Assembly (NCBI GenBank): GCA_025057645.1
Contig: JANXBJ010000004.1
Location: forward strand, 108,971-172,970
Reading direction: 5' to 3'
From: Anaerolineales bacterium
GTDB taxonomy: Bacteria; Chloroflexota; Anaerolineae; Anaerolineales; UBA4823
DNA: 64,000 nucleotides
In this document: positions 1 through 64,000 of the stretch, piece after piece
How positions within the stretch are numbered: position 1 is the first letter of the stretch
Layout: every line of letters begins with the position of its first letter
The notes under the pieces: generated by a model
The model's input: the letters and a program-made list of their open reading frames with translations, nothing else
Database searches by the model: none
Told to the model about the DNA's origin: nothing
Translations under genes and position numbers: made by a program

Positions 1-1622
1 GAGCAAGGCAGCCTACCGACTGGCCAATCCATAACGAAATAGTTCTCATCTCGCGCTCCATAAGGGTTATCGCTGTAGACTTCGGGGTCTCCATCTTCGA
101 GCGGGTTGGGAAGACGGTGAAAAGGAATCACTTCGTGAGGGCCGACAATGAGCACGGCTCCGATCATTTCCCCCCGTTTGGCAAGCAGTTGATCCAGTTG
201 GTGCAGGCTTCGCTTTATTGCCCAAGGATCGTTTTGGGAGACGGGCGCAATGTGGACGGTTTGGTTTCGAAGAGACAGAGTCAATCCTTCGTCAACGTTG
301 TAAAGCAACCCCTGCCACCCCTGGCTCTCTTGGATGGCGCTCAGCAGCTCGAGGATCGCTTCCTGCACCTGACATACCTTTTCCGGAGGAAAATAGCGAC
401 CGAGTTGACTCTTGTTAGTCAGGGCAACATAGACGGGTCTGCGCCCGTCAAGGTATTGGAGATGGGGCTGCTTCAAGCGCATTGCAAGCTGGTTGAAGAC
501 TTCTTGGACTTTGCGTAACTCTTCGGCAAGAGGGGAGGGAACGGCTTCAACCAGCGAGCGCGTGGGAGGATCCAGGTCTAAATGATCTTTTTTCAAGTAG
601 GGGGGCTCTACAGGAGGACGAGAGTGGCCATTGGATTTTTGGGAAAGTGCCGAAACCACGCCCTCTTCAGCCTGTTCTGTGGGCTGATCGACTGCTCGGC
701 GCTCCCACTCGTTCCCCGGCTCAGGAAGCCGATTCCAACCGAAGATTGTGGCAATCCTCGCCGGGATAGGAACGTCAAGCCGCTTCTCGAGGTTCTTCGG
801 CCAGATTTCGAGGAAGGGGTGCTCAGGGCTCCAAAGCCGTTGAAAGACCTGAGCAGTTAGGTCTTGCGCAGCCAAGCTATGTAGGAGCGCTACGGCTTGA
901 TCCTGTTCGCCGTTCTCCATGGAGATCTCAACCGCCACATAAGCGAAATAGAGACATCTTGGGAAGGTGTGTCGGTAATGTGCTACCACCTGCCGCAAAG
1001 CGGGCAGCGGATGGCGGCCCGCTTTATAGCTTAGATAAAGACTTCGGACATGAGTTATAGCCACTAACGGATGGGCACTCTTTCGAGCCAGAAGGGGCTT
1101 GAGTTGATTTTGAACTTCCCGAGCAAACAATTCGTCCTCTAGGGCTGAAGATACTTCTAAACTCTTCCGGATGCGGTAGAGCTCCTCACCCCACCTCATT
1201 TCGAGGGAAGGATATGGATGTTTTACGCTTCCGGGCCGATAGCCTTGAAGCGCGTTCAACCATTCTCGATAGTCCGCAAGGCTGTAAGAAGAGCGGTGGG
1301 AGCTAGGAGCAAGCTTGATGGCTCCCCGGTCGACTTGGATTTCGATTTCCAGCCGCGCTTGCAGCGCTTCGGTGAATTCCGGATCGAGCTGCAGCACCTG
1401 ATCGAGAATGGCGATGCCCAAGGAGGCTTGACCCGCCTTCAACCGGGCAACGCCATAAAAATAGCGCATGGGCAAGTCGCCCGGGAAATCGGTCAACCAG
1501 TCAAGTGCTACTTGGGCGGCAAAAGAGTACTCCTGAAAAGTGTAAGCGGTTTGAATCAGTTGGAGATAGTCTCGTCTCGAGAAGGACCGTTGGAGATAAA
1601 TTTGGGTTGCTGAAGGGCTCAT
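1..1622 (-). CDS. TPR / C25-like (gingipain, caspase-fold) protein, C-terminus off the left edge
   Basis: I translated this by hand from the minus strand because it has no stop inside the window; about 540 residues are visible. It starts with ATG at 1622, overlapping the stop of the giant TPR gene (ATGA), so it is the next gene of the same operon. The N-terminal third looks like TPR helices. Near the visible end are GAVLIVGPHEVIPFHR, SDNPYG and VMDWPVGRLP, the pattern of the beta-strand plus 'D..Y' and 'vGRlp' motifs of peptidase C25 and related caspase-fold proteins. The catalytic His and Cys would lie beyond position 1, so activity cannot be judged. The family assignment is inference from motif pattern. 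Alternatives are a CHAT-type or other clan CD protease relative. Confidence 0.6.
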   Translation of the reverse strand, partial: MSPSATQIYLQRSFSRRDYLQLIQTAYTFQEYSFAAQVALDWLTDFPGDLPMRYFYGVARLKAGQASLGIAILDQVLQLDPEFTEALQARLEIEIQVDRGAIKLAPSSHRSSYSLADYREWLNALQGYRPGSVKHPYPSLEMRWGEELYRIRKSLEVSSALEDELFAREVQNQLKPLLARKSAHPLVAITHVRSLYLSYKAGRHPLPALRQVVAHYRHTFPRCLYFAYVAVEISMENGEQDQAVALLHSLAAQDLTAQVFQRLWSPEHPFLEIWPKNLEKRLDVPIPARIATIFGWNRLPEPGNEWERRAVDQPTEQAEEGVVSALSQKSNGHSRPPVEPPYLKKDHLDLDPPTRSLVEAVPSPLAEELRKVQEVFNQLAMRLKQPHLQYLDGRRPVYVALTNKSQLGRYFPPEKVCQVQEAILELLSAIQESQGWQGLLYNVDEGLTLSLRNQTVHIAPVSQNDPWAIKRSLHQLDQLLAKRGEMIGAVLIVGPHEVIPFHRLPNPLEDGDPEVYSDNPYGARDENYFVMDWPVGRLPC

Positions 1623-4600
1623 GGGTTGTGCTTCTCCCTTGTCCTTTGAGCGTGGAGGAGATTCAACGCAATCACGGCTCCGAGTTGGCGCTGAATTGCC
1701 AGGTTATCCGGTTCAATTCGAGCTGCCTGGCGCAACATTTGTTCCGCACGAGGATAGTCCTTAAGTTCCTTGTAGAGAACCCCGCTCCGGAAGTAAGCCA
1801 GACTGTTCTGCGGGTTTACTTGCAGGCACTGTTGGTAGGCATCTAGAGCGTGTTCGCTTTCCCCTCGAGCGACGTAGACATCGCCCAGCATTAGGTACAC
1901 TGCATCGTCCTTTGGCCTTAGTTTTAGCGCTTCGCTCAGGTGGTACACCGCTTGGTCGAGGTGACCACTGCGGTAAAAGAGCTCTCCCAAGAGGCGATGG
2001 CTGCAAGCGTGATCTGCAAGAGCGGACCGGCCTTGATGGGCTTGGCGTAAGGCGGCTTGTGCAGCGTGAATGGCTGCTTCGGATTGACCTAGGGCCTTCA
2101 GCATTTCCGCCTGCCGCAGCAGCAATGGCGTTGCCGAAGGCAGATGTTGAAGTAGGGCGTTGATGGCCTCTAAGGCGGCTTCGCACCCGCGCCATTCCTC
2201 CAACATCGCAATCCGTTCAAGGTGGAGGTCGAGGTACTCCGCTCGTGGAGGAAGCCTTCGTTCTAATATGCGCATGGCATCCCTTGTCCTGCCCGAGGCA
2301 TGGAGGGCGCGTGCCAAAAGGGCCCACACCCGGGGGTTTTCTCCGGCCTGTTCAAGGGCTTGCTGGGCCACTTGAAGAGCTGTAGGCACGTCCCGCATTG
2401 TCAGGGCGATCTCGCTGCGCAAAATTAGCACATCGATGTCGAGCGGACTGTGTTCCAAGGCCGTTTGGGCGTGTTGAGCGGCGAGATCCAATCGAGCAAG
2501 CTGTTGGTAGGCTTTGGCGAGCCAGTAATGGACTTGCGGTCCCTGCGGGTCGAGTTGGGTGGCTCGGTCCAGCACCTGAAGCGCAGCTTCGGGTTTTTGC
2601 AGGGCTAGGTAGAACTGGGCCAACTTCAGGTTGAGATCTAACGAATTGGCGTTCCAACGCAGCGCTTGCTCCAAATGCTCAATTGCTTTCTGGAAGTTCT
2701 CCGGCTCGGGCCAGCACCGGAGGGCGAGTTCGGCGGCGAGAAGATGCCAGTTTACCTCCTCCGGGTAAAATTCTAAGGACTCATTGAGTGCCTCGAGGGC
2801 AAAAGCCCACTTTGTCTCAAGTTCCTCAACTGAAGGAGGATCGGCTTGCAAGAGAGCCCGAGCATAAGCGGCTGCGACGAGGGCCAGAAAATGTCTAGAG
2901 CAGAGAATCCAATCCTTTTGGCTCAAGTTGAGCGGGGCTTCAGCTCTGAGTTTTTCGAGCAGAGGCTCAAGTGAGTTCAAAGCCCATTCAGGGTGGGTGC
3001 TCAAAGCCGTTAAAGCGGCTTGAAATTGCAGGATCGGACGGTCTGGAAAGGCCGCTACAGCAGCGAAAAGCGGTTGGGGATTCGCTGCGGTTAAGAGCAG
3101 AGTGCCGAGGATCTCCGGTCGGATCTGCCTTTCCTCAACCTGCTGCGAGTTGTCCTTAGAGAAGAGGATTTCCCCGCGCGTGATCCACTCTTCCATTTCT
3201 TGGTCTTCAGGCGGGGCTTTGCGGCTAGTGTTCGGCCGAGTGGCCTGTAGAAACTGCACCGAGGCCTCAAAAGCCGCTCTTGCCCTTTTGCCTAGGGCTT
3301 CTGGGCCGGGCACATTGTGGACCACATCCACGTGTTGGCAGACGAGCTGATATTCCGCACGTCGCACTAGCAGTTGCACTCTGGCTCGGTGAGCGCGAAC
3401 CCCTTCGGGCTCGATCCTCAAGACTTGCTCGAGCAATTCTAGAGCCAGATTCCATTGCCCCAAGGATTGTGCCACGTCGCAGAGCGTATATAGGGTCTCC
3501 AAATAATGCGAGAGGGATAGCAATTTCTCAACTGCGGGGTGGAAAAGAGAGGCGCTCTGGAGGGGACGCTCTATTTCGCTTAGGGCACTCTCGAAGAGCT
3601 TCTTTGCGTCTTGGAAGTTCCCTTGATGCATCCTAACCCTGCTCAATAAAGCCGTTAGGCGGGGATGCACGGAAGCTGCGGAGTAGGGATGGAGCAACGC
3701 TTCCAGAGGCTCTTCCCCGCGACTGAGGCTACCCTCGAGCCAGTCACAATAGGCCTCTACGGAGACCGCATCCGAGGGTGAAAAGCCAACCTGAAAGATG
3801 CGCCTTGTCTTTTGGCTCCAATATTCTGCCAGAGGTGCCTCTCCTCGGCTGCGGTAAATGCGGCCCAGTTCCGTCATGCCTGCCAGCAGCAACGCAGAGT
3901 CGCCCTCCGGTTGAGCCTGAGCATGCGCAGAGGCCAAATCGGTCACCAATTCTCCCAACTGTTCAATCGCTTGTTGAGCTCTGCCTATCCAGCGCAGAAA
4001 GAGCCCATAGGCAAGCGAAAGCTCTTTCGAGGCGGGGTTTTGCTTGGAGTGGCGTTCAAAGTGTGCGAGAATGTCCAGACCAAGTTGGGGATCGAGGGCG
4101 GAGAGGGGTGATTTGAGGTGGATCGCAAGCCAAGCAACAAGATAATCTAAAAACAAGCTCGGGTTATCAGGAGATCGCTCTATTGCCCGCTCTAAGGTGT
4201 TTTTCCACTCCAGAGAACGGCGAGCCTTGCGGTGGATTTCTGCGATGGAGCGGAGAATCTCGCTCGCTTTCCTCTTCTCCTCAGGGCTTGCTCCTGGAAT
4301 AAGGGCGAGACTTCTTTCGTAACATGACAGGGCCGCTTGGGGTTCATTGAGTAGTTCGAGATAGTGCCCGGCCCTGGTCAACTCTTCGATCGAGGCCTGA
4401 AAAGCAAAGGAGGACCCGCTCTGAGGCACGAATTGGAAAAGGATTTCCTTGGCCCGCCCGTGGTTTCCTAGTTGGTAGAGGGTTTCGGCTAGGAGCAGAT
4501 TGAGACCGCTTTGTTGTGGAGAGAGCCGGAGAGTGGCTTCTAGAACATCTGCGATCTGGCGTCTGTGCTCCTCAGAGTGGGCGGAGTCTAGGACGGCTAT

Positions 4601-7342
4601 CCGATTTAGAAGGTCGAGGCACCACTTCAAGGTGGAGAGCTCAGAATTTGCCGAGGAGCGCACTTTCTGAACTGCTTGGGCAGCCTCTTGGAAGAGGCCA
4701 AGCTCACAGTAAATTTCTGCAAGTTGCTGTTGAGTGCGAGGTTTCTGCAGATCGCATTCAAGCAACGTAGCCAAGGCCAGTTCATACTCACCGGCCTTTT
4801 GAGCTGCTTGACTCATCTTAAAACTCAGCTCTTCCTTTAGGGAAGGCTCGTGCGCTTGAGGGAAGCGCAGAATACGATCGTAGAGCTTAAGCAGGGCCTG
4901 AGGTTGGTCCGTTGCCTCTAGGGCTTGAGCCAACAGGAGCAACCCTTCAAAAGAATCGGGGTGCTCTGCAAGAAGTCCTTGAAGGAGTTCGATCACCTTC
5001 TGTGGGGTAGCGAGGTTCTCCGCAACTAAGGCACAGCGGGCGAAATCCACAACGGCTTGGGGATTCGAGGACCTTGCGAGGACCACCTCTTGCAGCAATC
5101 GTCCCGCTTCTCCGAAATTGCCGTCTGCCATCTTGAGTCGTGCTAGCTGATGAGCGAGCCCTTCGTGGTTGGGAAACTCTTGTAGGGCCTCTTCTACGGC
5201 TCGGTGGGCAGCCTCGGTGTAGCCTAAACGTTGTAGGGTTTCCCCGTAGCGAGCAATCAAGTTGCCGTACCAGCGGTCGAACGCAAGGATGTCGCTGCCC
5301 CAATCGGGATTAAGGCGCAGGTTGAGGGTGGCAATGAAATCCAAGGGGAGGCCTGTGCTGGTTAGCCACTGATAGGGAGAAAGACTAAAAGTCGGAGGGG
5401 AGATGCCAGCCGCTATCTCGGCTGCCGAACTCAAATGAGATAGGGCGAGGCTCGGTTGCCCGGTTTCCAAATAGAGCTCACCTAGGGCGGAATAAATGAA
5501 GGGATTGTCGGGCAGGGTTTGTGCAGCGGCCTTGAGAATCTCGATCGCCTTTTGCGTCTCTCGGTTCTTGCGGGCAGAGCGAGCATGGGCCAGCCAGACA
5601 TAGGGGGCGGAAGGGGTGAGTTCAATGGCGCGCTGGTGCAGCTCCAAGCGGTAGTCCGGCTTCAGGTCGGGATCGAGCTCGGCGAGTAAACTCAATAGGA
5701 TGCCGTCTTGAGGAGAGGTTTGTAGGGCTGAACGGCATACTTCCAAAGCCAGCCCAGGTTGATCGGAGAAGTGAGCGCAGCTAATGAACTCGTAGGCGAT
5801 CCCGGGGGAAGGTGAGGTTTGGATGAGTTTTCTCCAGATCGGGAGCGCTTCGAGCCACTCCCGGTTGAGTTGGTGGCTCTGAGCGAGCAGGAAAGCGATG
5901 TGGGGGTCTTCGGGGTAGATCGCTTCGAGGAGGTGAAAGAGATTCAAGGCTTGCTCGTGATCGCCCTGGGAATGGAGAAGGAGCGCGAGGATGAGCAGAG
6001 AGTGAGGATGGTCGGGTCTGCCTCGTAACAGCAGTTGAATCGCTTGCCTCGCGGGGGAGTAGAGCCTTCGTCTGAGGCAGTGGGTGCACAGCAAAGCTAG
6101 AAGATACTCGAGGATTTCTGGGTCGCTCAGAAAGGGGTCGGAAGGGGCAAGCGCCTGCACCTCGTCAAGAGCCTGTTGGGCGAGTAGCTTGAGAGAAGCC
6201 GGAGGTGTGGAGAGATGAGAAAAACGCTCGCAACCCGGGCTGACTTGGATAGCAAATTTTAGGAGGGAAGTCTCAGGCTCGAACCCGGTACGAATTTCGG
6301 CCTCAGCGTGGGGGGTGGATTCTCTTTCCGAATTGGCGCAGCTAAGCAAGGCCATGGCGCGCAAAGGTTCCGAATCGGGGTATAAGTGGAGGGCCTTCTG
6401 CCAGTGGAGCGGTGCTTCGCTCTCCGCTGTGTGTCCTTCAGAAAGAATGGCCAGCTTGGCCCACAGCAAGGCCTGGGATTGAGCGGTGAGCCGGATCGAT
6501 TGGCTCAGTTTTTGGGTTATGTGTTCAGGCTCGTCTTGGGCGAAAATTTTGACCGAGTGGGAAAACGGCATCGCCACGCTCTGAACTCTCCCGGACTTCC
6601 CTTCGGGCTGGTTTGAGCGCTTGGCATGAAGGGAATCGGATGAGCAGCACAGGCTTCTCAGGATGGGGATATTCGCTGCTAATGCGGGAGGCAGCCGAGC
6701 GAGAACTGGCTGGAGCATCTCCCTTTCCTCTGAGGAGAGCAAATTGAGCAGATGGGCAATCAGTTCGTTTTGCACTGCAAAAGGCGCCGGGTTGCTCAGA
6801 ATCACTTGGAACACTCGGCAGTAGCCTGCCTCGCTTTCCTCCTCCGTTGGGAAGGGGAGAAGGGCCTGCAAGAATTCAATCTGATCGGGGATCATCCCGA
6901 AAAGACAAACCAGAGCCACAGAGGGAGTTTGCTGTAAAGTCGCTGTCCAATCGTCCCAAGAGCCGGTTGAAAGACGCTTTTGGCGCAAGTTCAACGCTTT
7001 GAGTGCAGCGTCTTGCAGGGAGACCAAGGGAGTGTGCTCCATAGCCTCTGCTCGTTCCCGAAACGCTGCTTCAACCGGGATGAGGGGGAAAAGGCGCAGC
7101 TCTTGAGGTGACCGAGGGTATTTCAGGGCCTTCAAAGCTAAGACTGCGGGTGAGCAATCCTCTGGCTTGCCGATAATCTCTCCGAGGTCGTGGATCTCAA
7201 AAACCTGCTCGAAGTTGCATAAGCTTTCCCAAATTAGGGGCTCTAGGCGCAGCGCAGGCAGAATCCATGGCCAACTGCTGGAGGGCAGTAGCGCCTTGAG
7301 ACGCCGAACGATAGACGAGCAGGAGAGTTCCATCGACTTCAT
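1619..7342 (-). CDS. Giant tetratricopeptide-repeat protein (1907 aa)
   Basis: A continuous 1907-residue frame made almost entirely of helix-turn-helix TPR units. Clear examples sit throughout, and the C-terminal third is the most canonical (for example A-x-x-L-x-x-A-L-x-x-x-P spacing and YFRSGVLYKELKDYPRAEQM near residue 1865). The first 350 residues are helical but less repeat-like. I see no signal peptide, membrane segment or enzymatic motif, so it is probably a cytoplasmic scaffold. Its start at 7342 overlaps the upstream membrane-protein stop (ATGA), and its stop overlaps the start of the C25-like gene. Translational coupling on both sides suggests the three products act together. Function is not recognisable beyond protein-protein interaction; pairing with a caspase-fold protein suggests a scaffold or regulator for it. 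Confidence 0.85.
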   Translation of the reverse strand: MKSMELSCSSIVRRLKALLPSSSWPWILPALRLEPLIWESLCNFEQVFEIHDLGEIIGKPEDCSPAVLALKALKYPRSPQELRLFPLIPVEAAFRERAEAMEHTPLVSLQDAALKALNLRQKRLSTGSWDDWTATLQQTPSVALVCLFGMIPDQIEFLQALLPFPTEEESEAGYCRVFQVILSNPAPFAVQNELIAHLLNLLSSEEREMLQPVLARLPPALAANIPILRSLCCSSDSLHAKRSNQPEGKSGRVQSVAMPFSHSVKIFAQDEPEHITQKLSQSIRLTAQSQALLWAKLAILSEGHTAESEAPLHWQKALHLYPDSEPLRAMALLSCANSERESTPHAEAEIRTGFEPETSLLKFAIQVSPGCERFSHLSTPPASLKLLAQQALDEVQALAPSDPFLSDPEILEYLLALLCTHCLRRRLYSPARQAIQLLLRGRPDHPHSLLILALLLHSQGDHEQALNLFHLLEAIYPEDPHIAFLLAQSHQLNREWLEALPIWRKLIQTSPSPGIAYEFISCAHFSDQPGLALEVCRSALQTSPQDGILLSLLAELDPDLKPDYRLELHQRAIELTPSAPYVWLAHARSARKNRETQKAIEILKAAAQTLPDNPFIYSALGELYLETGQPSLALSHLSSAAEIAAGISPPTFSLSPYQWLTSTGLPLDFIATLNLRLNPDWGSDILAFDRWYGNLIARYGETLQRLGYTEAAHRAVEEALQEFPNHEGLAHQLARLKMADGNFGEAGRLLQEVVLARSSNPQAVVDFARCALVAENLATPQKVIELLQGLLAEHPDSFEGLLLLAQALEATDQPQALLKLYDRILRFPQAHEPSLKEELSFKMSQAAQKAGEYELALATLLECDLQKPRTQQQLAEIYCELGLFQEAAQAVQKVRSSANSELSTLKWCLDLLNRIAVLDSAHSEEHRRQIADVLEATLRLSPQQSGLNLLLAETLYQLGNHGRAKEILFQFVPQSGSSFAFQASIEELTRAGHYLELLNEPQAALSCYERSLALIPGASPEEKRKASEILRSIAEIHRKARRSLEWKNTLERAIERSPDNPSLFLDYLVAWLAIHLKSPLSALDPQLGLDILAHFERHSKQNPASKELSLAYGLFLRWIGRAQQAIEQLGELVTDLASAHAQAQPEGDSALLLAGMTELGRIYRSRGEAPLAEYWSQKTRRIFQVGFSPSDAVSVEAYCDWLEGSLSRGEEPLEALLHPYSAASVHPRLTALLSRVRMHQGNFQDAKKLFESALSEIERPLQSASLFHPAVEKLLSLSHYLETLYTLCDVAQSLGQWNLALELLEQVLRIEPEGVRAHRARVQLLVRRAEYQLVCQHVDVVHNVPGPEALGKRARAAFEASVQFLQATRPNTSRKAPPEDQEMEEWITRGEILFSKDNSQQVEERQIRPEILGTLLLTAANPQPLFAAVAAFPDRPILQFQAALTALSTHPEWALNSLEPLLEKLRAEAPLNLSQKDWILCSRHFLALVAAAYARALLQADPPSVEELETKWAFALEALNESLEFYPEEVNWHLLAAELALRCWPEPENFQKAIEHLEQALRWNANSLDLNLKLAQFYLALQKPEAALQVLDRATQLDPQGPQVHYWLAKAYQQLARLDLAAQHAQTALEHSPLDIDVLILRSEIALTMRDVPTALQVAQQALEQAGENPRVWALLARALHASGRTRDAMRILERRLPPRAEYLDLHLERIAMLEEWRGCEAALEAINALLQHLPSATPLLLRQAEMLKALGQSEAAIHAAQAALRQAHQGRSALADHACSHRLLGELFYRSGHLDQAVYHLSEALKLRPKDDAVYLMLGDVYVARGESEHALDAYQQCLQVNPQNSLAYFRSGVLYKELKDYPRAEQMLRQAARIEPDNLAIQRQLGAVIALNLLHAQRTREKHNP

Positions 7343-7665
7343 CGTACCAATTGGTAGGCAATAAAGGCCGCGGTGTTCAGTAGGACGAAACCGACTAGGA
7401 TCAGGGTAAAGCCCACTCCCGCAGTGCTGCGGATCAAATCGTTCACGGCGTTAAGCAGAGTCGAGGCTTGTCCGATCAGGGCAGCGATATCCTCGGCGAG
7501 GCCTTTTTGGACTAGGCGACTGGTTTGTGCAGCGAGGGTTTTCAATTCGCTGCTGTAGGCGCGATTGATCAGAAGGATCAGCCCCGCCAGAATGGAAAGG
7601 CTGCCGAAAGTGAAGAGGGTCAGAGTAATCAGGATCAAGAGGTTGAGAGGGGTCAAGAACTCCAT
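7339..7665 (-). CDS. Small two-helix membrane protein
   Basis: 108 residues with a hydrophobic helix at roughly residues 8-33, a polar amphipathic middle (about 38-75, ending near LLNAVNDLIRS) and a second hydrophobic helix at about 80-105. No family recognised. It overlaps the start of the giant TPR gene by four bases (ATGA). It lies 132 bp downstream of the previous gene, the only sizeable gap in the FtsZ-linked operon. It may anchor the TPR protein at the membrane, but that is inference from position only. Confidence 0.7.
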   Translation of the reverse strand: MEFLTPLNLLILITLTLFTFGSLSILAGLILLINRAYSSELKTLAAQTSRLVQKGLAEDIAALIGQASTLLNAVNDLIRSTAGVGFTLILVGFVLLNTAAFIAYQLVR

Positions 7666-7719
7666 TGCCTACGCTCCCGAACGGCAAACTCGTCCCGCCG
7701 CTTTCTCCGGAGAGGTGCA

Positions 7720-7742
7720 GGAACTATGCCAAGACTAGTTCC
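7720..7742. promoter_or_regulatory. Perfect 7-bp inverted repeat in the operon gap
   Basis: GGAACTA (7720-7726) and TAGTTCC (7736-7742) flank a 9-nt spacer in the only gap of the FtsZ-linked operon. No T-run follows on either strand, so a processing hairpin or operator fits better than a terminator. No convincing promoter was found in the 7666-7797 gap. Confidence 0.4.
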
Positions 7743-7797
7743 ACAAGGGTTCTTCGGGCTGCGACTCTCGTTTTCAGGGTCTCGTCGTTTGCGTCCC

Positions 7798-8508
7798 TCA
7801 TCGGGACAGGGTGGGAAACTCACAGGTTAGGTTAGGCGACCTCTCTAAGCGCAACTGCCACAGCTCGATAGAGTTAAGAAGGTCTAGATCGGAGTTGAGG
7901 TGCTCGGGAATGAGCGTCTTGAATTTGCCCAAGATTTGGGGTTGCCAAGGCAAGGTCTCGCAGAGTCGGCGCAGGTAAACGCTTGAGAGAAGAGTTTCAT
8001 TGTCCTGGGCGTCTGTTAGGATGGTTGCCTGAGCAAGGTGGTCTAACACGAGAAACGAATGCCACAGCAGGTTGCGTTTTTCGATCGCTGCAAGAAATTC
8101 CTCGCTTAAGCTCCTCCCCTCAATTTGGAAAGAAGTCACGAGCTCCTCATCTGGATTGTGCTCTTGGAAAATAGGTAAGAAGATCAGTCGCAAGGAATCG
8201 TGCGGGTGGACCAGTAGCCAAGCGCTGGTCAGTTGAGGATGGGGAGCGCTCAGATCGTTCACGAAGAGGAGTAAAAAGTTGGTTTGAGCCGGGGTAACGA
8301 GGGACGGAACAGGAGTGCCGCTAGGTTGGTCTATCTTGTTCGGCAGCGGGTACGCCGGTTCAGGGGAGGCTTGAAAGGGCAGGAGACGCAACAGGGCCGA
8401 CCGCAGAGAAGGATAAGCAACAGAAATTCGAGTGCCCGCCCAGAATCCGATTGGGAAAAAGAGCACAAAGAGGAACAAATACGAGGGCCACGAAGAGGTC
8501 TTCATCAT
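7798..8508 (-). CDS. Membrane-anchored protein with a possible degenerate LytR-CpsA-Psr-like fold
   Basis: 236 residues. The N-terminus has one hydrophobic helix (about 9-28) and then a Pro-rich linker, so the bulk is probably outside the membrane. The core contains FLLLFVNDLSAP, then a strand and FLPIFQE. This resembles the first strands of LCP domains (iLLLGvD...SIPRD), but without the conserved Arg and Asp residues that bind the polyprenyl phosphate. I treat the LCP link as a weak fold-level guess. Start codons ATG-ATG at 8508/8505 follow an AAGGGAAG ribosome site. It sits 18 bp behind the previous gene of the FtsZ-linked operon. Confidence 0.6.
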   Translation of the reverse strand: MMKTSSWPSYLFLFVLFFPIGFWAGTRISVAYPSLRSALLRLLPFQASPEPAYPLPNKIDQPSGTPVPSLVTPAQTNFLLLFVNDLSAPHPQLTSAWLLVHPHDSLRLIFLPIFQEHNPDEELVTSFQIEGRSLSEEFLAAIEKRNLLWHSFLVLDHLAQATILTDAQDNETLLSSVYLRRLCETLPWQPQILGKFKTLIPEHLNSDLDLLNSIELWQLRLERSPNLTCEFPTLSR

Positions 8509-8526
8509 CGTTTCTTGCTTCCCTTT

Positions 8527-8811
8527 TTAGAATAGGGGGCCGAAGAGGAGCCCAAAGATCATCCCGCTGAGCAGTGCGACGACCGAGATGAGCAGAGACA
8601 TCTGCCGGCGCTGACGAAGAGGGCGGACGGGATGGCCGCCTTGCCCCTCAAGAGCTGTTCGGGGGCTCTCGTAAAACCGAGAGCTGAAGCAGATAAAGAA
8701 ACGCCAGAAGTTCAGCTCGAGTTTCTCCAGCCAACCTGCGGCCATTCTGGGGTTCGTGAGCTGATTGGGATCACTTGGAAAAAGAAATCTTAAGGATTTT
8801 GCCCTGTTCAT
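8527..8811 (-). CDS. Small protein with C-terminal membrane helix
   Basis: 94 residues if started at 8811, or 72 if started at the internal Met at 8745. Neither start has a strong ribosome site; the longer start overlaps the upstream gene by 41 bp. The middle is basic (RPLRQRRQ) and the last 22 residues form one hydrophobic helix (VVALLSGMIFGLLFGPLF), so a tail-anchored topology is likely. No family recognised. It lies between the FtsZ-adjacent small protein and the LCP-like membrane protein, in line with a membrane-associated division or envelope complex. Confidence 0.55.
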   Translation of the reverse strand: MNRAKSLRFLFPSDPNQLTNPRMAAGWLEKLELNFWRFFICFSSRFYESPRTALEGQGGHPVRPLRQRRQMSLLISVVALLSGMIFGLLFGPLF

Positions 8812-9004
8812 TGACGGTAGCCCGAATCCACTTTAGAATCGGTTTCTGGTTTTCGGTAAGCGTGGTGGTGCGGAAGGTGAGCACCACGCGTTTTTGTCCT
8901 AATTCGGGGATGTAGACCTCTCGCACTTGAGGGGAGATGCCTCGAAGAGACGGGTACCGCTGGTAGAGGCGTTGCACAATTGCTTTGAGTTTATTGGCGT
9001 CCAT
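8771..9004 (-). CDS. Small conserved-looking protein downstream of FtsZ
   Basis: 77 residues from the ATG at 9004, starting MDANKLKAIVQRLYQRYPSL. This start is preferred over an upstream in-frame Met because it limits overlap with the ftsZ 3' end (8991) to 14 bp. The rest is predicted alpha/beta with alternating hydrophobic residues (KRVVLTFRTTTLT) and a short basic C-terminus. No membrane segment or known motif. The overlapping arrangement implies translational coupling to FtsZ, so it may be an FtsZ partner. That is inference from position. Confidence 0.6.
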   Translation of the reverse strand: MDANKLKAIVQRLYQRYPSLRGISPQVREVYIPELGQKRVVLTFRTTTLTENQKPILKWIRATVNEQGKILKISFSK

Positions 9005-10199
9005 AGAGCGACCCGGAAGGAGAGGAGCGCCGACGCAGGAAAGCCGGAACGTCCAGGTCTCCGGCATCGGCTACCGGTAAGGCTTCGGCAGGGACTTGAC
9101 GCACAGAGGGGGACTCAAGGGTGGGCCGGGCGGAGGGCTGTAGCGGTCGGGCCGTCCTTTCCGCCGGTTCGGCTTTAGGGGCGAGGGAAAAGGCTTCTTC
9201 CAGAGGGGTTGCCCCAATTCCCGTGACGACCAGAATCACCTGGACTCGGTTGGTCATCCGCTCGCAATTCATTACACCCATCACCACCTCCACGTCGGGG
9301 TTGCATTGCTTTTGCAAAAACTGCATGGCTTCGTCCACTTCAAACAGGGTCAGGTCTGGGCCGCCGCTGAAGTTGATAATCAGGCCATTTGCGTGCTCTA
9401 AACAAACCGACTCCAGTAAGGGGTGGTGTAAGGCTTGGTCGATCGCTTCGATGGCTTTCTTCTCTCCGCTCCCTTGCCCTATAGCCATCAAGGCGCCGCC
9501 CCCGATAAGCAGCATCCGCCGCACATGCGCAAAGTCGACATTGATCAGGCCGCTTTGGGTGACCAGTTCGGTGATCCCCTGGATGGCCTGGCGCAGCACG
9601 TCATCGGCCATGTGAAAGGCCACGGTGAGAGGTTGCCCTTTCGGGACCACGTGGAGAAGGCGGTCGTTGGGGATGGTGATCAGGGTGTGGGTGTGAGGAA
9701 GGAGAGAACTCAGACCGGCGGCGGCATTGGCTTGTCTGCGCCCCAATTCAAACGAAAACGGTGTGGTGACCACAGCGATTGTCACAATGCCCAGATAGCG
9801 GGAGATTTCGGCCACCACCGGAGTCGCTCCGCTGCCGGTGCCCCCTCCCATTCCGGCGGCAAGAAAGACCATATCCGCTCCCTGAAGGGCTTCGGCGAGT
9901 TCGCGGGCGCTCTCCTTAGCCGCTGCTCGTCCGACTTCGGGTTTGCCTCCCGCTCCGAGCCCTCGAGTAGTGTTCGGGCCTAAGAGGATTTTGGTTGGAG
10001 CGGGATTCTGGCTCAAGTCCTGGAGATCGGTGTTCGCTGCAATAAACTCCACGCCGTGGACTCCGAACTCCATCATGCGCGCCACAGCATTCCCTCCCCC
10101 ACCACCGATCCCCATCACCTTAATAACGGGTCGGTAAGCTTGCCACGATTCTTGGCCCTCAAGAGGTGCCTGGGTTATAGGGAAGTTGGTCTCGTCCAT
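8991..10199 (-). CDS. ftsZ: Cell division protein FtsZ, variant T7 loop
   Basis: 402-residue tubulin homologue that should polymerise with GTP into the division ring. Seen: the G-box GIGGGGGNAV, NTD, the tubulin signature GGGTGSGA, the RGLGAGG loop, and the C-terminal membrane-tether-binding peptide DLDVPAFLRRR. The T7 loop reads NVDFAHVRR, where family members normally have N-x-D-F-A-D. The second catalytic Asp (Asp212 in E. coli numbering) is therefore His here, which could alter GTPase activity. Start ATG 10199 follows GGAGG at 10203-10207; an upstream in-frame Met would add 46 unlikely residues. It overlaps the preceding gene by 25 bp and heads a string of TPR, membrane and caspase-like genes instead of lying in a dcw cluster. 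Confidence 0.95.
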   Translation of the reverse strand: MDETNFPITQAPLEGQESWQAYRPVIKVMGIGGGGGNAVARMMEFGVHGVEFIAANTDLQDLSQNPAPTKILLGPNTTRGLGAGGKPEVGRAAAKESARELAEALQGADMVFLAAGMGGGTGSGATPVVAEISRYLGIVTIAVVTTPFSFELGRRQANAAAGLSSLLPHTHTLITIPNDRLLHVVPKGQPLTVAFHMADDVLRQAIQGITELVTQSGLINVDFAHVRRMLLIGGGALMAIGQGSGEKKAIEAIDQALHHPLLESVCLEHANGLIINFSGGPDLTLFEVDEAMQFLQKQCNPDVEVVMGVMNCERMTNRVQVILVVTGIGATPLEEAFSLAPKAEPAERTARPLQPSARPTLESPSVRQVPAEALPVADAGDLDVPAFLRRRSSPSGSLYGRQ

Positions 10200-11497
10200 A
10201 AGGCCTCCGAAGAAGAGTCGCTTCGATTCGGAGCAAGTTCCGTGCCATCCAAGCGGAGGGGATGGAGGAGACAGGAACAGCCTTCCAGTTCCTCTACTTC
10301 TGCGCTTGTGGGCCACGAGAGCCCCTCCACATACCAAACGTGCTCCGCTTGGGCAGCCTCCTCCAAGCTGAAGACAATGAGGGGTTGATAACGCAACAGA
10401 AAAGGTTTGAGTTTTTCCAACACCTGATGGAGCTGAATCACCGCCATTCGGGGCAAAAGGAGTGCGTGGGGCAACGTGTGTTTTCGAGCGCTCTTGGGCT
10501 CTTCGGGTTTCTTCTGCAGCCTTCTGATTGCCTCAACAATCGGCAGCGGTTGTCCGTTGGGCAAGAACCAGGCTCTTGGGTCGCCCCTGTTGGGCTGGCA
10601 AGGCAGCCCATAGAACCCTAAGCAGAGCACGCTGGGGTGAAAGGGCTCGTATATGTGCCCTTCAATTTCGATGTCTTCCCCACTGCGCTCATCGAACAGG
10701 CGACGGATCGCACAGAGCATCCTTTGGTGGACTTCGGACTGAGAGAGGTAGCGGGGAGGGGTGCAGGGATCGTCCAGCAAGACAATCGGCAGAGCTCTGC
10801 CCAAGGTGGCTTGGGCAAGTGCTTCATACCAATCCGCAATGTAGAGCCCACGCTGGTCTTGGGAGTGAGAGCTCTCTTGATAGGGTTGGGTGTTCGGCCA
10901 GCGTTCCGGACCGCCAGCTCCCCAGTTGAGCGGCCGCGAGGGATCGTAAATCGCAAGATAGGCAGACAAAATCAAGGTCTCGATCAGCCACTGGTGGCCG
11001 CGACGCACCAAACTTTCCAGCGCCAAACGCAGAAAGGAAGTGTCCCAGAACCCTCTTGCGACTTCCGGAGTCGGAAAAATAGGGTAAATGTTATACTTAA
11101 CTAGAATTTCAGCATAGGGTAAGAAGAGGTCGATAAAGCGCTCGACAGGATTCCCGCTTGTCCAGGAGACCTTTCCCCAAAAAGTTTGGGTATTAGGGCG
11201 ATCGAAGAGTTGGATGTATTGAACACCCCAAAGGGCATAGCTACGGATGACGGGTTCCAGTTCGGCGATAAACCTTGGCTCGGCCGGAATCCCAACGATG
11301 CGCACGATAGGGGTGAGACCGCTTTCCAAAGCGGCTTGGAGAAACGGCTCTGGGATAGCTATTAGACCGGGGTTGTCCAGGATGAGCCACGCTACCCCCA
11401 AAGAAGAGACTTCCCGTAGCCACCTTTCGCGTGCCTGGGTGTGGTAATGTTGAGTGTCCGAGAAATAATAGACTCCGAGACCGGCCTTGGGGTGCAT
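10175..11497 (-). CDS. Glycoside-hydrolase-like TIM-barrel protein leading the ftsZ operon
   Basis: 440 residues from ATG 11497, chosen because the barrel-like sequence starts immediately after it (GLGVYYFSDTQHY). The N-terminal 300 residues show the rhythm of a (beta/alpha)8 barrel: WLILDNPGLIAIP, TPIVRIVGIP, QYIQLFDRPNT, IYPIFPTPE, LPIVLLDDP. Similar barrels are found in Chloroflexota proteins annotated as cellulase-like or hypothetical. Clear catalytic Glu pairs are not obvious, so catalysis is uncertain. The last 110 residues form a separate region of unknown fold. No signal peptide. Its 3' end overlaps ftsZ, so the two are co-translated. The family call is inference. Confidence 0.6.
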   Translation of the reverse strand: MHPKAGLGVYYFSDTQHYHTQARERWLREVSSLGVAWLILDNPGLIAIPEPFLQAALESGLTPIVRIVGIPAEPRFIAELEPVIRSYALWGVQYIQLFDRPNTQTFWGKVSWTSGNPVERFIDLFLPYAEILVKYNIYPIFPTPEVARGFWDTSFLRLALESLVRRGHQWLIETLILSAYLAIYDPSRPLNWGAGGPERWPNTQPYQESSHSQDQRGLYIADWYEALAQATLGRALPIVLLDDPCTPPRYLSQSEVHQRMLCAIRRLFDERSGEDIEIEGHIYEPFHPSVLCLGFYGLPCQPNRGDPRAWFLPNGQPLPIVEAIRRLQKKPEEPKSARKHTLPHALLLPRMAVIQLHQVLEKLKPFLLRYQPLIVFSLEEAAQAEHVWYVEGLSWPTSAEVEELEGCSCLLHPLRLDGTELAPNRSDSSSEALWTRPTSL

Positions 11498-11538
11498 GGA
11501 TGCGACCTTGGTAAAAGGGAAGGCTTTCTCTCTCGACT

Positions 11539-11558
11539 GTCTTGTACTTATGCAAGAC
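11539..11558. promoter_or_regulatory. Inverted repeat in the divergent ftsZ-operon / lipoprotein region
   Basis: GTCTTG and CAAGAC are separated by 8 bp in the space between the minus-strand ftsZ operon and the plus-strand lipoprotein genes. Its position and dyad symmetry fit an operator for the minus-strand operon; no strong -35/-10 pair for that operon was found. Function is inferred. Confidence 0.35.
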
Positions 11559-11602
11559 TCATGCCATGCTGCACCCCATATGTGGCAGGGAGTTGGGAAT
11601 GA

Positions 11603-11631
11603 ATGACCAGATATGTAGGCTGTGCTATAAT
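11603..11631 (+). promoter_or_regulatory. Sigma-70 type promoter with extended -10, upstream of the LGFP-like lipoproteins
   Basis: ATGACC (11603-11608), 17 bp, then TATAAT (11626-11631) preceded by TG at 11623-11624. It points to the lipoprotein gene starting at 11679. It is one of the best promoters in the window. Confidence 0.75.
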
Positions 11632-11678
11632 GCACATAAGGGTTTGGGCGCAATTTCGTCCGAACTTAGGCGAAGTGA

Positions 11679-13184
11679 ATGAGACCGAGCCACCAATCCC
11701 TGCTTCTCTCTTTGCTAGTGTTTCTTTTCTTGGCTGCCTGTGCAGACAGCAGCGAAAGGGAGACCCAACCCAAAGGCACTTATCCGCTTCATCCCAGCCT
11801 TAGGTCATTCTACGAACAGTTAGGAGGCAGAGCTCGTCTTGGGCCGGCTATTTCTCCACCCCTCGAGCGCGGCGAGAAAATCTATCAATATACTACGGCG
11901 GTCTTGCTGGAGTACGATCGCCAAACCGGGCAGGCCCAGCTCGCTCCCTTGGGGTATGAGTTGGGCGTTCGGGCGCGTCCCGAGCTTAACGGCGGACCGA
12001 TCCCTCCAGCCCAAGTAGAAAGGGTGAAAATTTTCCCCTTGTTTGCAAAAGTGTACGCCGAGATGGGGGGAGAGAGCGTGGTTGGCTTTCCGCTCAGCGA
12101 AGCGCGCTATAACGAACGGTTGGGACGATACGAACAGTATTTTGAGCGGGCGGGCTTTTATCTTCTGGAAGAGGACCCCTCTCAGACCGTCTATCTTCTT
12201 GCATACGGAGCTTGGAAGTGCCGACAGAGTTGTCCCTATCCGGTTGCGGAGGACAGCCGTATCGACCTTCCTTCGCTGAGGGTCGAGCCGATCGTAGCTT
12301 TCGTTTCCCGCCATGGAGTGGAGTTTACCGGGTTTGCCCTTTCAGAACCCTACTTGACCGAGGACAAACTGGTCGAGCAAATTTTTGAGAACCTGGTGAT
12401 TGTCTTCAATCCCGAACACCCTGAACAGGTGGGTCTGAGACCCTTACCTCAATTGCTGGGCATCCCTGCCGATCCTCTCGAGCCTCCCCAGACTCTGCCT
12501 GAGTATATCTGGGTGAGCGTTGAACGAGAGCAAGGGTTTCTCGTGCCCAAGCGATTTTGGGAGTATCTTCAGGCTCATGGTGGTTTAGAACTTTCCGGCC
12601 CTCCACAAACCCGCGCCCACGAGCTGAGCGCAGGGCGGCAACGACAATGTTTCATAAAGTTCTGCGTTGAGGACCAGGTCGATCTCTATGGTATCCCGGT
12701 TGTGCGTCTCTCGAGGCTGGGCGAAGAATACCGCAAACGAAAATTCAAGGAGAGCGGCGGAGCAGAAAAAACCTGGGAACGCCCCCAGATTACCCTGCGC
12801 ACTTGGGAAACTCAACCATTGCTCGCCTCCGGTCAGACTCAGATAATCGGAGTCGGTGTCTATTCAGGAGCTCAGCCATTGAGCAGCGTCGTCCCTGAAC
12901 TCATTCTCAGCTACCCGGATGGCAAGGAGGAGCGGATCACCCTACCGCCGACCGATAGCCAAGGCAAGACCCAAATTGCACTGCCTCCGGTTGAGGCTGA
13001 GAACGGCACTTTGATCTCCTACCGCGTATGCGTTCAAGATCGGCAGAATCGCAGATTTTGTGTACGTGATAGTTTCTTAATCTGGCAGGAGGGGATGGCC
13101 ATTCGCAATTTGCTTCACCTGCCGGTGATATACCGGGGGGCAGATCGGGCTTATCAGGTCTTTTTGCCGTTCATCTCCCGTTAA
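11679..13184 (+). CDS. LGFP-like repeat lipoprotein, first of a tandem pair
   Basis: 501 residues. The N-terminus is a lipoprotein signal peptide (LLLSLLVFLFLAACAD, lipobox LAAC with Cys about residue 21). It is followed by repeated modules with the pattern 'FY..LGG...LG.aIS.....g...QYt..a.LeYd' and 'FPLSEARYNERLGRYEQYFE'. Such LGFP-like modules are common in secreted Chloroflexota and actinobacterial proteins and are thought to bind cell-surface material. The last 120 residues look like a separate beta-rich domain. No catalytic motif. It is paralogous to the next gene (22 bp away), and both are presumably driven by the promoter at 11603-11631. Confidence 0.8.
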   Translation: MRPSHQSLLLSLLVFLFLAACADSSERETQPKGTYPLHPSLRSFYEQLGGRARLGPAISPPLERGEKIYQYTTAVLLEYDRQTGQAQLAPLGYELGVRARPELNGGPIPPAQVERVKIFPLFAKVYAEMGGESVVGFPLSEARYNERLGRYEQYFERAGFYLLEEDPSQTVYLLAYGAWKCRQSCPYPVAEDSRIDLPSLRVEPIVAFVSRHGVEFTGFALSEPYLTEDKLVEQIFENLVIVFNPEHPEQVGLRPLPQLLGIPADPLEPPQTLPEYIWVSVEREQGFLVPKRFWEYLQAHGGLELSGPPQTRAHELSAGRQRQCFIKFCVEDQVDLYGIPVVRLSRLGEEYRKRKFKESGGAEKTWERPQITLRTWETQPLLASGQTQIIGVGVYSGAQPLSSVVPELILSYPDGKEERITLPPTDSQGKTQIALPPVEAENGTLISYRVCVQDRQNRRFCVRDSFLIWQEGMAIRNLLHLPVIYRGADRAYQVFLPFISR

Positions 13185-13205
13185 GGGAAAGGGAAGATTC
13201 GTCAT

Positions 13206-14714
13206 GTGATCGTCAAACCGCTTGTTCGGTTCATGATCCTCTGGCTGCCTATGGGATTGGTCGGCATCTGGCTGGTTGGTTGTGAGCCGGCCTCACCCGA
13301 CTTTGAGTCCCTTTCACGCGGGTTCTTTTCCATTGCTCCGGAGTTCGAGGCGTACTACCGCAAGGTGGGTGGGGAGGAGGTGCTCGGAGCGCCCATTTCT
13401 CCGCGCTTGGAAGAAGGGGAGTTCGTCTATCAATACTTGGCTAATGCCCTTCTTTTTTCTGCTCGCAACGAGAGTGGCAGCGCAGAAGTTGGCTTTGTTC
13501 CGATCGGACTGGACTTGAGTTTGCCTTCCCCTTGGCTGACCTTAGGGGTCGGCAGGAGTCAAGAGGTGGCGGATTCGTTACCGATCCATCGCGAGTTCCT
13601 GCCCTTGTATGAAAAGCTAGGCGGTCGGGAGCGAGTGGGAAAGCCCCTAAGTGGGCTACGCTACAATCCTCGCTATAGGCGATATGAACAATTTTTTGAG
13701 GGAGTAGGGATGTATCGTGCCGAGAGTGACCCGCCGGGCGAGGCAAGGTTATTGGCTTATGGGGCTTGGAAGTGTGGCGAGGTGTGTCAATATCCTTTTC
13801 CTATTCGGGCTGTGGTGAGTTCGGCAAGGCCGATTGACCTGCGAGCTGCTCCACTGGTAGAGCGGCTGGGTGTCGACCTGACGGGCTTCCCTCTCTTGCC
13901 AGCTATCCGGGAAGCCGATGGCGATGAGATTGTAATCTTTGAAAACGTTGCCTTGGAAATTAAAGCCAATTCGGAGAGCAGAGCAAAGTTGGCCCCTTTG
14001 CCGCGGAAGTTGGGAATTTTCCCAGAGCGGATGGTGGACTACCAAGAAAGCGAGGAGACGGTGTTTATTGCGAGGGAGGACAACAGAGGATACCCTGTGT
14101 TGCGCTCTTTCCTGAATTACATCGAGACCCATGGTGGAGTGGAGTTGATCGGCTTGCCGATTAGCGGACCGATTAGGGAGGAGAATGCCAATGTTCGCCA
14201 GTGTTTTGAAACCCTGTGTCTGATCGAGGACCGGCAGATTGAGGGGATTTACCGCATCCGTCCGATACCTCTGGGCTTTGAATACGCCTCCCTTTATCAC
14301 CCCTCCGAGCTTGAGGAGGAGGCTGAGGCCCGGCCAAGCTCTCGATCGACCCTTCAACCGTCCGGTGCATCGGCCTCAGAACAGGACGCAAGTTCTCCGG
14401 GTCAAGAGGTCACCTTGCAAATCTTCGAAGCCAGGCCCTTTGTCGATCAACAGACGCAGCAGGAAATCGGGGTCATCGTCTCTTTAGGCCAACAACCGGT
14501 GGTCAACCTCAGGCCTAAATTAGTGCTTTCTCTCTCAAGTGGCGAGACGCTGCAACTGGAAATGCCACCAACCGATCAGCAAGGGAGGTCGTCAATAGCC
14601 ATTCCGCCGCTTCAAGCTCCTAATGGCACGCTTGTAGACTATCGAGTGTGTGTGGTTATCCAGGGCAAGATGGAACTCTGCGCTCGGGAGGATTACCTAA
14701 TCTGGTCGCCCTGA
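13206..14714 (+). CDS. LGFP-like repeat lipoprotein, second of a tandem pair
   Basis: 502 residues from GTG 13206; the ATG at 13204 is out of frame and hits a stop at once, and ATG 13230 is an alternative start. A hydrophobic signal ends in a lipobox-like LVGCEP. The modules mirror the upstream paralogue: FEAYYRKVGGEEVLGAPIS, YNPRYRRYEQFFE and GAWKCGEVCQYPFP (GAWKCRQSCPYPV in the first copy). The shared C-x-x-x-C pair suggests a conserved disulfide. The C-terminal beta domain is also shared. The 3' end overlaps the convergent response-regulator gene by 18 bp. Likely origin is tandem duplication; role unknown, probably envelope. Confidence 0.8.
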   Translation: MIVKPLVRFMILWLPMGLVGIWLVGCEPASPDFESLSRGFFSIAPEFEAYYRKVGGEEVLGAPISPRLEEGEFVYQYLANALLFSARNESGSAEVGFVPIGLDLSLPSPWLTLGVGRSQEVADSLPIHREFLPLYEKLGGRERVGKPLSGLRYNPRYRRYEQFFEGVGMYRAESDPPGEARLLAYGAWKCGEVCQYPFPIRAVVSSARPIDLRAAPLVERLGVDLTGFPLLPAIREADGDEIVIFENVALEIKANSESRAKLAPLPRKLGIFPERMVDYQESEETVFIAREDNRGYPVLRSFLNYIETHGGVELIGLPISGPIREENANVRQCFETLCLIEDRQIEGIYRIRPIPLGFEYASLYHPSELEEEAEARPSSRSTLQPSGASASEQDASSPGQEVTLQIFEARPFVDQQTQQEIGVIVSLGQQPVVNLRPKLVLSLSSGETLQLEMPPTDQQGRSSIAIPPLQAPNGTLVDYRVCVVIQGKMELCAREDYLIWSP

Positions 14715-15926
14715 ACGAGTGCGGGGCGCTTTGGAGGGGCCTGAGTTCTGCCTTGCAGGCATTGCTTGCACTTCATAGGGGAGGTGATGGAGGTCAATGG
14801 CTTCGTCATCGCAGAAGATCATCGCCCGTTCGATGGCGTGGGCCAACTCGCGGATGTTCCCCGGCCAGTCGTAGGCCATGAGCGCTTCCATTGCTCTAGG
14901 AGTCACATTGCGGATGTTGGTGCCGCGCCTGGGGTTGTTCTTTCGGATCAAGAAGCCAACCAGCTCTGGGATATCTTCTTTGTGTTCCCGCAACGGGGGA
15001 ACTTCAAGATCAACCACTTTTAAGCGATAGTAAAGATCGGAGCGGAAAGTTCCTTCTTCCATCATTCTTCTCAAGTTGCGATTGGAGGCGGCAAGGACTT
15101 GGACATCGACTTTGATCTCTGTGGTGCTGCCTAGGCGGCGAAAGGATTGTTCGTCCAGCGCGCGGAGTAGCTTAGCTTGGGTTTCAATGGGCATCGAAGA
15201 AATCTCATCCAAGAAGAGCACCCCCCCATCTGCAGTTTCCAGCAACCCGAGCTTTCGCTTTTCGGCGGAGGTGAAGGCGCCGGCTTCGTGTCCGAATAGC
15301 TCCGATTCGAAAACGCTTGCCGGGATTGCGCCACAATCTACGTGCACAAAAGGCTTGTTCGCTCGCGGTCCCATCTTATGGATTGCTTTCGCCAGAAGCG
15401 ATTTTCCGCTGCCGGTCTCGCCGGTGATCAATACGGAAACCGAGGCCAAGGCGGCGCGTTGGGCTTGTTCGTACAATCGGCGCATGATCGGAGAATTGCC
15501 AATGATGAAGTCAACACTCTGGAGTTGGGCTTGACGATAGAGATTAAGCTCACGGCGCAAGGCGACATTTTCTGCTGCACGCTGAAGGCTTTTTTCGATT
15601 TGGCTGAAGACCACTGGCTTTTGGAGAAAGTCCGTTGCGCCGAGCTTCATTGCTTCAACCGCCATTTCAATGTCCCCGTGGCCCGTGAACACGATGACCG
15701 AGGGGCGAGTGGGCAGAGAGGCTGTCTCGTGCAGTAGATCAAGACCGTTGCCATCCGGGAGAAGCACATCCAAGAGGACGATATCGCCAACTCCTTGGTT
15801 AAGATACTCGCGCGCTTTGCGCAGCGTTGAGGCTACTTTGACCTCATAGCCTCGGGATTGGATGTAGGGTAACAGAGGGGTGATGCAGTCTTCTTCGTCT
15901 TCCACCATCAGCACGGTGTAAGCCAT
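14697..15926 (-). CDS. NtrC-family sigma-54 response regulator without a DNA-binding domain
   Basis: 409 residues from ATG 15926, preceded by AAGGAG embedded in the end of the kinase gene. Domain order: receiver (1-120; VEDEED, phospho-acceptor in LLDVLLPDG, Lys in FLQKP), then an AAA+ sigma-54 activator domain (about 140-375; Walker A GETGSGKS, Walker B GGVLFLDEIS, Arg-finger region FRSDLYYRL). The sigma-54-contacting loop reads GAFTSA, not the usual GAFTGA. After the AAA+ domain only about 25 polar residues remain, so the Fis-type helix-turn-helix is absent. It may act from solution or through another DNA-bound protein. It forms an operon with its kinase and rpoN. Confidence 0.92.
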   Translation of the reverse strand: MAYTVLMVEDEEDCITPLLPYIQSRGYEVKVASTLRKAREYLNQGVGDIVLLDVLLPDGNGLDLLHETASLPTRPSVIVFTGHGDIEMAVEAMKLGATDFLQKPVVFSQIEKSLQRAAENVALRRELNLYRQAQLQSVDFIIGNSPIMRRLYEQAQRAALASVSVLITGETGSGKSLLAKAIHKMGPRANKPFVHVDCGAIPASVFESELFGHEAGAFTSAEKRKLGLLETADGGVLFLDEISSMPIETQAKLLRALDEQSFRRLGSTTEIKVDVQVLAASNRNLRRMMEEGTFRSDLYYRLKVVDLEVPPLREHKEDIPELVGFLIRKNNPRRGTNIRNVTPRAMEALMAYDWPGNIRELAHAIERAMIFCDDEAIDLHHLPYEVQAMPARQNSGPSKAPRTRSGRPD

Positions 15927-15928
15927 GG

Positions 15929-17902
15929 TCACTCCTTAGGAGAGCAAAAAGACTCCGGTTGGTTTAGCGGCAACCGCACAATGAATACCGTGCCGCCGGG
16001 GATGCTCTGATAATCGATCGAGCCTTGATGGGCTTGAATGATCTTGCGGCAAATCAGCAGTCCTATCCCGGTTCCGTTAGGCTTGGTAGTGAAACTCTCT
16101 TTGAACAATTTCTCCTTATACTCTTCGGCAATTCCTGGGCCGCTATCGGCGATGCTGATCTCGAGCCATTCTGTGCTGCTCTCTTTAGGTCGGGAAAGGC
16201 GCACCTTAACCGTCAGGCTACCTCCCCTCTCTTTCATAGAATAGATGGCGTTGTCAATCAAGTTGGTGAAGACGCGCTCCAAAGCGCGCCGATTCCCCCG
16301 AATCGCCGGAATTTCTCCCTCTGCTTCGTAGTTCACATGGATATTTGCCTGTTGCAGAGGAAGGGATTGGCGATCGAGGATTTTTTTCATCAACGTTTGG
16401 ACCTCGACGCTCTCGAGCTCCATCTCGCTAATGCGGTTATAGGTTAGGATGGTGTCCATTAGCCCGTTAAGTCGTTCGCAATTTTGTTGGATGCGCTGGA
16501 GAATCGCCTGATTAGGGTCGTTCTCGGGCAGGTTCAAAGACATCCACTGCAGGTTGGCCATGATGTTATTGAGAGGATTGCGGGCCTCGTGGGCAAAGAG
16601 GGTAGTGAATTCGCCTAAAAGGGCTCGTTGTTCCATTCTCATCGACTGTGTCAGCAGCGTCTCTTGTTCGGTGCGATCTTGAATGAGGATGGCTACGCCT
16701 GTCACCCGTTGATCGATGTACAAAGGGATCAGCTGCAGGTCGGCAAGGAAAGGTTGTCCTGTGCGGCGGTATAAGTGTACGGAGCGGGCTTGCAGGCGCA
16801 ACTTTCCCTCCAGCGCGCTTTGGATCAAAGGGGATAAGTCTCGGTTGCCGATCAAAAAGGATTCGAGGTTTTGGCCCAGGACTTCGCGCCCGGTATAGCC
16901 GAGGATCGTTTCGGCTGCGCTGTTGATGACCAAGACTCGCCGGCTGGCGTTGATCAGGAGCACACCCTCTTGAATGGAATTTAGCAAGCGACGATGGATG
17001 GCGTTCTCGTGGGATTGGAGGGAGAGTTCTTTTTCTAGACCCCGGATCTGAGAGAGGAGCTGCACTAGAGCGGATAGATAGCGGCTCAAATCGATCAGGC
17101 CCTCGAGCGAAATAGCAGGACGATACTCTCCTCGGCCACAGAGGAGGATCAACCCAACCCGAGCAGCGGACTCACCCAGAGGCAAGGCAATGAGGAAACC
17201 CTGTCCTCGTTCCTGGGCGATGCGCGCCAAGTGGCTTGTTGCAGGTAGGTCTCTTCTCCAAACTGCCGGTGAAGCAACCTCAGACAGCGCCTTAGCCGGA
17301 AGCCGGGATGGGAGAACAGCCGTGGTGCTTAGGGAGATAACCCGGGTGAGGTGGGTACGATTGGGGTGGGCTGTATAAAGAAAACCGTTCTCACTCGCAG
17401 TAAATTCCTTCAAATTCTCCAGTGCGCGGGCGAGCAGAACATCCGCAGGGCTTTTGAGGAGCAGGAGGACGGCCCAGTCCAACGCTTGCCAGATTGTTGC
17501 TTGGGTCTCCGGCTGGCATGGCTGCGCAGAAAGGGATGACTCCGAAGGGCTAAAGAGAAGGAGAGACCATTGGCTGCGTTTAGGCAAAGCTTGCAAGCGA
17601 GTGCTCCCTTCTAGGGCAGTGCCGCTTGCGGTAAGGAGGTGGCAAATGAAGGCCTGATGGTGGTTTTCCGCAAAGGTCACGGGCAAGTCGGGGAAAACCG
17701 AGCGAAGCGAGGCGTTTTGCAATTGGGGATTTGTCCACCCACAAAGCTCTAAAGCAGATTGGTTCGCCAGAAGGATTTGGTTGGTTGCGGGGCTGATCAA
17801 AAAAGCAGCCTGGGGGATCTGGTCGAGCAGAACATTTACGTCCGCTAGACCAAGGCCACCGACAAGAGCCGGAAGGATGCGCAGTTGCGGAGAGGTTTTC
17901 AT
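15929..17902 (-). CDS. PAS-GAF-PAS sensor histidine kinase
   Basis: About 657 residues, no membrane segment, so cytosolic. Order: PAS (about 20-130), GAF-like (150-290), second PAS (about 305-425; LNSIQEGVLLIN...ILGYTGREVLG), HisKA dimerisation domain with phospho-acceptor His in FAHEARNPLNN, then HATPase (N-box TNLIDNAIYS, G1 DSGPGIA, G2 GTGIGLLICRKI). ATG 17902 is preferred over the TTG at 17905. The stop overlaps the GTG just ahead of the regulator, so kinase and regulator are a cognate pair. Sensing is probably of a small intracellular ligand; the signal cannot be told from sequence. Confidence 0.93.
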   Translation of the reverse strand: MKTSPQLRILPALVGGLGLADVNVLLDQIPQAAFLISPATNQILLANQSALELCGWTNPQLQNASLRSVFPDLPVTFAENHHQAFICHLLTASGTALEGSTRLQALPKRSQWSLLLFSPSESSLSAQPCQPETQATIWQALDWAVLLLLKSPADVLLARALENLKEFTASENGFLYTAHPNRTHLTRVISLSTTAVLPSRLPAKALSEVASPAVWRRDLPATSHLARIAQERGQGFLIALPLGESAARVGLILLCGRGEYRPAISLEGLIDLSRYLSALVQLLSQIRGLEKELSLQSHENAIHRRLLNSIQEGVLLINASRRVLVINSAAETILGYTGREVLGQNLESFLIGNRDLSPLIQSALEGKLRLQARSVHLYRRTGQPFLADLQLIPLYIDQRVTGVAILIQDRTEQETLLTQSMRMEQRALLGEFTTLFAHEARNPLNNIMANLQWMSLNLPENDPNQAILQRIQQNCERLNGLMDTILTYNRISEMELESVEVQTLMKKILDRQSLPLQQANIHVNYEAEGEIPAIRGNRRALERVFTNLIDNAIYSMKERGGSLTVKVRLSRPKESSTEWLEISIADSGPGIAEEYKEKLFKESFTTKPNGTGIGLLICRKIIQAHQGSIDYQSIPGGTVFIVRLPLNQPESFCSPKE

Positions 17903-17922
17903 CAATAGAATCTTAACCGAAA

Positions 17923-19371
17923 TCAGGGAGTAGAGGCGGCCGATTTGTGAGGTTTCTTGACCTTTGAGCGAATATGGGCCGGTAAGATTCCCTCCATGGC
18001 GCGGTATTTTGCCACGGTGCGGCGGGCGACCTGGAAACCACGAGCTCTGAGCAGCTCGGCGATCTCCGTGTCAGTTAGTGGATGGGACTCACTGGCGATG
18101 ATCTCCTGCAGTTCGGCGCGAATATGCAAGCTGCGGTCGAAGAACTTGGCCAGAGGGATGATCTTCCCGTTCGGCAATTGAACGGTTTTGCCGGAAACAG
18201 CTCTGGAAATGGTTGACTCATGCACTTCTAATTCTTGGGCTAAACTCGCCCGGGTGAGGGGATACAAGTAAGCATCGCCCTCGAGGATGAACTTCCTTTG
18301 GCGTTTGACCAGGGTTTGGATCAGGCGAATCAGAGCTTGATTGCGCTGTTGGAGGCATTTTACCAGTAGAGTGGCGCGTTCTAAGTGGGCTTGCCATTGT
18401 TCGAGCTTTTGTGGGGGAGCTTGGCGCAGACCTTCTCGGAAGAGAGGATTGACACGCAATTTGCCACAAATAGGGAAAATCACCTCGACCACGAGGGGGG
18501 CATTCTCGTCGTTGTTGAGCAAAGAGATGATCACATCCGGCGTGTAGTAGGCTGCGCGGTAGGAAGGGGTGGGATGATGGAGATCGCCCCAGTTTGCTCT
18601 CGCAGGATAGGGGTTTAGGTTCTTTCCGAGAAACTCCGCAATTTCTTTGACTTTGGCAAGGGAGGTGTTGAGGAGCTTGGCTAACGTGGAGTATTGCTGA
18701 TGGAGCAGAAGTTGCCAGCCTTCTTCTATGGCTCGTTGAGCCAGTGGAGGGATAGGGTGAGTTTGGGCAAGCACGTCCAATTGAATCAGCAGCGCCTGCC
18801 TTGGGTCTGAGGAGGCAACCCCCAGAGGGTCGGCGTATTGGATGATCCGCTGCACCTTTTCGACACGGTTGAGGGGCACCCGGTGATAGGCGGCGATCTC
18901 GATGAGCGGGGTGCGCAGGAGACCATCCTCGTCCAAACTGGTGAGGAGATGGGCTGCAATCGGACGATCGGCTTCTTCTAGCTCCGAGGCAATCTGGCGA
19001 AAGACGTAAACGGCCAAATCTTCGCATTCGACCATCCTCTCCTCAAGGGAGCTTTCCGGTTCTTCCTCCTCGGACCAAGCGGCATATGAGGGATAGCTGT
19101 CATCTCGGGGGGAGAGGAAAACGATTGGCTCGTCGCCGGAGAGGTTTTTGGGACGCGAGCAGAGAGGGCAATCGAGGGTATCGATTAGGGGCTTTTGGCA
19201 AATCGGGCAGAAAGGGCCTTCGATGAGTTCTAAGGCCGGATTGGAGGAGAGCTCGGCTTCAATCTTTTCGTGAAGTTCTAACACAGAAAGCTCGAGCAAG
19301 GCCATGGTCTGCGCCAAGTGCGCAGTGGTCGTTGGACGGACTTCAACGGCCTGCAGTTGACGGAGTAACAT
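17923..19371 (-). CDS. rpoN: RNA polymerase sigma-54 factor with an inserted Cys motif
   Basis: 482 residues. Region I is the Gln/Leu-rich start (residues 1-50), the middle is the core-binding domain, and the C-terminus has the RpoN box ARRTVAKYR (about residue 455) that reads the -24 element. Between region I and the core domain (about residues 55-75) is CPICQ...CPLC, a four-Cys zinc-ribbon-like insertion not typical of sigma-54. Start ATG 19371 has AAGGGA upstream. A near-consensus -24/-12 promoter lies about 20 nt upstream, suggesting autoregulation. It is followed 20 bp later by the kinase and activator genes, giving a self-contained sigma-54 module. Confidence 0.96.
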   Translation of the reverse strand: MLLRQLQAVEVRPTTTAHLAQTMALLELSVLELHEKIEAELSSNPALELIEGPFCPICQKPLIDTLDCPLCSRPKNLSGDEPIVFLSPRDDSYPSYAAWSEEEEPESSLEERMVECEDLAVYVFRQIASELEEADRPIAAHLLTSLDEDGLLRTPLIEIAAYHRVPLNRVEKVQRIIQYADPLGVASSDPRQALLIQLDVLAQTHPIPPLAQRAIEEGWQLLLHQQYSTLAKLLNTSLAKVKEIAEFLGKNLNPYPARANWGDLHHPTPSYRAAYYTPDVIISLLNNDENAPLVVEVIFPICGKLRVNPLFREGLRQAPPQKLEQWQAHLERATLLVKCLQQRNQALIRLIQTLVKRQRKFILEGDAYLYPLTRASLAQELEVHESTISRAVSGKTVQLPNGKIIPLAKFFDRSLHIRAELQEIIASESHPLTDTEIAELLRARGFQVARRTVAKYRAMEGILPAHIRSKVKKPHKSAASTP

Positions 19372-19402
19372 CTCGTCTTCCCTTTCTAGGATTCTAATCG
19401 GT

Positions 19403-19419
19403 TACAAGATTCGTGCCAA
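19403..19419 (-). promoter_or_regulatory. Sigma-54 (-24/-12) promoter of rpoN
   Basis: On the minus strand this reads TTGGCACGAATCTTGTA, matching the sigma-54 consensus (YTGGCACG-R-N3-TTGCW) at all positions but one: T for C at -12. GG-to-GT spacing is the required 10 nt. Predicted transcription start near 19392, 21 nt before the rpoN ATG. Confidence 0.75.
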
Positions 19420-19503
19420 GTCGTCTTGCGCATGAGTTCAAGAACTAGGCTGAATCTCATACAGAAAAACTTACCCCTGTCTGTGGTGAACACGGGAAGG
19501 GTA

Positions 19504-19512
19504 TGCTAGAAT
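19504..19512 (+). promoter_or_regulatory. Extended -10 promoter for proline dehydrogenase
   Basis: TGCTAGAAT, an extended -10 box, lies 158 bp upstream of the proline dehydrogenase ATG and has no convincing -35. The long untranslated stretch (about 19520-19670) has no obvious hairpin or conserved leader. Confidence 0.4.
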
Positions 19513-19670
19513 CGATTGGGATTTTGAAAGCCGGCAGCGCAAGGCATGAGCGCTTGTGCAGAGGGTTCTCTCTTGAAGGAGACAGAGGGGGAAGGCGGTT
19601 CGGTCCAGCCTCTTGAGCTGGTTATTCTCCCTAACCTCCAGAGAATTCTGTGTAAGGAAGGAAGCGAGAC

Positions 19671-20633
19671 ATGTTGCGCGCATTTTTTATTTATCTCTCC
19701 AAAGCCTCATGGGCGAAGCAAATCGTCACCCGCTGGCCAGTGGCTTGGCAAGCCGCAAGCCGGTTTGTTGCCGGTGAAAAGCTCGAAGATGGAATTGCTG
19801 TGGTGCGAAAACTGAACCAGAGCGGTATACAGGCCACGCTGGATCAACTGGGGGAGCACACCACCAGTACAGAGGGGGCTGAGAAAGCCACACAGGGGAT
19901 CCTACGAATGTTAGACGCTATCGAAGCAGAAAATGTGCGCTCGAATGTGTCGATCAAGCTGACGCAGATCGGCCTCAAAGTCGATGTTGGACTTTGTGCA
20001 GAGAACCTAGCGCGGATTCTCCAACACGCCAGAGAGCGCAGCAATTTCGTGCGCATCGATATGGAGGACTCCTCTTGCGTTGAGGATACGTTGGCCCTGT
20101 TTGACGAGATGCGCAACGGACGCGGTTTTCACAATGTAGGCGTAGTGCTTCAGTCTTATCTCTATCGCACAGTAGAGGATTTGATGCGCCTGATGCGCAT
20201 CCCCGCTCGCGTCCGTCTCTGTAAGGGAGCGTATAACGAGCCACCTCATCTTGCCTACCCCAAGAAGCGGGATGTGGATGCCAATTACGATCGCCTGACT
20301 CAGATCTTACTCGACCGTGCTCTAGAAGTTGGGGCGCCGGAGCTTAGCGAAGACGGTCGGGTGCCTCCGATCCCTGCCTTGGCTACCCACGATGAGCAAC
20401 GGATTCGTTTTGCTTTGGAATATGCCAAGCAGATCGGTTTACCCAAAAAGGCGCTCGAATTCCAAATGCTGTATGGAATTCGGCGAGATTTGCAAACCGG
20501 CCTGGTGGAACAGGGATATCCGGTGCGGGTGTATGTGCCCTTTGGCACAGAATGGTATCCCTACTTTACCCGTCGTTTGGCTGAACGGCCGGCCAATGTT
20601 TGGTTCTTCATCTCGAATTATTTCCGCAAGTGA
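19671..20633 (+). CDS. Proline dehydrogenase (FAD)
   Basis: 320 residues, the usual length of a stand-alone bacterial PRODH. It oxidises L-proline to pyrroline-5-carboxylate and passes electrons to the quinone pool. Seen: beta/alpha-barrel motifs SIKLTQIG, VRIDMED, RLCKGAYNE and the C-terminal substrate-binding Arg pair in FTRRLAER preceded by YVPFGTEWYPY. No P5C dehydrogenase domain is attached and none is nearby. AAGGAAG lies upstream of the ATG. The gene is monocistronic and followed by a strong hairpin at 20694. Confidence 0.93.
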   Translation: MLRAFFIYLSKASWAKQIVTRWPVAWQAASRFVAGEKLEDGIAVVRKLNQSGIQATLDQLGEHTTSTEGAEKATQGILRMLDAIEAENVRSNVSIKLTQIGLKVDVGLCAENLARILQHARERSNFVRIDMEDSSCVEDTLALFDEMRNGRGFHNVGVVLQSYLYRTVEDLMRLMRIPARVRLCKGAYNEPPHLAYPKKRDVDANYDRLTQILLDRALEVGAPELSEDGRVPPIPALATHDEQRIRFALEYAKQIGLPKKALEFQMLYGIRRDLQTGLVEQGYPVRVYVPFGTEWYPYFTRRLAERPANVWFFISNYFRK

Positions 20634-20693
20634 CGAATTCGCAGGGCAGATTCTCGAAAACTTGGCGAAGCTAAGTTTTCCAACTGTTGGCGT

Positions 20694-20731
20694 GACTGCG
20701 GACTTCCTTTTTGAAGCGGAAGTCCGCAGTC
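20694..20731. terminator. Perfect 14-bp hairpin after proline dehydrogenase
   Basis: GACTGCGGACTTCC (20694-20707) and GGAAGTCCGCAGTC (20718-20731) flank a 10-nt loop. A weaker 7-bp hairpin (AAAACTT/AAGTTTT) precedes it at 20657-20679. No long T-run follows, so it may be a processing or weak terminator structure. Confidence 0.6.
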
Positions 20732-20846
20732 TTATGCGAGTCGTGGTATCATCATCCGGGCGAGGTGTCTTTGGCAAGGAAGTAGATCTGTGAGTCTGAA
20801 GCGGTTGAGGTCTCCTAGGCTGCTGGTAGAAGGTTGGGGGCGTTAG

Positions 20847-21704
20847 ATGAGCGCGAAATGGGTTACGCCGGCCTTCTTCTTTGAGAGTATTCTGTTATAC
20901 AGCCTTGGACTGGGGATGGCGAAATACCTCGGAACGACTCTGCACTGGGATCGTGCTTGGCTGGGGATCCTTTGGGTGATATGCTTACAATTAGCAGGCC
21001 TCTTTCTCTGGCGTCATCACCTGCGGGTCAACGGACCTCGTGAGAGAGGGCAACTGAGAACCCCTCCGTTCTCTAGGGAGCTCGGAATTGCCATCGCTGC
21101 CTTGGCTAGCGGGGCTTCTGTAACGGTGCTGATGATCGCCAATCGGCTTTATCGGGTGGAGGTGCTGTGGGTGACCCTTCTGGCGGTTTTGGGCACCTTG
21201 ATCGTTTCGAGGTCCATCTATATTGCTGAGGCAGAACGTTTTCGCGAGCTCGTCCTCAGCTTCCTGATGGCGACCTTGATTCCCTGGATGGGCTTTCTTC
21301 TTCAAACGGGGGAGATGCATCGCCTGTTGCCGATGATCACGTTGCCCTTGCTGGCATTACGCGTCGCAATGCTTTTGAGTTACCAGTTATCCACCTATGC
21401 AGGCGATCTGAACGCAAAGAAGCAGACCTTGCTCTTGCGCATTGGTTGGCAAAATGGGATGAGCCTTCACAATGCTTTGATTGTCTTTGCTTTCTTCTGG
21501 ATTGCTCTTGCCATCCTGTTGGGGATGCCCCTTTCGGTCGGATTGCCGCCGCTGGCGGCTTCGGTGTTGGGTTTGGGACAGATTTGGAGCATGAAACGCA
21601 TTGCCCAAGGCTCGAAGCCGAATTGGCGAGGGCTGGTTTGGGGAGGGGCGGCCTTATATGGCCTGGTCATTTATCTGTATGCCTATTCATTTTGGATTCG
21701 ATGA
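20847..21704 (+). CDS. UbiA-superfamily-like membrane protein lacking the first Asp motif
   Basis: 285 residues with about eight hydrophobic helices. The segment YAGDLNAKKQTLLLRIGW matches the second Asp-rich motif and following Lys of UbiA prenyltransferases (D-x-x-x-K/D-x-x-T). The first motif, N-x-x-x-D-x-x-x-D after helix 2, is absent: the corresponding loop reads HHLRVNGPRERG. It may be a diverged or inactive homologue, or have another substrate. It lies just ahead of two moeA genes (16 bp to the next), so it is probably co-transcribed with them, though no link to molybdenum cofactor is known. Confidence 0.6.
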   Translation: MSAKWVTPAFFFESILLYSLGLGMAKYLGTTLHWDRAWLGILWVICLQLAGLFLWRHHLRVNGPRERGQLRTPPFSRELGIAIAALASGASVTVLMIANRLYRVEVLWVTLLAVLGTLIVSRSIYIAEAERFRELVLSFLMATLIPWMGFLLQTGEMHRLLPMITLPLLALRVAMLLSYQLSTYAGDLNAKKQTLLLRIGWQNGMSLHNALIVFAFFWIALAILLGMPLSVGLPPLAASVLGLGQIWSMKRIAQGSKPNWRGLVWGGAALYGLVIYLYAYSFWIR

Positions 21705-21720
21705 GCGAGAGGAGGCTGCA

Positions 21721-22962
21721 ATGCCCGAATTCCTGACTTTGTTGACCCCCCAAGAAGCGCGCCAAAAGGTCTTTGAGGCTCTTACGCCACAAGTCAAACT
21801 GGCGGTCGAGTCTGTGCCTACGCAGGAGGCCTTAGGGCGGGTGAGTGCCCGTGAAGTCCGGGCGCCCCACCCGTTGCCGATGTTCAACCGCGCTACCGTG
21901 GATGGGTACGCGGTGCGTGCCGAGGATACCTTTGGAGCAAGCGAGAGCCTTCCAGCGTACTTCCGGGTGGTGACCGAGGTTGGCATGGGTCAAGAAACCA
22001 CGGTGACCCTTGGAAGCATGGAAGCCGCCTTGATTCACACCGGGGGAATGTTACCGCCTAATGCCAATGCCGTGGTGATGATTGAACAAACGCAACGGAT
22101 CGCCGAGGATGAAATTGAAGTCTACCGGGCGGCGTCTCCCTGGGAGAACACAATCCGTATCGGCGAAGAGGTCAAAGAAGGCGAGGTGGTTTTGCCGAGA
22201 CATAAACGCATTCGACCGGTCGAAGTCGGGGGACTTCTGGCCTTGGGGATTCTTCAGGTGGAGGTGGTCAAAAAACCCAAGGTGGGAATTATCTCCAGCG
22301 GAGATGAAGTCGTCCCCCCGGACGCTCCGCTGCGGTTAGGACAGGTGCGCGATGTCAATACCTATACCCTCTCCGCTCTGGTAAGCCAGTGTGGTGGAGA
22401 GCCTTTGCCTTACGGCATTCTTCCCGATCAAGAAGAGGCGCTAAAAAAGGCGCTGGATGAGCTCAAGGCCAAGTGCGACATGATTCTGATTACCGCCGGC
22501 TCCTCGGTGAGTGCCAGGGATTACACCGCTCGGGCGATCCAACAAATGGGTGCCCCTGGCGTTCTAGCCCATGGGATTAACACTCGGCCGGGAAAACCCA
22601 CCATCTTTGCAGTTTGTGATGGAATTCCGGTCATCGGGTTGCCAGGCAATCCAATGTCGGCCTACGTTATTGCCTTACACTTTGTGCGGCCGATCCTTTT
22701 CCTGCTGCAAGGCTTGCCTCCGGAAGAGATGAAGCCCCAAGTGGAGGCGACCCTGACGGTCAACTTGAGTTCAACCGCCGGTCGTGAGGATTGGGTCCCG
22801 GTGCGGTTGGTTCAAGATGCAGAGGGGCTCCGGGCAGACCCGGTGTTCGGCAAAAGCAATATGATTTTGGCCTTGTCGCGCGCAGATGGTCTGATCCGTA
22901 TCCCTGCGGCTGCTACCGGGTTAGCTGCGGGAGAAAAGGTGCAAGTTGAGTTATTGGAGTAA
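21721..22962 (+). CDS. moeA: Molybdopterin molybdenumtransferase MoeA
   Basis: 413 residues from ATG 21721, which follows GAGGAGG; the frame is open further upstream but overlaps the previous gene. MoeA inserts molybdenum into adenylated molybdopterin. Seen: the N-terminal MoeA region with MFNRATVDGYAVRAED, the MPT-binding core with GIISSGDEVV, TAGSSVSARDY and GLPGNPMSAYV, and a C-terminal beta-barrel domain. Standard length. The next gene, 24 bp downstream, is a second MoeA fused to another domain, so the pair may handle different steps or metals. Confidence 0.95.
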   Translation: MPEFLTLLTPQEARQKVFEALTPQVKLAVESVPTQEALGRVSAREVRAPHPLPMFNRATVDGYAVRAEDTFGASESLPAYFRVVTEVGMGQETTVTLGSMEAALIHTGGMLPPNANAVVMIEQTQRIAEDEIEVYRAASPWENTIRIGEEVKEGEVVLPRHKRIRPVEVGGLLALGILQVEVVKKPKVGIISSGDEVVPPDAPLRLGQVRDVNTYTLSALVSQCGGEPLPYGILPDQEEALKKALDELKAKCDMILITAGSSVSARDYTARAIQQMGAPGVLAHGINTRPGKPTIFAVCDGIPVIGLPGNPMSAYVIALHFVRPILFLLQGLPPEEMKPQVEATLTVNLSSTAGREDWVPVRLVQDAEGLRADPVFGKSNMILALSRADGLIRIPAAATGLAAGEKVQVELLE

Positions 22963-22986
22963 AGCACAAACGATGAAGGTGGACTT

Positions 22987-24978
22987 ATGAGTGTTTACCT
23001 ACAGGACATTCCTTTGGACGAAGCCCAAGCGAAATTGTGGGAAGAGCTATCGCGCTACGGCTGGGAAGGGTTACTCGGCAAAGAACAAATCCCCGTCGAT
23101 GAGAATGCGCTCGAGCGAGTGTTGGCCGAGCCGGTCTGGGCAGCGATTTCCTCGCCTCACTATCACGGAGCGGCTATGGATGGCTTTGCGGTCTCGGCCG
23201 AGAGCACCAGCGGAGCGACGGTCACAGAACCGATCGAACTTCGTGTCGGCGAGCAAGCTGTCTATGTTGATACCGGTGATCCTATCCCGCTTTGGGCGGA
23301 TGCGGTCATTCCCATTGAGAGTGTCGAGCCCCTGAGCGAGAGTGGGAGCGTGGCGGCAGATCTCCGCCATCCGACGCGGATTCGCATCCGCGCTGCAGCC
23401 GTTCCGTGGCAGCACGTGCGCCCAATGGGGGAAGATATCGTGGCTACCCAGTTGGTCTTGCCTTCGGGGCAGACCCTGCGCCCAGTAGACCTAGGGGCGA
23501 TTGCTGCTAGCGGACAAACCCGAATTTGGGTTGCGCGCAAGCCGAGGGTTGCCATTATCCCCACGGGGGATGAGTTGGTCCCTATCGGCGAACCCCTTGA
23601 AGCGGGAAAGATTATCGAGTTCAACTCGATTGTCTTGGCGGCCCAAATCCGCTCTTACGGAGGGGAAGCAACGCGGTTTCCAATTGTCAAGGATCGGCTG
23701 GAGAGCATCCGAGAGGCAATTGCCCGGGCAGCCCAAACCCATGACCTGGTTTTGGTCAACGCTGGTTCCTCTGCAGGTTCGGAGGATTATACTGCTAGGG
23801 CGATCGAGAGTCTGGGCTATGTCTTTGTCCACGGTGTAGCGGTGCGACCGGGGCATCCGGTGGTTTTGGGAATGGTGCAGCGCAGCGCCGAGGAACAGTC
23901 GCAACGTTCTCATGTGCTCGTGGTGGGTGTGCCCGGGTATCCCGTCTCGGCTGCTTTGACCAACGACATCTTCGTCCGCCCGATTTTGGAGCATTGGTTG
24001 GGCAAGCCGCAAAGCAGCTATCCGACCCTGCAGGCGGTGATCACCAAGAAAATCACCTCTCCCGCAGGCGACGACGATTACGTGCGAGTGGTGGTGGGCA
24101 AAGTGGGAGAGCGAGTGTGCGCTGCGCCGCTAGCGCGCGGCGCAGGGGTGATCACCTCTTTGGTGCAAGCCGATGGAATCGTGGTTGTGCCGCGCGGAAT
24201 CCAAGGGCTGGAAGCCGGAGAACGGGTAACCGTGCGCCTCTACCGACCGCCGGAAGAGATCGAGAGGACGATTCTGGCGATCGGTTCGCACGATGTCGGA
24301 CTGGATGTGCTGGCTCAATTTGTCGCCCGTCGTCAAAGACGCCTGGTCTCGGCCAATGTGGGGAGCCTGGGTGGATTGATCGCCTTGCGTCGCGGAGAGG
24401 CCCATTTCGCTGGCGCCCACCTCCTCCATCCTGAAAGCGGAGTGTATAACCTTCCTTATATCCGGCAGTACCTCCCGGGGCAGGCTGTTGTTGTCCTCGG
24501 ATTCGTCAATCGCTTGCAGGGCTTGATCGTGCCTAAAGGAAACCCCCAAGGGGTGCGGTCCTTGGCGGATCTAACCCGAGAAGAGGTGCGGTTCGTGAAC
24601 CGCCAAAGCGGTGCCGGCACCCGCATTCTCTTGGACTATCATTTGAGGCAACTGGGCATTGACCCGCATCAGATCCGTGGCTACGAAAATCAGGAATTCA
24701 CTCACCTGGCGGTGGCTGCAGCCGTGGCTTCGGGAAGGGCCACTTGCGGCCTTGGCATCGCCGCGGCTGCCCAGGCATTAGACCTGGACTTTATCCCGCT
24801 GTTCTCGGAAGAATATCACCTAGTGTTTCCACAACAGTTTTATGAAGATGCGCTGCTTGCTCCCCTGCTAGAAGTGCTTTATGACAGCCGCTTCCGTGAG
24901 ACGATTCAAACGCTGCCCGGCTACGATGTCGAACCAATGGGAAAGCTGATTGCGCGCCTGGGTGCGGGAGGAAATTGA
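22987..24978 (+). CDS. MoeA fused to a periplasmic-binding-protein-like domain
   Basis: 663 residues. Residues 1-410 are MoeA (AAMDGFAVSAEST, IIPTGDELVP, NAGSSAGSEDY, VGVPGYPVSAA). Residues 430-655 are a type-2 binding-protein fold related to LysR and ModA/TupA sensor domains: LAIGSHDVGLDVLAQF, FVNRQSGAGTRILLDYHL, AVASGRATCGLGIAAAA. This fusion is known in archaea and several bacteria. The binding domain probably holds molybdate or tungstate and could deliver or sense the metal. RBS AAGGTGG lies before the ATG. Adjacent to canonical moeA. Confidence 0.93.
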   Translation: MSVYLQDIPLDEAQAKLWEELSRYGWEGLLGKEQIPVDENALERVLAEPVWAAISSPHYHGAAMDGFAVSAESTSGATVTEPIELRVGEQAVYVDTGDPIPLWADAVIPIESVEPLSESGSVAADLRHPTRIRIRAAAVPWQHVRPMGEDIVATQLVLPSGQTLRPVDLGAIAASGQTRIWVARKPRVAIIPTGDELVPIGEPLEAGKIIEFNSIVLAAQIRSYGGEATRFPIVKDRLESIREAIARAAQTHDLVLVNAGSSAGSEDYTARAIESLGYVFVHGVAVRPGHPVVLGMVQRSAEEQSQRSHVLVVGVPGYPVSAALTNDIFVRPILEHWLGKPQSSYPTLQAVITKKITSPAGDDDYVRVVVGKVGERVCAAPLARGAGVITSLVQADGIVVVPRGIQGLEAGERVTVRLYRPPEEIERTILAIGSHDVGLDVLAQFVARRQRRLVSANVGSLGGLIALRRGEAHFAGAHLLHPESGVYNLPYIRQYLPGQAVVVLGFVNRLQGLIVPKGNPQGVRSLADLTREEVRFVNRQSGAGTRILLDYHLRQLGIDPHQIRGYENQEFTHLAVAAAVASGRATCGLGIAAAAQALDLDFIPLFSEEYHLVFPQQFYEDALLAPLLEVLYDSRFRETIQTLPGYDVEPMGKLIARLGAGGN

Positions 24979-25012
24979 TAGAAATCTAATACTTAATGGT
25001 GATGAATTAGAG

Positions 25013-25018
25013 TAAAAT
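25013..25018 (+). promoter_or_regulatory. -10 box for the peroxiredoxin gene
   Basis: TAAAAT in an AT-rich 119-bp gap, 80 bp before the bcp ATG. The -35 is weak. AT enrichment compared with the flanking genes supports a promoter here. Confidence 0.35.
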
Positions 25019-25097
25019 ACGGGAGATTATTTGTGCAAGATGTTACAAAGTGTTCAGGTCGGTTTTGAGGATTTGTTTTGGATTTTAGGAGGACGTT

Positions 25098-25568
25098 ATG
25101 CCCCTGACCGCCGGAAACCCTGCTCCTGATTTCACCCTGCCTGACGAAAACGGCGAACTGCGCCGCTTATCCGATTACCGTGGCAAAGTTGTGGTGTTAT
25201 ATTTTTACCCCAAGGACGATACTCCGGGATGTACCACTGAAGCCTGTGAATTTCGGGATGCGTACGCCGAATACGAAAAAGCGGGCATTTCGATCCTCGG
25301 GGTCAGCCCAGATGATGTCAAGAAACATCAAAAGTTCAAGGCAAAACACAGCTTGCCTTTTCCTCTTCTTGCGGACACCGACCATGCGGTATGTGAAATG
25401 TATGGTGTCTGGGGTAGGAAGAAGTTTAGGGGAAAGGAATATGAGGGGGTTTTTCGGACGACCTTTGTGATCGGCAAGGATGGAACGATCTTGCGCGTCT
25501 TTGAGAATGTGAAGCCGGAGGGCCACAGCCGAGAGGTCTTGAAAGTGGTAGAAGAACTGGAAGGGTAG
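25098..25568 (+). CDS. bcp: Thioredoxin-dependent peroxiredoxin, Bcp/PrxQ type
   Basis: 156 residues, full length for the family. It reduces hydrogen peroxide and organic hydroperoxides using thioredoxin. The peroxidatic Cys is in TPGCTTEACEF, and the second Cys five residues later is the usual resolving Cys of atypical 2-Cys PrxQ. PKDDTPG and FVIGKDGTI are also family hallmarks. AGGAGG precedes the ATG by the normal spacing. It stands alone between the moeA genes and a sensor kinase. Confidence 0.95.
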   Translation: MPLTAGNPAPDFTLPDENGELRRLSDYRGKVVVLYFYPKDDTPGCTTEACEFRDAYAEYEKAGISILGVSPDDVKKHQKFKAKHSLPFPLLADTDHAVCEMYGVWGRKKFRGKEYEGVFRTTFVIGKDGTILRVFENVKPEGHSREVLKVVEELEG

Positions 25569-25625
25569 TTTTTAGACCGAGCGGAGAGCAAGGCAATGTA
25601 CTAACCAGAACAGGCTAGGGCAGCG

Positions 25626-27425
25626 ATGAAAGCATCTCTCTGGTTTGGGATCGGCGTGAGTGCGATGACAGTTGGGTTCGGAATGCTCCTCTTCGCCCAA
25701 CCCCTCTCGTGGACGGTAACTGTGTCTGCGGCAGTCCTATTGGCGACCGGGATTATCTCGGCGTTTGCCCTTTGGAAACTGGGTTCGGAGAAAGCGCGCC
25801 GTGCGCAAGAGCTTGCCCGCATGATCGTCTCTCTGGAAGAGCAACTCTTTTCGAAGTACGAGACGATTGCCCATATCAGCCACCGCTTCGCCACCGCAAC
25901 CGAAGAAGCCCAAGTCCTCAATTGGGCGATGGAGCTGATGCTTGATCTGGTCAATGCCAAAGCCGCAGCTTTTACTCCGATTGACGAGCTGGGTGCAACG
26001 CTCGGCACCCGAGTACAGGGAGAACTGCCCGCCGGCATCGCAAAAGAGTGGATCGAATACCTCAGTTCGCCTACGGTGCGGAGAAAGTGCCCAAATTGCA
26101 ACCGGATGGGAATCCTCAGCGACCAATGCCCCTTAGTTTACGGCAAAGACGATCAGTTCTCGGTTTACTGTGTTCCGGTGCGTCGACCGGATCAAGAGCT
26201 AGGAATCTTCCATCTCTTTTTGACTCCAGGAGTCTCCCTAGGACGGGAACAAGAGTTCTTGGTGAGACTGATCAGCGATCAGACGGCGCTGGCTCTGGAG
26301 GGGGCCAGGCTGCGCTCCCGTGAGGTGGATGCACACTTTCAGCTTGAGGCCGCTAAGCATCAGCTCGATGTGGGCTATTTTATCGAAGAGCTTTTGCGGG
26401 GGCTTGTGCGCGGCTTGGAGGTGGAGGCGGCGATCGTCTCTGTCTGGGATGCGCGGCTGAAAAAGCCCGTCAAGGCGTTTTCGGTTGGAGCGATCGGCGA
26501 GGCCGAAAAGGAGCGCCTCTACACGTTCCTCTCTCGGCGCAGTCTGGAGAAACTCGAGAAGGCTCTCCATCCCCTCACACTTGAAGAAGGGGGCAAAATG
26601 CGTGATATTTTGCTACTCACGGTTGCGATCCCCATCGAGCGCAGGGATTTGAGAGGGGTGTTACAAATTTTGCTCCCTGCAGCGCGCCGCGAGTTCACTG
26701 CAAAACAAGAGGAGATGTTGAAAGCCGTGGTGACCCAAATTTCCTTCCTTCTTCAAAACGCTAATCTGCTCGCCGAGGTGGAGATTAAGGCAATCCTCCA
26801 AGAACGCATTCGCTTAGCTCGCGAAATTCACGACGGTCTCGCCCAAACGCTGGGCTTCTTGAAGCTGAAAATCTCGCAACTCCGTTCCTATCTAGACCAA
26901 GGGGAGTTTGAACGGGCGAATCAGACCGTTCAGCTACTCTATCAGGCTGTGCAGGATGCCTATATTGAGGCGCGGCATGCCATCGACCAATTGCGTGCCT
27001 CCGTCTATGACGCGCCTTTGGCCGAACTCTTGCAGGAAGCCCTGGATGAGTTCCGCGAGTCGAGCGGGATTCCTTGCGAGTTGGTGGTTGAGCCTCAAGA
27101 TTTGCGCCTTCCCGTCGAGATCAACGCTCAGCTTGTGCGAATTGTTCAAGAGTCGCTCAGCAATGTGCGCAAGCATGCCCGTGCTCATCGCGTGCAAATC
27201 CAAACCGCCGTCAAGGGGGATTGGCTCATCCTCGAAGTGCGGGATGACGGGGTGGGCTTTCAACCCGAGGAAGTGAGCCGCCGTTCTCAATACGGATTGC
27301 GGGGCATGAAGGAGCGCGCAGAACTGATTGGAGCAGAGCTGCAAATCATCAGTCAGCCCAATCAAGGGGCAACCGTCCAGGTGAGATTACCCTTATCCCA
27401 ACTGGAGAGGAGTTGGCAAGCATGA
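25626..27425 (+). CDS. NarX/NreB-type sensor histidine kinase
   Basis: 599 residues: two N-terminal membrane helices (about 5-25 and 29-50), a GAF-like region (60-230), a second GAF (240-375), HisKA_3 with the phospho-acceptor His in LAREIHDGLAQTLG, and a C-terminal HATPase (VQESLSNVRKHARA, LEVRDDGVGF). The first GAF contains CPNC and a further Cys within 12 residues, a possible metal or redox site. The stop overlaps the regulator start (ATGA), which marks a cognate pair. Redox or respiratory input is plausible, since the oxidase operon follows, but this is inference. Confidence 0.93.
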   Translation: MKASLWFGIGVSAMTVGFGMLLFAQPLSWTVTVSAAVLLATGIISAFALWKLGSEKARRAQELARMIVSLEEQLFSKYETIAHISHRFATATEEAQVLNWAMELMLDLVNAKAAAFTPIDELGATLGTRVQGELPAGIAKEWIEYLSSPTVRRKCPNCNRMGILSDQCPLVYGKDDQFSVYCVPVRRPDQELGIFHLFLTPGVSLGREQEFLVRLISDQTALALEGARLRSREVDAHFQLEAAKHQLDVGYFIEELLRGLVRGLEVEAAIVSVWDARLKKPVKAFSVGAIGEAEKERLYTFLSRRSLEKLEKALHPLTLEEGGKMRDILLLTVAIPIERRDLRGVLQILLPAARREFTAKQEEMLKAVVTQISFLLQNANLLAEVEIKAILQERIRLAREIHDGLAQTLGFLKLKISQLRSYLDQGEFERANQTVQLLYQAVQDAYIEARHAIDQLRASVYDAPLAELLQEALDEFRESSGIPCELVVEPQDLRLPVEINAQLVRIVQESLSNVRKHARAHRVQIQTAVKGDWLILEVRDDGVGFQPEEVSRRSQYGLRGMKERAELIGAELQIISQPNQGATVQVRLPLSQLERSWQA

Positions 27426-28063
27426 TCCGCATTGTGGTTGTGGATGATCACGCTTTGTTTCGTTCAGGCCTAATCAGCCTTTTGGGGGAGATGGGAGAGT
27501 TCCAAGTGGTCGGAGAGGCTGCCAACGGTCGGGAAGCCCTGGAAGTCGTGCGGCAGACTAAGCCGGATATTGTCCTCATGGACGTAAATATGCCCGTGAT
27601 GGGCGGGGTCGAGACCGTTCGTGCCCTCAAAGCCCACGAATCCTGTCGCATCATTATGCTGACTATCTCCAAGTCCGATGAAGACTTGCTTAGCGCCATT
27701 TCAGCCGGTGCGGATGGATATCTGCTCAAAAATGCCACCCCCGAAGAGCTTAGGAAGGCCATCCTCCAAGTGCACCATGGCATGGGGGTGCTCTCCCCCG
27801 AAGTCACCCGTCAGGTGATGACCGCAGTAGCGAGTGGGAGGATGCCTCAACAAGAGGTGGGTCTGAGCGCTCGCGAAATTGAGGTGCTCTCTTGCCTGGC
27901 GCGGGGACTGACGACGGCTCAGATTTCCCAAGAGCTGTTCATCTCCGAGAACACCGTCAAAACCCATGTGCGCCATATCCTCGAAAAGCTCGAGGCCTCA
28001 AATCGTGTCGAGGCGACACGCAAAGCCGTCCAGATGGGGCTAATTAGCGCCTCCGAATACTAG
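27422..28063 (+). CDS. NarL/FixJ-type response regulator
   Basis: 213 residues from ATG 27422; a TTG three codons upstream is possible. The receiver has the acidic pair VVDDH, phospho-acceptor in VLMDVNMP, switch residue in MLTISKS and Lys in YLLKNA, so it looks fully functional. The C-terminal LuxR-type HTH (about 145-210) contains LSAREIEVLSCLARG and ISENTVKTHVRHIL. It overlaps the kinase gene by 4 bp. It lies just ahead of the cytochrome oxidase operon, whose first ORF begins with a diverged copy of this receiver, so it may control that operon. Confidence 0.94.
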   Translation: MIRIVVVDDHALFRSGLISLLGEMGEFQVVGEAANGREALEVVRQTKPDIVLMDVNMPVMGGVETVRALKAHESCRIIMLTISKSDEDLLSAISAGADGYLLKNATPEELRKAILQVHHGMGVLSPEVTRQVMTAVASGRMPQQEVGLSAREIEVLSCLARGLTTAQISQELFISENTVKTHVRHILEKLEASNRVEATRKAVQMGLISASEY

Positions 28064-28126
28064 ATTTTTCTGAAGAGGAACTGCTACCGTCTTCTAGGGG
28101 GAGAAGCCGAGTCGGTTGTGTGCTAC

Positions 28127-28150
28127 AGGGGTGATGCGAAAATCACCCCT
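28127..28150. terminator. Hairpin between the two-component and oxidase operons
   Basis: AGGGGTGAT (28127-28135), a 6-nt loop, ATCACCCCT (28142-28150), with outer CTAC/GTAG extending the stem. No T-run follows. Probably the end of the regulator transcript. Confidence 0.5.
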
Positions 28151-28193
28151 CCGTAGTATCGAAGAATCCCTCGGTTTGTCGGTTGGGGGGTGT

Positions 28194-28222
28194 ATGACAA
28201 ACGCTTCCTTGTTTGGTACAGT
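28194..28222 (+). promoter_or_regulatory. Promoter of the cytochrome oxidase operon
   Basis: ATGACA (28194-28199), 17 bp, TACAGT (28217-28222) with TG at 28214-28215 (extended -10). Predicted start near 28229, which excludes the Met at 28190 and favours ATG 28256 as the first codon. Confidence 0.65.
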
Positions 28223-28255
28223 AGAGCCGAGTCATTTAGGATTGGTTGGCTAAAA

Positions 28256-28687
28256 ATGTTTCGCAACTTCGGTCGCTCTCCGGTGCGGGTCTTAATTGCT
28301 TCCAATCATGCCCTCTTCCGGCATGGTTTGGTGAGTCTATTCAAAAAGAGATTGGGGGTCAGAGTTGAAATTGTGGGGGAGGTCACGAACCTAGAGAGCG
28401 CCGTCGCCGCCCTAGAAGAGCGCAATGTGGACTTGGTGATCGTCGATTACGATGATGAACAGCTCAACCGGGAGGACTTTCTGGCCCACTTTGTAAGCGG
28501 TGGGGGACAGAAGCGGGTGATCTTGCTTTCACTATCCAATCCCGAAAGTGCCATGTTATACGATCGGCGGGAAGTGCCGCTTTCCCAGCTCGAGGCATGG
28601 TTTGAGGGGTGGCGGGAGTCTGATACGCAATCTACGTCTCCCTCCGTGGAGAGAGCGGGAGAGAAAATCCAAACAAGGAGTAACCGT
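28256..28687 (+). CDS. Pseudo-receiver domain, open in frame into ctaC
   Basis: 144 codons with no stop before ctaC, so it could be an N-terminal extension of CtaC or a separate unit whose stop has been lost. The sequence is a receiver paralogous to the adjacent NarL-type regulator: RVLIASNHALFRHGLVSL compared with RIVVVDDHALFRSGLISL. The acidic pair is lost (SN for DD), the Asp in VIVDYDDEQ remains, and the conserved Lys region is not recognisable, so normal phosphotransfer is unlikely. No output domain follows. A strong AAGGAG site and ATG at 28688 suggest ctaC is also translated independently. A cytosolic receiver ahead of the CtaC signal/TM segment would be an unusual topology. Confidence 0.55.
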
Positions 28688-29696
28688 ATGAAGCATCTCA
28701 TCGTCGCCTCGATTTTGGTGATCGTGCTGACGGTATTGATCGTTCTCGGCGCAGGACAGGTGCGGTTGTTGCCTGTGGCCGCCAGCGCGCAGGCGCAACC
28801 TATCGACTCTCTGTTTCGTCTAATGTTCCTTGCCATCGCTTTCTTGTTCTCTTTGATCGTGGTGTTTATGCTGTATAGCATCGTCGTTTTTCGCCGCCGA
28901 AAGGGAGACGAGACCGATGCCCGCCACATCGAAGGGAACAATACCTTGGAAGTGACCTGGACGGCTATTCCTTTGGTCGTGGTGTTGGGTCTGTCGTTTT
29001 TAGGGGCGCAATCACTCGCCCAAGTGGAAAGACCAGACCCAAAGCCCCTCGAAGTGGATGTGATCGGCTTGCAGTGGACCTGGCGTTTTGAGTACCCGCG
29101 CTACGGGATTGTTTCCAATGAATTGGTCTTGCCGGTGAATAAGCAAGCAATTTTGTATTTGTCCTCTCAAGATGTGATCCATTCCTTCTGGGTGCCCGAG
29201 TTTCGCGTGAAGCAGGACCTCTTGCCGGGAGGTGAAGAGTTCGTGCGCACTCTGCGCATCACTCCCACCCAAATCGGTTCGTATAAGGTGCGCTGCGCAG
29301 AGTTGTGTGGCATCCGCCATGCCTACATGGAATCGCCGGTGATTGTGGTTTCGCAAGCGGACTTTGACGTTTGGGTGGCTCAGCAGACCGGTGAACCCAC
29401 GGACCCGGTGGAACGGGGCCGCAAATGGGCAAATCAATATGGCTGTCTTTCTTGCCACTCTCTGGACGGTTCCAAGCTGGTCGGGCCGACCTGGCTGGGG
29501 TTGTTCGGTTCGGAAGTGAAGTTGGCCGATGGCCGCACCGTGATCGCCGATGAGGTCCTATATTATCGAGTCAATTCGCAATCCCGGTGCTGCCATTGTC
29601 GAGGGCTACCCGAACATCATGCCGGCTTCGTTAGGCCAAGACCTGAGCGATGAACGGATCCAGGATATCATCGCCTTCATCAAGACTTTACGCTAA
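28688..29696 (+). CDS. ctaC: Cytochrome c oxidase subunit II with cytochrome c domain, apparent frameshift
   Basis: Start ATG 28688 with AAGGAG six to seven bases upstream. Order: signal/TM helix, second TM helix (LMFLAIAFLFSLIVVFMLYS), cupredoxin CuA domain with C-x3-C-x3-H-x2-M in CAELCGIRHAYM, then a fused cytochrome c domain with CLSCH. The original frame ends at 29653 after an arginine-rich, unfamilial tail. From 29556 the +1 frame restores the expected ending (YIIESIRNPGAAIVEGYP, the heme Met in NIMPAS, DIIAFIKTLR) and stops at 29694-29696. One extra G around 29553-29555 explains this. It may be a sequencing error, a real mutation or recoding. CtaC accepts electrons from cytochrome c and passes them to CtaD. 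Confidence 0.85.
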
Positions 29697-29709
29697 GGGA
29701 GTGTGATCG

Positions 29710-31623
29710 ATGAAAGAGCGCGTTGGTGTGTTTGAAATCGGTTTGGTGCGAGGGCTGATCGGAATGGTTTTGGGGGTGTTGATCGGATTGGGATTGGTCA
29801 GCGCAATTCGGGCTTTGCTAGGATTGCCGGTCTGGCATGCCGAGGCGGCCTGGGTTGTCGGAGGGCTTTTCGGCACCATTGGCTTTATGTTAGCGATCGG
29901 GGTGATGCGCGATTGGATCAAGTGGGCCTTGGGAGAGGAAACGCCCGACTTCCCTGAAGCCGACCCGCGGTTCCAAGGCTGGGCTAAGTATCTGAGCGTT
30001 TCCTACGATCACAAAGTGATCGGCATTCAGTACGGGGTGACCTCTCTCATTGTCATCTGCATAGCGGGTCTGTTTGCCTTGATCTTCCGCACCGAGTTGA
30101 TCGCCCCGGGAATCCAGTTCCTGCAGCCCCAGGATTACAATACGATTATGACCCTGCATGGGATTGTGATGATCGGGGGGATGCTTCTGGGGGTTGGGGC
30201 AATGTCGAACTATTTGGTGCCCCTGCTGATCGGCGCAAACGATATGGCCTTTCCGCGCTTGAACGCATTTTCCTTCTGGATCAATGTGCCTGCGGTGATT
30301 TTGCTGCTTGGCACCCTGTTTATGGGCGGCTTGGAGACGGGTTGGACGGGCTACCCTCCGCTCAGTGCCCGGGCGCCGTTGGGTACGCAATGGTTCTTGC
30401 TCGGAGTCTATTTCATCGGCTTTTCTTCGATTTTCGGCGCCTTGAACATCATTGCCACGGTCATGAAACTGCGGGCGAGGGGGATGACCTATTTCCGCAT
30501 GCCGATCTTTGTCTGGACGGCAGCGGCAACCGCCTTGATTGCCCTGACGGCCACTCAGTTGATCGGACTTTCCTTCCAGTTGGTCATGTTTGAAAGGCTG
30601 TTCGGCATGGCCTTCTTTGAGCCTGCAAAGGGCGGCAATCCTATCCTCTTCCAGCATCTCTTCTGGTTCTATTCCCATCCGGCAGTGTATGTTTTCGTCC
30701 TGACCGGTTTAGGAGTGATCAGCGAGCTTTTGCCCGTCTTTGCACGTAAGCCGCTTTTCGGCTATCGCTGGGTGGCCCTCTCATCGTTTGGCATTGCTTT
30801 AGTGGGATTCTTCGTCTGGGCGCATCACATGTTCACCTCGGGGATGGAGCCTTACCTGCGGGTGCCGTTTATGTATAGCACCTTACTGGTCGCAGTGCCC
30901 ACCGGGGTCAAGTTCTTTAGCTGGGTAGCCACCATTTGGGAGGGAAAGCTCTCTTTTGAGACACCGATGCTGTTCGTTCTCGGTGCGATTTCAATTTTCT
31001 TGCTCGGCGGTCTGAGCGGTCCTCCCAACGGCGTGGTTGCAACCGACTTGCACTTACAGGATACCTACTGGATCGTGGGGCACTTCCATGCCACAATGTT
31101 CGGGGGATTCTTATTCCCCTTCTTAGCGGCGATCTATTACTGGTTCCCCAAGATGACCGGGCGCATGTATAACGAGACGCTGGGGAAAATCCACTTTTAC
31201 CTGATGTTGCCTGCGTTCTATGTGCAGTCTTTGGGGCAGTTGCAAGTAGGGTTACTGGGGATGCGACGCCGCATTGCGGACTACGATCCGGCTCTGCAGA
31301 TCGAGTTCACCCACCTGTTGATTACGGTGGCAGGATACGTGATTGCCCTCTCGCTGCTGATCGCACTGATCAATTTTGCCTATAGCGCAGTCAGAGGAAA
31401 GGTGGTCACGGAGAATGTCTGGCGTTCACGCTCTCCGGAGTGGACCTTGCTCCCTTCTCCGATACCGGCTCATAACTATCCTACCCCGATCGAGGTGGTG
31501 GGTGAACCCTATGACTACGGGTTGGCCGGCGCAGTGTATGCTCGGACGGCCTCCGCTGTTCCCACCCGCAAAGAAGGCGAGGCTGCGTTGCCCTCTGACG
31601 CTGCCGCTGCCCCCGCAGACTAG
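29710..31623 (+). CDS. ctaD: Cytochrome c oxidase subunit I
   Basis: 637 residues, heme-copper oxidase catalytic subunit, about 14 membrane helices (two extra at the N-terminus before the conserved core). Ligands seen: low-spin heme His in TLHGIVMIGG, CuB/cross-link region HPAVYVFVLTG, CuB His pair in WAHHMFTSGM, heme His pair in VGHFHATMFGG. It reduces O2 to water and pumps protons. The C-terminus has an Ala-rich tail of 40 residues. RBS AAGGGAG precedes ATG 29710, 13 bp after the corrected end of ctaC. Confidence 0.96.
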   Translation: MKERVGVFEIGLVRGLIGMVLGVLIGLGLVSAIRALLGLPVWHAEAAWVVGGLFGTIGFMLAIGVMRDWIKWALGEETPDFPEADPRFQGWAKYLSVSYDHKVIGIQYGVTSLIVICIAGLFALIFRTELIAPGIQFLQPQDYNTIMTLHGIVMIGGMLLGVGAMSNYLVPLLIGANDMAFPRLNAFSFWINVPAVILLLGTLFMGGLETGWTGYPPLSARAPLGTQWFLLGVYFIGFSSIFGALNIIATVMKLRARGMTYFRMPIFVWTAAATALIALTATQLIGLSFQLVMFERLFGMAFFEPAKGGNPILFQHLFWFYSHPAVYVFVLTGLGVISELLPVFARKPLFGYRWVALSSFGIALVGFFVWAHHMFTSGMEPYLRVPFMYSTLLVAVPTGVKFFSWVATIWEGKLSFETPMLFVLGAISIFLLGGLSGPPNGVVATDLHLQDTYWIVGHFHATMFGGFLFPFLAAIYYWFPKMTGRMYNETLGKIHFYLMLPAFYVQSLGQLQVGLLGMRRRIADYDPALQIEFTHLLITVAGYVIALSLLIALINFAYSAVRGKVVTENVWRSRSPEWTLLPSPIPAHNYPTPIEVVGEPYDYGLAGAVYARTASAVPTRKEGEAALPSDAAAAPAD

Positions 31624-31641
31624 ACCGATTGGAGGTTGAGC

Positions 31642-31860
31642 ATGGAGAAAGATTTAGAACAGCGCAAAAAGCAAGCGTACAGCGTGGGGTTGAGTGTATT
31701 TATCCTGCTGGGCTTCCTGACCATTGGGGAGTACTTTTTAGGAAGCATTGCAGCGACATGGTGGGTGCCCTTGATAGGAGTGGCATTGCTGAAAGCCTTT
31801 TTTGTGGTGCGTGAATACATGCACATCGGTCGCCTTTTCACCACGGAGGAACAAGAATGA
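31642..31860 (+). CDS. ctaF: Cytochrome oxidase subunit IV-like small membrane protein
   Basis: 72 residues from ATG 31642 with GGAGG at 31631-31635; the in-frame TTG at 31636 is not needed. Two membrane helices (about 14-34 and 38-58) and the motif VVREYMHIGRL near the end, as in prokaryotic subunit IV (COX4_pro family). It stabilises the oxidase complex. Overlaps ctaE by 4 bp. Confidence 0.85.
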   Translation: MEKDLEQRKKQAYSVGLSVFILLGFLTIGEYFLGSIAATWWVPLIGVALLKAFFVVREYMHIGRLFTTEEQE

Positions 31861-32435
31861 GCACTCAAGCTGGGGTAAGCTCTTCATATCGGGAAAAGTT
31901 GGCGATCAACCGCCTCGGGCTGTGGCTGTTTATCCTTTCCGACTCTTTCGTCTTCGGAGGCTTGCTGGTCAGCCGGTTTTACTTGCTCGGCACGCAATCG
32001 CGCCCGCATTTGGATCAGTTGGTGGGCTTTGTGGTTACTGTACTGTTGTTGACCAGCTCCTTCTTTATGAATCGGGCAGAGATCGCCATTGCCCACGGGG
32101 ATCGCAAAGCTTTTCTGCGCAATACGGCGATCACGTTGGTGCTGGGTGTGGCTTTCTTGATCGGGGTCGTTGGGGTTGAGTGGCAGATCGCACCGTTCGG
32201 CCCTGCAGACGGAGCGGCAGCTTCGATTTTCTACACCCTCACCGGCTTTCATGCCTTTCATGTGCTGACCGGAGTGCTCTTCTTGGCGGTGGTGCTGCGC
32301 AACGGTTTGCGAGGGCATTACTCGCCCGAGCGGCACTGGGCTGTGGAAGCCGCAGCGGTGTATTGGCACTTTGTCGATGTCGTTTGGATTTTCTTCTATC
32401 CGGCGCTTTACCTGATCGGCACGCCTCTGCCCTAA
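31857..32435 (+). CDS. ctaE: Cytochrome c oxidase subunit III
   Basis: 192 residues with five predicted membrane helices, the bacterial short form. Family motifs: TGFHAFHVLTG, AVEAAAVYWHFVDVVWIFFYPALYL. It associates with subunit I and is linked to proton uptake stability. Starts inside the ctaF stop (ATGA). Standard gene order for caa3-type operons. Confidence 0.95.
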   Translation: MSTQAGVSSSYREKLAINRLGLWLFILSDSFVFGGLLVSRFYLLGTQSRPHLDQLVGFVVTVLLLTSSFFMNRAEIAIAHGDRKAFLRNTAITLVLGVAFLIGVVGVEWQIAPFGPADGAAASIFYTLTGFHAFHVLTGVLFLAVVLRNGLRGHYSPERHWAVEAAAVYWHFVDVVWIFFYPALYLIGTPLP

Positions 32436-32452
32436 TCGAGGAGGTGAGGGCA

Positions 32453-33058
32453 ATGGCAAAGCAAAGGTTCTGGCTGTTCGGTGGCTTGCTCGGATTGTTG
32501 CTCATCTTGCTGGGGATCGGGTTTGCATTTCGTCCCCACACCTATCGTGGGACGCTCATCGAGCCTCCTTTGCCCATTGCCGACTTCGAACTCATCGACC
32601 AAAACGGAGAGACCTTTCGCTTTTCCACTTTGCGGGGCAAGCTGGTGTTGCTCTTCTTTGGTTACACCTACTGCCCGGATATTTGCCCGATCACGCTGGC
32701 GGAATTCAAGCAGGTCAAGGAGAACTTGGCTCAAGAAGCCGAGAAAGTGCGCTTCGTGTTCGTTACCGTCGATCCTCAGCGCGACTCGGCCGAAGTCCTC
32801 AAGAGGCATTTGCAAAACTTTGACCCCCAATTTATCGGCCTGACGGGGAGCGAAGAGGACCTGAGCAAGGTCTGGAAACAATTCGGTGCTTACCGCGCAA
32901 TTCGGCAGGTAGAAGGGTCAACGAACTACCTTGTCGATCACACGGTGCGCATCTACGTAGTGGATGAGGACCAAAATCTCATCCTCACCTACCCTTACGA
33001 CAGCGGGGTGAAAGTTTTGGTTGAGGACGTGCGTCACTTGTTAAAGGGAGTTCAGTGA
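32453..33058 (+). CDS. SCO1/SenC copper chaperone
   Basis: 201 residues from ATG 32453 (GAGGTGAGGG upstream). An N-terminal membrane anchor (6-28) is followed by a thioredoxin-like domain with the copper-binding C-x3-C in YCPDICP and the distal His in LVDHTVRIY. Sco proteins metallate the CuA site of CtaC. Position right after ctaE supports that role. Confidence 0.94.
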   Translation: MAKQRFWLFGGLLGLLLILLGIGFAFRPHTYRGTLIEPPLPIADFELIDQNGETFRFSTLRGKLVLLFFGYTYCPDICPITLAEFKQVKENLAQEAEKVRFVFVTVDPQRDSAEVLKRHLQNFDPQFIGLTGSEEDLSKVWKQFGAYRAIRQVEGSTNYLVDHTVRIYVVDEDQNLILTYPYDSGVKVLVEDVRHLLKGVQ

Positions 33059-33061
33059 GCG

Positions 33062-33589
33062 ATGCCGCTCTCCTTTCGACCCTATCTGAAACGTTTTGCG
33101 ATCGTTTTCTTGATTGCGGTGGTCTTTGTGGCTTTGTTCAACGAAGCAATGTATCTCCTCCAGCGAGACGAGCGCGACCGGCCGCCAAAGACGATCGAGT
33201 TGGTGATTCCTAGAGGGACAGCGGAGCGCATTGCGCAGGGGAAAGAGGTCGCAATCCCTGAAGGAATGACCTTTGTCGTCGGCGACGTGCTTTTGGTGCG
33301 CAATGAAGATGTGGTGGATCACCAACTAGGGCCGCTTTGGATTCCGGCTGGTCGTTCGGCGAGTTTACGCTTTGATACGGCTGATAAGTTGGCTTACCAG
33401 TGCAGCTTTGTGGTGGGGAACTACTTCGGTGTGGACATCCTGAAACCCACGACCTGGACCAGTCGCCTATCCGCCTTGGCCATGGCAGCCCCCACTCTGG
33501 CTGCGCTGCTTTTTGTCTACAGTCTGGTGGTTTTGCCGCTCAAGCCCGTTGAGGCGAGGAGGACCGCCCATCCAAACGGTCGAGGGTAG
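33062..33589 (+). CDS. Membrane-anchored cupredoxin-like protein
   Basis: 175 residues: helix at 10-30, a beta-rich middle (about 45-130) and a second membrane helix at about 142-162. The middle resembles a cupredoxin (VVGDVLLVRNEDVVDHQLG and LAYQCSFVVGNYFGVDI), with a His and a Cys roughly where ligands sit. The second His and the Met of a type-1 copper site are missing. It may be a copper-delivery or structural accessory of the oxidase. It starts 3 bp after the Sco gene. No named family recognised. Confidence 0.65.
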   Translation: MPLSFRPYLKRFAIVFLIAVVFVALFNEAMYLLQRDERDRPPKTIELVIPRGTAERIAQGKEVAIPEGMTFVVGDVLLVRNEDVVDHQLGPLWIPAGRSASLRFDTADKLAYQCSFVVGNYFGVDILKPTTWTSRLSALAMAAPTLAALLFVYSLVVLPLKPVEARRTAHPNGRG

Positions 33590-33599
33590 GAATTCCCCA

Positions 33600-34397
33600 A
33601 TGGTTGCGACACAACCGGAGTCTACTCCGTCCATGCCGATTCGTGAGGGAGTGAGTCGTCTCCGCTTTTGGGTCACCACGCTTCTGGTGTTGATTGCGGT
33701 TGGGGTGATGGTGCGTTTAGGGATTTGGCAGCTCGATCGCTTGGCTCAACGACGTGCTTTCAATGCCCGAGTGCAAGCCCAGCTTGAACAACCTGTGCTG
33801 GTGCTTGACGCTGCGGCGCTCGAGGAAAACCTCGATGAGCTTTATGAAATGGAATACCGTGCAGTGATCGTTGAGGGCGTTTACGACTTTGCGCATCAGG
33901 TCGCTTTGCGCAATCAAGCCTACCAGAACCTTTGGGGAGTTTACTTGCTGACCCCTCTAAAGGTGCAAGGAAGCGATTGGGCGATTATGGTCAACCGCGG
34001 CTGGATTCCCGGCGAAGATTTCCTAAGCGGGGATTGGTCGCGCTACGATCAGCCGGGACAAGTTACTGTGCGCGGAATGATCCGTCGCGCTCAGATCAAG
34101 CCGGATTTCGGAAGGCGTGCTGATCCCACCCCAGGACCTGGCCAGCCCCCGCTAAGGGCTTGGAACCTTGCTAACATCGAGGCGATCGCTCGGCAAATAC
34201 CCTATCCTGTAGTGCCGAACGTCTATGTCCATCAGACCGAAGGAGAGAGAGGGATGCAGAATTTGCCAATTCCCACCCCCATTGAACTCGACTTAAGCGA
34301 AGGTCCGCATCTCGGGTATGCAATCCAGTGGTTTACCTTTGCCACAATTTTAGGGTTGGGATATCCCCTTTTGCTCAGACGGAGGAGGCGAAAATGA
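33600..34397 (+). CDS. SURF1 family oxidase assembly protein
   Basis: 265 residues from ATG 33600. Two membrane helices frame an extracytoplasmic domain. The N-terminal signature LGIWQLDRLAQR and the internal VNRGWIPGEDF are SURF1 hallmarks, and the C-terminal helix is preceded by HLGYAIQWFTFA. SURF1 helps place heme a in subunit I. Its stop overlaps the start of ctaAB (ATGA). Confidence 0.92.
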   Translation: MVATQPESTPSMPIREGVSRLRFWVTTLLVLIAVGVMVRLGIWQLDRLAQRRAFNARVQAQLEQPVLVLDAAALEENLDELYEMEYRAVIVEGVYDFAHQVALRNQAYQNLWGVYLLTPLKVQGSDWAIMVNRGWIPGEDFLSGDWSRYDQPGQVTVRGMIRRAQIKPDFGRRADPTPGPGQPPLRAWNLANIEAIARQIPYPVVPNVYVHQTEGERGMQNLPIPTPIELDLSEGPHLGYAIQWFTFATILGLGYPLLLRRRRRK

Positions 34398-35833
34398 ACC
34401 TTGCCTTGTCGGCGTTTCTTGCTGCCGGATTGGTGTCGCTTTTGGCGGGCTGGTTTGTGCTCCGCCGAGTGGGATGGATTGTATCTCACCTTCGATTCAC
34501 CTTCTCCACGCCTTTTGCCCGGCGCACACTCTGGGTAGTGGGGGCGCTTGTTGTCGCGTTGGGCAGCGGTGCGGTTGTCGCTCACCTTGGCCTCGGACGT
34601 CTTTGTTCAGATTGGCCTCTCTGCACCTCGGACCGGTTGTTGCCGACGAGCCTGCTGCAATGGGTTAATATGGGACACCGCCTGATCGTGCTGCTGATCG
34701 GGATCGGCTGGTTGCTTTATTGGGGGCATGCTTTCACCCTCTATCCAGAGAAGATGCCGATCGTGTTGCCCGCTACGCTGGTGACGGTTCTGTACCTCGC
34801 TCAAGCGTTGTTGGGGCAAAAGCTTGTCGAGAGCTTTGCACCTTTCTGGGCGGTGTTTCATCAGCTCACTTTCCTGGGCCTTTGGATCGCCGCTACGGTC
34901 TTGGTCGTCGGGGTGGGACGATCGGGGCTTTCGCTTGAGGATGAGGTCCTTCGCTCTAAGACCAACCGCTGGCGGTGGAGCATTTTGGTCGACTTCCTGA
35001 GGTTGACCAAGCCGGTCGTTGTGGCTTTGCTCTTAGTGACCACTTATGCCGGAATGGTGGTCGGCGGGCAGCAGTTGCCTGCTCTAGACCTGACCTTCTG
35101 GACTTTGTTCGGTGGCTTTTTGGCTGCAGGCGGGGCAAGCGCCATCAATCAGTATTTAGACCGCGAAGAGGACCGCAAAATGCAGCGCACCCAAAAACGG
35201 CCTATTCCCTCCGGCCGGCTGACCCCGGCTCAAGGGTTGGCCTTTGGGGCGGGACTCTCCTTGCTCTCTTTCTATCTTCTGCTCGTCAAGGTTAACCTGA
35301 TCGCAGCACTGCTCAGTTTGGCTGGGTGGATCTACTATGTGCTCATTTACAGCCTGTGGCTGAAGAAAGCCACTCCGCAGAATATCGTGATCGGCGGCGG
35401 CGCCGGTGCTATTCCTCCTTTGGTCGGATGGGCAGCAGCCACAGGCGATCTCCAACTGCCAGCGCTGCTCTTATTTGCGGTGATCTTCCTGTGGACTCCG
35501 CCGCACTTCTGGGCTTTGGCCTTGGTGCGTAAAAAGGATTATGCCCGAGCCGGAGTGCCGATGTTGCCCGTCGTGCGCGGGGAAAGGGAGACGCGACGGC
35601 AGATCTTCCTTTACACCCTCGAACTGGTGGGATTGACCTTGCTCTTGCCCTTGTTTGGCCTGGGGGGAGGATTCACCCTTGCCGGTGCTGCTCTCTTAGG
35701 ACTATGGTTGCTTTCCTCGGCTTGGAAAGTGTGGAGGCAGGAGGGAAACAAAGTCGCCTGGAGAATGTATCGCTACTCCAGCATGTATCTGGCTTTCCTG
35801 TTTGCAATCTTGGTCCTCGACGCCCTCCTATAA
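34394..35833 (+). CDS. Fusion of a half-size CtaA-like domain with heme O synthase CtaB
   Basis: 479 residues. Residues 1-195 hold four to five helices with His in MGHRLIVLLIG and FHQLTFLGLW, resembling one four-helix half of heme A synthase (CtaA/COX15). Residues 205-479 are protoheme IX farnesyltransferase: the Asp-rich motifs in NQYLDREEDRKMQRTQ and KKDYARAGVPM, plus the LRLTKPVV start. CtaB makes heme O and CtaA oxidises it to heme A; a CtaA-CtaB fusion is known in Thermus. Here the CtaA part is about half the usual size, so it may need to dimerise or be inactive. ATG 34394 has GGAGGAGG upstream. Convergent with ppk1, overlapping by 6 bp. Confidence 0.88.
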   Translation: MNLALSAFLAAGLVSLLAGWFVLRRVGWIVSHLRFTFSTPFARRTLWVVGALVVALGSGAVVAHLGLGRLCSDWPLCTSDRLLPTSLLQWVNMGHRLIVLLIGIGWLLYWGHAFTLYPEKMPIVLPATLVTVLYLAQALLGQKLVESFAPFWAVFHQLTFLGLWIAATVLVVGVGRSGLSLEDEVLRSKTNRWRWSILVDFLRLTKPVVVALLLVTTYAGMVVGGQQLPALDLTFWTLFGGFLAAGGASAINQYLDREEDRKMQRTQKRPIPSGRLTPAQGLAFGAGLSLLSFYLLLVKVNLIAALLSLAGWIYYVLIYSLWLKKATPQNIVIGGGAGAIPPLVGWAAATGDLQLPALLLFAVIFLWTPPHFWALALVRKKDYARAGVPMLPVVRGERETRRQIFLYTLELVGLTLLLPLFGLGGGFTLAGAALLGLWLLSSAWKVWRQEGNKVAWRMYRYSSMYLAFLFAILVLDALL

Positions 35834-37927
35834 CCTTCGATTAGCCGGGTCCATCAGCCACTCTTGGATGTTCAAGCATCCTTCGTTGTCGGGAGGTTTC
35901 AGGCTGAGATAGCTGCCGTCATCTTGCATTTGGCGGGCGCAGGAATTATCAGCGAGGTACATCTCCAACACTTTGCGCAAGTAATTATGGTGGCGCGGCT
36001 CTTCAATGGGAAAGATGACTTCTACACGGTGATCGAGGTTGCGAGTCATTAAATCGGCGCTCCCGATGTAAATCTCCTCTTTACCGTCGTTTCGGAAGTA
36101 ATAGATACGGCTGTGCTCCAGAAAACGGCCCAAAATGCTGATCACACGGATGTTTTCGCTGTAGCCCCGCACGCCCGGCACCAAAGTGCAAATGCCGCGC
36201 ACAATCAAGTCAACCTTCACCCCGGCTTGGGAGGCTTGATAAAGTAGCTGCACAATATGAGGATCGGCGAGGGAATTCATCTTGAAGATCAAGTGGGCTT
36301 TTTTGCCGTTGAGGGCGTGTTGAGTTTCTCGCAAAATTAGTTCCTCGAACTTTCTCCGCATATTCACCGGAGAGACCCAGAACTTTAGATACTCCTGTTT
36401 TGTCGAATAGCCCGTGAGATAGTTGAATAAATCGGTGGCGTCAATGCCCATCTGTTCGTCACAGGTTAGTAAGCCGAGGTCCTCGTAGATTTGGGCGGTG
36501 ACAGCGTTGTAATTGCCGGTGGCTAAGTGAAGGTAGCGTCGAATCCCATCCCGTTCCTTGCGGATGACCATGGCCACCTTGCAGTGAGTCTTCAGGCCTA
36601 CCAACCCATAAACCACATGGGCGCCGGCTTGTTCCAGGCGCTGAGCCCACTCGATGTTGCTCTCCTCGTCGAAACGCGCCTTCAGCTCGACTAGGACGGC
36701 TACTTGCTTGCCGTTTTGGACGGCTTCGATCAGCGCTTCCACCACCGGGGAGTTCTTGCCGACGCGGTAGAGCGTCTGCTTAATCGCTAAAACTTGCGCG
36801 TCGCGCGCCGCTGCTTGGAGGAGCTCGATCACCGGCAAAAACGAGTCGTAGGGATGATGTAAGAGGATATTGCCCTCGCGAATGCGCTCGAAGATTAGGG
36901 TATTCGGCTGGAGGTTGGCCAAGCGTTTCGGAAGGTGAGGCTTGTAGGGGGGAAACTTCAGCTCCGCAAGCTCCACTTCCTCATAAATTTGCCTCAAGGC
37001 GGAGAGCGCCAGGGGTTGTCCGATCGAATACACATCCATAGGCTTGCACTCCAGGTTTTCAATGAGCAGTTCACGGATGTGCTTGGGCATCTCGCCGTCA
37101 ATGGCCATCATCACCACCGAGCCGAACTTGCGTGAGAGCAGGCTCTCTTTCATCGTCTCCAGGAGATCGTCCGCTTCCAGTTCCTGGATTTCGATGTCGG
37201 CATCGCGAATCACCCGAAAAGGATGAACCTCCACCACTTCCAAGCCGGGAAATAACTGATTGAGGTGGACCGCAATCAGTTGATCAAGCCAAATATAGTA
37301 ATAGTGCCTAGACGACTTGCCGAGGTGAGCACTCTTTCCGGCATGGCGGCTTGCGGCGACCAAAGGGGGCAGGGAATTCGGCACTTTGACGCGCGCAAAC
37401 TTCTCCCGGCCTTTGTGATCGTGGATCACTACGGCCAAGTTTGTGCTCAGGTTTGAGATGTGCGGAAACGGATGGCCGGGGTCGACAGCCAAGGGGGTCA
37501 GAATGGGGAACACCACGTTGAAAAAATAGTCATCGACGCGGCGCTGTTGGGCTTCGGTCAGTTTGGCGTAGTCCAAAATATGGATGCCGTTCTCGTTCAG
37601 GGCCGGAAGAAGCTCTTTGCGGTAAAGGCGTTGGGCGATGCGATAAAGCTCCAAGGCGCGCTTCCGAATGGCAATTAATTGCTCCCTAGGCGTTAGACCA
37701 TCGGGCATGACGTCCAGAACCTGCAGCTCTACCTGTTCGCGAATGCCGGAAACGCGCACCATGAAGAATTCATCCATGTTGGAACCAAAGATGGAGAGGA
37801 ACTTCAGCCGCTCGAGAAGAGGGTTATTGGGGTTAGCGGCCTCTTCCAGCACACGCCGTTGGAACTCCAACAGACTCAGCTCACGATTGATATACACTCG
37901 TGGCGTCAGAACAATCCCTGTGCTCAT
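35828..37927 (-). CDS. ppk1: Polyphosphate kinase 1
   Basis: 699 residues from ATG 37927. It polymerises the gamma phosphate of ATP into polyphosphate. Seen: the N-terminal helical domain start NRELSLLEFQRRVLEEA, the catalytic His region HLATGNYNAVTAQIYEDLGL, the phosphate-contacting Arg in KARFDEESN, and IGSADLMTRNLDHRVE near the C-terminus. The upstream extension of the frame overlaps sixA and is not used. Last gene of the ppx-CHAD-sixA-ppk1 operon. Confidence 0.96.
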   Translation of the reverse strand: MSTGIVLTPRVYINRELSLLEFQRRVLEEAANPNNPLLERLKFLSIFGSNMDEFFMVRVSGIREQVELQVLDVMPDGLTPREQLIAIRKRALELYRIAQRLYRKELLPALNENGIHILDYAKLTEAQQRRVDDYFFNVVFPILTPLAVDPGHPFPHISNLSTNLAVVIHDHKGREKFARVKVPNSLPPLVAASRHAGKSAHLGKSSRHYYYIWLDQLIAVHLNQLFPGLEVVEVHPFRVIRDADIEIQELEADDLLETMKESLLSRKFGSVVMMAIDGEMPKHIRELLIENLECKPMDVYSIGQPLALSALRQIYEEVELAELKFPPYKPHLPKRLANLQPNTLIFERIREGNILLHHPYDSFLPVIELLQAAARDAQVLAIKQTLYRVGKNSPVVEALIEAVQNGKQVAVLVELKARFDEESNIEWAQRLEQAGAHVVYGLVGLKTHCKVAMVIRKERDGIRRYLHLATGNYNAVTAQIYEDLGLLTCDEQMGIDATDLFNYLTGYSTKQEYLKFWVSPVNMRRKFEELILRETQHALNGKKAHLIFKMNSLADPHIVQLLYQASQAGVKVDLIVRGICTLVPGVRGYSENIRVISILGRFLEHSRIYYFRNDGKEEIYIGSADLMTRNLDHRVEVIFPIEEPRHHNYLRKVLEMYLADNSCARQMQDDGSYLSLKPPDNEGCLNIQEWLMDPANRRL

Positions 37928-37938
37928 CTCGTCCCCAC

Positions 37939-38445
37939 TTAGGACATGGCAATCATTTGAGCAGGGGTTAGCAACCACTCCAGAGTCGCATAACCGGCGA
38001 AGTCCAACTGATTGAGAGTGAGGCAGCAAAGGCCGCCCTTTTTGAGGGTGATGCTCACGGCTGCATTGCCGCAGAGCAACGAGCCGATAAGCTCGCTGAG
38101 GTAAGGCTCGTGGCCAACGCAAACTAAGTTGGCGACGTTGGGATGCTGAGCGGAGATTTCTTCAAAAAGGGCTTGGGGGTCTCCGAATGGGGTCAGATGG
38201 TCACTGAAAACCAGTTGGTTCTTCCCCAATTTCAACTCTTCGCAGAAGATCTCTGCGGTCTGGCGAGCGCGGGTATAAGGGCTGGAAACCACCAGGTCGA
38301 AGGTGAGGCGCAGACGCCGGATGCCGGCGCAGATGCGTCGGAACTTGTCCTTTCCTTCCTTGGTCAGGGGGCGCAGGCTGTCGTCAGGATACTTGATCGG
38401 GTCACGGACATCGGCGATAGCATGGCGGAGAACATACAGTTTCAT
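37939..38445 (-). CDS. sixA: SixA-type phosphohistidine phosphatase
   Basis: 168 residues of the histidine phosphatase superfamily: the catalytic RHA motif sits at the very N-terminus (MKLYVLRHAIAD), a second Arg in SSPYTRARQT and the second His in VCVGHEPYLSEL. SixA removes phosphate from phosphohistidine proteins. It is frequently found beside CHAD and polyphosphate genes. Gap of 11 bp to ppk1. Confidence 0.93.
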   Translation of the reverse strand: MKLYVLRHAIADVRDPIKYPDDSLRPLTKEGKDKFRRICAGIRRLRLTFDLVVSSPYTRARQTAEIFCEELKLGKNQLVFSDHLTPFGDPQALFEEISAQHPNVANLVCVGHEPYLSELIGSLLCGNAAVSITLKKGGLCCLTLNQLDFAGYATLEWLLTPAQMIAMS

Positions 38446-38490
38446 TATTCCCTCTCAATGGTCAGACGAACCGAATCGCTTTAGGCTGAA

Positions 38491-39447
38491 CTAGTTTTCG
38501 GGGGTAGCGGGGCTTTCTGCTCTCTCTGGTTCGGCGCGTTTCGGTTTGCGCTTGGGGGACTGAGTTGGGGGAGAAGCGGTGACTTGCTCTTCTTCCCAGG
38601 GGAAGGGCCTCGTGGCGGAAGCGCGCCAGAATTGGAAAAGCTCATCCTTTCTCTCCATATAGGCTTGAATGGTTTGGGTGTGGCGGTTTTGGTAATATTC
38701 GAGAGCTTGGCTCAAAGTGTGGCCGTTTTTCTTGGCTGCAAAGGTATTTAAGGTGGAGAGCAACACCTCGACGTCCTGAATATCGCCCATCAGGGTTTGA
38801 TAATCGTGCATGGCGCGTAGGTTTCCCTCAGGGAAGTTGGGCAGGAAAGGATGGATACATTCAACCATGTAGCGGAACTTCTTGAAGCGCACCCGCACGC
38901 GGTGAATCGTGGGCGGGATGTTGGGGTCGATGCGCTGAAAGCGCTTGAGCACACTGGCGTAGACACCGTCTAGAGTCCGAAGGAGATGGTTGATCAAAGA
39001 GGTATCTTCGCCGATTTTCTGCAGGGTTTTGTGTAGACTGGCCAAGCGCTTTTCAAGCGCATTCAGCTTGTATCCTCGGACGTTCTTTTCCGCAGCGCGG
39101 AGCAGGGTTTTTTCCCGTTTCGCCAAGAATTTTTGGAAAGGGGATAGACTCGGGATTTCTTGCACTCGTTGTCCGATTTCCAAGAGCATCACTTGGGTAT
39201 CGCGCAGATCATCGTAGCTATCGAGTTGATCTTTGAAGGCGGGCAGCAGTTTTTGGGTCTGCGCATTGGGATAAAGGATGCCGATCAGGTCGAGCAAAGC
39301 TAGGAGACGCCGTGTCGCAACCCGCAGGTCGTGGACTGCCTCTTCTGAGAATTGAGTGCGACAGCGATCAAGCTCTTGGAGATACTTTTCCCAGCGAGCT
39401 TGCAAGGAGTTGGACAATTGTTCTGGGATCGAAACTCTAGCTTCCAT
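38491..39447 (-). CDS. CHAD domain protein (polyphosphate-binding)
   Basis: 318 residues. A CHAD domain spans about residues 10-270, with basic signature residues in VHDLRVATRRLLALLDL and KFRYMVEC; the tail is charged (KRKPKRAEPERAE). CHAD proteins bind polyphosphate through conserved His/Arg/Lys and localise to polyphosphate granules. The start lies 11 bp inside the upstream ppx gene, so translation is coupled. Confidence 0.92.
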   Translation of the reverse strand: MEARVSIPEQLSNSLQARWEKYLQELDRCRTQFSEEAVHDLRVATRRLLALLDLIGILYPNAQTQKLLPAFKDQLDSYDDLRDTQVMLLEIGQRVQEIPSLSPFQKFLAKREKTLLRAAEKNVRGYKLNALEKRLASLHKTLQKIGEDTSLINHLLRTLDGVYASVLKRFQRIDPNIPPTIHRVRVRFKKFRYMVECIHPFLPNFPEGNLRAMHDYQTLMGDIQDVEVLLSTLNTFAAKKNGHTLSQALEYYQNRHTQTIQAYMERKDELFQFWRASATRPFPWEEEQVTASPPTQSPKRKPKRAEPERAESPATPEN

Positions 39448-40957
39448 TCCACACCTCCACGGTCAACTGAACGCCAAAAACCTCTTGAAACAAAGACTTT
39501 TTCTTTTCAACCCACCACTTCTCCAGCAACAGCGGATCTGGGCTGACCAGGATCAGCTTCCAGTGGTGGTCGTGTTGTTCTAGAATCAGGTCTTGCAAGC
39601 GCGCCGTATGGCTGATGTCGAGGGCATCCGCAATCTGCATAATCGCACATAACTTGGACACTACGGCGCGGTCGCTTTGCGACAAGGACTTGAACACCTC
39701 GTCGGTGGAGGACAAGGACTCCCTGCGGTGATAGCGCACAACGTGGGCAAGGATTTCCTGCTCTTTCGGGGAAAGGCCGAGCAAGGGGGTGTGGAGCAGG
39801 ATGTAATACCCGTGTTGATCGTGATCGATGGTGTTAATGAAGTGGCCGATATCATGGAGGTAGGCTGCGGCTTCTAAGATCAGCAGCTCCTTCTCGGTCA
39901 GATGGTGCAAGGAGAGGGATTGCAAGAAAAGACGCGTGGCAAATTTTGCCACAAAGCGTGCATGTTCCTCGTCAAACTGGTATTTCTGGCCCAGTTTGAT
40001 CGCCGAGGTGTGGATTTGATCGCGCCGTGGGCGGGGTGGGCCACGAAAGGCGGAACTCATTTCCAGTAAAAGACCGTCCTTCAGCCCGACGCTGGGAGTT
40101 AAGATTTCTTTCACCTGAGCCACTTTAGCGATCATGCGCAGCACGACTGCAGCGGGCAACAGCACATCGGCGCGGTCGGGGCGCAGGCGTAATTTTTCAA
40201 TCCGTTCTTCGAGCGAGAGACGCTCCAGGGTCAGGATCAGCTTTTCTAGTTCACTGAGGGTAATGCGATCCTCTTCGGCACCCTTGAACAGGCGCTTGCG
40301 CAGCCGTCCCATTTCCTCCGGATTGCCCCCGGTGGCGACGCACAAATCGATCGTCTCTGCACCGATCTGGGTCTGGATGCGCCGGCGCACCTTTTCGGCA
40401 TACTCGCTGACCAGTTGGTTAAAATTCAGGTTTCTTCCGTTGCTCCCTTCGAGTTTGCTGAGCAGGCGCACCGTCCCCAGCGCATAGCTTTCTACCGAGA
40501 GCACATTTTCGTTGGAGAGAGTGACCTCCACACTGCCACCGCCGATATCGATGAGCAAGGCGCGCTTGTTTTTGAGATCAATCACCTTTTGAACCGCCAA
40601 GTGAATAAGACGGGCTTCTTCGATCTCGCTGATCACCTCCACTTGGAAGCCAGTTTGAGAAGCAATACGGTCGATCAGGATGTGGCTGTTCGAGGCCTCG
40701 CGCAGCGCGCTGGTCCCCACCGCTCGGACGTGCTTGGCGTTGAACACTTGGGCCAGGTTGCGGAAGCGGAGGAAGGTGCCGATGGCCATCTGGATCGTTT
40801 CTTCGGTGAAGTAGCCCAGGGTGAAGGCATCCTTCCCGAGCCGAACAGGCACGCGGGTGTTTTCGAGAACCTCTAGATTGCCCTGAGGGTCAAGGCGGGC
40901 GACGGCCATGCGGATGGCGTTGGAACCGATGTCGATGGCGGCGAGGTTTTCCTGCAT
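39437..40957 (-). CDS. ppx: Exopolyphosphatase / GppA family with C-terminal HD-like domain
   Basis: 506 residues. N-terminal ASKHA ATPase fold: AAIDIGSNAIRMAVARL, VGTSALREASNS, LLIDIGGGSVEV. The C-terminal half (about 310-505) is HD-like with YLHDIGHFINTIDHDQHG and VVRYHRRE. It hydrolyses polyphosphate ends and/or pppGpp. Together with ppk1, CHAD and sixA it forms a polyphosphate turnover unit. An AT-rich promoter region lies upstream. Confidence 0.94.
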   Translation of the reverse strand: MQENLAAIDIGSNAIRMAVARLDPQGNLEVLENTRVPVRLGKDAFTLGYFTEETIQMAIGTFLRFRNLAQVFNAKHVRAVGTSALREASNSHILIDRIASQTGFQVEVISEIEEARLIHLAVQKVIDLKNKRALLIDIGGGSVEVTLSNENVLSVESYALGTVRLLSKLEGSNGRNLNFNQLVSEYAEKVRRRIQTQIGAETIDLCVATGGNPEEMGRLRKRLFKGAEEDRITLSELEKLILTLERLSLEERIEKLRLRPDRADVLLPAAVVLRMIAKVAQVKEILTPSVGLKDGLLLEMSSAFRGPPRPRRDQIHTSAIKLGQKYQFDEEHARFVAKFATRLFLQSLSLHHLTEKELLILEAAAYLHDIGHFINTIDHDQHGYYILLHTPLLGLSPKEQEILAHVVRYHRRESLSSTDEVFKSLSQSDRAVVSKLCAIMQIADALDISHTARLQDLILEQHDHHWKLILVSPDPLLLEKWWVEKKKSLFQEVFGVQLTVEVWNGS

Positions 40958-41016
40958 TTGGAATCTATCTTAGGCTTCTCTTTTACAATTAGACAACGGA
41001 CAAGTTCGGTGTAAAA

Positions 41017-41022
41017 ATTATA
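41017..41022 (-). promoter_or_regulatory. -10 box of the polyphosphate operon
   Basis: TATAAT on the minus strand, 60 bp before the ppx ATG, inside a 100-bp AT-rich island (about 40980-41090). No strong -35. Confidence 0.5.
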
Positions 41023-41090
41023 ACATTTTGCATCAGTTAATTTTGTTTAATTTGCGTTAATTAGGCTATTTATTATTTACATTCATAACG

Positions 41091-41405
41091 CGCTTGATGG
41101 TTTGCAATGGTCAAGGGCGTCGTTCGAGCGGTTTGCCCTTCAGAGCGCAGTGCCGGTCGGGCTGAGCCTAGCTGCCTGCGTAGCATGGCCAACCCCGATC
41201 GCACCCCCGTCCGTTCTCGCCCGAGTGTTGTCGCAAACATCGGCCGAGATTTGTGACCTGAAAAACCGCTTACAAAGCTGGATCACCCCAGAGGAGAATT
41301 CGAGCTTTCTCCGGGAGAGGAGAATTGCTCTAAAAGGCGTTTGCGATTTAACTGGCTCTCAGCCTGGGGAAGTTGCGGTTTTGTGTGGCGGACGACCCGT
41401 TGGGT
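41091..41405. other. Intergenic stretch without a supported gene
   Basis: Between the ppx promoter and the exporter promoter. One open frame exists on the plus strand (from a TTG at 41102), but it has no ribosome site and no family resemblance. I see no convincing RNA gene or repeat. Confidence 0.5.
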
Positions 41406-41435
41406 TTGAGCAGAGGGACAGAGTGATGGTATGAT
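41406..41435 (+). promoter_or_regulatory. Promoter of the MacAB-like exporter operon
   Basis: TTGAGC (41406-41411), 18 bp, TATGAT (41430-41435) with TG at 41427-41428 (extended -10). About 120 nt of leader precede the permease ATG. Confidence 0.6.
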
Positions 41436-41558
41436 TGAGGTGATGTTCGACACTTCTCTTCAGGGTCTGCAGGAAAGGTGGGAGGAGGAACTTGTAGGAG
41501 AGAAAGGCTGACCGGCGAGAAAGATTCGCCAGAATCAAGTTGCGAGAAGGTTGGATCA

Positions 41559-43817
41559 ATGATGGGCATAATTTGGAAAAACCTAATGCGCCGTAAAACC
41601 CGTACGCTCTTAACCGTGGCGGGAATCGCCATTGGCGTGGCGGCGATCGTCAGCCTAAGCGCGTTAGCCGATGGCTTTCAGATGGGATCTATGGCTCTCC
41701 TGCGGGGGAGCAAGGCCGACTTGGTGATCAGTCAACCCGATGCCTTTGATCTGAGCATGAGCTCGATCGACGAATCCCTCGCAGCCGAATTTGCTTCCAT
41801 GCCCGAGGTAAAGCAGGTCAGCGGAATGATTCAAGGGTATTCTGAAGCCGAGGGACAGCCCTTCTTCTTCGTCTTTGGCTATCCGGAGGGCAGTTTTGTT
41901 CTAGAGCGCTATTCGATCAAAGGCGGAGCGGGTCTTGCCGCTCAGGGGGGGAAGTCGGTGCGCGGCCGGCCGCTGATTCTGGGCGCAGCCGCTGCCGAAG
42001 TGCTCGGAAAGGCGGTGGGAGACGCAGTAAGGGTGGGCGGAAAGGTGTTTCGCGTGGTCGGAATCTATGAGACCGGCGACGCGATGGAGGACTCGGGTGC
42101 AGTCATGCTCCTCAAGGACGCTCAGGAACTTTTGGGCAAGCCTCGTCAGGTCAGTTTGTTCTATATCCAACTCAAGCACCCGGAGCTGCGTGAGCGTTTG
42201 ATCCAACGCGTTCAGCGACGTTTCCCCGATCTTTCGATCGGGGGAGTTCAGGATTTGGCCGAGCAGTCCTCCCTAGCGGATATGTTGCGAGGATACGTTT
42301 GGGCGATCAGCGGGCTGGCGGTGGTCATCGGCGGGGTGGGGATGATGAATGCGCAACTGATGTCTGTTTTCGAGCGCACGCGCGAGATCGGAGTGCTGCG
42401 GGCGATCGGTTGGGGCAAGGCTAAAATTTTGGGGTTGGTCTTGGGTGAGGCGTTGATGGTTTGCTTCGTCGGAGGGGTCGTGGGGTCTCTCGGCGGGGTG
42501 CTCTTGATCTATTTGCTCTCGACTACCACAACGTTTTTCGGCGTTAACCTTTCTATCCTACGTTTGACTCAATTCGCCACTGCGTTTGGGGTAGTCATGG
42601 TGTTAGGGATCACCGGAGGGCTCTACCCGGCTTGGCGTGCTGCTCAGTTGCCGCCGATCGAGGCCCTGCGCTACGAGGGCGGGGGCTCCGGGGCGAGGGT
42701 GCGTCGCCTGCCCTTTGGGGGGATGGCCCTACAAAGCCTTTGGCAGCGCTCAACCCGCACCGCTCTCACCCTCTCGGCGATCGGCTTGGCAGTGGGGGGA
42801 ATTATGGCCATGGAGGCTGTCCTTCGCGGCGCCTTTCAGGACCTGGACGCCATGATCCTCAGTGCAAACGCAGAGATCATGCTCCGTCAGGCAAATATCT
42901 CCGACACCGGATTCAGCGCAATTGATGAAGAAACCCTCGGCCGCATCGCTGCCCTGCCGGAAGTGCAAGCGGTCAGCGGTTTGATTTTCACGGCGGTGAC
43001 GATGCCTGAGGCCGGGGGATTTTTTGTCGTTCAGGGCTACGCCCCAAACGAGTTCTTCATTCAGCGCATTAGGGTGGTGGAGGGGCAGCCGCTTACGACC
43101 AATCATCAAATCTTGGTCGGGCGGACGATGATGGAAACACTGGGCAAGAAAGTCGGCGATACCCTCGAGTTGAGCCGGGTGCGGTTTCGTATCGTAGGGG
43201 TCTACGAGTCCAAGGTGAGCTGGGAAGAATTAGGGGGGGTTATCACCTTGCGCGATGCGCAGAGCTTGGCCGGCCGACCGCGCAAGGTGAGCATGGCTGC
43301 GGTAAAATTGCGTGACCCGCGCACTGCAGAGGCGATGGTGAAGAAAATCAACCACCAATTTCCGGAGGTACATGCTACCCTCAGCACCGAATTCTCACGT
43401 CAGATGCCGGACCGTCTCTCAGCCGAAGTGATGCTCAATGCGATCTCGTTCTTGGCGATCTTTGTGGGGGGCATTGGGGTGTTGAACACGATGTTGATGT
43501 CGGTCTTTGAGCGCACGCGTGAAATTGGTGTGCTCCGAGCTTTGGGGTGGCGGCGACGGCAGATTCTGGGCATGATTCTGAAAGAGGCCCTGATTTTGGG
43601 GCTGTTAGGGGGCTGGATTGGGGTCGTGTTTGCCTTCGTGCTCGGCTTAGGTTTGACGAAAGTTCCGCTGCTGGGCGGGCTGTTGCACACTGTGTGGGAG
43701 TGGGATATTTTCGGGCGCGCTCTCGGGATAGCGATCGGCTTAGGGGTGCTCGGCGGAGCTTACCCTGGGTATCGGGCCACCCGCTTGCGGCCTGTCGAGG
43801 CATTAAGGTATGAATAG
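41559..43817 (+). CDS. ABC exporter permease with two fused FtsX/MacB units
   Basis: 752 residues from ATG 41559 (GAAGG upstream). The protein is an internal duplication: a MacB periplasmic core plus FtsX domain (1-395), then a second copy (405-752). Each half carries the same signature after its core (MMNAQLMSVFERTREIGVLR and LNTMLMSVFERTREIGVLR) and ends with P(I/V)EALRYE. Eight membrane helices are expected. Normally two ~400-residue permeases dimerise; here the dimer is one chain. It works with the adaptor and ATPase that follow, exporting an unknown lipid, peptide or antibiotic. Confidence 0.92.
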   Translation: MMGIIWKNLMRRKTRTLLTVAGIAIGVAAIVSLSALADGFQMGSMALLRGSKADLVISQPDAFDLSMSSIDESLAAEFASMPEVKQVSGMIQGYSEAEGQPFFFVFGYPEGSFVLERYSIKGGAGLAAQGGKSVRGRPLILGAAAAEVLGKAVGDAVRVGGKVFRVVGIYETGDAMEDSGAVMLLKDAQELLGKPRQVSLFYIQLKHPELRERLIQRVQRRFPDLSIGGVQDLAEQSSLADMLRGYVWAISGLAVVIGGVGMMNAQLMSVFERTREIGVLRAIGWGKAKILGLVLGEALMVCFVGGVVGSLGGVLLIYLLSTTTTFFGVNLSILRLTQFATAFGVVMVLGITGGLYPAWRAAQLPPIEALRYEGGGSGARVRRLPFGGMALQSLWQRSTRTALTLSAIGLAVGGIMAMEAVLRGAFQDLDAMILSANAEIMLRQANISDTGFSAIDEETLGRIAALPEVQAVSGLIFTAVTMPEAGGFFVVQGYAPNEFFIQRIRVVEGQPLTTNHQILVGRTMMETLGKKVGDTLELSRVRFRIVGVYESKVSWEELGGVITLRDAQSLAGRPRKVSMAAVKLRDPRTAEAMVKKINHQFPEVHATLSTEFSRQMPDRLSAEVMLNAISFLAIFVGGIGVLNTMLMSVFERTREIGVLRALGWRRRQILGMILKEALILGLLGGWIGVVFAFVLGLGLTKVPLLGGLLHTVWEWDIFGRALGIAIGLGVLGGAYPGYRATRLRPVEALRYE

Positions 43818-43844
43818 TTTATTCCATTGCTTCAGGAGTCGGAT

Positions 43845-44987
43845 ATGAAACTTGGCAGAAAACTTGGTAGCCTTTGGGTTGGGCTTGTTCTCCTCGGAGG
43901 GATGATCGCCGGTTGTCGTCCCTCCCAAGCAACCCCAACCGCAGAAGAGCAAATGGCGCTGAACACTCCCCCGATGGTCAGTGCCACCGGGGTGGTCTTG
44001 CCTCTCAAGCGCTCAACGCTGAGTGTGACCTTCCCCGGCGTGGTCGCCGAAGTGTTAGTCGAAAGGGGGGATGTGGTCCAAGAAGGGCAAGTTTTGCTGC
44101 GTTTGAAGGGCAAGGAAGAGCTGGAGGCTCAAGTAGCAAAAGCTCGGGCCGAGGTGATCGCTGCAGAACAAGCCTTGAACGACCTCTACGAGAACCACGA
44201 TCTGGCCTTGGCCTCCGCCTTACAGGCATACTACTCGGCCAATAATGCGGTCAAGGAAGCCCAGTATCAGTTGGATAACTTTACCGTTCCCGTCAACCAG
44301 AAGGATTTGACCGCTGTGGAAGCGGTTAGGGTCATGAAAGAGCGTCTGGACGCAGCCCGAGCTGCTTTCCAGCCGTATCGTAACGAGTCTGAGCAAAACG
44401 AGACCCGCAAGGAGCTGAAGGAGAAGCTTGACGAGGCACAGGCTGACTACAACGCAGCGGTCAAACGGCTGACCTACGAGTTGGCCCTGCAAGAGGCGCT
44501 GGCAAAACTGGCCAAAGCGGAGCGCGATTACCTCACGCTCTCAAAAGGCCCCGATCCGGATTTGGTCTCCATTGCCGAAGCGAGGTTGGCAAGCGCTAAA
44601 ACGGCCTTGGCTGCCGCCGAGAAGAAACTGGTCGATCTGGAACTCAAAGCCCTCTACTCGGGCACGATCAGCGAAGTCTATGTGCGCGAAGGAGAGTGGG
44701 TGGCGCCGGGACAACCGGTCTTGCTCCTTGCCGACCTGGCACACCTGCGCATCGAGACCACCGACCTCAATGAAATCGATGTGGCGCGCGTCAGGATCGG
44801 GGATCGAGTCGTCATCACCTTCGACGCTTTGCCGGACGTGGTGGTCAATGGGAAAGTCGTGCTGATCGCTCCCAAAGCCTCCGAGGGGTCCGGGGTCAAC
44901 TACACGGTGGTGATCGAGATGGAACAGACGCCCCCCGAGCTGCGCTGGGGGATGACGGCGTTTGTAGATATCCAAGTCGCAAAATAG
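43845..44987 (+). CDS. HlyD/MacA-type membrane fusion lipoprotein
   Basis: 380 residues from ATG 43845 with AGGAG upstream. A lipoprotein signal ends at GGMIAGC. Then barrel-sandwich/lipoyl halves (GVVAEVLVERGDVVQEGQVL early, and TISEVYVREGEWVAPGQPVL at about 275) flank a long coiled coil (about 95-260, rich in Ala, Glu, Lys). It links the permease to the cell surface; with no outer-membrane channel nearby it probably acts in a monoderm envelope. Confidence 0.92.
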   Translation: MKLGRKLGSLWVGLVLLGGMIAGCRPSQATPTAEEQMALNTPPMVSATGVVLPLKRSTLSVTFPGVVAEVLVERGDVVQEGQVLLRLKGKEELEAQVAKARAEVIAAEQALNDLYENHDLALASALQAYYSANNAVKEAQYQLDNFTVPVNQKDLTAVEAVRVMKERLDAARAAFQPYRNESEQNETRKELKEKLDEAQADYNAAVKRLTYELALQEALAKLAKAERDYLTLSKGPDPDLVSIAEARLASAKTALAAAEKKLVDLELKALYSGTISEVYVREGEWVAPGQPVLLLADLAHLRIETTDLNEIDVARVRIGDRVVITFDALPDVVVNGKVVLIAPKASEGSGVNYTVVIEMEQTPPELRWGMTAFVDIQVAK

Positions 44988-45000
44988 CGGGAGCACGAGT

Positions 45001-45840
45001 ATGGAACAACCTCAACCGGTCCTCGTTGAGACCGTCGACCTGACGAAGGTCTATGGGGATGGAGAACAAGTCTACGCTCTCAACAAGGTGAATCTGCGCA
45101 TCACTGCCGGCGAGTTGGTCGCCGTCATGGGTCCAAGCGGCAGTGGAAAAAGTACGTTGCTCAACCTGCTGGGGGCATTGGACACCCCAACCAGCGGCAA
45201 AGTGCTCGTCCGTGGGGAGGACTTGGCCGCCCTGCGCGATAAGGACCGTTTTCGGGCGAAGACCGTTGGCTTTGTCTTCCAGTTGCACAACTTAATCCCC
45301 ACCCTGACAGCGCGGGAGAATGTCGAAGTGCCAATGATGGGATATTACTCCGCCGCCCAGCGCAGGGCAAGGGCTTTGGAGCTGCTGGCCATGGTCGGCC
45401 TGGCCGACCGGGCGAACCATCTCCCCGCCCAACTTTCCGGGGGACAACGTCAGCGGGTGGCGATCGCGCGGGCTTTGGCCAACGATCCGTTGATCGTGCT
45501 TGCCGACGAGCCGACAGGGAATCTGGACTCGCAGGCCAGCCTCGATCTGATGCGCCTGATCGCCGAGCTTAATCGGCTAAAGGGAACGACGTTTGTGGTG
45601 GTGACTCACGACTTCGCCGTGGCGCGTCAGACGCGACGGGTGTTGACCATGGCCGACGGTCGCATTGTGCGCGAGGATCTCATCGGTTCGCCCCTAGAAG
45701 AGGACCTCAAGATGTGGCGTTATTCGGGGTTGGGGCAGAGGATTTATGAGGGGAAGCTTGAGGAGCTGCAGATGTTGGGCATTAAGCCCAAGCAGCAAAG
45801 AGCGATCCGCAAGCTGCTTGAATTGGCCGAGCAGCCCTAG
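45001..45840 (+). CDS. MacB/LolD-type ABC transporter ATPase
   Basis: 279 residues. Walker A GPSGSGKST, Q-loop FVFQLHNL, signature LSGGQRQRVAIARAL, Walker B VLADEPTGNLDS, switch His VVTHD. About 50 extra C-terminal residues follow the usual end. It powers the double permease upstream, 13 bp after the adaptor gene. Confidence 0.95.
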   Translation: MEQPQPVLVETVDLTKVYGDGEQVYALNKVNLRITAGELVAVMGPSGSGKSTLLNLLGALDTPTSGKVLVRGEDLAALRDKDRFRAKTVGFVFQLHNLIPTLTARENVEVPMMGYYSAAQRRARALELLAMVGLADRANHLPAQLSGGQRQRVAIARALANDPLIVLADEPTGNLDSQASLDLMRLIAELNRLKGTTFVVVTHDFAVARQTRRVLTMADGRIVREDLIGSPLEEDLKMWRYSGLGQRIYEGKLEELQMLGIKPKQQRAIRKLLELAEQP

Positions 45841-46477
45841 AAGAAGCTGTTGCGGGCGTCAAATGCCGGCATGGCGCCTTCTACTCCGGGAGTGCGCCGG
45901 ACTGCCGAGGAGTTAACTGCAGACCTAAGCGCAAGACCGTTCGGCGCTTCTGCGCCTCGGTGCACCTGCTGCGCAGTGAACCTTTAGAAAAAAACTTAAT
46001 TCTTCGAAAAGGCCCTACCTGCCTTGTCAAGTCCCCTAAAAGGTTATAACCAGAGCACAAAAGGAACTTTTGCGCACCCCCCTTGAAAAAAGGCCGAAAA
46101 TGGGCCAAGAGGGGAGGGGGGTGCGCAAAAAGGGGCGGCACCTTAAAAAGTGGGAGAGAGAAGGTCTCTTGAGGACCGAAGGGCGAAGAAAAAAGGGGTG
46201 TTGTGGGTTATAAAAGGCCTTCTGAAGGCGAGAATGAGGGGAGGTGGGTCTTGTGAAATTTAGAGCAATCGGGGAGGTTCTTTTTATGAACACCTGTTTT
46301 ATGCGCTGACTGTTGAAAAATTTCTCAATCTTCCGCGCACAAGGTTTCCATTTTTTGCGCTTCTCCATTTTTTCTCTCAGAACGTAGCAAATTAATGATA
46401 GCAAGCCCATACCAAGGTGGTGATTGAGAGTGTCTGGTTGCTCCCTTTTTATCCCTCTTATCCTTTCGGCATAACCC
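45841..46477. other. Gene-poor, partly AT-rich stretch
   Basis: No supported gene. It includes the long palindrome at 46068-46130 (listed separately) and AT-rich sequence from about 46180. A 162-codon minus-strand frame crosses it, but its composition is not protein-like. Confidence 0.5.
46068..46130. repeat. Palindrome with 15-bp perfect arms
   Basis: TTTTGCGCACCCCCC (46068-46082) and GGGGGGTGCGCAAAA (46116-46130) flank a 33-nt loop that itself contains GGCC...GGCC. Read as RNA on the plus strand it ends in AAAA, on the minus strand in TTTT as well, so it could terminate in either direction. It may also be a REP/MITE-like element. Confidence 0.65.
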
Positions 46478-46508
46478 TTGACAATTTTTCTCCCCTTAAG
46501 GGTATAAT
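46478..46508 (+). promoter_or_regulatory. Distal promoter of the 53-residue ORF
   Basis: TTGACA (46478-46483), 19-bp spacer, TATAAT (46503-46508). Both boxes are consensus; the spacer is longer than optimal. Confidence 0.6.
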
Positions 46509-46558
46509 GGGTGGTGCCGCCCAACTAGAGGAGGGAATAATATTTTTCACCTTTCCTG

Positions 46559-46587
46559 TTGACAAATTCCAAGAACAGGCATACTAT
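46559..46587 (+). promoter_or_regulatory. Proximal promoter with overlapping inverted repeat
   Basis: TTGACA (46559-46564), 17 bp, TACTAT (46582-46587). CCTGTT (46555-46560) and AACAGG (46574-46579) form a dyad across the -35 and spacer, a likely repressor site. A start here would leave almost no 5' leader before ATG 46602. Confidence 0.55.
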
Positions 46588-46601
46588 CCTACTGGAGGTG
46601 T

Positions 46602-46763
46602 ATGATGGAAGACGACCCTGACCGCACAGTGACAGACTGGACTCTTCTGCTCATGTTTGATTTCATAGGCCCTTTCCTTATCCTCGGCATGTTTATTGGC
46701 TGGATTGCATCCCTCTTCGATAAACTCTTCCCGCCACAGGAGAGCAGCAGCGACGATATCTGA
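46602..46763 (+). CDS. Small membrane protein (53 aa)
   Basis: A short ORF starting ATG-ATG at 46602/46605, with GGAGG at the ideal distance. It encodes an acidic start (MMEDDPDRTVTDW), one hydrophobic helix of about 22 residues (FDFIGPFLILGMFIGWIASLF) read without break, and a Ser/Asp tail. No family recognised. The ribosome site, the two promoters upstream and the single-helix design support a real gene. Downstream are tandem repeats and a structured element, so it may be a small membrane regulator or toxin-like peptide; that is speculation. Confidence 0.6.
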   Translation: MMEDDPDRTVTDWTLLLMFDFIGPFLILGMFIGWIASLFDKLFPPQESSSDDI

Positions 46764-46780
46764 CCGCGGTAATGTCCGCC

Positions 46781-46823
46781 CTTCTCAGAAGGCGCCAAAC
46801 CATCTTCTCAAAAGGCGCCCAAC
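46781..46823. repeat. Two tandem 20-bp repeats, 23-bp period
   Basis: CTTCTCAGAAGGCGCCAAAC (46781-46800) and CTTCTCAAAAGGCGCCCAAC (46804-46823) match at 18 of 20 positions. Each contains near-palindromic CTTCT-n-A(G/A)AAG and GGCGCC. Located just after the small ORF. Confidence 0.6.
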
Positions 46824-46839
46824 AACTCTCACCTTTGTG

Positions 46840-46940
46840 TCTAGTCTAATGTCAACTGCCATTTACGCCATACCCGGAAGAGATAAATTGGCCTTCGGCG
46901 ATAAGGCAGTTGATGTTTTTTGACACCATCCCAGACTAGA
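46840..46940 (+). ncRNA. Candidate structured RNA / terminator
   Basis: Nested complementary segments: TCTAGTCT (46840-46847) with AGACTAGA (46933-46940), and TCAACTGCC (46852-46860) with GGCAGTTGA (46905-46913), the latter followed by TGTTTTTT. The inner arm plus T-run could be a terminator for the small ORF; the outer pair would compete or extend it. No known RNA family recognised. Confidence 0.4.
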
Positions 46941-46952
46941 TTGCCTGTGTCA

Positions 46953-47054
46953 GTCCGAATCCCCTTCCGCCCGCAAGGGCATTAAGACGCTTTGGGAATG
47001 TAAAGTGATCCTTTCCAATCTGCCAGGTCCGAATCCCCTTCCGCCCGCAAGGGC
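46953..47054. CRISPR. Two-repeat CRISPR-like remnant
   Basis: The 28-nt sequence from 46953 (starting GTCCGAATCCCCTTCCGCCC) recurs exactly at 47027-47054, a 74-bp period. The first copy extends to 36 nt ending ATTAAGAC (46953-46988), leaving a 38-nt unique spacer (46989-47026); the second copy has a divergent 3' end, as terminal CRISPR repeats often do. The repeat contains a CCCTT/AAGGG hairpin. There is no third repeat and no cas gene in the window, so this may be an orphan or dead array, or simply a duplicated hairpin. Confidence 0.45.
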
Positions 47055-47630
47055 GTTTCGCTTCTTATCTAAAGCGTGTCCGGCTCTGCCTTCCTGCGCG
47101 CTCGGCTCAACCTCAATGTCGTCACGCTATCCCGGATAGAGAGAAACTCATCCGCATCGAATCGGCAGCCGATGTCTTTCTGGGCACTCTTATAGACCCA
47201 ATCTGCGTGTTATCCGAAACGAAGCGCAGATTATCCTTGCCATCCTCGGTAAGGAGAGTTTGCCGTCCCTTCCTATCTATAGACCAAGGGTCAACAGGTT
47301 TCCAGAGCATGCCCTTCCGAGGTTGCAACTCCTCGGGAAGAGCGTAGCGAGGGCAGCGCGCAGGGCTTCCAAAGAGCCGACCGGGCATGCTGCGTTGCGC
47401 AGCAGCTCTCTCTGCTTCTCCCCACCCCCGCCGCCGATCGGAGGCCGCTCGTGACCGTTCCTGCGCAGGCAAGCGCAACCGCAGGGAGAGAATGACATAG
47501 TCGCTTCAGGCCTGCTCTGCGGGTGTAATTTTCCCGCAACATCCGGTTTGCCCCCTCTCAAACGAGAAGTAAAGTTTCGCCTCAATCCAGAGGACTTCTT
47601 CGCAAAGCCCCGGCGGGCCTTCGCAGCGCG
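47055..47630. other. Intergenic stretch with possible gene remnant
   Basis: No confident gene. A minus-strand frame around 47122-47310 gives a plausible-looking segment (SIDRKGRQTLLTEDGKDN) that I cannot assign; it may be a decayed gene. A GC hairpin (CTTCCGAGG/CCTCGGGAAG) lies near 47310-47340. Confidence 0.35.
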
Positions 47631-47659
47631 TTGACCAATTGCGCCGTTGTTGTTATAAT
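47631..47659 (+). promoter_or_regulatory. Promoter of the HTH/Cys-rich regulator and copper chaperone
   Basis: TTGACC (47631-47636), 17 bp, TATAAT (47654-47659): near-consensus, predicted start about 47666, 28 nt before ATG 47694. Confidence 0.8.
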
Positions 47660-47661
47660 AC

Positions 47662-47681
47662 GGTAACTTATGTTATTTACC
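47662..47681 (+). promoter_or_regulatory. Candidate operator at the transcription start
   Basis: GGTAA (47662-47666) and TTACC (47677-47681) form a dyad with a 10-bp spacer right over the predicted start site, a placement expected for autorepression by the regulator encoded next. Confidence 0.45.
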
Positions 47682-47693
47682 ACATAAATTCAC

Positions 47694-48245
47694 ATGAACC
47701 TCAACCACCGCCAAAGGCTAATTTTGGAAAAGCTGGCTCAGGAAGGAGAGCTGACCGTCACCTCCTTAGCAGAAGCGCTGTCGGTCTCGAGGATGACCAT
47801 CCATCGCGATTTGGATGGACTGCGCCAAGCCGGTCTTGTTGTCAAGCAGCACGGCAGAGTGGCTGCTACAGCTAAGCTCCGCGGTGAGGACCCATCGCAC
47901 TGCCAGATGTGCGGTCAAGCGATCAGAGAGCGATGTGGATTTCTTCTCCTGACCAAAGCCGGAAAAAAGGAATACCTCTGCTGTCCGCATTGCGGGCTCT
48001 TAGCCTGTGGTCATCGCCAGGATATTTGGCAGACCTTAGCGGCCGACTTCTTGCACGGCCACATGATTACGGCCACACAGGCTTACTATCTTCTGCAGCC
48101 CGACTTGACGGTCTGTTGCTCTCCTAGCGTGTTTGCGTTTGCATCGCAACAAGAGGTGAGCAAATTCCAAAAGGGCTTCGGCGGTCGGATCGCCGATTTC
48201 CACACGGCGGTTGAGTTTTTGAGCCAAAGCCAAACTATGGTCTAG
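47694..48245 (+). CDS. DeoR-type HTH regulator with Cys-rich NosL-like domain
   Basis: 183 residues. Residues 1-60 are a winged HTH (LTVTSLAEALSVSRMTIHRDLDGL). Residues 70-175 carry a Cys/His cluster: CQMCG, CG, CCPHCG, CGH, then HGHMITATQAYYLL and VCCSPSVFAF. This pattern resembles NosL-type and related metal-binding folds. A metal, probably copper, is the likely ligand, since the next gene (13 bp away) is a PCuAC copper chaperone. I infer a metal-responsive repressor or activator of that operon, with the dyad at 47662-47681 as its site. The NosL link is by motif only. Confidence 0.75.
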   Translation: MNLNHRQRLILEKLAQEGELTVTSLAEALSVSRMTIHRDLDGLRQAGLVVKQHGRVAATAKLRGEDPSHCQMCGQAIRERCGFLLLTKAGKKEYLCCPHCGLLACGHRQDIWQTLAADFLHGHMITATQAYYLLQPDLTVCCSPSVFAFASQQEVSKFQKGFGGRIADFHTAVEFLSQSQTMV

Positions 48246-48258
48246 CAAGGAGGCTACA

Positions 48259-48774
48259 ATGAGGAAGTGGCTGCAAACCCCGATTCTGGCTGTCGTTTTG
48301 GCAACGCTTCTCGTAGCCTGCCAACCCCGAGGGGCGGGCATAGAAGCTCGTGAAGTTTGGGCGCCGTCCGCAGTTAAGGGTGGCAACGGGGCGGTGTACA
48401 TGGTGTTGCACAACCATTCCGCTCAGGCAGATGAGCTTGTCGGTGCGCTTTCGGAGGTCGCCCAGACTGTGGAATTGCACAAATCGGATGTCAACGATCA
48501 GGGGGTGATGGTGATGCAGAAGCAGGAGGCCATTCCCCTGCCTGCCAACGGCGAGATAGTGATGAAGCCCGGAGGCTACCATGTTATGCTTATTGGCCTA
48601 AAACGCGATCTTAAAGAAGGGGATACCTTTGAGGTCGTGCTAAAATTCAAATCTCACCCCGACCTGCCGCTGCGGGTGGCCGTGCGGGGGATGGATGTGC
48701 ACACGCTCCCCGAAGGCGGTCACGAGCACGAGGGGGATACGCACAAGCACCCGATGAGTTCTCCCACTCCTTAA
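48259..48774 (+). CDS. PCuAC-type periplasmic copper chaperone lipoprotein
   Basis: 171 residues. Lipoprotein signal ends LLVACQ. The domain has the Cu(I) site H-(x)n-M-(x)n-H-x-M: ELHKSDVND, VMVMQ and GGYHVMLIGL. A His-rich tail (GGHEHEGDTHKHPM) may hold a second copper. PCuAC delivers copper to the CuA centre of cytochrome oxidase, so it probably serves the ctaC product encoded 19 kb away. It is co-transcribed with the HTH/Cys-rich regulator. Confidence 0.93.
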   Translation: MRKWLQTPILAVVLATLLVACQPRGAGIEAREVWAPSAVKGGNGAVYMVLHNHSAQADELVGALSEVAQTVELHKSDVNDQGVMVMQKQEAIPLPANGEIVMKPGGYHVMLIGLKRDLKEGDTFEVVLKFKSHPDLPLRVAVRGMDVHTLPEGGHEHEGDTHKHPMSSPTP

Positions 48775-48786
48775 GGGTGTTGCTAC

Positions 48787-49875
48787 TCACCTGACGATCA
48801 CTCGCGTCCCAAAGCCGCGCCGCTCCCAATCGCGGCGCGACTTAATGGGCAGCTCGTAGACGGGGGTGGTCCAGCGGAAGAGCCATTTGGCGTCCTCGTT
48901 GCGCAGGTTCACGCATCCCCGGCTCATCCACACCCCGAAGTTGTTGTGCCAGTAGGTTCCGTGGAAGGCTACGCCTGTTTCGACAAAGAAGCAAGTCCAG
49001 GGCACTCCCGGGAGGGAGAAGCCCCCGCGTTCTTCGACATCGGGGTTTCCTGTTATGCTGCCCATGTGTTTGTTGGGCATCTTAGAGAAAATGCGGAATT
49101 CGCCTTTCGGGGTTTCGGTCGGGATTCCTTGTCGCCGGGGGTTGAGATGGGGAATGCCTGTGGAGACGCGGCAGGAGAAGATCTCTTGGTTGTCTTCGTA
49201 GGCGCGCAGGGTTTGGGTGCGAATCTCTACCTCGATTAGTTTTTTGTGCGCAGGGACGTCCGGGGAGAGGGGAGTATACTCCTCATCGGCAACCGGGCGG
49301 AGATGAGTTGCGGGCACATAATAGACCAGATGCTCGGTCAGCTCGGAGCTGATCTGGTACCACGGTTGACGGTCTGGCCCTTCGACCACGTCTGTCACCC
49401 AGTGCAGGGTCTCGTAGTAAAGTGGATAGGAGTCCCACTTTTTCCACCCCTCCTTGCTGTATTCATAAGCGGCGGTGTAGGGCACGGTGACCTCGCAGAG
49501 CTGACCCTGCTGCGGAACTTGGGCGAGAGGTGGATTGAACTGCACGCGCACCTTTTGCACTCGCGCCGAGTGCAGATACCCACCCCAGACCCGGTACCAT
49601 ATCGGGTTGTGCGCCGGTCCCTTAGGCGAGACCACCTCTTCGTAAATGTGGACGATTTGATCGCGGTAGCGCTTGCCGACAATCGGGCTATCATCGCGCG
49701 GCTGGCTGTAGAGGTCCACCTCACGGATGGTAATCCGCCCCAGATTCCCGAAACCGGTCTCTTGAGAGAAGTGGGAAAAGCGCGCAAAGGCCAGGCTGCT
49801 CAAGCCCAAGCAACAGATTTGCAGAAATTCTCGGCGGGTGATCGATCGAGCGCTCACGGTTAAGATTATACCCAT
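48787..49875 (-). CDS. Secreted L,D-transpeptidase (YkuD)
   Basis: 362 residues from Met at 49875; a longer frame to 49920 looks untranslated. The N-terminus is Tat-like (SITRREFLQICCLGLSSLAFA). A middle region of SH3-like strands (about 50-200) is followed by the YkuD catalytic domain at the C-terminus with HGTYWHNNFGVWMSRGCVNL, containing the catalytic His and Cys. It forms or remodels 3-3 peptidoglycan cross-links. Convergent with the PCuAC gene (12 bp between stops). Confidence 0.92.
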   Translation of the reverse strand: MGIILTVSARSITRREFLQICCLGLSSLAFARFSHFSQETGFGNLGRITIREVDLYSQPRDDSPIVGKRYRDQIVHIYEEVVSPKGPAHNPIWYRVWGGYLHSARVQKVRVQFNPPLAQVPQQGQLCEVTVPYTAAYEYSKEGWKKWDSYPLYYETLHWVTDVVEGPDRQPWYQISSELTEHLVYYVPATHLRPVADEEYTPLSPDVPAHKKLIEVEIRTQTLRAYEDNQEIFSCRVSTGIPHLNPRRQGIPTETPKGEFRIFSKMPNKHMGSITGNPDVEERGGFSLPGVPWTCFFVETGVAFHGTYWHNNFGVWMSRGCVNLRNEDAKWLFRWTTPVYELPIKSRRDWERRGFGTRVIVR

Positions 49876-50118
49876 CTTGCCCCCTTTGCCAAAGGGCAAG
49901 GGCGGGAGGCGGTCCATCAAAGGACGCCTAGCTTTGCCCTTGCGGGAGAGGTCAGGCTTTGCCCGCCTGCCCTCGCCGCGAGGTGCGCAGCGGCTTAAGG
50001 ACTCTTTGGGCGTTGAAATGCCCGATCCCCTTTCTATAGACTCTCGGGAGATTGGGGGCGGTTTCCCGCTTTGCTTTGTCGGATCGCCCCTTCGGCCTGG
50101 GCCGAACCTTGGAACGAA

Positions 50119-50147
50119 TTGACAGACTCTGCCTGCAAAGTTACAAT
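50119..50147 (+). promoter_or_regulatory. Consensus promoter for the small membrane protein
   Basis: TTGACA (50119-50124), 17 bp, TACAAT (50142-50147); predicted start near 50154, 22 nt before ATG 50176. The rest of the 49876-50118 gap shows only GC-rich repeated GGGCAAGG/CCCTTGCG sequence. Confidence 0.75.
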
Positions 50148-50175
50148 CGCAGCAAACTTCCGGCGGAGAGAGGTG

Positions 50176-50529
50176 ATGGCTGCGAGAAACACCCTAATGG
50201 CTCTCATTTTCCTTCAATTTATTCCAGTTCTTCTCTACCCTCCCCGAACTCTCCTCAGTGGGATCGGGGTGGTGATCGTGGCTCTACTCTTTTTTGCTTT
50301 CCTCGGCTATAACTTATGGCGGCGGCGCCAATGGGCACTCACCCTGAGCATTTTTGTGCAAGGCTTGAATATCATTGTGCGCTTAATGATGTTCTTTCCG
50401 GCTGCCAAGACGCCCCAGGGGAATTGGAACATTGAGCTGACCCTTTTCACCGCAGCCGCAGTGATCTTGTCGGGGTGGATTTTGTTGCGTTTGGACCGGC
50501 CGGACATCCGTTCGATGATGACGGCCTAA
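50176..50529 (+). CDS. Four-helix membrane protein of unknown function
   Basis: 117 residues from ATG 50176 (GAGAGGTG upstream). About four hydrophobic helices (LMALIFLQFIPVLLY; GVVIVALLFFAFLGYNL; a third around 58-75; AAAVILSGWILLRL). Short polar ends, no motif. Monocistronic behind its own strong promoter. No family recognised. Confidence 0.75.
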   Translation: MAARNTLMALIFLQFIPVLLYPPRTLLSGIGVVIVALLFFAFLGYNLWRRRQWALTLSIFVQGLNIIVRLMMFFPAAKTPQGNWNIELTLFTAAAVILSGWILLRLDRPDIRSMMTA

Positions 50530-50553
50530 CCGGAGTCATCTCATGCGGCCCGC

Positions 50554-51807
50554 TCATACGTGTCGCAAGGCTTGTTCTAGATCGGCGATCAGGTCTTCGG
50601 CATCTTCGATCCCCACCGAATAGCGGATTAGGTTATCTTCGATCCCCAAAGCGAGGCGCTCTTGGCGCGAGAGTTCGTAATATGAGATCACTGCCGGCTG
50701 AGAAACTAGGGATTCAGTGCCGCCCAGTGAGACTGCCAAGAGCGGGATCTGCAGCGCGTCGAGCACTCGCGCTGCGCTTTGCCCATCGCCCTTGACGGTG
50801 AAGGAGACCACTCCCCCGAACCCCCGATATTGGCGTTTCCCGATAGCGTAATCGGGATGGGAGGGCAGAGTAGGATACCAAACGCGTTCAACCGCAGGAT
50901 GGGCGGCTAAGTATTCCGCAATGCGTTGAGCGTTTTCGTTGTGACGCTGGATGCGCAATCCTAAGGTCTTGAGGCCGCGGATGAGCAATGCAGCGATATA
51001 GGCGTCAGTGATCGCCCCGACCGTGCCCTGAAATTCGCGCAGGCCGGCCAGGAGCTCGCGCCGCCCGGCCACCACCCCGGCTAACAGATCGTTGTGCCCG
51101 GCGAGGTATTTGGTTGCGGAGTGCACTACAAGGTCCACCCCCCATTCAATGGGGCGTAGATTGAAAGGCGTGGCAAAGGTGGCGTCTACTACGGTGAGCA
51201 GATGGTGTTGGCGGGCGATTTCTACGAATTGTTCGAGATCTAGCAGGCGGTTGTGGGGGTTGGTTGGGGATTCGGAAAACAACAGGCGTGTGTTGGGGCG
51301 AATGGCTGTTCTCAGGGCATGGGCATCGTTGAGCGGCACGACGCTACACTCGATGCCGTAGCGAGGCAGGGTTGAAAGACACAATTGGCGAGTTTTGCGA
51401 TAGAGGTTTTCGGTGATGATCAGGTGATCGCCCGAGGACAGCAGGCCGAGCAACAAAGTGGAGATCGCCTGCATCCCCGAAGCGAACAGGATCGCCTCTT
51501 CGGCCCCTTCCAGCGCAGCCAATCGAGCTTCGGCTGCGGTGATGGTGGGATTGCCATAGCGTCCGTATTCGCTGCGTTCCAGCGGTTCACCCCACAGTTT
51601 GTGGCGCATGTATTCATTCACCGCTTGGGTGTTTTCGAAGGTGTAGGTTGCGGTCGAGACCAGCGGCTCTGTGATCGAATGATAGGGATTTTCCGAACGG
51701 CCGCCGTGCACGGCCTGGGTGGAATCCCCTAATCTTGAGGGGTGGGCAAGCACAAGGGCTTGCTGTTCCGGGGTGAGCACTTCATTGGACACAAATTGAG
51801 CGTTCAT
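50554..51807 (-). CDS. Cystathionine gamma-synthase / gamma-lyase family PLP enzyme
   Basis: 417 residues of the Cys/Met metabolism PLP-dependent family. Seen: the phosphate-binding YGRYGNPT, FASGMQA, and the PLP Lys in SATKYLAGHND. The family includes MetB, MetC, MetZ and MGL, which cannot be separated confidently by eye. The regulation helps: an upstream leader peptide carrying six Met codons (seven with the start) and a terminator imply induction on methionine shortage, which fits a biosynthetic MetB/MetZ role better than a lyase. GGAGGA precedes ATG 51807. Confidence 0.9.
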   Translation of the reverse strand: MNAQFVSNEVLTPEQQALVLAHPSRLGDSTQAVHGGRSENPYHSITEPLVSTATYTFENTQAVNEYMRHKLWGEPLERSEYGRYGNPTITAAEARLAALEGAEEAILFASGMQAISTLLLGLLSSGDHLIITENLYRKTRQLCLSTLPRYGIECSVVPLNDAHALRTAIRPNTRLLFSESPTNPHNRLLDLEQFVEIARQHHLLTVVDATFATPFNLRPIEWGVDLVVHSATKYLAGHNDLLAGVVAGRRELLAGLREFQGTVGAITDAYIAALLIRGLKTLGLRIQRHNENAQRIAEYLAAHPAVERVWYPTLPSHPDYAIGKRQYRGFGGVVSFTVKGDGQSAARVLDALQIPLLAVSLGGTESLVSQPAVISYYELSRQERLALGIEDNLIRYSVGIEDAEDLIADLEQALRHV

Positions 51808-51829
51808 ACCATCCTCCTCGCCTGACCTT

Positions 51830-51867
51830 AAAAAACAAAGCAGGCTACTCGGTGTGGGTAGCCTGCT
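51830..51867 (-). terminator. Attenuator terminator of the Met leader
   Basis: On the minus strand AGCAGGCTAC (51867-51858), 9-nt loop, GTAGCCTGCT (51848-51839), then TTGTTTTTT (51838-51830): a textbook intrinsic terminator placed between the leader peptide and the gene it controls. Its loop, CCCACACCG (51858-51850), is exactly complementary to CGGTGTGGG at 51926-51918 inside the leader peptide reading frame. Confidence 0.9.
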
Positions 51868-51891
51868 GGAGAGTGCTGCGGAAGTGGCTTT

Positions 51892-52008
51892 TTAATACCG
51901 CAAGCAGACCAGTGCTTCCCACACCGAAGCGCGGCCAGACATCATCATGCCCATCATCATGACGATCGCTAAGAGGGAAAGAAACACTGGCGAAAACGCT
52001 TCTAGCAT
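51892..52008 (-). CDS. Methionine-rich leader peptide (38 aa)
   Basis: ATG 52008 to TAA 51894-51892. The peptide begins MLEAFSPVFLSLLAIV and continues MMMGMMMSGRASVWE, with codons 17-19 and 21-23 all ATG (51960-51940). AAGGATGG lies 10 nt before the start. Directly after the Met run, GCTTC (51930-51926) and GAAGC (51918-51914) can form a small hairpin that hides CGGTGTGGG, the strand that would otherwise open the terminator. A ribosome stalled on Met codons would cover the first arm and free the antiterminator. The layout is that of ribosome-mediated attenuation; the function is inferred. Confidence 0.8.
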   Translation of the reverse strand: MLEAFSPVFLSLLAIVMMMGMMMSGRASVWEALVCLRY

Positions 52009-52031
52009 GGGAAGACCATCCTTATTGTGTT

Positions 52032-52037
52032 ATGATA
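52032..52037 (-). promoter_or_regulatory. -10 box of the Met leader transcript
   Basis: TATCAT on the minus strand, predicted start near 52025, giving a leader of about 218 nt. The -35 is weak. Confidence 0.45.
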
Positions 52038-52119
52038 CAGAAACTTTGTGCCGCAGGCTATAGGCAATTTTGCCGATCTTTGCCTTCTTGGAAACAACAC
52101 TTTGCACAAATAAGGGCGC

Positions 52120-53700
52120 TCATCTCTCGTCTAGCGGGCGGGTCATGCGGTAGATATGCAGGGCAAGCTGAACTGCCAGGCGATTCTCGGGCTTGTCGAG
52201 ATCGATTTTGGTGATGGCGGCGATGCGTTCTAGACGATAGACTAGGGTATTGCGGTGGATGTATAAGGCCTCGGCGGTTTGCGAGAGGTTGCCGTTGTGA
52301 GCGAAGAAAGCCTCCAAGGTGTTGATCAATTCTTGCGGGTTTTCGGTGGCGAGCAAGTTGCCCAGAATTTCCTCCTGAAAAGCGATCAGCTCCGGGCTGT
52401 GCTCAAGCTGAAGCAGCAACCGGTAGACCGAGAGGTCCGGGTAGTAGAGAGGCGATTTCTCGTTCAGGCGTCGGGCCATATCCAGCGCTTGGCCGGCTCG
52501 CGTAAAGGAGACGCGCCATTCGCCGAGCGCTAGGGCGGGCGTGCCGATTCCGCAACGGACGACGGCTTGCGGGTATTCGCGTTGGGCTTGGCGCAACACC
52601 CCCTCAGCAAGGGCAATAGCTTCCGCAGGGCGCGGAGCTTCCCCGTCCACCGGGCAGAAGCAGATCACTTCGGAACCCATGGGGTGGACAATAGCGCGCA
52701 GGCTGCGCTGGGCGATCTCCCCGTTGATGATGGTCTCTAGGCGGCGGCGGGAGGGAGGGGCCGGCATATCCCACATAAAACGCAGGGCGACATGCGCTTG
52801 CTGGGGGTTTAGGCCCATAGCTTGCAGCCACAGACGGGCATCGCGCGGGGTGAGCACTTCTTGCAATAGGGCATTCAGTAAATCCCCCTTGAGGCGTTTT
52901 TCGGTTTCGCGAATGGCCTTGTTGCGTGCCATCTCGATCGCTAGGACCAAGCCACCTTGCTCGGCAACCAGATAGTCGAGCGAGTCGAATTCGCCCTGCA
53001 CGCCCACCAGCGAAAGATAGCCTCGAGCCACTTCGCCGACCACTACTGGGGCGATCAGGCAGCTTAGGCCTCCATCCAGATTCTGACAGTGAATGGTGGG
53101 CTGGCTGCCGACGCGCTTGCGATCGAGAAAGGCCTCTGGCAGCGGACGCAGTTCGCTAAACTGGGCGAGGATATCCGGCCAGATTCCCGCCAGCGTGGTC
53201 GAGGGGTGATGGGCGAGGACCATGCCACGCTTATCCTGGAGGATCACCCCGCGCGCAGTCATCTCGGCCATCGCCTGCACCAGACCCTCTAGGCCACGCC
53301 CTTCGGCTTCCAGTTGTGCCAGTTGAGCGTGGATGCGCGCTCCGCGCTCGATGATCGCCGCCCGAGCATTGATCAGAACGGCCGAAAGGCGTTTCTGCAG
53401 GGTGCGCTTGTCGATTTTTTCTTCGACAACGGCGAGCGGCAGCGAGAATTCAGGAGGCACCTCGGGGGCTTTGCCGAGGCAGATCACTAGGGCTGCGCCT
53501 TTATGCTGGGCTTGACGTAGGGCTGCAGGCGTGCACTCGGAGAAGCCCAGAATCAGGATATCGCCGGGATGCAATTCTTCCAGAGAGAGTGCCACCCAAT
53601 CCGGGGCTTGGGGGATGGCCTCCGGTTCGTGCAGCCACCGTGGCGGTCGTTCCAGGGCGAGTCGCAGAGTTTCCTTAAGCGTTAGGGTGCTAGCAACCAT
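52120..53700 (-). CDS. PucR/CdaR family transcriptional regulator
   Basis: 526 residues from ATG 53700 (GTG 53730 is an alternative). An N-terminal PucR-type domain (LTLKETLRLALERP, VALSLEELHPGDILILG) is followed by a GAF-like middle (about 130-290), a GGDEF-related region, and a C-terminal HTH_30 (GNLSQTAEALYIHRNTLVYRLERI). Such regulators control purine, sugar-acid or amino-acid catabolism. No obvious target is adjacent: it lies between the Met-leader gene and a metal-type transporter, both on the same strand. Confidence 0.9.
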   Translation of the reverse strand: MVASTLTLKETLRLALERPPRWLHEPEAIPQAPDWVALSLEELHPGDILILGFSECTPAALRQAQHKGAALVICLGKAPEVPPEFSLPLAVVEEKIDKRTLQKRLSAVLINARAAIIERGARIHAQLAQLEAEGRGLEGLVQAMAEMTARGVILQDKRGMVLAHHPSTTLAGIWPDILAQFSELRPLPEAFLDRKRVGSQPTIHCQNLDGGLSCLIAPVVVGEVARGYLSLVGVQGEFDSLDYLVAEQGGLVLAIEMARNKAIRETEKRLKGDLLNALLQEVLTPRDARLWLQAMGLNPQQAHVALRFMWDMPAPPSRRRLETIINGEIAQRSLRAIVHPMGSEVICFCPVDGEAPRPAEAIALAEGVLRQAQREYPQAVVRCGIGTPALALGEWRVSFTRAGQALDMARRLNEKSPLYYPDLSVYRLLLQLEHSPELIAFQEEILGNLLATENPQELINTLEAFFAHNGNLSQTAEALYIHRNTLVYRLERIAAITKIDLDKPENRLAVQLALHIYRMTRPLDER

Positions 53701-53846
53701 GGTTTTCTCTGGGTGATCTTTGGTTCTCACGCGGCCAGGAGCAATGCTCTCAAGCAGTTAAATTTCTCGAGGGGTAGATTAAGTTATTATACCTCGGAAA
53801 CGAGCCGGGGGCTCGCATTTTCGGCCCGCGCCGCAGCACAAAGGGT

Positions 53847-54413
53847 TCAAGCGAGAATTCGCTGCAAAAGAGCGAGTTCTTCATCCAAGGCTGCCTGAAG
53901 CGCTCTCGCACCGGCGATCCGAATTTCCCGGCCGACCCGCCAACGGGCGTGCACCGCAGAGCGCAGGCTTTCGCGCACGGTAATTAGGGCAAGCCGATAT
54001 GCCCCCGAGTCGAGGGCTGCAAAGGCCGCTTGCCATCCCTTGCCCCTCAGGAATTCCAGCGGCCCTAGTTCGTCCACCACCAGCAAATCGCACGGGATGG
54101 CCTCCCGGAGCACCCTATTCCCCCACTCCAGGGCTTCGGCATCCAGCAACCACTCGCCCACTGCAACCGGCTCGGAGGAAAACGGGGGGTGAAGCGCAAA
54201 AGCCCGATGCCACGCCAGGGGGCGCTTCTCCTCGCTGTGCAGGTCTTGAACCTCAATGCCTACCTTCATTCCGCCTTCAAAGCGGGCCGGGCTGAGCAAA
54301 CCACGCACCTTCACACCCCTTTGCCGCACCACTGCCACCAATGTCTGGCAGAAGGTGGTCTTGCCGCTGCCGCTCTCCCCCACGACCAGCCAGAGTTCAC
54401 CCGCTACAGCCAT
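53847..54413 (-). CDS. THEP1-like NTPase (DUF265 family)
   Basis: 188 residues. P-loop GESGSGKTT at the N-terminus, GVKVRGLLSPA, and Walker B LLVVDELGPLEF match nucleoside-triphosphatase THEP1. Biochemical role in cells is unknown; archaeal and bacterial members hydrolyse NTPs slowly. It overlaps the ABC ATPase gene by 10 bp at its start, so it belongs to the transporter operon. An accessory role in uptake or in processing the cofactor is inferred. Confidence 0.85.
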   Translation of the reverse strand: MAVAGELWLVVGESGSGKTTFCQTLVAVVRQRGVKVRGLLSPARFEGGMKVGIEVQDLHSEEKRPLAWHRAFALHPPFSSEPVAVGEWLLDAEALEWGNRVLREAIPCDLLVVDELGPLEFLRGKGWQAAFAALDSGAYRLALITVRESLRSAVHARWRVGREIRIAGARALQAALDEELALLQRILA

Positions 54414-55180
54414 TGGAGGGTCTTTTTGCCCTCCACGAGGGTGATTTGCAGGGGAATCGAGTAGACCTCTCGGAGCACCTCACTGGTAAATACCTCGTCG
54501 AGCGCACCGTGACGAAAGACGCTGCCTTGGCGCAGGATGACCACTTGGTCGGCCAGCGCCAAGACCACTTGAGGATCGTGGGAGGTCATTAGCACGGTGA
54601 TGCCCTGGCGCTTGAGTTCACGCACCACTTCCACCAAGCGATAGGTGTTTTGCAGGTCGAGGTGCGCCGTGGGTTCATCGAGGAGCAACAAGCGGGGTTG
54701 CTGGGTGAGGGCGCGAGCGATGAGCACCAACTGCCGCTCGCCGCCGCTGAGGGTGCGGATCGAGTGATCGGCCAGGTGCGCAATGCCCACCCGCTCTAAG
54801 GCCTCGAGGGCGATGCGCACATCCTCCGGGCCCGGCTCGGCCAAGCTGGGCAGGTGAGGGGCACGACCCAGGAGAATATATTCGAGCACGCTATACTCAA
54901 AAGGCACATATTCGGTCTGGGGGACCAAGGCCATCAAGCGCCCGCGTTCACGACGGGTGAGGCTGGCAAGAGGGCGGTCCTCAACCCAAATGCTGCCCTG
55001 CTCTGCCTTAAGCCAACCCAGAGTCAGATAAAGCAGCGTGGTTTTGCCGCAGCCGTTGGGACCGAAGAGGACGGTTACCTGATGCGCAGGAAGAGAGAAG
55101 GTGACCTCTTTAAGGACGGCTTGAGCCCGAGCATCGTAGCGGAAGCTGACTTGTTCGAAGCGCAGCAACGGTTTGTTCAT
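54404..55180 (-). CDS. FecE/BtuD-type ABC transporter ATPase
   Basis: 258 residues from ATG 55180, which overlaps the permease stop (ATGA). Walker A GPNGCGKTT, Q-loop LVPQTEY, signature LSGGERQLVLIARAL, Walker B LLLLDEPTAHLD, switch His MTSHD. It belongs to the iron-siderophore/cobalamin importer class. Confidence 0.94.
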   Translation of the reverse strand: MNKPLLRFEQVSFRYDARAQAVLKEVTFSLPAHQVTVLFGPNGCGKTTLLYLTLGWLKAEQGSIWVEDRPLASLTRRERGRLMALVPQTEYVPFEYSVLEYILLGRAPHLPSLAEPGPEDVRIALEALERVGIAHLADHSIRTLSGGERQLVLIARALTQQPRLLLLDEPTAHLDLQNTYRLVEVVRELKRQGITVLMTSHDPQVVLALADQVVILRQGSVFRHGALDEVFTSEVLREVYSIPLQITLVEGKKTLQWL

Positions 55181-56208
55181 CGCTGCTGCCACTGTTTCCC
55201 CTGAAAGCCGAACAGGACCAAAAAAGCCACCGCTCCGATCAACGAGGTCAAAATCCCCAGCGGGATTTCGCCGTTCAGCAGAGTGCGGGCAAGATTATCG
55301 CAGAGGATCACGAACCAACCGCCGATGAGCATAGCACCGGGCAAGCTGAAGCGGGCCTCGGCCCCAAACAGTCGCCGCGCAAGATGCGGAATGATGAGAC
55401 CGACCCAGCCGACCATTCCAGCTACCGAGGTTAATGCGGCGGTGGGCAGGACGGCAGCTACGATCACCAGAGCTCGTTCACGGTGGGGTGCCGCCCCAAG
55501 CGAAAAGGCAATTTCGTCGTTGAGGGCTAAGAGGTTTAGCCGCCAGCGGTAGAGCAGAAGCAGGGCTAGTCCGAGCAGGGAGAAGGGCAGGATGGAGAGG
55601 AATTTCGGCCAGGTCAGGCTGGCCAGCCCGCCCAAGAGCCAAAAGGTGATCTCGGGCAATTGACTGAGCGGATCGGCTAGGATTTTCAACAGACCTACGC
55701 CGGCCGAAAACAGCGCCGAGACGGCGATGCCGGCCAGGATCAGGCGCAGGATCCACCCGCCATAGCGCAGGCGGCGCGCCAGCAGATAGGAAAACCCCAA
55801 GCCGGCTAGGGCAAACACCGCCGCGTTCGCCTGCACTATCAGAGCCGAGGAAGAAAAGAAGACAATGGCGAGCGCAGCTCCGAAAGCCGCCCCTTGGGAG
55901 ACCCCCAAAAAACCCGGCTCGACCAGCGGGTTGCCGAAGAGCAGTTGAAACACTAAGCCTGCCGCCGAGAGCGACATCCCCAGGAGAAGCGCAGTGAGCA
56001 ACCGTGGTAGGCGCAATTGGAACACTAGGCGTTCGGCCAACTCATCACTGCTCAGGCGCTCCGGTGAAAGCAGCCCCGGTGAGGGGTAGCGACCGAGCAG
56101 TAAAGAAATCCAGAGCAGCGCCAGCAATCCTACCCCCAAAGCCCAGAGCATTCGCTGCCGGTGCAGGCTTGAGGCCTGCACTGCTGCCAACGCTCGAGTG
56201 TCGCCCAT
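55177..56208 (-). CDS. FecCD/BtuC-type ABC importer permease
   Basis: 343 residues from ATG 56208, whose A is shared with the binding-protein stop (TGATG). About ten membrane helices. Family motifs: RLPRLLTALLLGMSLSAAGLVFQ, NPLVEPGFLGVSQGA, and the ATPase-coupling GLIIPHLARRLFG. Imports cobalamin, siderophore or heme. Confidence 0.94.
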   Translation of the reverse strand: MGDTRALAAVQASSLHRQRMLWALGVGLLALLWISLLLGRYPSPGLLSPERLSSDELAERLVFQLRLPRLLTALLLGMSLSAAGLVFQLLFGNPLVEPGFLGVSQGAAFGAALAIVFFSSSALIVQANAAVFALAGLGFSYLLARRLRYGGWILRLILAGIAVSALFSAGVGLLKILADPLSQLPEITFWLLGGLASLTWPKFLSILPFSLLGLALLLLYRWRLNLLALNDEIAFSLGAAPHRERALVIVAAVLPTAALTSVAGMVGWVGLIIPHLARRLFGAEARFSLPGAMLIGGWFVILCDNLARTLLNGEIPLGILTSLIGAVAFLVLFGFQGKQWQQR

Positions 56209-57380
56209 CAGGGAAGGTCTCCGGTAAAGCTTGGGATGATCTTTTCGTTCACGAAGGTTTCGTCCAATCCATACAGGGTTTGGTAGAACTCCTTGACCTC
56301 TTGAACGGCGTCGTAGTCCGGGAAAAGCTCGGGGTGCATGCGCGCCGCCAGCCAACTTAGCCCCAGAATCCAGCGCACATCGGGTTGATCCCAGCTATAG
56401 AGATCGCCGGCAAACCCGTATAGATTGCCCTCTCGCACGGCGCGCAGAGCTTCCCACTGCGCATCCTGTTTGAGTTGGGCGACCACCTCGGAGACGTTGC
56501 GGAAGTAAGAGATCACGAAAATCTTATCTGCATCCCAGGCCGCTATTTGTTCAAAGGAAACTTGCGTCCATCCTTTTCCTAATTCGATTTGTTTCCAAAG
56601 GGGTTCCCCGCCGGCGATTTCGGTCATCAGGGTTTGCATCCAGCTTTGGGGGGGCACGTTGAAGGCTACCTTGCCGTCCTTTTCGCTGTATTGCAAGATC
56701 AGCACTCTCGGCTTTGCGACCCCCTGGACGGTTTGTTGCACGCGCTCGACTTTTCTCTGGTAATAGGCCACGATTTGCGCTGCGCGCTCGCTTTGGCCGA
56801 AGATCTGTCCGAGGGTGGTCAGATCGCGCCAATATTGCTCCGGCGTTTCTAGGTCCAGATAGACCACTGGGATGCCCAGCGTTTCGATCGGCTTGCCCAA
56901 GTTTTCCGCCAGATAACTCTTCAGCAAGACCAGGTCGGGTTGGTAAGCAGCGATCTGCTCGGCGCCGGCGTCCCCGGTCAAAGTGGCCTTTTGCTGGTAT
57001 TGCGGCTCGTAGAGGGCGAGGAAATTACCGCTCCCCTGTCCGGTTTGCCCTAAGGCTACAATGCGTTCGCCCGCTCCCGGGAAGATATATGCTGCGTTGG
57101 CCAGCATGAAGAGCGCTCTTCCGGCGATCACAATGCGCCGGGGTGGAGCAGCGAATCGCACTTCTCGCCCAAGCGCATCCTGCACTGTAAATGCGGTAGA
57201 CGGGGAAGGCGGTTCGGGGTATGGGGTTGCCTCGGGCAGAGCGGGGGGCAGGGTTGCCACAACCGGCGGATAGGGAGTGGCTGCTTCGCTCTCCAGTTCG
57301 GGGGCGAAGTCCGATGCAGGGGAAGCGCAAGCGGCCAGCGAGAAAGCGATCAAGAGCACAAGGGTCTTGAAGCGTTGCAT
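56208..57380 (-). CDS. BtuF/FhuD-type substrate-binding lipoprotein
   Basis: 390 residues from ATG 57380 (GGGAGAG upstream). Lipobox SLAACAS, then a Pro-rich linker and the two-lobed helical-backbone binding fold (RRIVIAGRALFML, EQIAAYQPDLVLLKSY, AWDADKIFVISY). Ligand could be cobalamin or an iron chelate. The gene is preceded by a leader of about 225 nt with a terminator/antiterminator switch, so expression probably responds to the ligand or cell state. Confidence 0.92.
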   Translation of the reverse strand: MQRFKTLVLLIAFSLAACASPASDFAPELESEAATPYPPVVATLPPALPEATPYPEPPSPSTAFTVQDALGREVRFAAPPRRIVIAGRALFMLANAAYIFPGAGERIVALGQTGQGSGNFLALYEPQYQQKATLTGDAGAEQIAAYQPDLVLLKSYLAENLGKPIETLGIPVVYLDLETPEQYWRDLTTLGQIFGQSERAAQIVAYYQRKVERVQQTVQGVAKPRVLILQYSEKDGKVAFNVPPQSWMQTLMTEIAGGEPLWKQIELGKGWTQVSFEQIAAWDADKIFVISYFRNVSEVVAQLKQDAQWEALRAVREGNLYGFAGDLYSWDQPDVRWILGLSWLAARMHPELFPDYDAVQEVKEFYQTLYGLDETFVNEKIIPSFTGDLP

Positions 57381-57607
57381 TTTCTCTCCCGTGAGTCGCA
57401 AAATAAGATCAAAGGCTGTCTCTGCGGAAAGGAGAGACAGCCTTTAGGAGCGCAAAAGCGGCTCTCCTTTCCAAGTCCTCACCCGACTAGGCGGGGGGAG
57501 CGGGAGGCAGAGGCGCTTCCGCACTCTACCCGGTAAGGTAGCGCGACTGCCTCACTGTCCTGCTGCCCTGCGGTGACTCCGTTTAGGCAGTCAGGCTTCG
57601 GAGAAGT
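57381..57607 (-). promoter_or_regulatory. Structured leader (candidate riboswitch) of the btuFCD-like operon
   Basis: About 225 nt with several helices. GACTGCCT (57590s) pairs with AGGCAGTC (57540s). A CTACC/GGGTAG hairpin lies near 57525-57540. GGAAAGGAGAG (57472-57462) is exactly complementary to CTCTCCTTTCC (57436-57426) in the terminator. The two pairings exclude each other, the hallmark of a riboswitch expression platform. I looked for the B12 box and CCCGCCACTG core of cobalamin riboswitches and did not find them. No ATG occurs in the leader, so a leader peptide is unlikely. Confidence 0.6.
57411..57445 (-). terminator. Terminator hairpin in the transporter leader
   Basis: Minus strand: AAAGGCTGTCTC (57445-57434), 11-nt loop, GAGACAGCCTTT (57422-57411): a perfect 12-bp stem, followed by GATCTTATTTTG. 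It lies 30 nt before the binding-protein ATG and competes with the antiterminator described for the leader. Confidence 0.75.
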
Positions 57608-57614
57608 GCGCCCT

Positions 57615-57623
57615 ATTATAACA
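57615..57623 (-). promoter_or_regulatory. Extended -10 promoter of the transporter operon
   Basis: Minus strand TGTTATAAT: consensus TATAAT (57620-57615) with upstream TG. No good -35. Predicted start near 57607. Confidence 0.6.
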
Positions 57624-57812
57624 CGACAACACGACCCGGCGAGTGGGCGCGTTCTCTGCCGAAGGGGGCGAACTCCGTTCGATCAGGCCGAAGTGGCAGG
57701 GTCGGTCTTCGCTGCTCCGTTTTGCCCAAAGTTTCCCGACAAGCCGTTAAGATCGAGAAAGGCTCAAGAGTGCAGTAAAATTCGAGAAAACCGCTGACCA
57801 GGAGCCAAGATC

Positions 57813-58988
57813 ATGTCTCTTCAAGGCCTCTTTGCCAAAATCTCTGGGGACGAGATTGCGCATCTGACACGCGAGTTGGTTCGTTTCGATACCACGAACC
57901 CCCCGGGCAACGAGCGCAGGGCGGTTGAATTCGTGGCCGAGTCTCTCAAGCCGTTTGGGTTTGAATGCCTGTTCCTCGAGCATGAGACCCAGCGCGCCAC
58001 TCTGCTCGCCCGCCTGCAAGGGAGCGGTGAGCGCGGCGCATTGGTTTTCAACGGGCACATAGACGTGGTGCCTGTCGGTGTCGAGAGCTGGCAGCACCCC
58101 CCTTTTGAGGGGGTGATCGATGGGGGGAAGGTTTGGGGGCGCGGTGCAGCGGATATGAAGGGGGGTGTGGCTGCGATGATGGCGGCGGCCAAAGCCGTGG
58201 CACAGGCCGACCTTGCTTTGAAAGGTGACTTAATCCTCACCGTTACGGCCGGCGAGGAAGTGGATATGCTGGGAGCGCGCGCCCTTGCCGCCTTGCCCGA
58301 GGCACGCCACTGGCAAGCAGTGATCATCTCGGAACCCACCTCGAACCGGCTCGGTCTGGCAGAGCGCGGGGTTTTCTGGCCGGAGATCACCACCTACGGC
58401 AAAACCGCGCATGGCTCTACCCCGGAATTAGGGGTCAACGCAGTGATGATGATGGTGAAGCTCCTCGCCGAGTTCGAAAAGCTGGATATCCCCTTTCAAC
58501 CCCACCCGGTGCTGGGCGAGTTTACTCGCAGCGTCAACACCATTCACGGCGGGGTCAAGGTCAATGTCGTGCCCGATCGCTGTTCGGTAATGGTGGATAT
58601 GCGTACGCTGCCCGGACAGGATCATGCCGAGTTGATGCGCCTTTTGGAGGCCTTTCTCGCCCGGCTGGCGGGAGAGATCCCGGGCTTTAGGGCGACGATC
58701 CGCCTGACTTACGAGCTCCCGCCGGCCGAGACACCCCAAGAGGCAGAGGCAGTGCAGAAGTTCCTCTTCGCCGCAAAGGCTCACTGCGGAGTGGATCTTC
58801 CGATTGTCAAAGTCCCCTTTGCCACCGAGGCAGGGGTGTTTGTGCCGACCTTGGGGCTTTCCACGCTGATTCTCGGCCCTGGCGATCCGGCGCTGGCCCA
58901 TCAGCCCGATGAGTTTGTCGGCATTGCCGAAATGGAAGAGGCTGCAAGGCTTTATATCGCGGCTGCAGTGGAGATGTTAGCAGCCTGA
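57813..58988 (+). CDS. M20 family metallopeptidase (ArgE/DapE-like)
   Basis: 391 residues, CCAGGAG before the ATG. Zinc ligands seen: His in FNGHIDVVP, Asp in GRGAADMKGG, catalytic and metal Glu in VTAGEEVDM, and Glu in SEPTSNR, followed by the dimerisation lid (GKTAHGSTPELGVNA). The family removes N-acyl groups (acetylornithine, succinyl-diaminopimelate) or cleaves dipeptides; specificity is not visible. It is 2 kb upstream of argG-argH, so acetylornithine deacetylase is possible but not shown. Confidence 0.88.
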   Translation: MSLQGLFAKISGDEIAHLTRELVRFDTTNPPGNERRAVEFVAESLKPFGFECLFLEHETQRATLLARLQGSGERGALVFNGHIDVVPVGVESWQHPPFEGVIDGGKVWGRGAADMKGGVAAMMAAAKAVAQADLALKGDLILTVTAGEEVDMLGARALAALPEARHWQAVIISEPTSNRLGLAERGVFWPEITTYGKTAHGSTPELGVNAVMMMVKLLAEFEKLDIPFQPHPVLGEFTRSVNTIHGGVKVNVVPDRCSVMVDMRTLPGQDHAELMRLLEAFLARLAGEIPGFRATIRLTYELPPAETPQEAEAVQKFLFAAKAHCGVDLPIVKVPFATEAGVFVPTLGLSTLILGPGDPALAHQPDEFVGIAEMEEAARLYIAAAVEMLAA

Positions 58989-59078
58989 GAGGGAGGGCCT
59001 TTTGCCTGCTCTCGTTTCTCGCCCTAACAGGGGAAAAGGCGCGCAATAGAGTGCCCTTTTGTGATAAGATTTTCCCCA

Positions 59079-60038
59079 GTGGATGAGCCATATTTGTTTC
59101 TCCCCTCGCGCCGGCAAGGATCGCTCTTTCAGGGGGCGTTGGTTGTAATCTTTGGCTGTGCCGGCTTGCTAAGCCTGATTCAGGGCTTTCGCACCCCGGT
59201 CGGCTTGGAGTTTGTGCTCTATTTCCTCGCCGCTTGGGTCGCTGCTGCGATAATGCTTTGGGCGCTTTATCGTTGGCTCGCGCTGCACAGCGCCTTCTAC
59301 TCTCTCGAACGCAGCGGCCTGCGCTTGCGTTGGGGGTTGCGTTTGGAGGAGATTCCGTTGAACAGCGTGCGCTGGGTTCGCTCCGAAGCGGAAGTGCGCC
59401 GGCAGCTAGGTCAACGCCTTCCGTTGCCCTGGGGCGCCTTGCCGGGGGCGATTGTGGGGAGACGCTCGCTGGCAGATGGGACGGTTTTGGACTATCTGGC
59501 TTCCGATTTCTCGAAGATGGTTTTGGTGGTCACTGACGACCGAGTGTTTATCCTATCACCGGAGAGGCGGGACGATTTTCTCTTCTTTCTCCAACGCACG
59601 TTGGAATTGGGTTCGATTTCCTCATGGAAACGCCGCTCCCACAATCCGGCCTCGTTTCTCGGCGAGGTTTGGCGCAACCGAGTGGCACGGCTGTTCTTAG
59701 GGCTGGGGTTGATCGGTAGCTTGGCGCTTTGGATTTGGGTCAGTCTAAGAATCCCTAACCTCGGCGCAGTGTATATAAGCTCGGCTGCAGAGGAGCCGGC
59801 GCCAGCCGCCTTTTTGTTGCTCCTCCCTTTGGCGAATGGCTTTTTCTACGTCCTCAATGCCCTAGGCGGGCTTTATTTTTACCGGCGTAGCCTTCTAACG
59901 CTCGATGCCTCTACGGAAAATCCCTCTTCCTTTTCTCTTTCAGCGGATAAGGTCTATGCCTACTTGCTCTGGGGGTGTGGTGTGGTGACAACCGGCCTGT
60001 TTTATTTGTCCGTCTCTTTTGCCATCTATGTGGAGTGA
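59079..60038 (+). CDS. Membrane protein with bacterial PH-like domain
   Basis: 319 residues from GTG 59079 (GTG 59061 is an alternative; no ribosome site is clear). Helices at about 25-45 and 50-72 precede a PH-like beta domain (YSLERSGLRLRWGLRLEEIPL and FSKMVLVVTDDRVFILSPE), followed by two or more membrane helices (GLGLIGSLALWIWVSL, AAFLLLLPLANGFFYVLNA). Architecture matches other bPH_2 membrane proteins of unknown function. It overlaps the DUF92 gene by 11 bp. Confidence 0.75.
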   Translation: MDEPYLFLPSRRQGSLFQGALVVIFGCAGLLSLIQGFRTPVGLEFVLYFLAAWVAAAIMLWALYRWLALHSAFYSLERSGLRLRWGLRLEEIPLNSVRWVRSEAEVRRQLGQRLPLPWGALPGAIVGRRSLADGTVLDYLASDFSKMVLVVTDDRVFILSPERRDDFLFFLQRTLELGSISSWKRRSHNPASFLGEVWRNRVARLFLGLGLIGSLALWIWVSLRIPNLGAVYISSAAEEPAPAAFLLLLPLANGFFYVLNALGGLYFYRRSLLTLDASTENPSSFSLSADKVYAYLLWGCGVVTTGLFYLSVSFAIYVE

Positions 60039-60840
60039 GCTTTCGCTAAGCCGCCTCGGAACGGCGTTTCTGCTCAGCGCAGCGATCAGCGTTCTGGCCT
60101 GGCGGGCCAAGGCGCTCTCGCAGAGCGGTGCAATTGCGGCTTTCTTCGTTGGGGGGGTTGTCTTTGGGGTAGGCGGCTGGAGCGGCGCAGCGGTTCTATT
60201 GACCTTTTTTCTCAGTTCGAGTTTGCTCTCGCGCGCCTTTGCTCGACACAAAGAAGAGCTTGGTCAGTTTGTCCTCAAAGGGACGGAGCGGGATGCCGCG
60301 CAGGTGTTGGCTAATGGGGGGTTCAGCACCCTCTGTGTGTTACTCGGATTGCAGTTTCCTATGTTCTCTGGGTGGTTCCTCGCCTTTTGTGGCGGGCTTG
60401 CGGCGGCCAACGCCGATACTTGGGCAACCGAGCTAGGTGCTCTTTCGCCTCAGCCGCCGCGGCTGTTGAGCACCGGTCAAATTGTGCCGCGCGGGACCTC
60501 CGGAGGAGTAACGCCGCTGGGACTCTTGGCCTCTTTGCTGGGAGCGGCTCTAGTGGGAGCGGTGGCTGCCTGGTTTGCCTCCGAAAGGCTGCTCACCTTT
60601 GGTGCGGTCAGCGTGGGAGGCGTGGTCGGCAGTTTGTTCGACTCCTGGCTCGGCGCCGGCTGGCAAGCCGTATACCGTTGTTCGCGGTGTGAGAAGGAAA
60701 CAGAACAGCATCCCCGCCATGCCTGTGGCGAGCAGACCTATCGAGTGCGGGGCTGGAAGTGGCTGGATAACGATGGGGTCAATTTCGCTTGCACGGTTCT
60801 GGGAGGGATCGTCGCAGCGGGCCTGGGTTTGCTCCGTTGA
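60028..60840 (+). CDS. DUF92 / VTE6-like membrane protein
   Basis: 270 residues from ATG 60028. Six to seven membrane helices with the DUF92 motifs RDAAQVLANGG, AAANADTWATELG, VPRGTSGGVTPLG and SLFDSWLGAGWQ; a C-x2-C...H-x-C insertion (YRCSRCEKE...HAC) lies before the last helix. Plant and cyanobacterial relatives (VTE6) phosphorylate phytyl phosphate; function in this group is not established. Overlaps the upstream PH-like gene. Confidence 0.88.
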   Translation: MWSELSLSRLGTAFLLSAAISVLAWRAKALSQSGAIAAFFVGGVVFGVGGWSGAAVLLTFFLSSSLLSRAFARHKEELGQFVLKGTERDAAQVLANGGFSTLCVLLGLQFPMFSGWFLAFCGGLAAANADTWATELGALSPQPPRLLSTGQIVPRGTSGGVTPLGLLASLLGAALVGAVAAWFASERLLTFGAVSVGGVVGSLFDSWLGAGWQAVYRCSRCEKETEQHPRHACGEQTYRVRGWKWLDNDGVNFACTVLGGIVAAGLGLLR

Positions 60841-60955
60841 GCCATACCCTGGGTGGTTTGAGTAGCCGGCACCGAGCAGCGCAGCCAGACCCATTTTCTC
60901 ACAGCTCTTGTGCAGCTTAAGCCTGCTCTGCCCGCATTTTCCCCTCGCACCCCGA

Positions 60956-60984
60956 TTGACGGAGCGCATTTCCTATGGTAAACT
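60956..60984 (+). promoter_or_regulatory. Promoter of the arg leader
   Basis: TTGACG (60956-60961), 17 bp, TAAACT (60979-60984) with TG at 60976-60977. Predicted start near 60991, so the leader-peptide ATG at 60995 would be almost leaderless. Confidence 0.65.
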
Positions 60985-60994
60985 TCGCTAGGAT

Positions 60995-61084
60995 ATGCAT
61001 CTTTCCCTAGCCCTGTTTACCCGTATGCGTCGTCACTTCCTGACCCGCCCCGGGGAAGGAAGGGATGCACGCACAGAGTCGTAG
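60995..61084 (+). CDS. Arginine-rich leader peptide (29 aa)
   Basis: ATG 60995 to TAG 61082-61084, reading [20 protein letters not shown] then EGRDARTES. Six Arg codons: 61022, 61028, 61031, 61046, 61061, 61070. CTTCCT (61036-61041), just after the Arg pair, can pair with AGGAAG (61057-61062) and hide the antiterminator strand GGGAAGGAAGGG (61053-61064). A ribosome stalled at Arg codons would cover CTTCCT and free that strand. This fits a classic attenuation leader for arginine biosynthesis; function is inferred. Confidence 0.7.
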
Positions 61085-61119
61085 CATCTATCTATGCCTA
61101 CCGTTGACGATCGAGAGCG

Positions 61120-61152
61120 AGCCCTCCTTCCCGGAGGGCTTGTTTGTATTAT
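61120..61152 (+). terminator. Attenuator terminator before argG
   Basis: AGCCCTCC (61120-61127), 5-nt loop, GGAGGGCT (61133-61140), then TGTTTGTATTAT. It lies between the Arg leader peptide and argG. Its 5' arm and loop CCCTCCTTCCC (61122-61132) are complementary, apart from one bulged A, to GGGAAGGAAGGG at 61053-61064 in the leader, giving an antiterminator alternative. Confidence 0.8.
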
Positions 61153-61172
61153 CTGGCATTGAGGAGTGTGAG

Positions 61173-62432
61173 ATGAGCAAGCCCGAAGTGAAGAAAGTGG
61201 TCTTAGCCTACTCCGGAGGCCTGGATACCTCGGTGATTGTCCCTTGGCTCAGGGAGAACTATGGGTGCGAGGTGATCTGTTTCACCGCCAATATCGGTCA
61301 GGGGGAGGAATTGGAGGGTCTGGAGGCAAAGGCTTTGGCAAGCGGCGCCAGCCGGTTGATCGTGCGCGATCTGCGAGAGGAGTTTGCGCGGGATTATCTC
61401 TTTCGCCTGCTGCGCGCCGGGGCAGTTTATGAGCGCAAGTACTTGCTGGGGACCTCGATCGCCCGTCCCCTGATTGCCAAACATCAAGTGGAGATCGCCC
61501 ATGAAGTGGGGGCCGATGCGGTTGCCCATGGGGCCACGGGCAAAGGGAATGATCAGGTGCGTTTTGAACTGACCTATATGGCGCTCGACCCGCGCTTGAA
61601 GGTGATCGCCCCCTGGCGGGAGTGGGATATCCGCTCTCGGGAGGATGCCATCGCCTATGCTCGAAAACATAACATTCCCGTTAAGGCCTCTCTCCGCTCG
61701 ATTTTCAGTCGCGATGGCAATCTCTGGCATCTTTCTCACGAGGGAGGGCCTCTGGAAGACCCATGGCAAGAACCCGAGGAGGAGATGTTCCAGTTAACCG
61801 TATCCCCTCAGCGCGCCCCTGACCAGGCCGAAGCGATTGAAATCGGTTTTGAGTGCGGTACACCGGTCTCCTTGAATGGCGAGAGGCTCTCTCCGGCGAC
61901 GTTGATCGAGCGCCTCAATCGTCTGGGCGGCAAGCACGGCATCGGCCGCGCCGATCTGGTCGAGAACCGCCTGGTGGGGATGAAGTCGCGCGGGGTTTAT
62001 GAAACACCAGGAGGCACGATCCTGCTCGCTGCGCATCGCGAGTTAGAGTCGCTCACCCTCGATAAAGAGACTCTGCACTTCAAGGACTTGGTGGCTCTGA
62101 AATATGCCGAGTTGGTCTACAACGGTCAGTGGTTTTCGCCGCTACGGGAGGCGCTGGATGCCTTCGTGGATAACACCCAAGGCCCGGTGACGGGCGAGGT
62201 GCGTCTTAAGCTATATAAGGGCAATGTCCTTGTGGTCGGGCGGCGCAGCCCCTTCAGCCTCTATCGGGAAGATTTTGCCACCTTCGGTCAGGAGGACGTC
62301 TATAATCAGACCGATGCCCAAGGCTTTATTCGTCTGTTCGGTTTGCCGCTCAAGGTGCGCGCGCTCAACGGCTTGCCGGTTTCCGGGTTGGATATGCCCC
62401 GACCGGATTACTCCCGCTTCAAGCGGGACTAG
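61173..62432 (+). CDS. argG: Argininosuccinate synthase
   Basis: 419 residues from ATG 61173 with GAGGAG at 61161-61166; the frame is open back to 61065 but that part is the attenuator. It joins citrulline and aspartate with ATP. Seen: the PP-loop [10 protein letters not shown], the citrulline/aspartate site [13 protein letters not shown], and [19 protein letters not shown] near 290. Full family length. Followed after 12 bp by argH; controlled by the Arg leader. Confidence 0.97.
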
Positions 62433-62444
62433 GGGAGAGCGAGG

Positions 62445-63809
62445 ATGACCCTGTGGGGTGGTCGGTTTCGCGAGTCGATGGAAGAGTCCGCTTGGCGACT
62501 CAATGCTTCTTTGCCCTTCGACCGGCGCCTGGCCGAGCAAGATGTGCGCGGCAGTCGGGCTTGGGCTAACGCCCTCTGTCGCGCTGGTTTGCTCACTCCA
62601 GAAGAAAATGCCCAAATCCAAAACGCTCTCGGCACAATTCTGGAGGAGTTCCGGCGGGGGGAGTTCCAATTCCAGCCGCACGATGAGGATATTCACACTG
62701 CAGTGGAGCGGCGTCTGACCGAGCTGATCGGTCCGGTGGCGGGCAAACTACACACCGGGCGCAGTCGCAACGATCAGGTGGCTACCGACTTTCGCCTATG
62801 GGTTTTAGAGGCTATTGACCGGTTGGGTGCGGCGTTGCGCAACTTTCAAGCCGTTTTGGTGGCGCGCGCCGAACAGGACCTGGCTCTGATCCTGCCGGGT
62901 TACACCCATTTGCAACGGGCGCAACCGATCCTGCTCAGCCATTGGTGGCTTGCCCACTTTTGGCCGTTGCAACGCGATCGTCAACGGCTGCTCGAGCTGC
63001 GCAAGCGCACTGCGGTCTTACCTTTGGGCAGCGGGGCGCTGGCCGGCACACCGTTCCCCGTTGACCGGCAGGCGCTGGCCGCCGAGTTGGGGTTCGAGGT
63101 CCCCTGCGCCAACAGCATCGATGGCGTCTCCGACCGGGACTTTGCCGTCGAGTTCCTCTTCTGCGCCAGCTTGGTTGGGGTGCATCTGGCGCGCCTGTGC
63201 GAGAGCTTGGTCATCTTCACCAGTGCTGAGTTCGGCTTTTTTACCCTAGCAGAGGCCTATTCCACCGGTTCCAGCTTAATGCCCCAAAAGAAGAATCCGG
63301 ATTTGTTTGAGTTGGGGCGCGCCAAGGCGGGCAAGCTAATCGGCTTGCTCAGCGGGTTGTTGACCACGCTCAAGGGTCTGCCCTCGGCCTACGATAAGGA
63401 CCTTCAGGAGGATAAACCGCCCGTCTTTGCTGCTTACGATACTCTGATGGAAGTTCTGCCGCCCCTGGGGGGAGCGATTGCGACCCTGAAGGTCAACGCC
63501 GAGAGGTTGGCCGCAAGTTTCGAGCCGGCTCTGTTCGCCACCGACCTTGCTGATTATTTGGTTGAAAAGGGAGTGCCCTTCCGCCAAGCGCACGAGTGGG
63601 TAGGCCAAGCGGTGCGCGCAGCCGAAGAGCAGGGGATAACACTGGAGCGATTGTCCCTTGAGGTATACCGGGCGATCACTCCCCATTTTGAAGCGGATCT
63701 CTACGCTGTCTTCGATCCCTTGCGCAGCGTCACTCGCCGCAAGGAAGAAGGGGGAACAGCGCCGGAGGCGGTTCAGCGTCAGCTAGCCCGGGCAAAGGCG
63801 CTGCTATGA
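62445..63809 (+). CDS. argH: Argininosuccinate lyase
   Basis: 454 residues of the fumarase/ASL superfamily. It splits argininosuccinate into arginine and fumarate. Seen: LWGGRFRESMEES start, HTGRSRNDQVATDFRLW, and the catalytic-loop signature GSSLMPQKKNPD. GGAGAGCGAGG precedes the ATG. Second gene of the argGH operon. Confidence 0.97.
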   Translation: MTLWGGRFRESMEESAWRLNASLPFDRRLAEQDVRGSRAWANALCRAGLLTPEENAQIQNALGTILEEFRRGEFQFQPHDEDIHTAVERRLTELIGPVAGKLHTGRSRNDQVATDFRLWVLEAIDRLGAALRNFQAVLVARAEQDLALILPGYTHLQRAQPILLSHWWLAHFWPLQRDRQRLLELRKRTAVLPLGSGALAGTPFPVDRQALAAELGFEVPCANSIDGVSDRDFAVEFLFCASLVGVHLARLCESLVIFTSAEFGFFTLAEAYSTGSSLMPQKKNPDLFELGRAKAGKLIGLLSGLLTTLKGLPSAYDKDLQEDKPPVFAAYDTLMEVLPPLGGAIATLKVNAERLAASFEPALFATDLADYLVEKGVPFRQAHEWVGQAVRAAEEQGITLERLSLEVYRAITPHFEADLYAVFDPLRSVTRRKEEGGTAPEAVQRQLARAKALL

Positions 63810-63864
63810 GAAAAGGCGACATGCGCTTCGGGCCTTCGGGGTTTCTGAGAGAAAAATTAAAAAT

Positions 63865-63911
63865 TTTTCGCAAATGAGGGGCATTTTGGCGCAAAATGCG
63901 ATTTGCGAAAA
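63865..63911. terminator. Nested hairpin after argH
   Basis: TTTTCGCAAAT (63865-63875) pairs with ATTTGCGAAAA (63901-63911); inside, GCATTTT (63881-63887) pairs with AAAATGC (63893-63899). It probably ends the argGH transcript. The remaining 63912-64000 shows no gene. Confidence 0.7.
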
Positions 63912-64000
63912 TACGAAGTCAACTGATGCTTCTCCTCGAAGTGGGCTAGGGAAGAACGGCCGCTGTGGGGCTCAAATTAGGGCGATTCTCTTGGCAAAGG

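Follow-up and report, generated by a model that had tools for sequence, protein, structure and literature searches.

The argG-argH operon in the window (the whole 64,000-nucleotide stretch of DNA analysed) is very probably controlled by a ribosome-mediated transcription attenuator. In this reading, a leaderless leader open reading frame (ORF) senses the charging of Arg-tRNA, and the device serves an arginine regulon that lacks the repressor ArgR. Computation established the anatomy of the leader, its conservation, its association with arginine genes, its alternative structures, and the absence of ArgR. An arginine leader-peptide attenuator had been proposed in a sequence-only reading of this DNA, and the retained Arg codons, a switch that operates when modelled, the missing ArgR, and the lack of a T-box all support that proposal.

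Leader anatomy and the proposed terminator switch

The promoter, the 29-codon ORF with six Arg codons, the antiterminator strand, and the terminator were each found where the sequence-only reading had placed them (Table 1). The leader ATG at 60995 lies 10 nt past the -10 element and lacks a Shine-Dalgarno sequence. Across 56 leaders, the ATG follows the -10 hexamer at a median distance of 9 nt, and 55 have no Shine-Dalgarno sequence, the remaining one having a Shine-Dalgarno-like sequence. The short -10-to-ATG distance and the missing Shine-Dalgarno sequence support a near-leaderless start of the predicted leader ORF, and promoter geometry suggests that the transcript would begin 0-5 nt 5' of the ATG. 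In one relative (L016), the leader frame extends 5' of the first ATG, and an in-frame ATT about 10 nt past the -10 element is a possible leaderless start. CGT is the most frequent Arg codon in the leader ORFs of the 56 loci (141/292), yet it is rare in four window genes (12/107).

Table 1. Parts of the argG leader and the operon behind it, in window coordinates
Feature	Position	Strand	Basis or remark
-35 element TTGACG	60956..60961	+	Sequence; most of 56 leaders have TTGACN spaced 16-17 nt
-10 element TAAACT	60979..60984	+	17 nt from the -35 element
Leader peptide ORF, 29 codons, 6 Arg, stop TAG 61082-61084	60995..61084	+	Frame and Arg-x-Arg-Arg kept in relatives
Control codons CGT ATG CGT CGT (Arg-x-Arg-Arg)	61022..61033	+	Core kept in argG and many lysW leaders
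Strand 1, CACTTCCT, able to pair with strand 2 when uncovered	61034..61041	+	Sequence complementarity; folding z -1.23
Strand 2, GGGGAAGGAAGGG, antiterminator strand within the leader ORF	61052..61064	+	Complementary to strand 3
Strand 3, terminator 5' arm and loop, AGCGAGCCCTCC-TTCCC	61116..61132	+	Leader comparison
Intrinsic terminator, GCCCTCC-TTCCC-GGAGGGC (61121-61139) and T-rich tail TTGTTTGTATT (61140-61150)	61121..61150	+	Sequence, leader comparison
argG, argininosuccinate synthase	61173..62432	+	NCBIfam NF001770 / TIGR00032
argH, argininosuccinate lyase, 12 nt past argG	62445..63809	+	NCBIfam TIGR00838

In the proposed mechanism, the point where transcription begins, the translation of the leader ORF, and the response to arginine are predictions from these parts. 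Transcription would start at, or a few bases 5' of, the leader ATG, so that translation probably begins with a ribosome binding directly at the 5' end, no Shine-Dalgarno sequence being present. When charged Arg-tRNA is scarce, the ribosome would stall at Arg-x-Arg-Arg and cover strand 1. Strand 2 could then pair with strand 3 as it emerges, the terminator would not form, and argG-argH would be transcribed. When Arg-tRNA is plentiful, the ribosome would pass strand 2 and reach the stop codon, making strand 2 unavailable and allowing the terminator to form. If the leader is not translated, strands 1 and 2 could pair, and the terminator would form in this case too.

Several lines of evidence support alternative pairing between strand 2 and the terminator. 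In the window copy, strand 2 pairs with the terminator arm with a dG of -24.3 (z -2.67), and 0/200 dinucleotide shuffles pair as well. Among 34 argG leaders, the strand 2:3 pairing has a mean z of -2.19 against shuffles, with p<0.05 in 22. Ranking each strand 2 singly against all terminators does not discriminate among the common CCCTCCTTC terminators, and a summed permutation test was therefore used. In 54 leaders, the summed energy of the native strand 2/terminator pairs is -946, versus -820 (s.d. 18) for permuted pairs, and none of 5000 permutations is as good. Moreover, in L027 both strands differ together from the usual GAAGG/CCTTC type, strand 2 carrying TCTGGCG and strand 3 CGCCAGA.

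The weakest element is the hairpin between strands 1 and 2. The sequence-only reading had described it as a sequestering hairpin, and the complementarity is present, CTTCCT at 61036-61041 matching AGGAAG at 61057-61062, but folding support is weak, with the window value given in Table 1 and a mean z of -0.89 across leaders.

Folding of 54 leaders with a modelled ribosome, its front edge set 13 nt past the A-site codon, follows the classical attenuation pattern. The mean modelled probability of the terminator helix is 0.93 with no ribosome and 0.95 once the ribosome has reached the stop codon, but falls to 0.58 for a ribosome at the last core Arg codon; shuffling the upstream RNA in this last case gives 0.92. 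The window copy behaves similarly, at 0.94 with no ribosome, 0.40 at Arg, 0.96 at the stop codon, and 0.91 with shuffled upstream RNA. Before the 3' arm of the terminator has been made, the 5' arm is held mainly by upstream RNA (>0.5) in 50/54 leaders stalled at Arg, versus 5 when it has reached the stop codon. At equilibrium with a ribosome at Arg, the completed terminator remains favored in about half of the leaders, which indicates that those leaders rely on co-transcriptional kinetics. By these calculations the antiterminator and terminator are mutually exclusive: the antiterminator pairing beats shuffles, and the switch works across the modelled ribosome positions.

Conservation and extent of the proposed arginine regulon

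ArgG was located in 61 genomes, covering the organism itself, its genus, family, and order, and in named genome contigs, among which the best relatives are uncultured Anaerolineae/Anaerolineales. Within the order, 32 loci have readable upstream DNA. The same layout stands directly 5' of argG at 29 of these, one further order locus (L030/L135) has the leader before a GNAT-argG operon, and no leader was found at two (L032, L086). Named Chloroflexota records supplied five extra leaders (L036-L039, L065). In Clostridia, Proteobacteria, Planctomycetota, and several further lineages of Chloroflexota, the argG loci gave no leader match.

Homologs of this leader that lack Arg codons would contradict the sequence-only reading. 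Arg codons are present in every one of the 34 argG leaders compared, almost always as Arg-x-Arg-Arg and often as CGY-NNN-CGT-CGT, although many of these leaders belong to closely related genomes and so do not count as independent cases. In at least two (L037, L065), AGG replaces CGN codons, suggesting that conservation acts on the amino acid or its tRNA. A GC-rich hairpin and a T-rich tail are likewise present in all 34 argG leaders measured, and the leader stop codon lies 20-60 nt 5' of the terminator in all leaders with a readable start. Across the 56 leaders, Arg makes up 19% of leader residues, R-x-R-R occurs in 38, and the residues preceding the Arg core show no conservation. The 40-60 nt from strand 2 to the terminator are likewise not conserved across leaders, unlike the ORF frame and the Arg codons.

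A covariance model (R1) built from 32 argG leaders recovers leaders outside its training set with E values from 1e-9 to 1e-19. In the genome of this organism it gives two strong matches, the window copy (E 3.0e-14) and a second leader, MMLPFAKPAARRPFSPSRGRMGCFALASAR (G000:C55:72484-72608, E 2.7e-11), which is absent from the training leaders. Matches at E<=1e-5 occur in at least 28/298 genomes of the same class, and the leader is present in at least 16/301 genomes of the phylum, all of that class. These counts are lower bounds because the model missed L065, whose RSRR leader is clear by eye.

The second leader stands 5' of lysW-argX-argC-argB-argD, identified by matches to LysW (TIGR01206), LysX/ArgX (TIGR02144), ArgC (TIGR01850), and a [LysW]-kinase (NF010659), followed by the start of an aminotransferase-like frame. 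This cluster (L121, C55:69000-73200) would be assigned to lysine biosynthesis by its family names, yet it carries the Arg leader, which argues for an ornithine or arginine product. The same leader precedes the same set of genes at thirteen further loci, spread over several genera and families, and at one more leader (L133) the contig ends before the gene is reached. In one relative (G337), an Arg leader, MFRQAGLRRTRC..., lies 5' of carA-carB. The leader is thus an element of a regulon with two operons and in some cases three, whereas the sequence-only reading had seen the argG copy alone. The same device would be expected to act on lysW-argX-argC-argB-argD in this organism and on carAB in at least one relative.

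No leader was found 5' of argF in the copies read, and the nine carA loci in relatives gave one weak leader match. A search for PF00988, the small chain of carbamoyl-phosphate synthase, gave no match in the genome of this organism or in its genus and matched just 9/61 relatives, despite the presence of argF, argG, and argH. The genome of this organism has four ornithine carbamoyltransferase-like genes.

ArgR and other candidate controls

ArgR repression is the usual description of how bacteria control arginine synthesis. ArgR (PF01316) was found in 0/61 genomes (this organism and 60 relatives), while control genomes gave matches, and an ArgR regulon is thereby ruled out. Elsewhere in the phylum, 69/301 genomes have an ArgR match, all listed under classes other than that of this organism. 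Lack of ArgR combined with an Arg-rich ORF and a switchable terminator suggests that these cells probably sense arginine through the speed of ribosomes at Arg codons, and the attenuator probably replaces ArgR in this lineage. A T-box is ruled out as well, neither a T-box nor any other Rfam 15 family matching the leader.

Two alternatives assign the sensing to something other than uncharged Arg-tRNA. Fungal AAP and bacterial TnaC are arrest peptides that sense a free metabolite in the ribosome tunnel. A similar arrest here, with free arginine (or ornithine) in the tunnel causing the stall, would account for a translated-looking ORF before an arginine operon and has precedent in other leader peptides that sense free metabolites. 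It is nevertheless improbable: arrest needs a specific nascent chain, yet the residues 5' of the Arg core vary, and the sign is wrong, as a stall by excess arginine at Arg codons would favor antitermination. The terminator/antiterminator pair could also be operated by an arginine riboswitch that needs no protein, or by an RNA-binding regulator of unknown identity, leaving the ORF incidental. However, it is the ORF frame and Arg codons that are kept and not the spacer between strand 2 and the terminator, and RNAalifold finds the terminator as the sole common structure across leaders. The lack of a shared fold beyond the terminator makes an aptamer-like riboswitch unlikely, and with no Rfam match either, direct regulation of the terminator by a ligand or protein is very improbable.

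The remaining alternatives concern the terminator itself. A DUF92 gene upstream of the leader, on the same strand, ends at 60840, and the hairpin might be its constitutive terminator, with a separate argG promoter and no switch. The promoter, however, lies upstream of the terminator, whose T-tract is just 22 nt away from the argG ATG. The layout is also retained with differing upstream genes and before unlinked operons, and this conservation, with strand 2 matched to its own terminator in cis beyond chance, rules out a chance or plain terminator; the two-unit arrangement is hardly credible. Equally hard to credit is control by Rho or translation in place of the intrinsic terminator. Arg-codon upstream ORFs at Salmonella speF do act through Rho and RNase G (PMC6386406), but every argG leader has a GC-rich hairpin and T-rich tail, unlike speF. 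Attenuation by ribosome position at Arg codons, read through an intrinsic terminator, remains the best explanation of the leader.

Related leaders and known systems

Leaders for other amino acids appear to share this design. Family f18, from the same class, has Ile/Leu/Val-rich leaders, such as MRSLSIIAIVVVSLLLVLSGRELKPFRTAVS, 5' of ilvB (acetolactate synthase; gene names assigned by eye). The f18 loci L143, L146-L148, and L150-L156 combine such leaders with the same terminator layout and are apparently branched-chain attenuators. At L157 (G219:C54:178-300), a Val-rich leader, MLLNFNPVVVNVVVVLVSFLPER, read from the printed sequence, and a terminator precede valS (valyl-tRNA synthetase), the names again taken by eye from translations. 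The Arg model catches the Ile/Leu/Val and Val leaders because CGTCGTCGT (Arg) and GTCGTCGTC (Val) runs consist of the same letters. As these runs differ only in frame, a shift of frame might retarget a leader to another amino acid. In the order of this organism, an ilvD-like reading frame lies upstream of ilvB, and no leader was found directly before ilvB. It is conceivable, although rather doubtful, that arginine synthesis in this ArgR-less lineage is wholly under leaderless attenuators and that these belong to an exchangeable family, including ilvB and valS members, retargeted by frame shifts.

The window has one other RNA element, a molybdenum/tungsten cofactor riboswitch (RF01055, 39.9 bits; 57448-57615, minus strand), just 5' of an ABC transporter set comprising a binding protein (56208-57401), a permease (55177-56355), and an ATPase (54404-55192). 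This set resembles the iron-siderophore/B12 type and not molybdenum cofactor genes.

The closest known systems are the trp, his, leu, ilv, thr, and pheA attenuators and the actinobacterial trp, ilvB, and leuS attenuators (PMC1262725), which have in common with the Arg leader a short ORF of cognate codons, an alternative antiterminator and intrinsic terminator, and a biosynthetic operon 3'. Unlike these, the Arg leader has a putatively near-leaderless ORF without a Shine-Dalgarno sequence, a strand 2 inside the ORF, and a weak 1:2 hairpin; its amino acid is arginine, and one device serves argGH, lysW-argX, and carAB. Salmonella speF orf34, an upstream ORF with consecutive Arg codons, also senses arginine via ribosome pausing (PMC6386406), but it acts by Rho-dependent termination, unmasking of a ribosome-binding site, and RNase G decay. 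Moreover, orf34 differs in its Shine-Dalgarno sequence, its conserved peptide, and its target, which is ornithine decarboxylase rather than arginine synthesis. The mycobacterial polycysteine upstream ORFs (Canestrari 2020), as far as they are described where cited in PMC13236596, are similarly short, leaderless, and built on runs of the regulated codon, but their amino acid is cysteine. Cys leaders have no evident intrinsic terminator (PMC1262725).

ArgR/AhrC regulons cover these arginine genes in most studied bacteria, in contrast to the lineage described here. Arg T-boxes, likewise located 5' of arginine genes, sense tRNA-Arg charging and work through a terminator, whereas the Arg leader has a coding ORF instead of a T-box match. 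In Rfam 15 and in the literature searched, which covers a minority of subscription papers, no Arg-specific attenuator was found that governs arginine synthesis through an intrinsic terminator, and that same literature yielded no arginine attenuator in Chloroflexota.

The mechanism is a known one, of the trp/his type; what appears new is the amino acid, the putatively leaderless leader ORF, and the scale of a regulon in place of ArgR. The Arg leaders would widen the range of amino acids under classical attenuation, and a leaderless leader ORF provides a test case for attenuation that combines leaderless ribosomes and an intrinsic terminator. A lineage without ArgR that has Arg-codon attenuators on unlinked operons would represent a full swap of regulatory logic.
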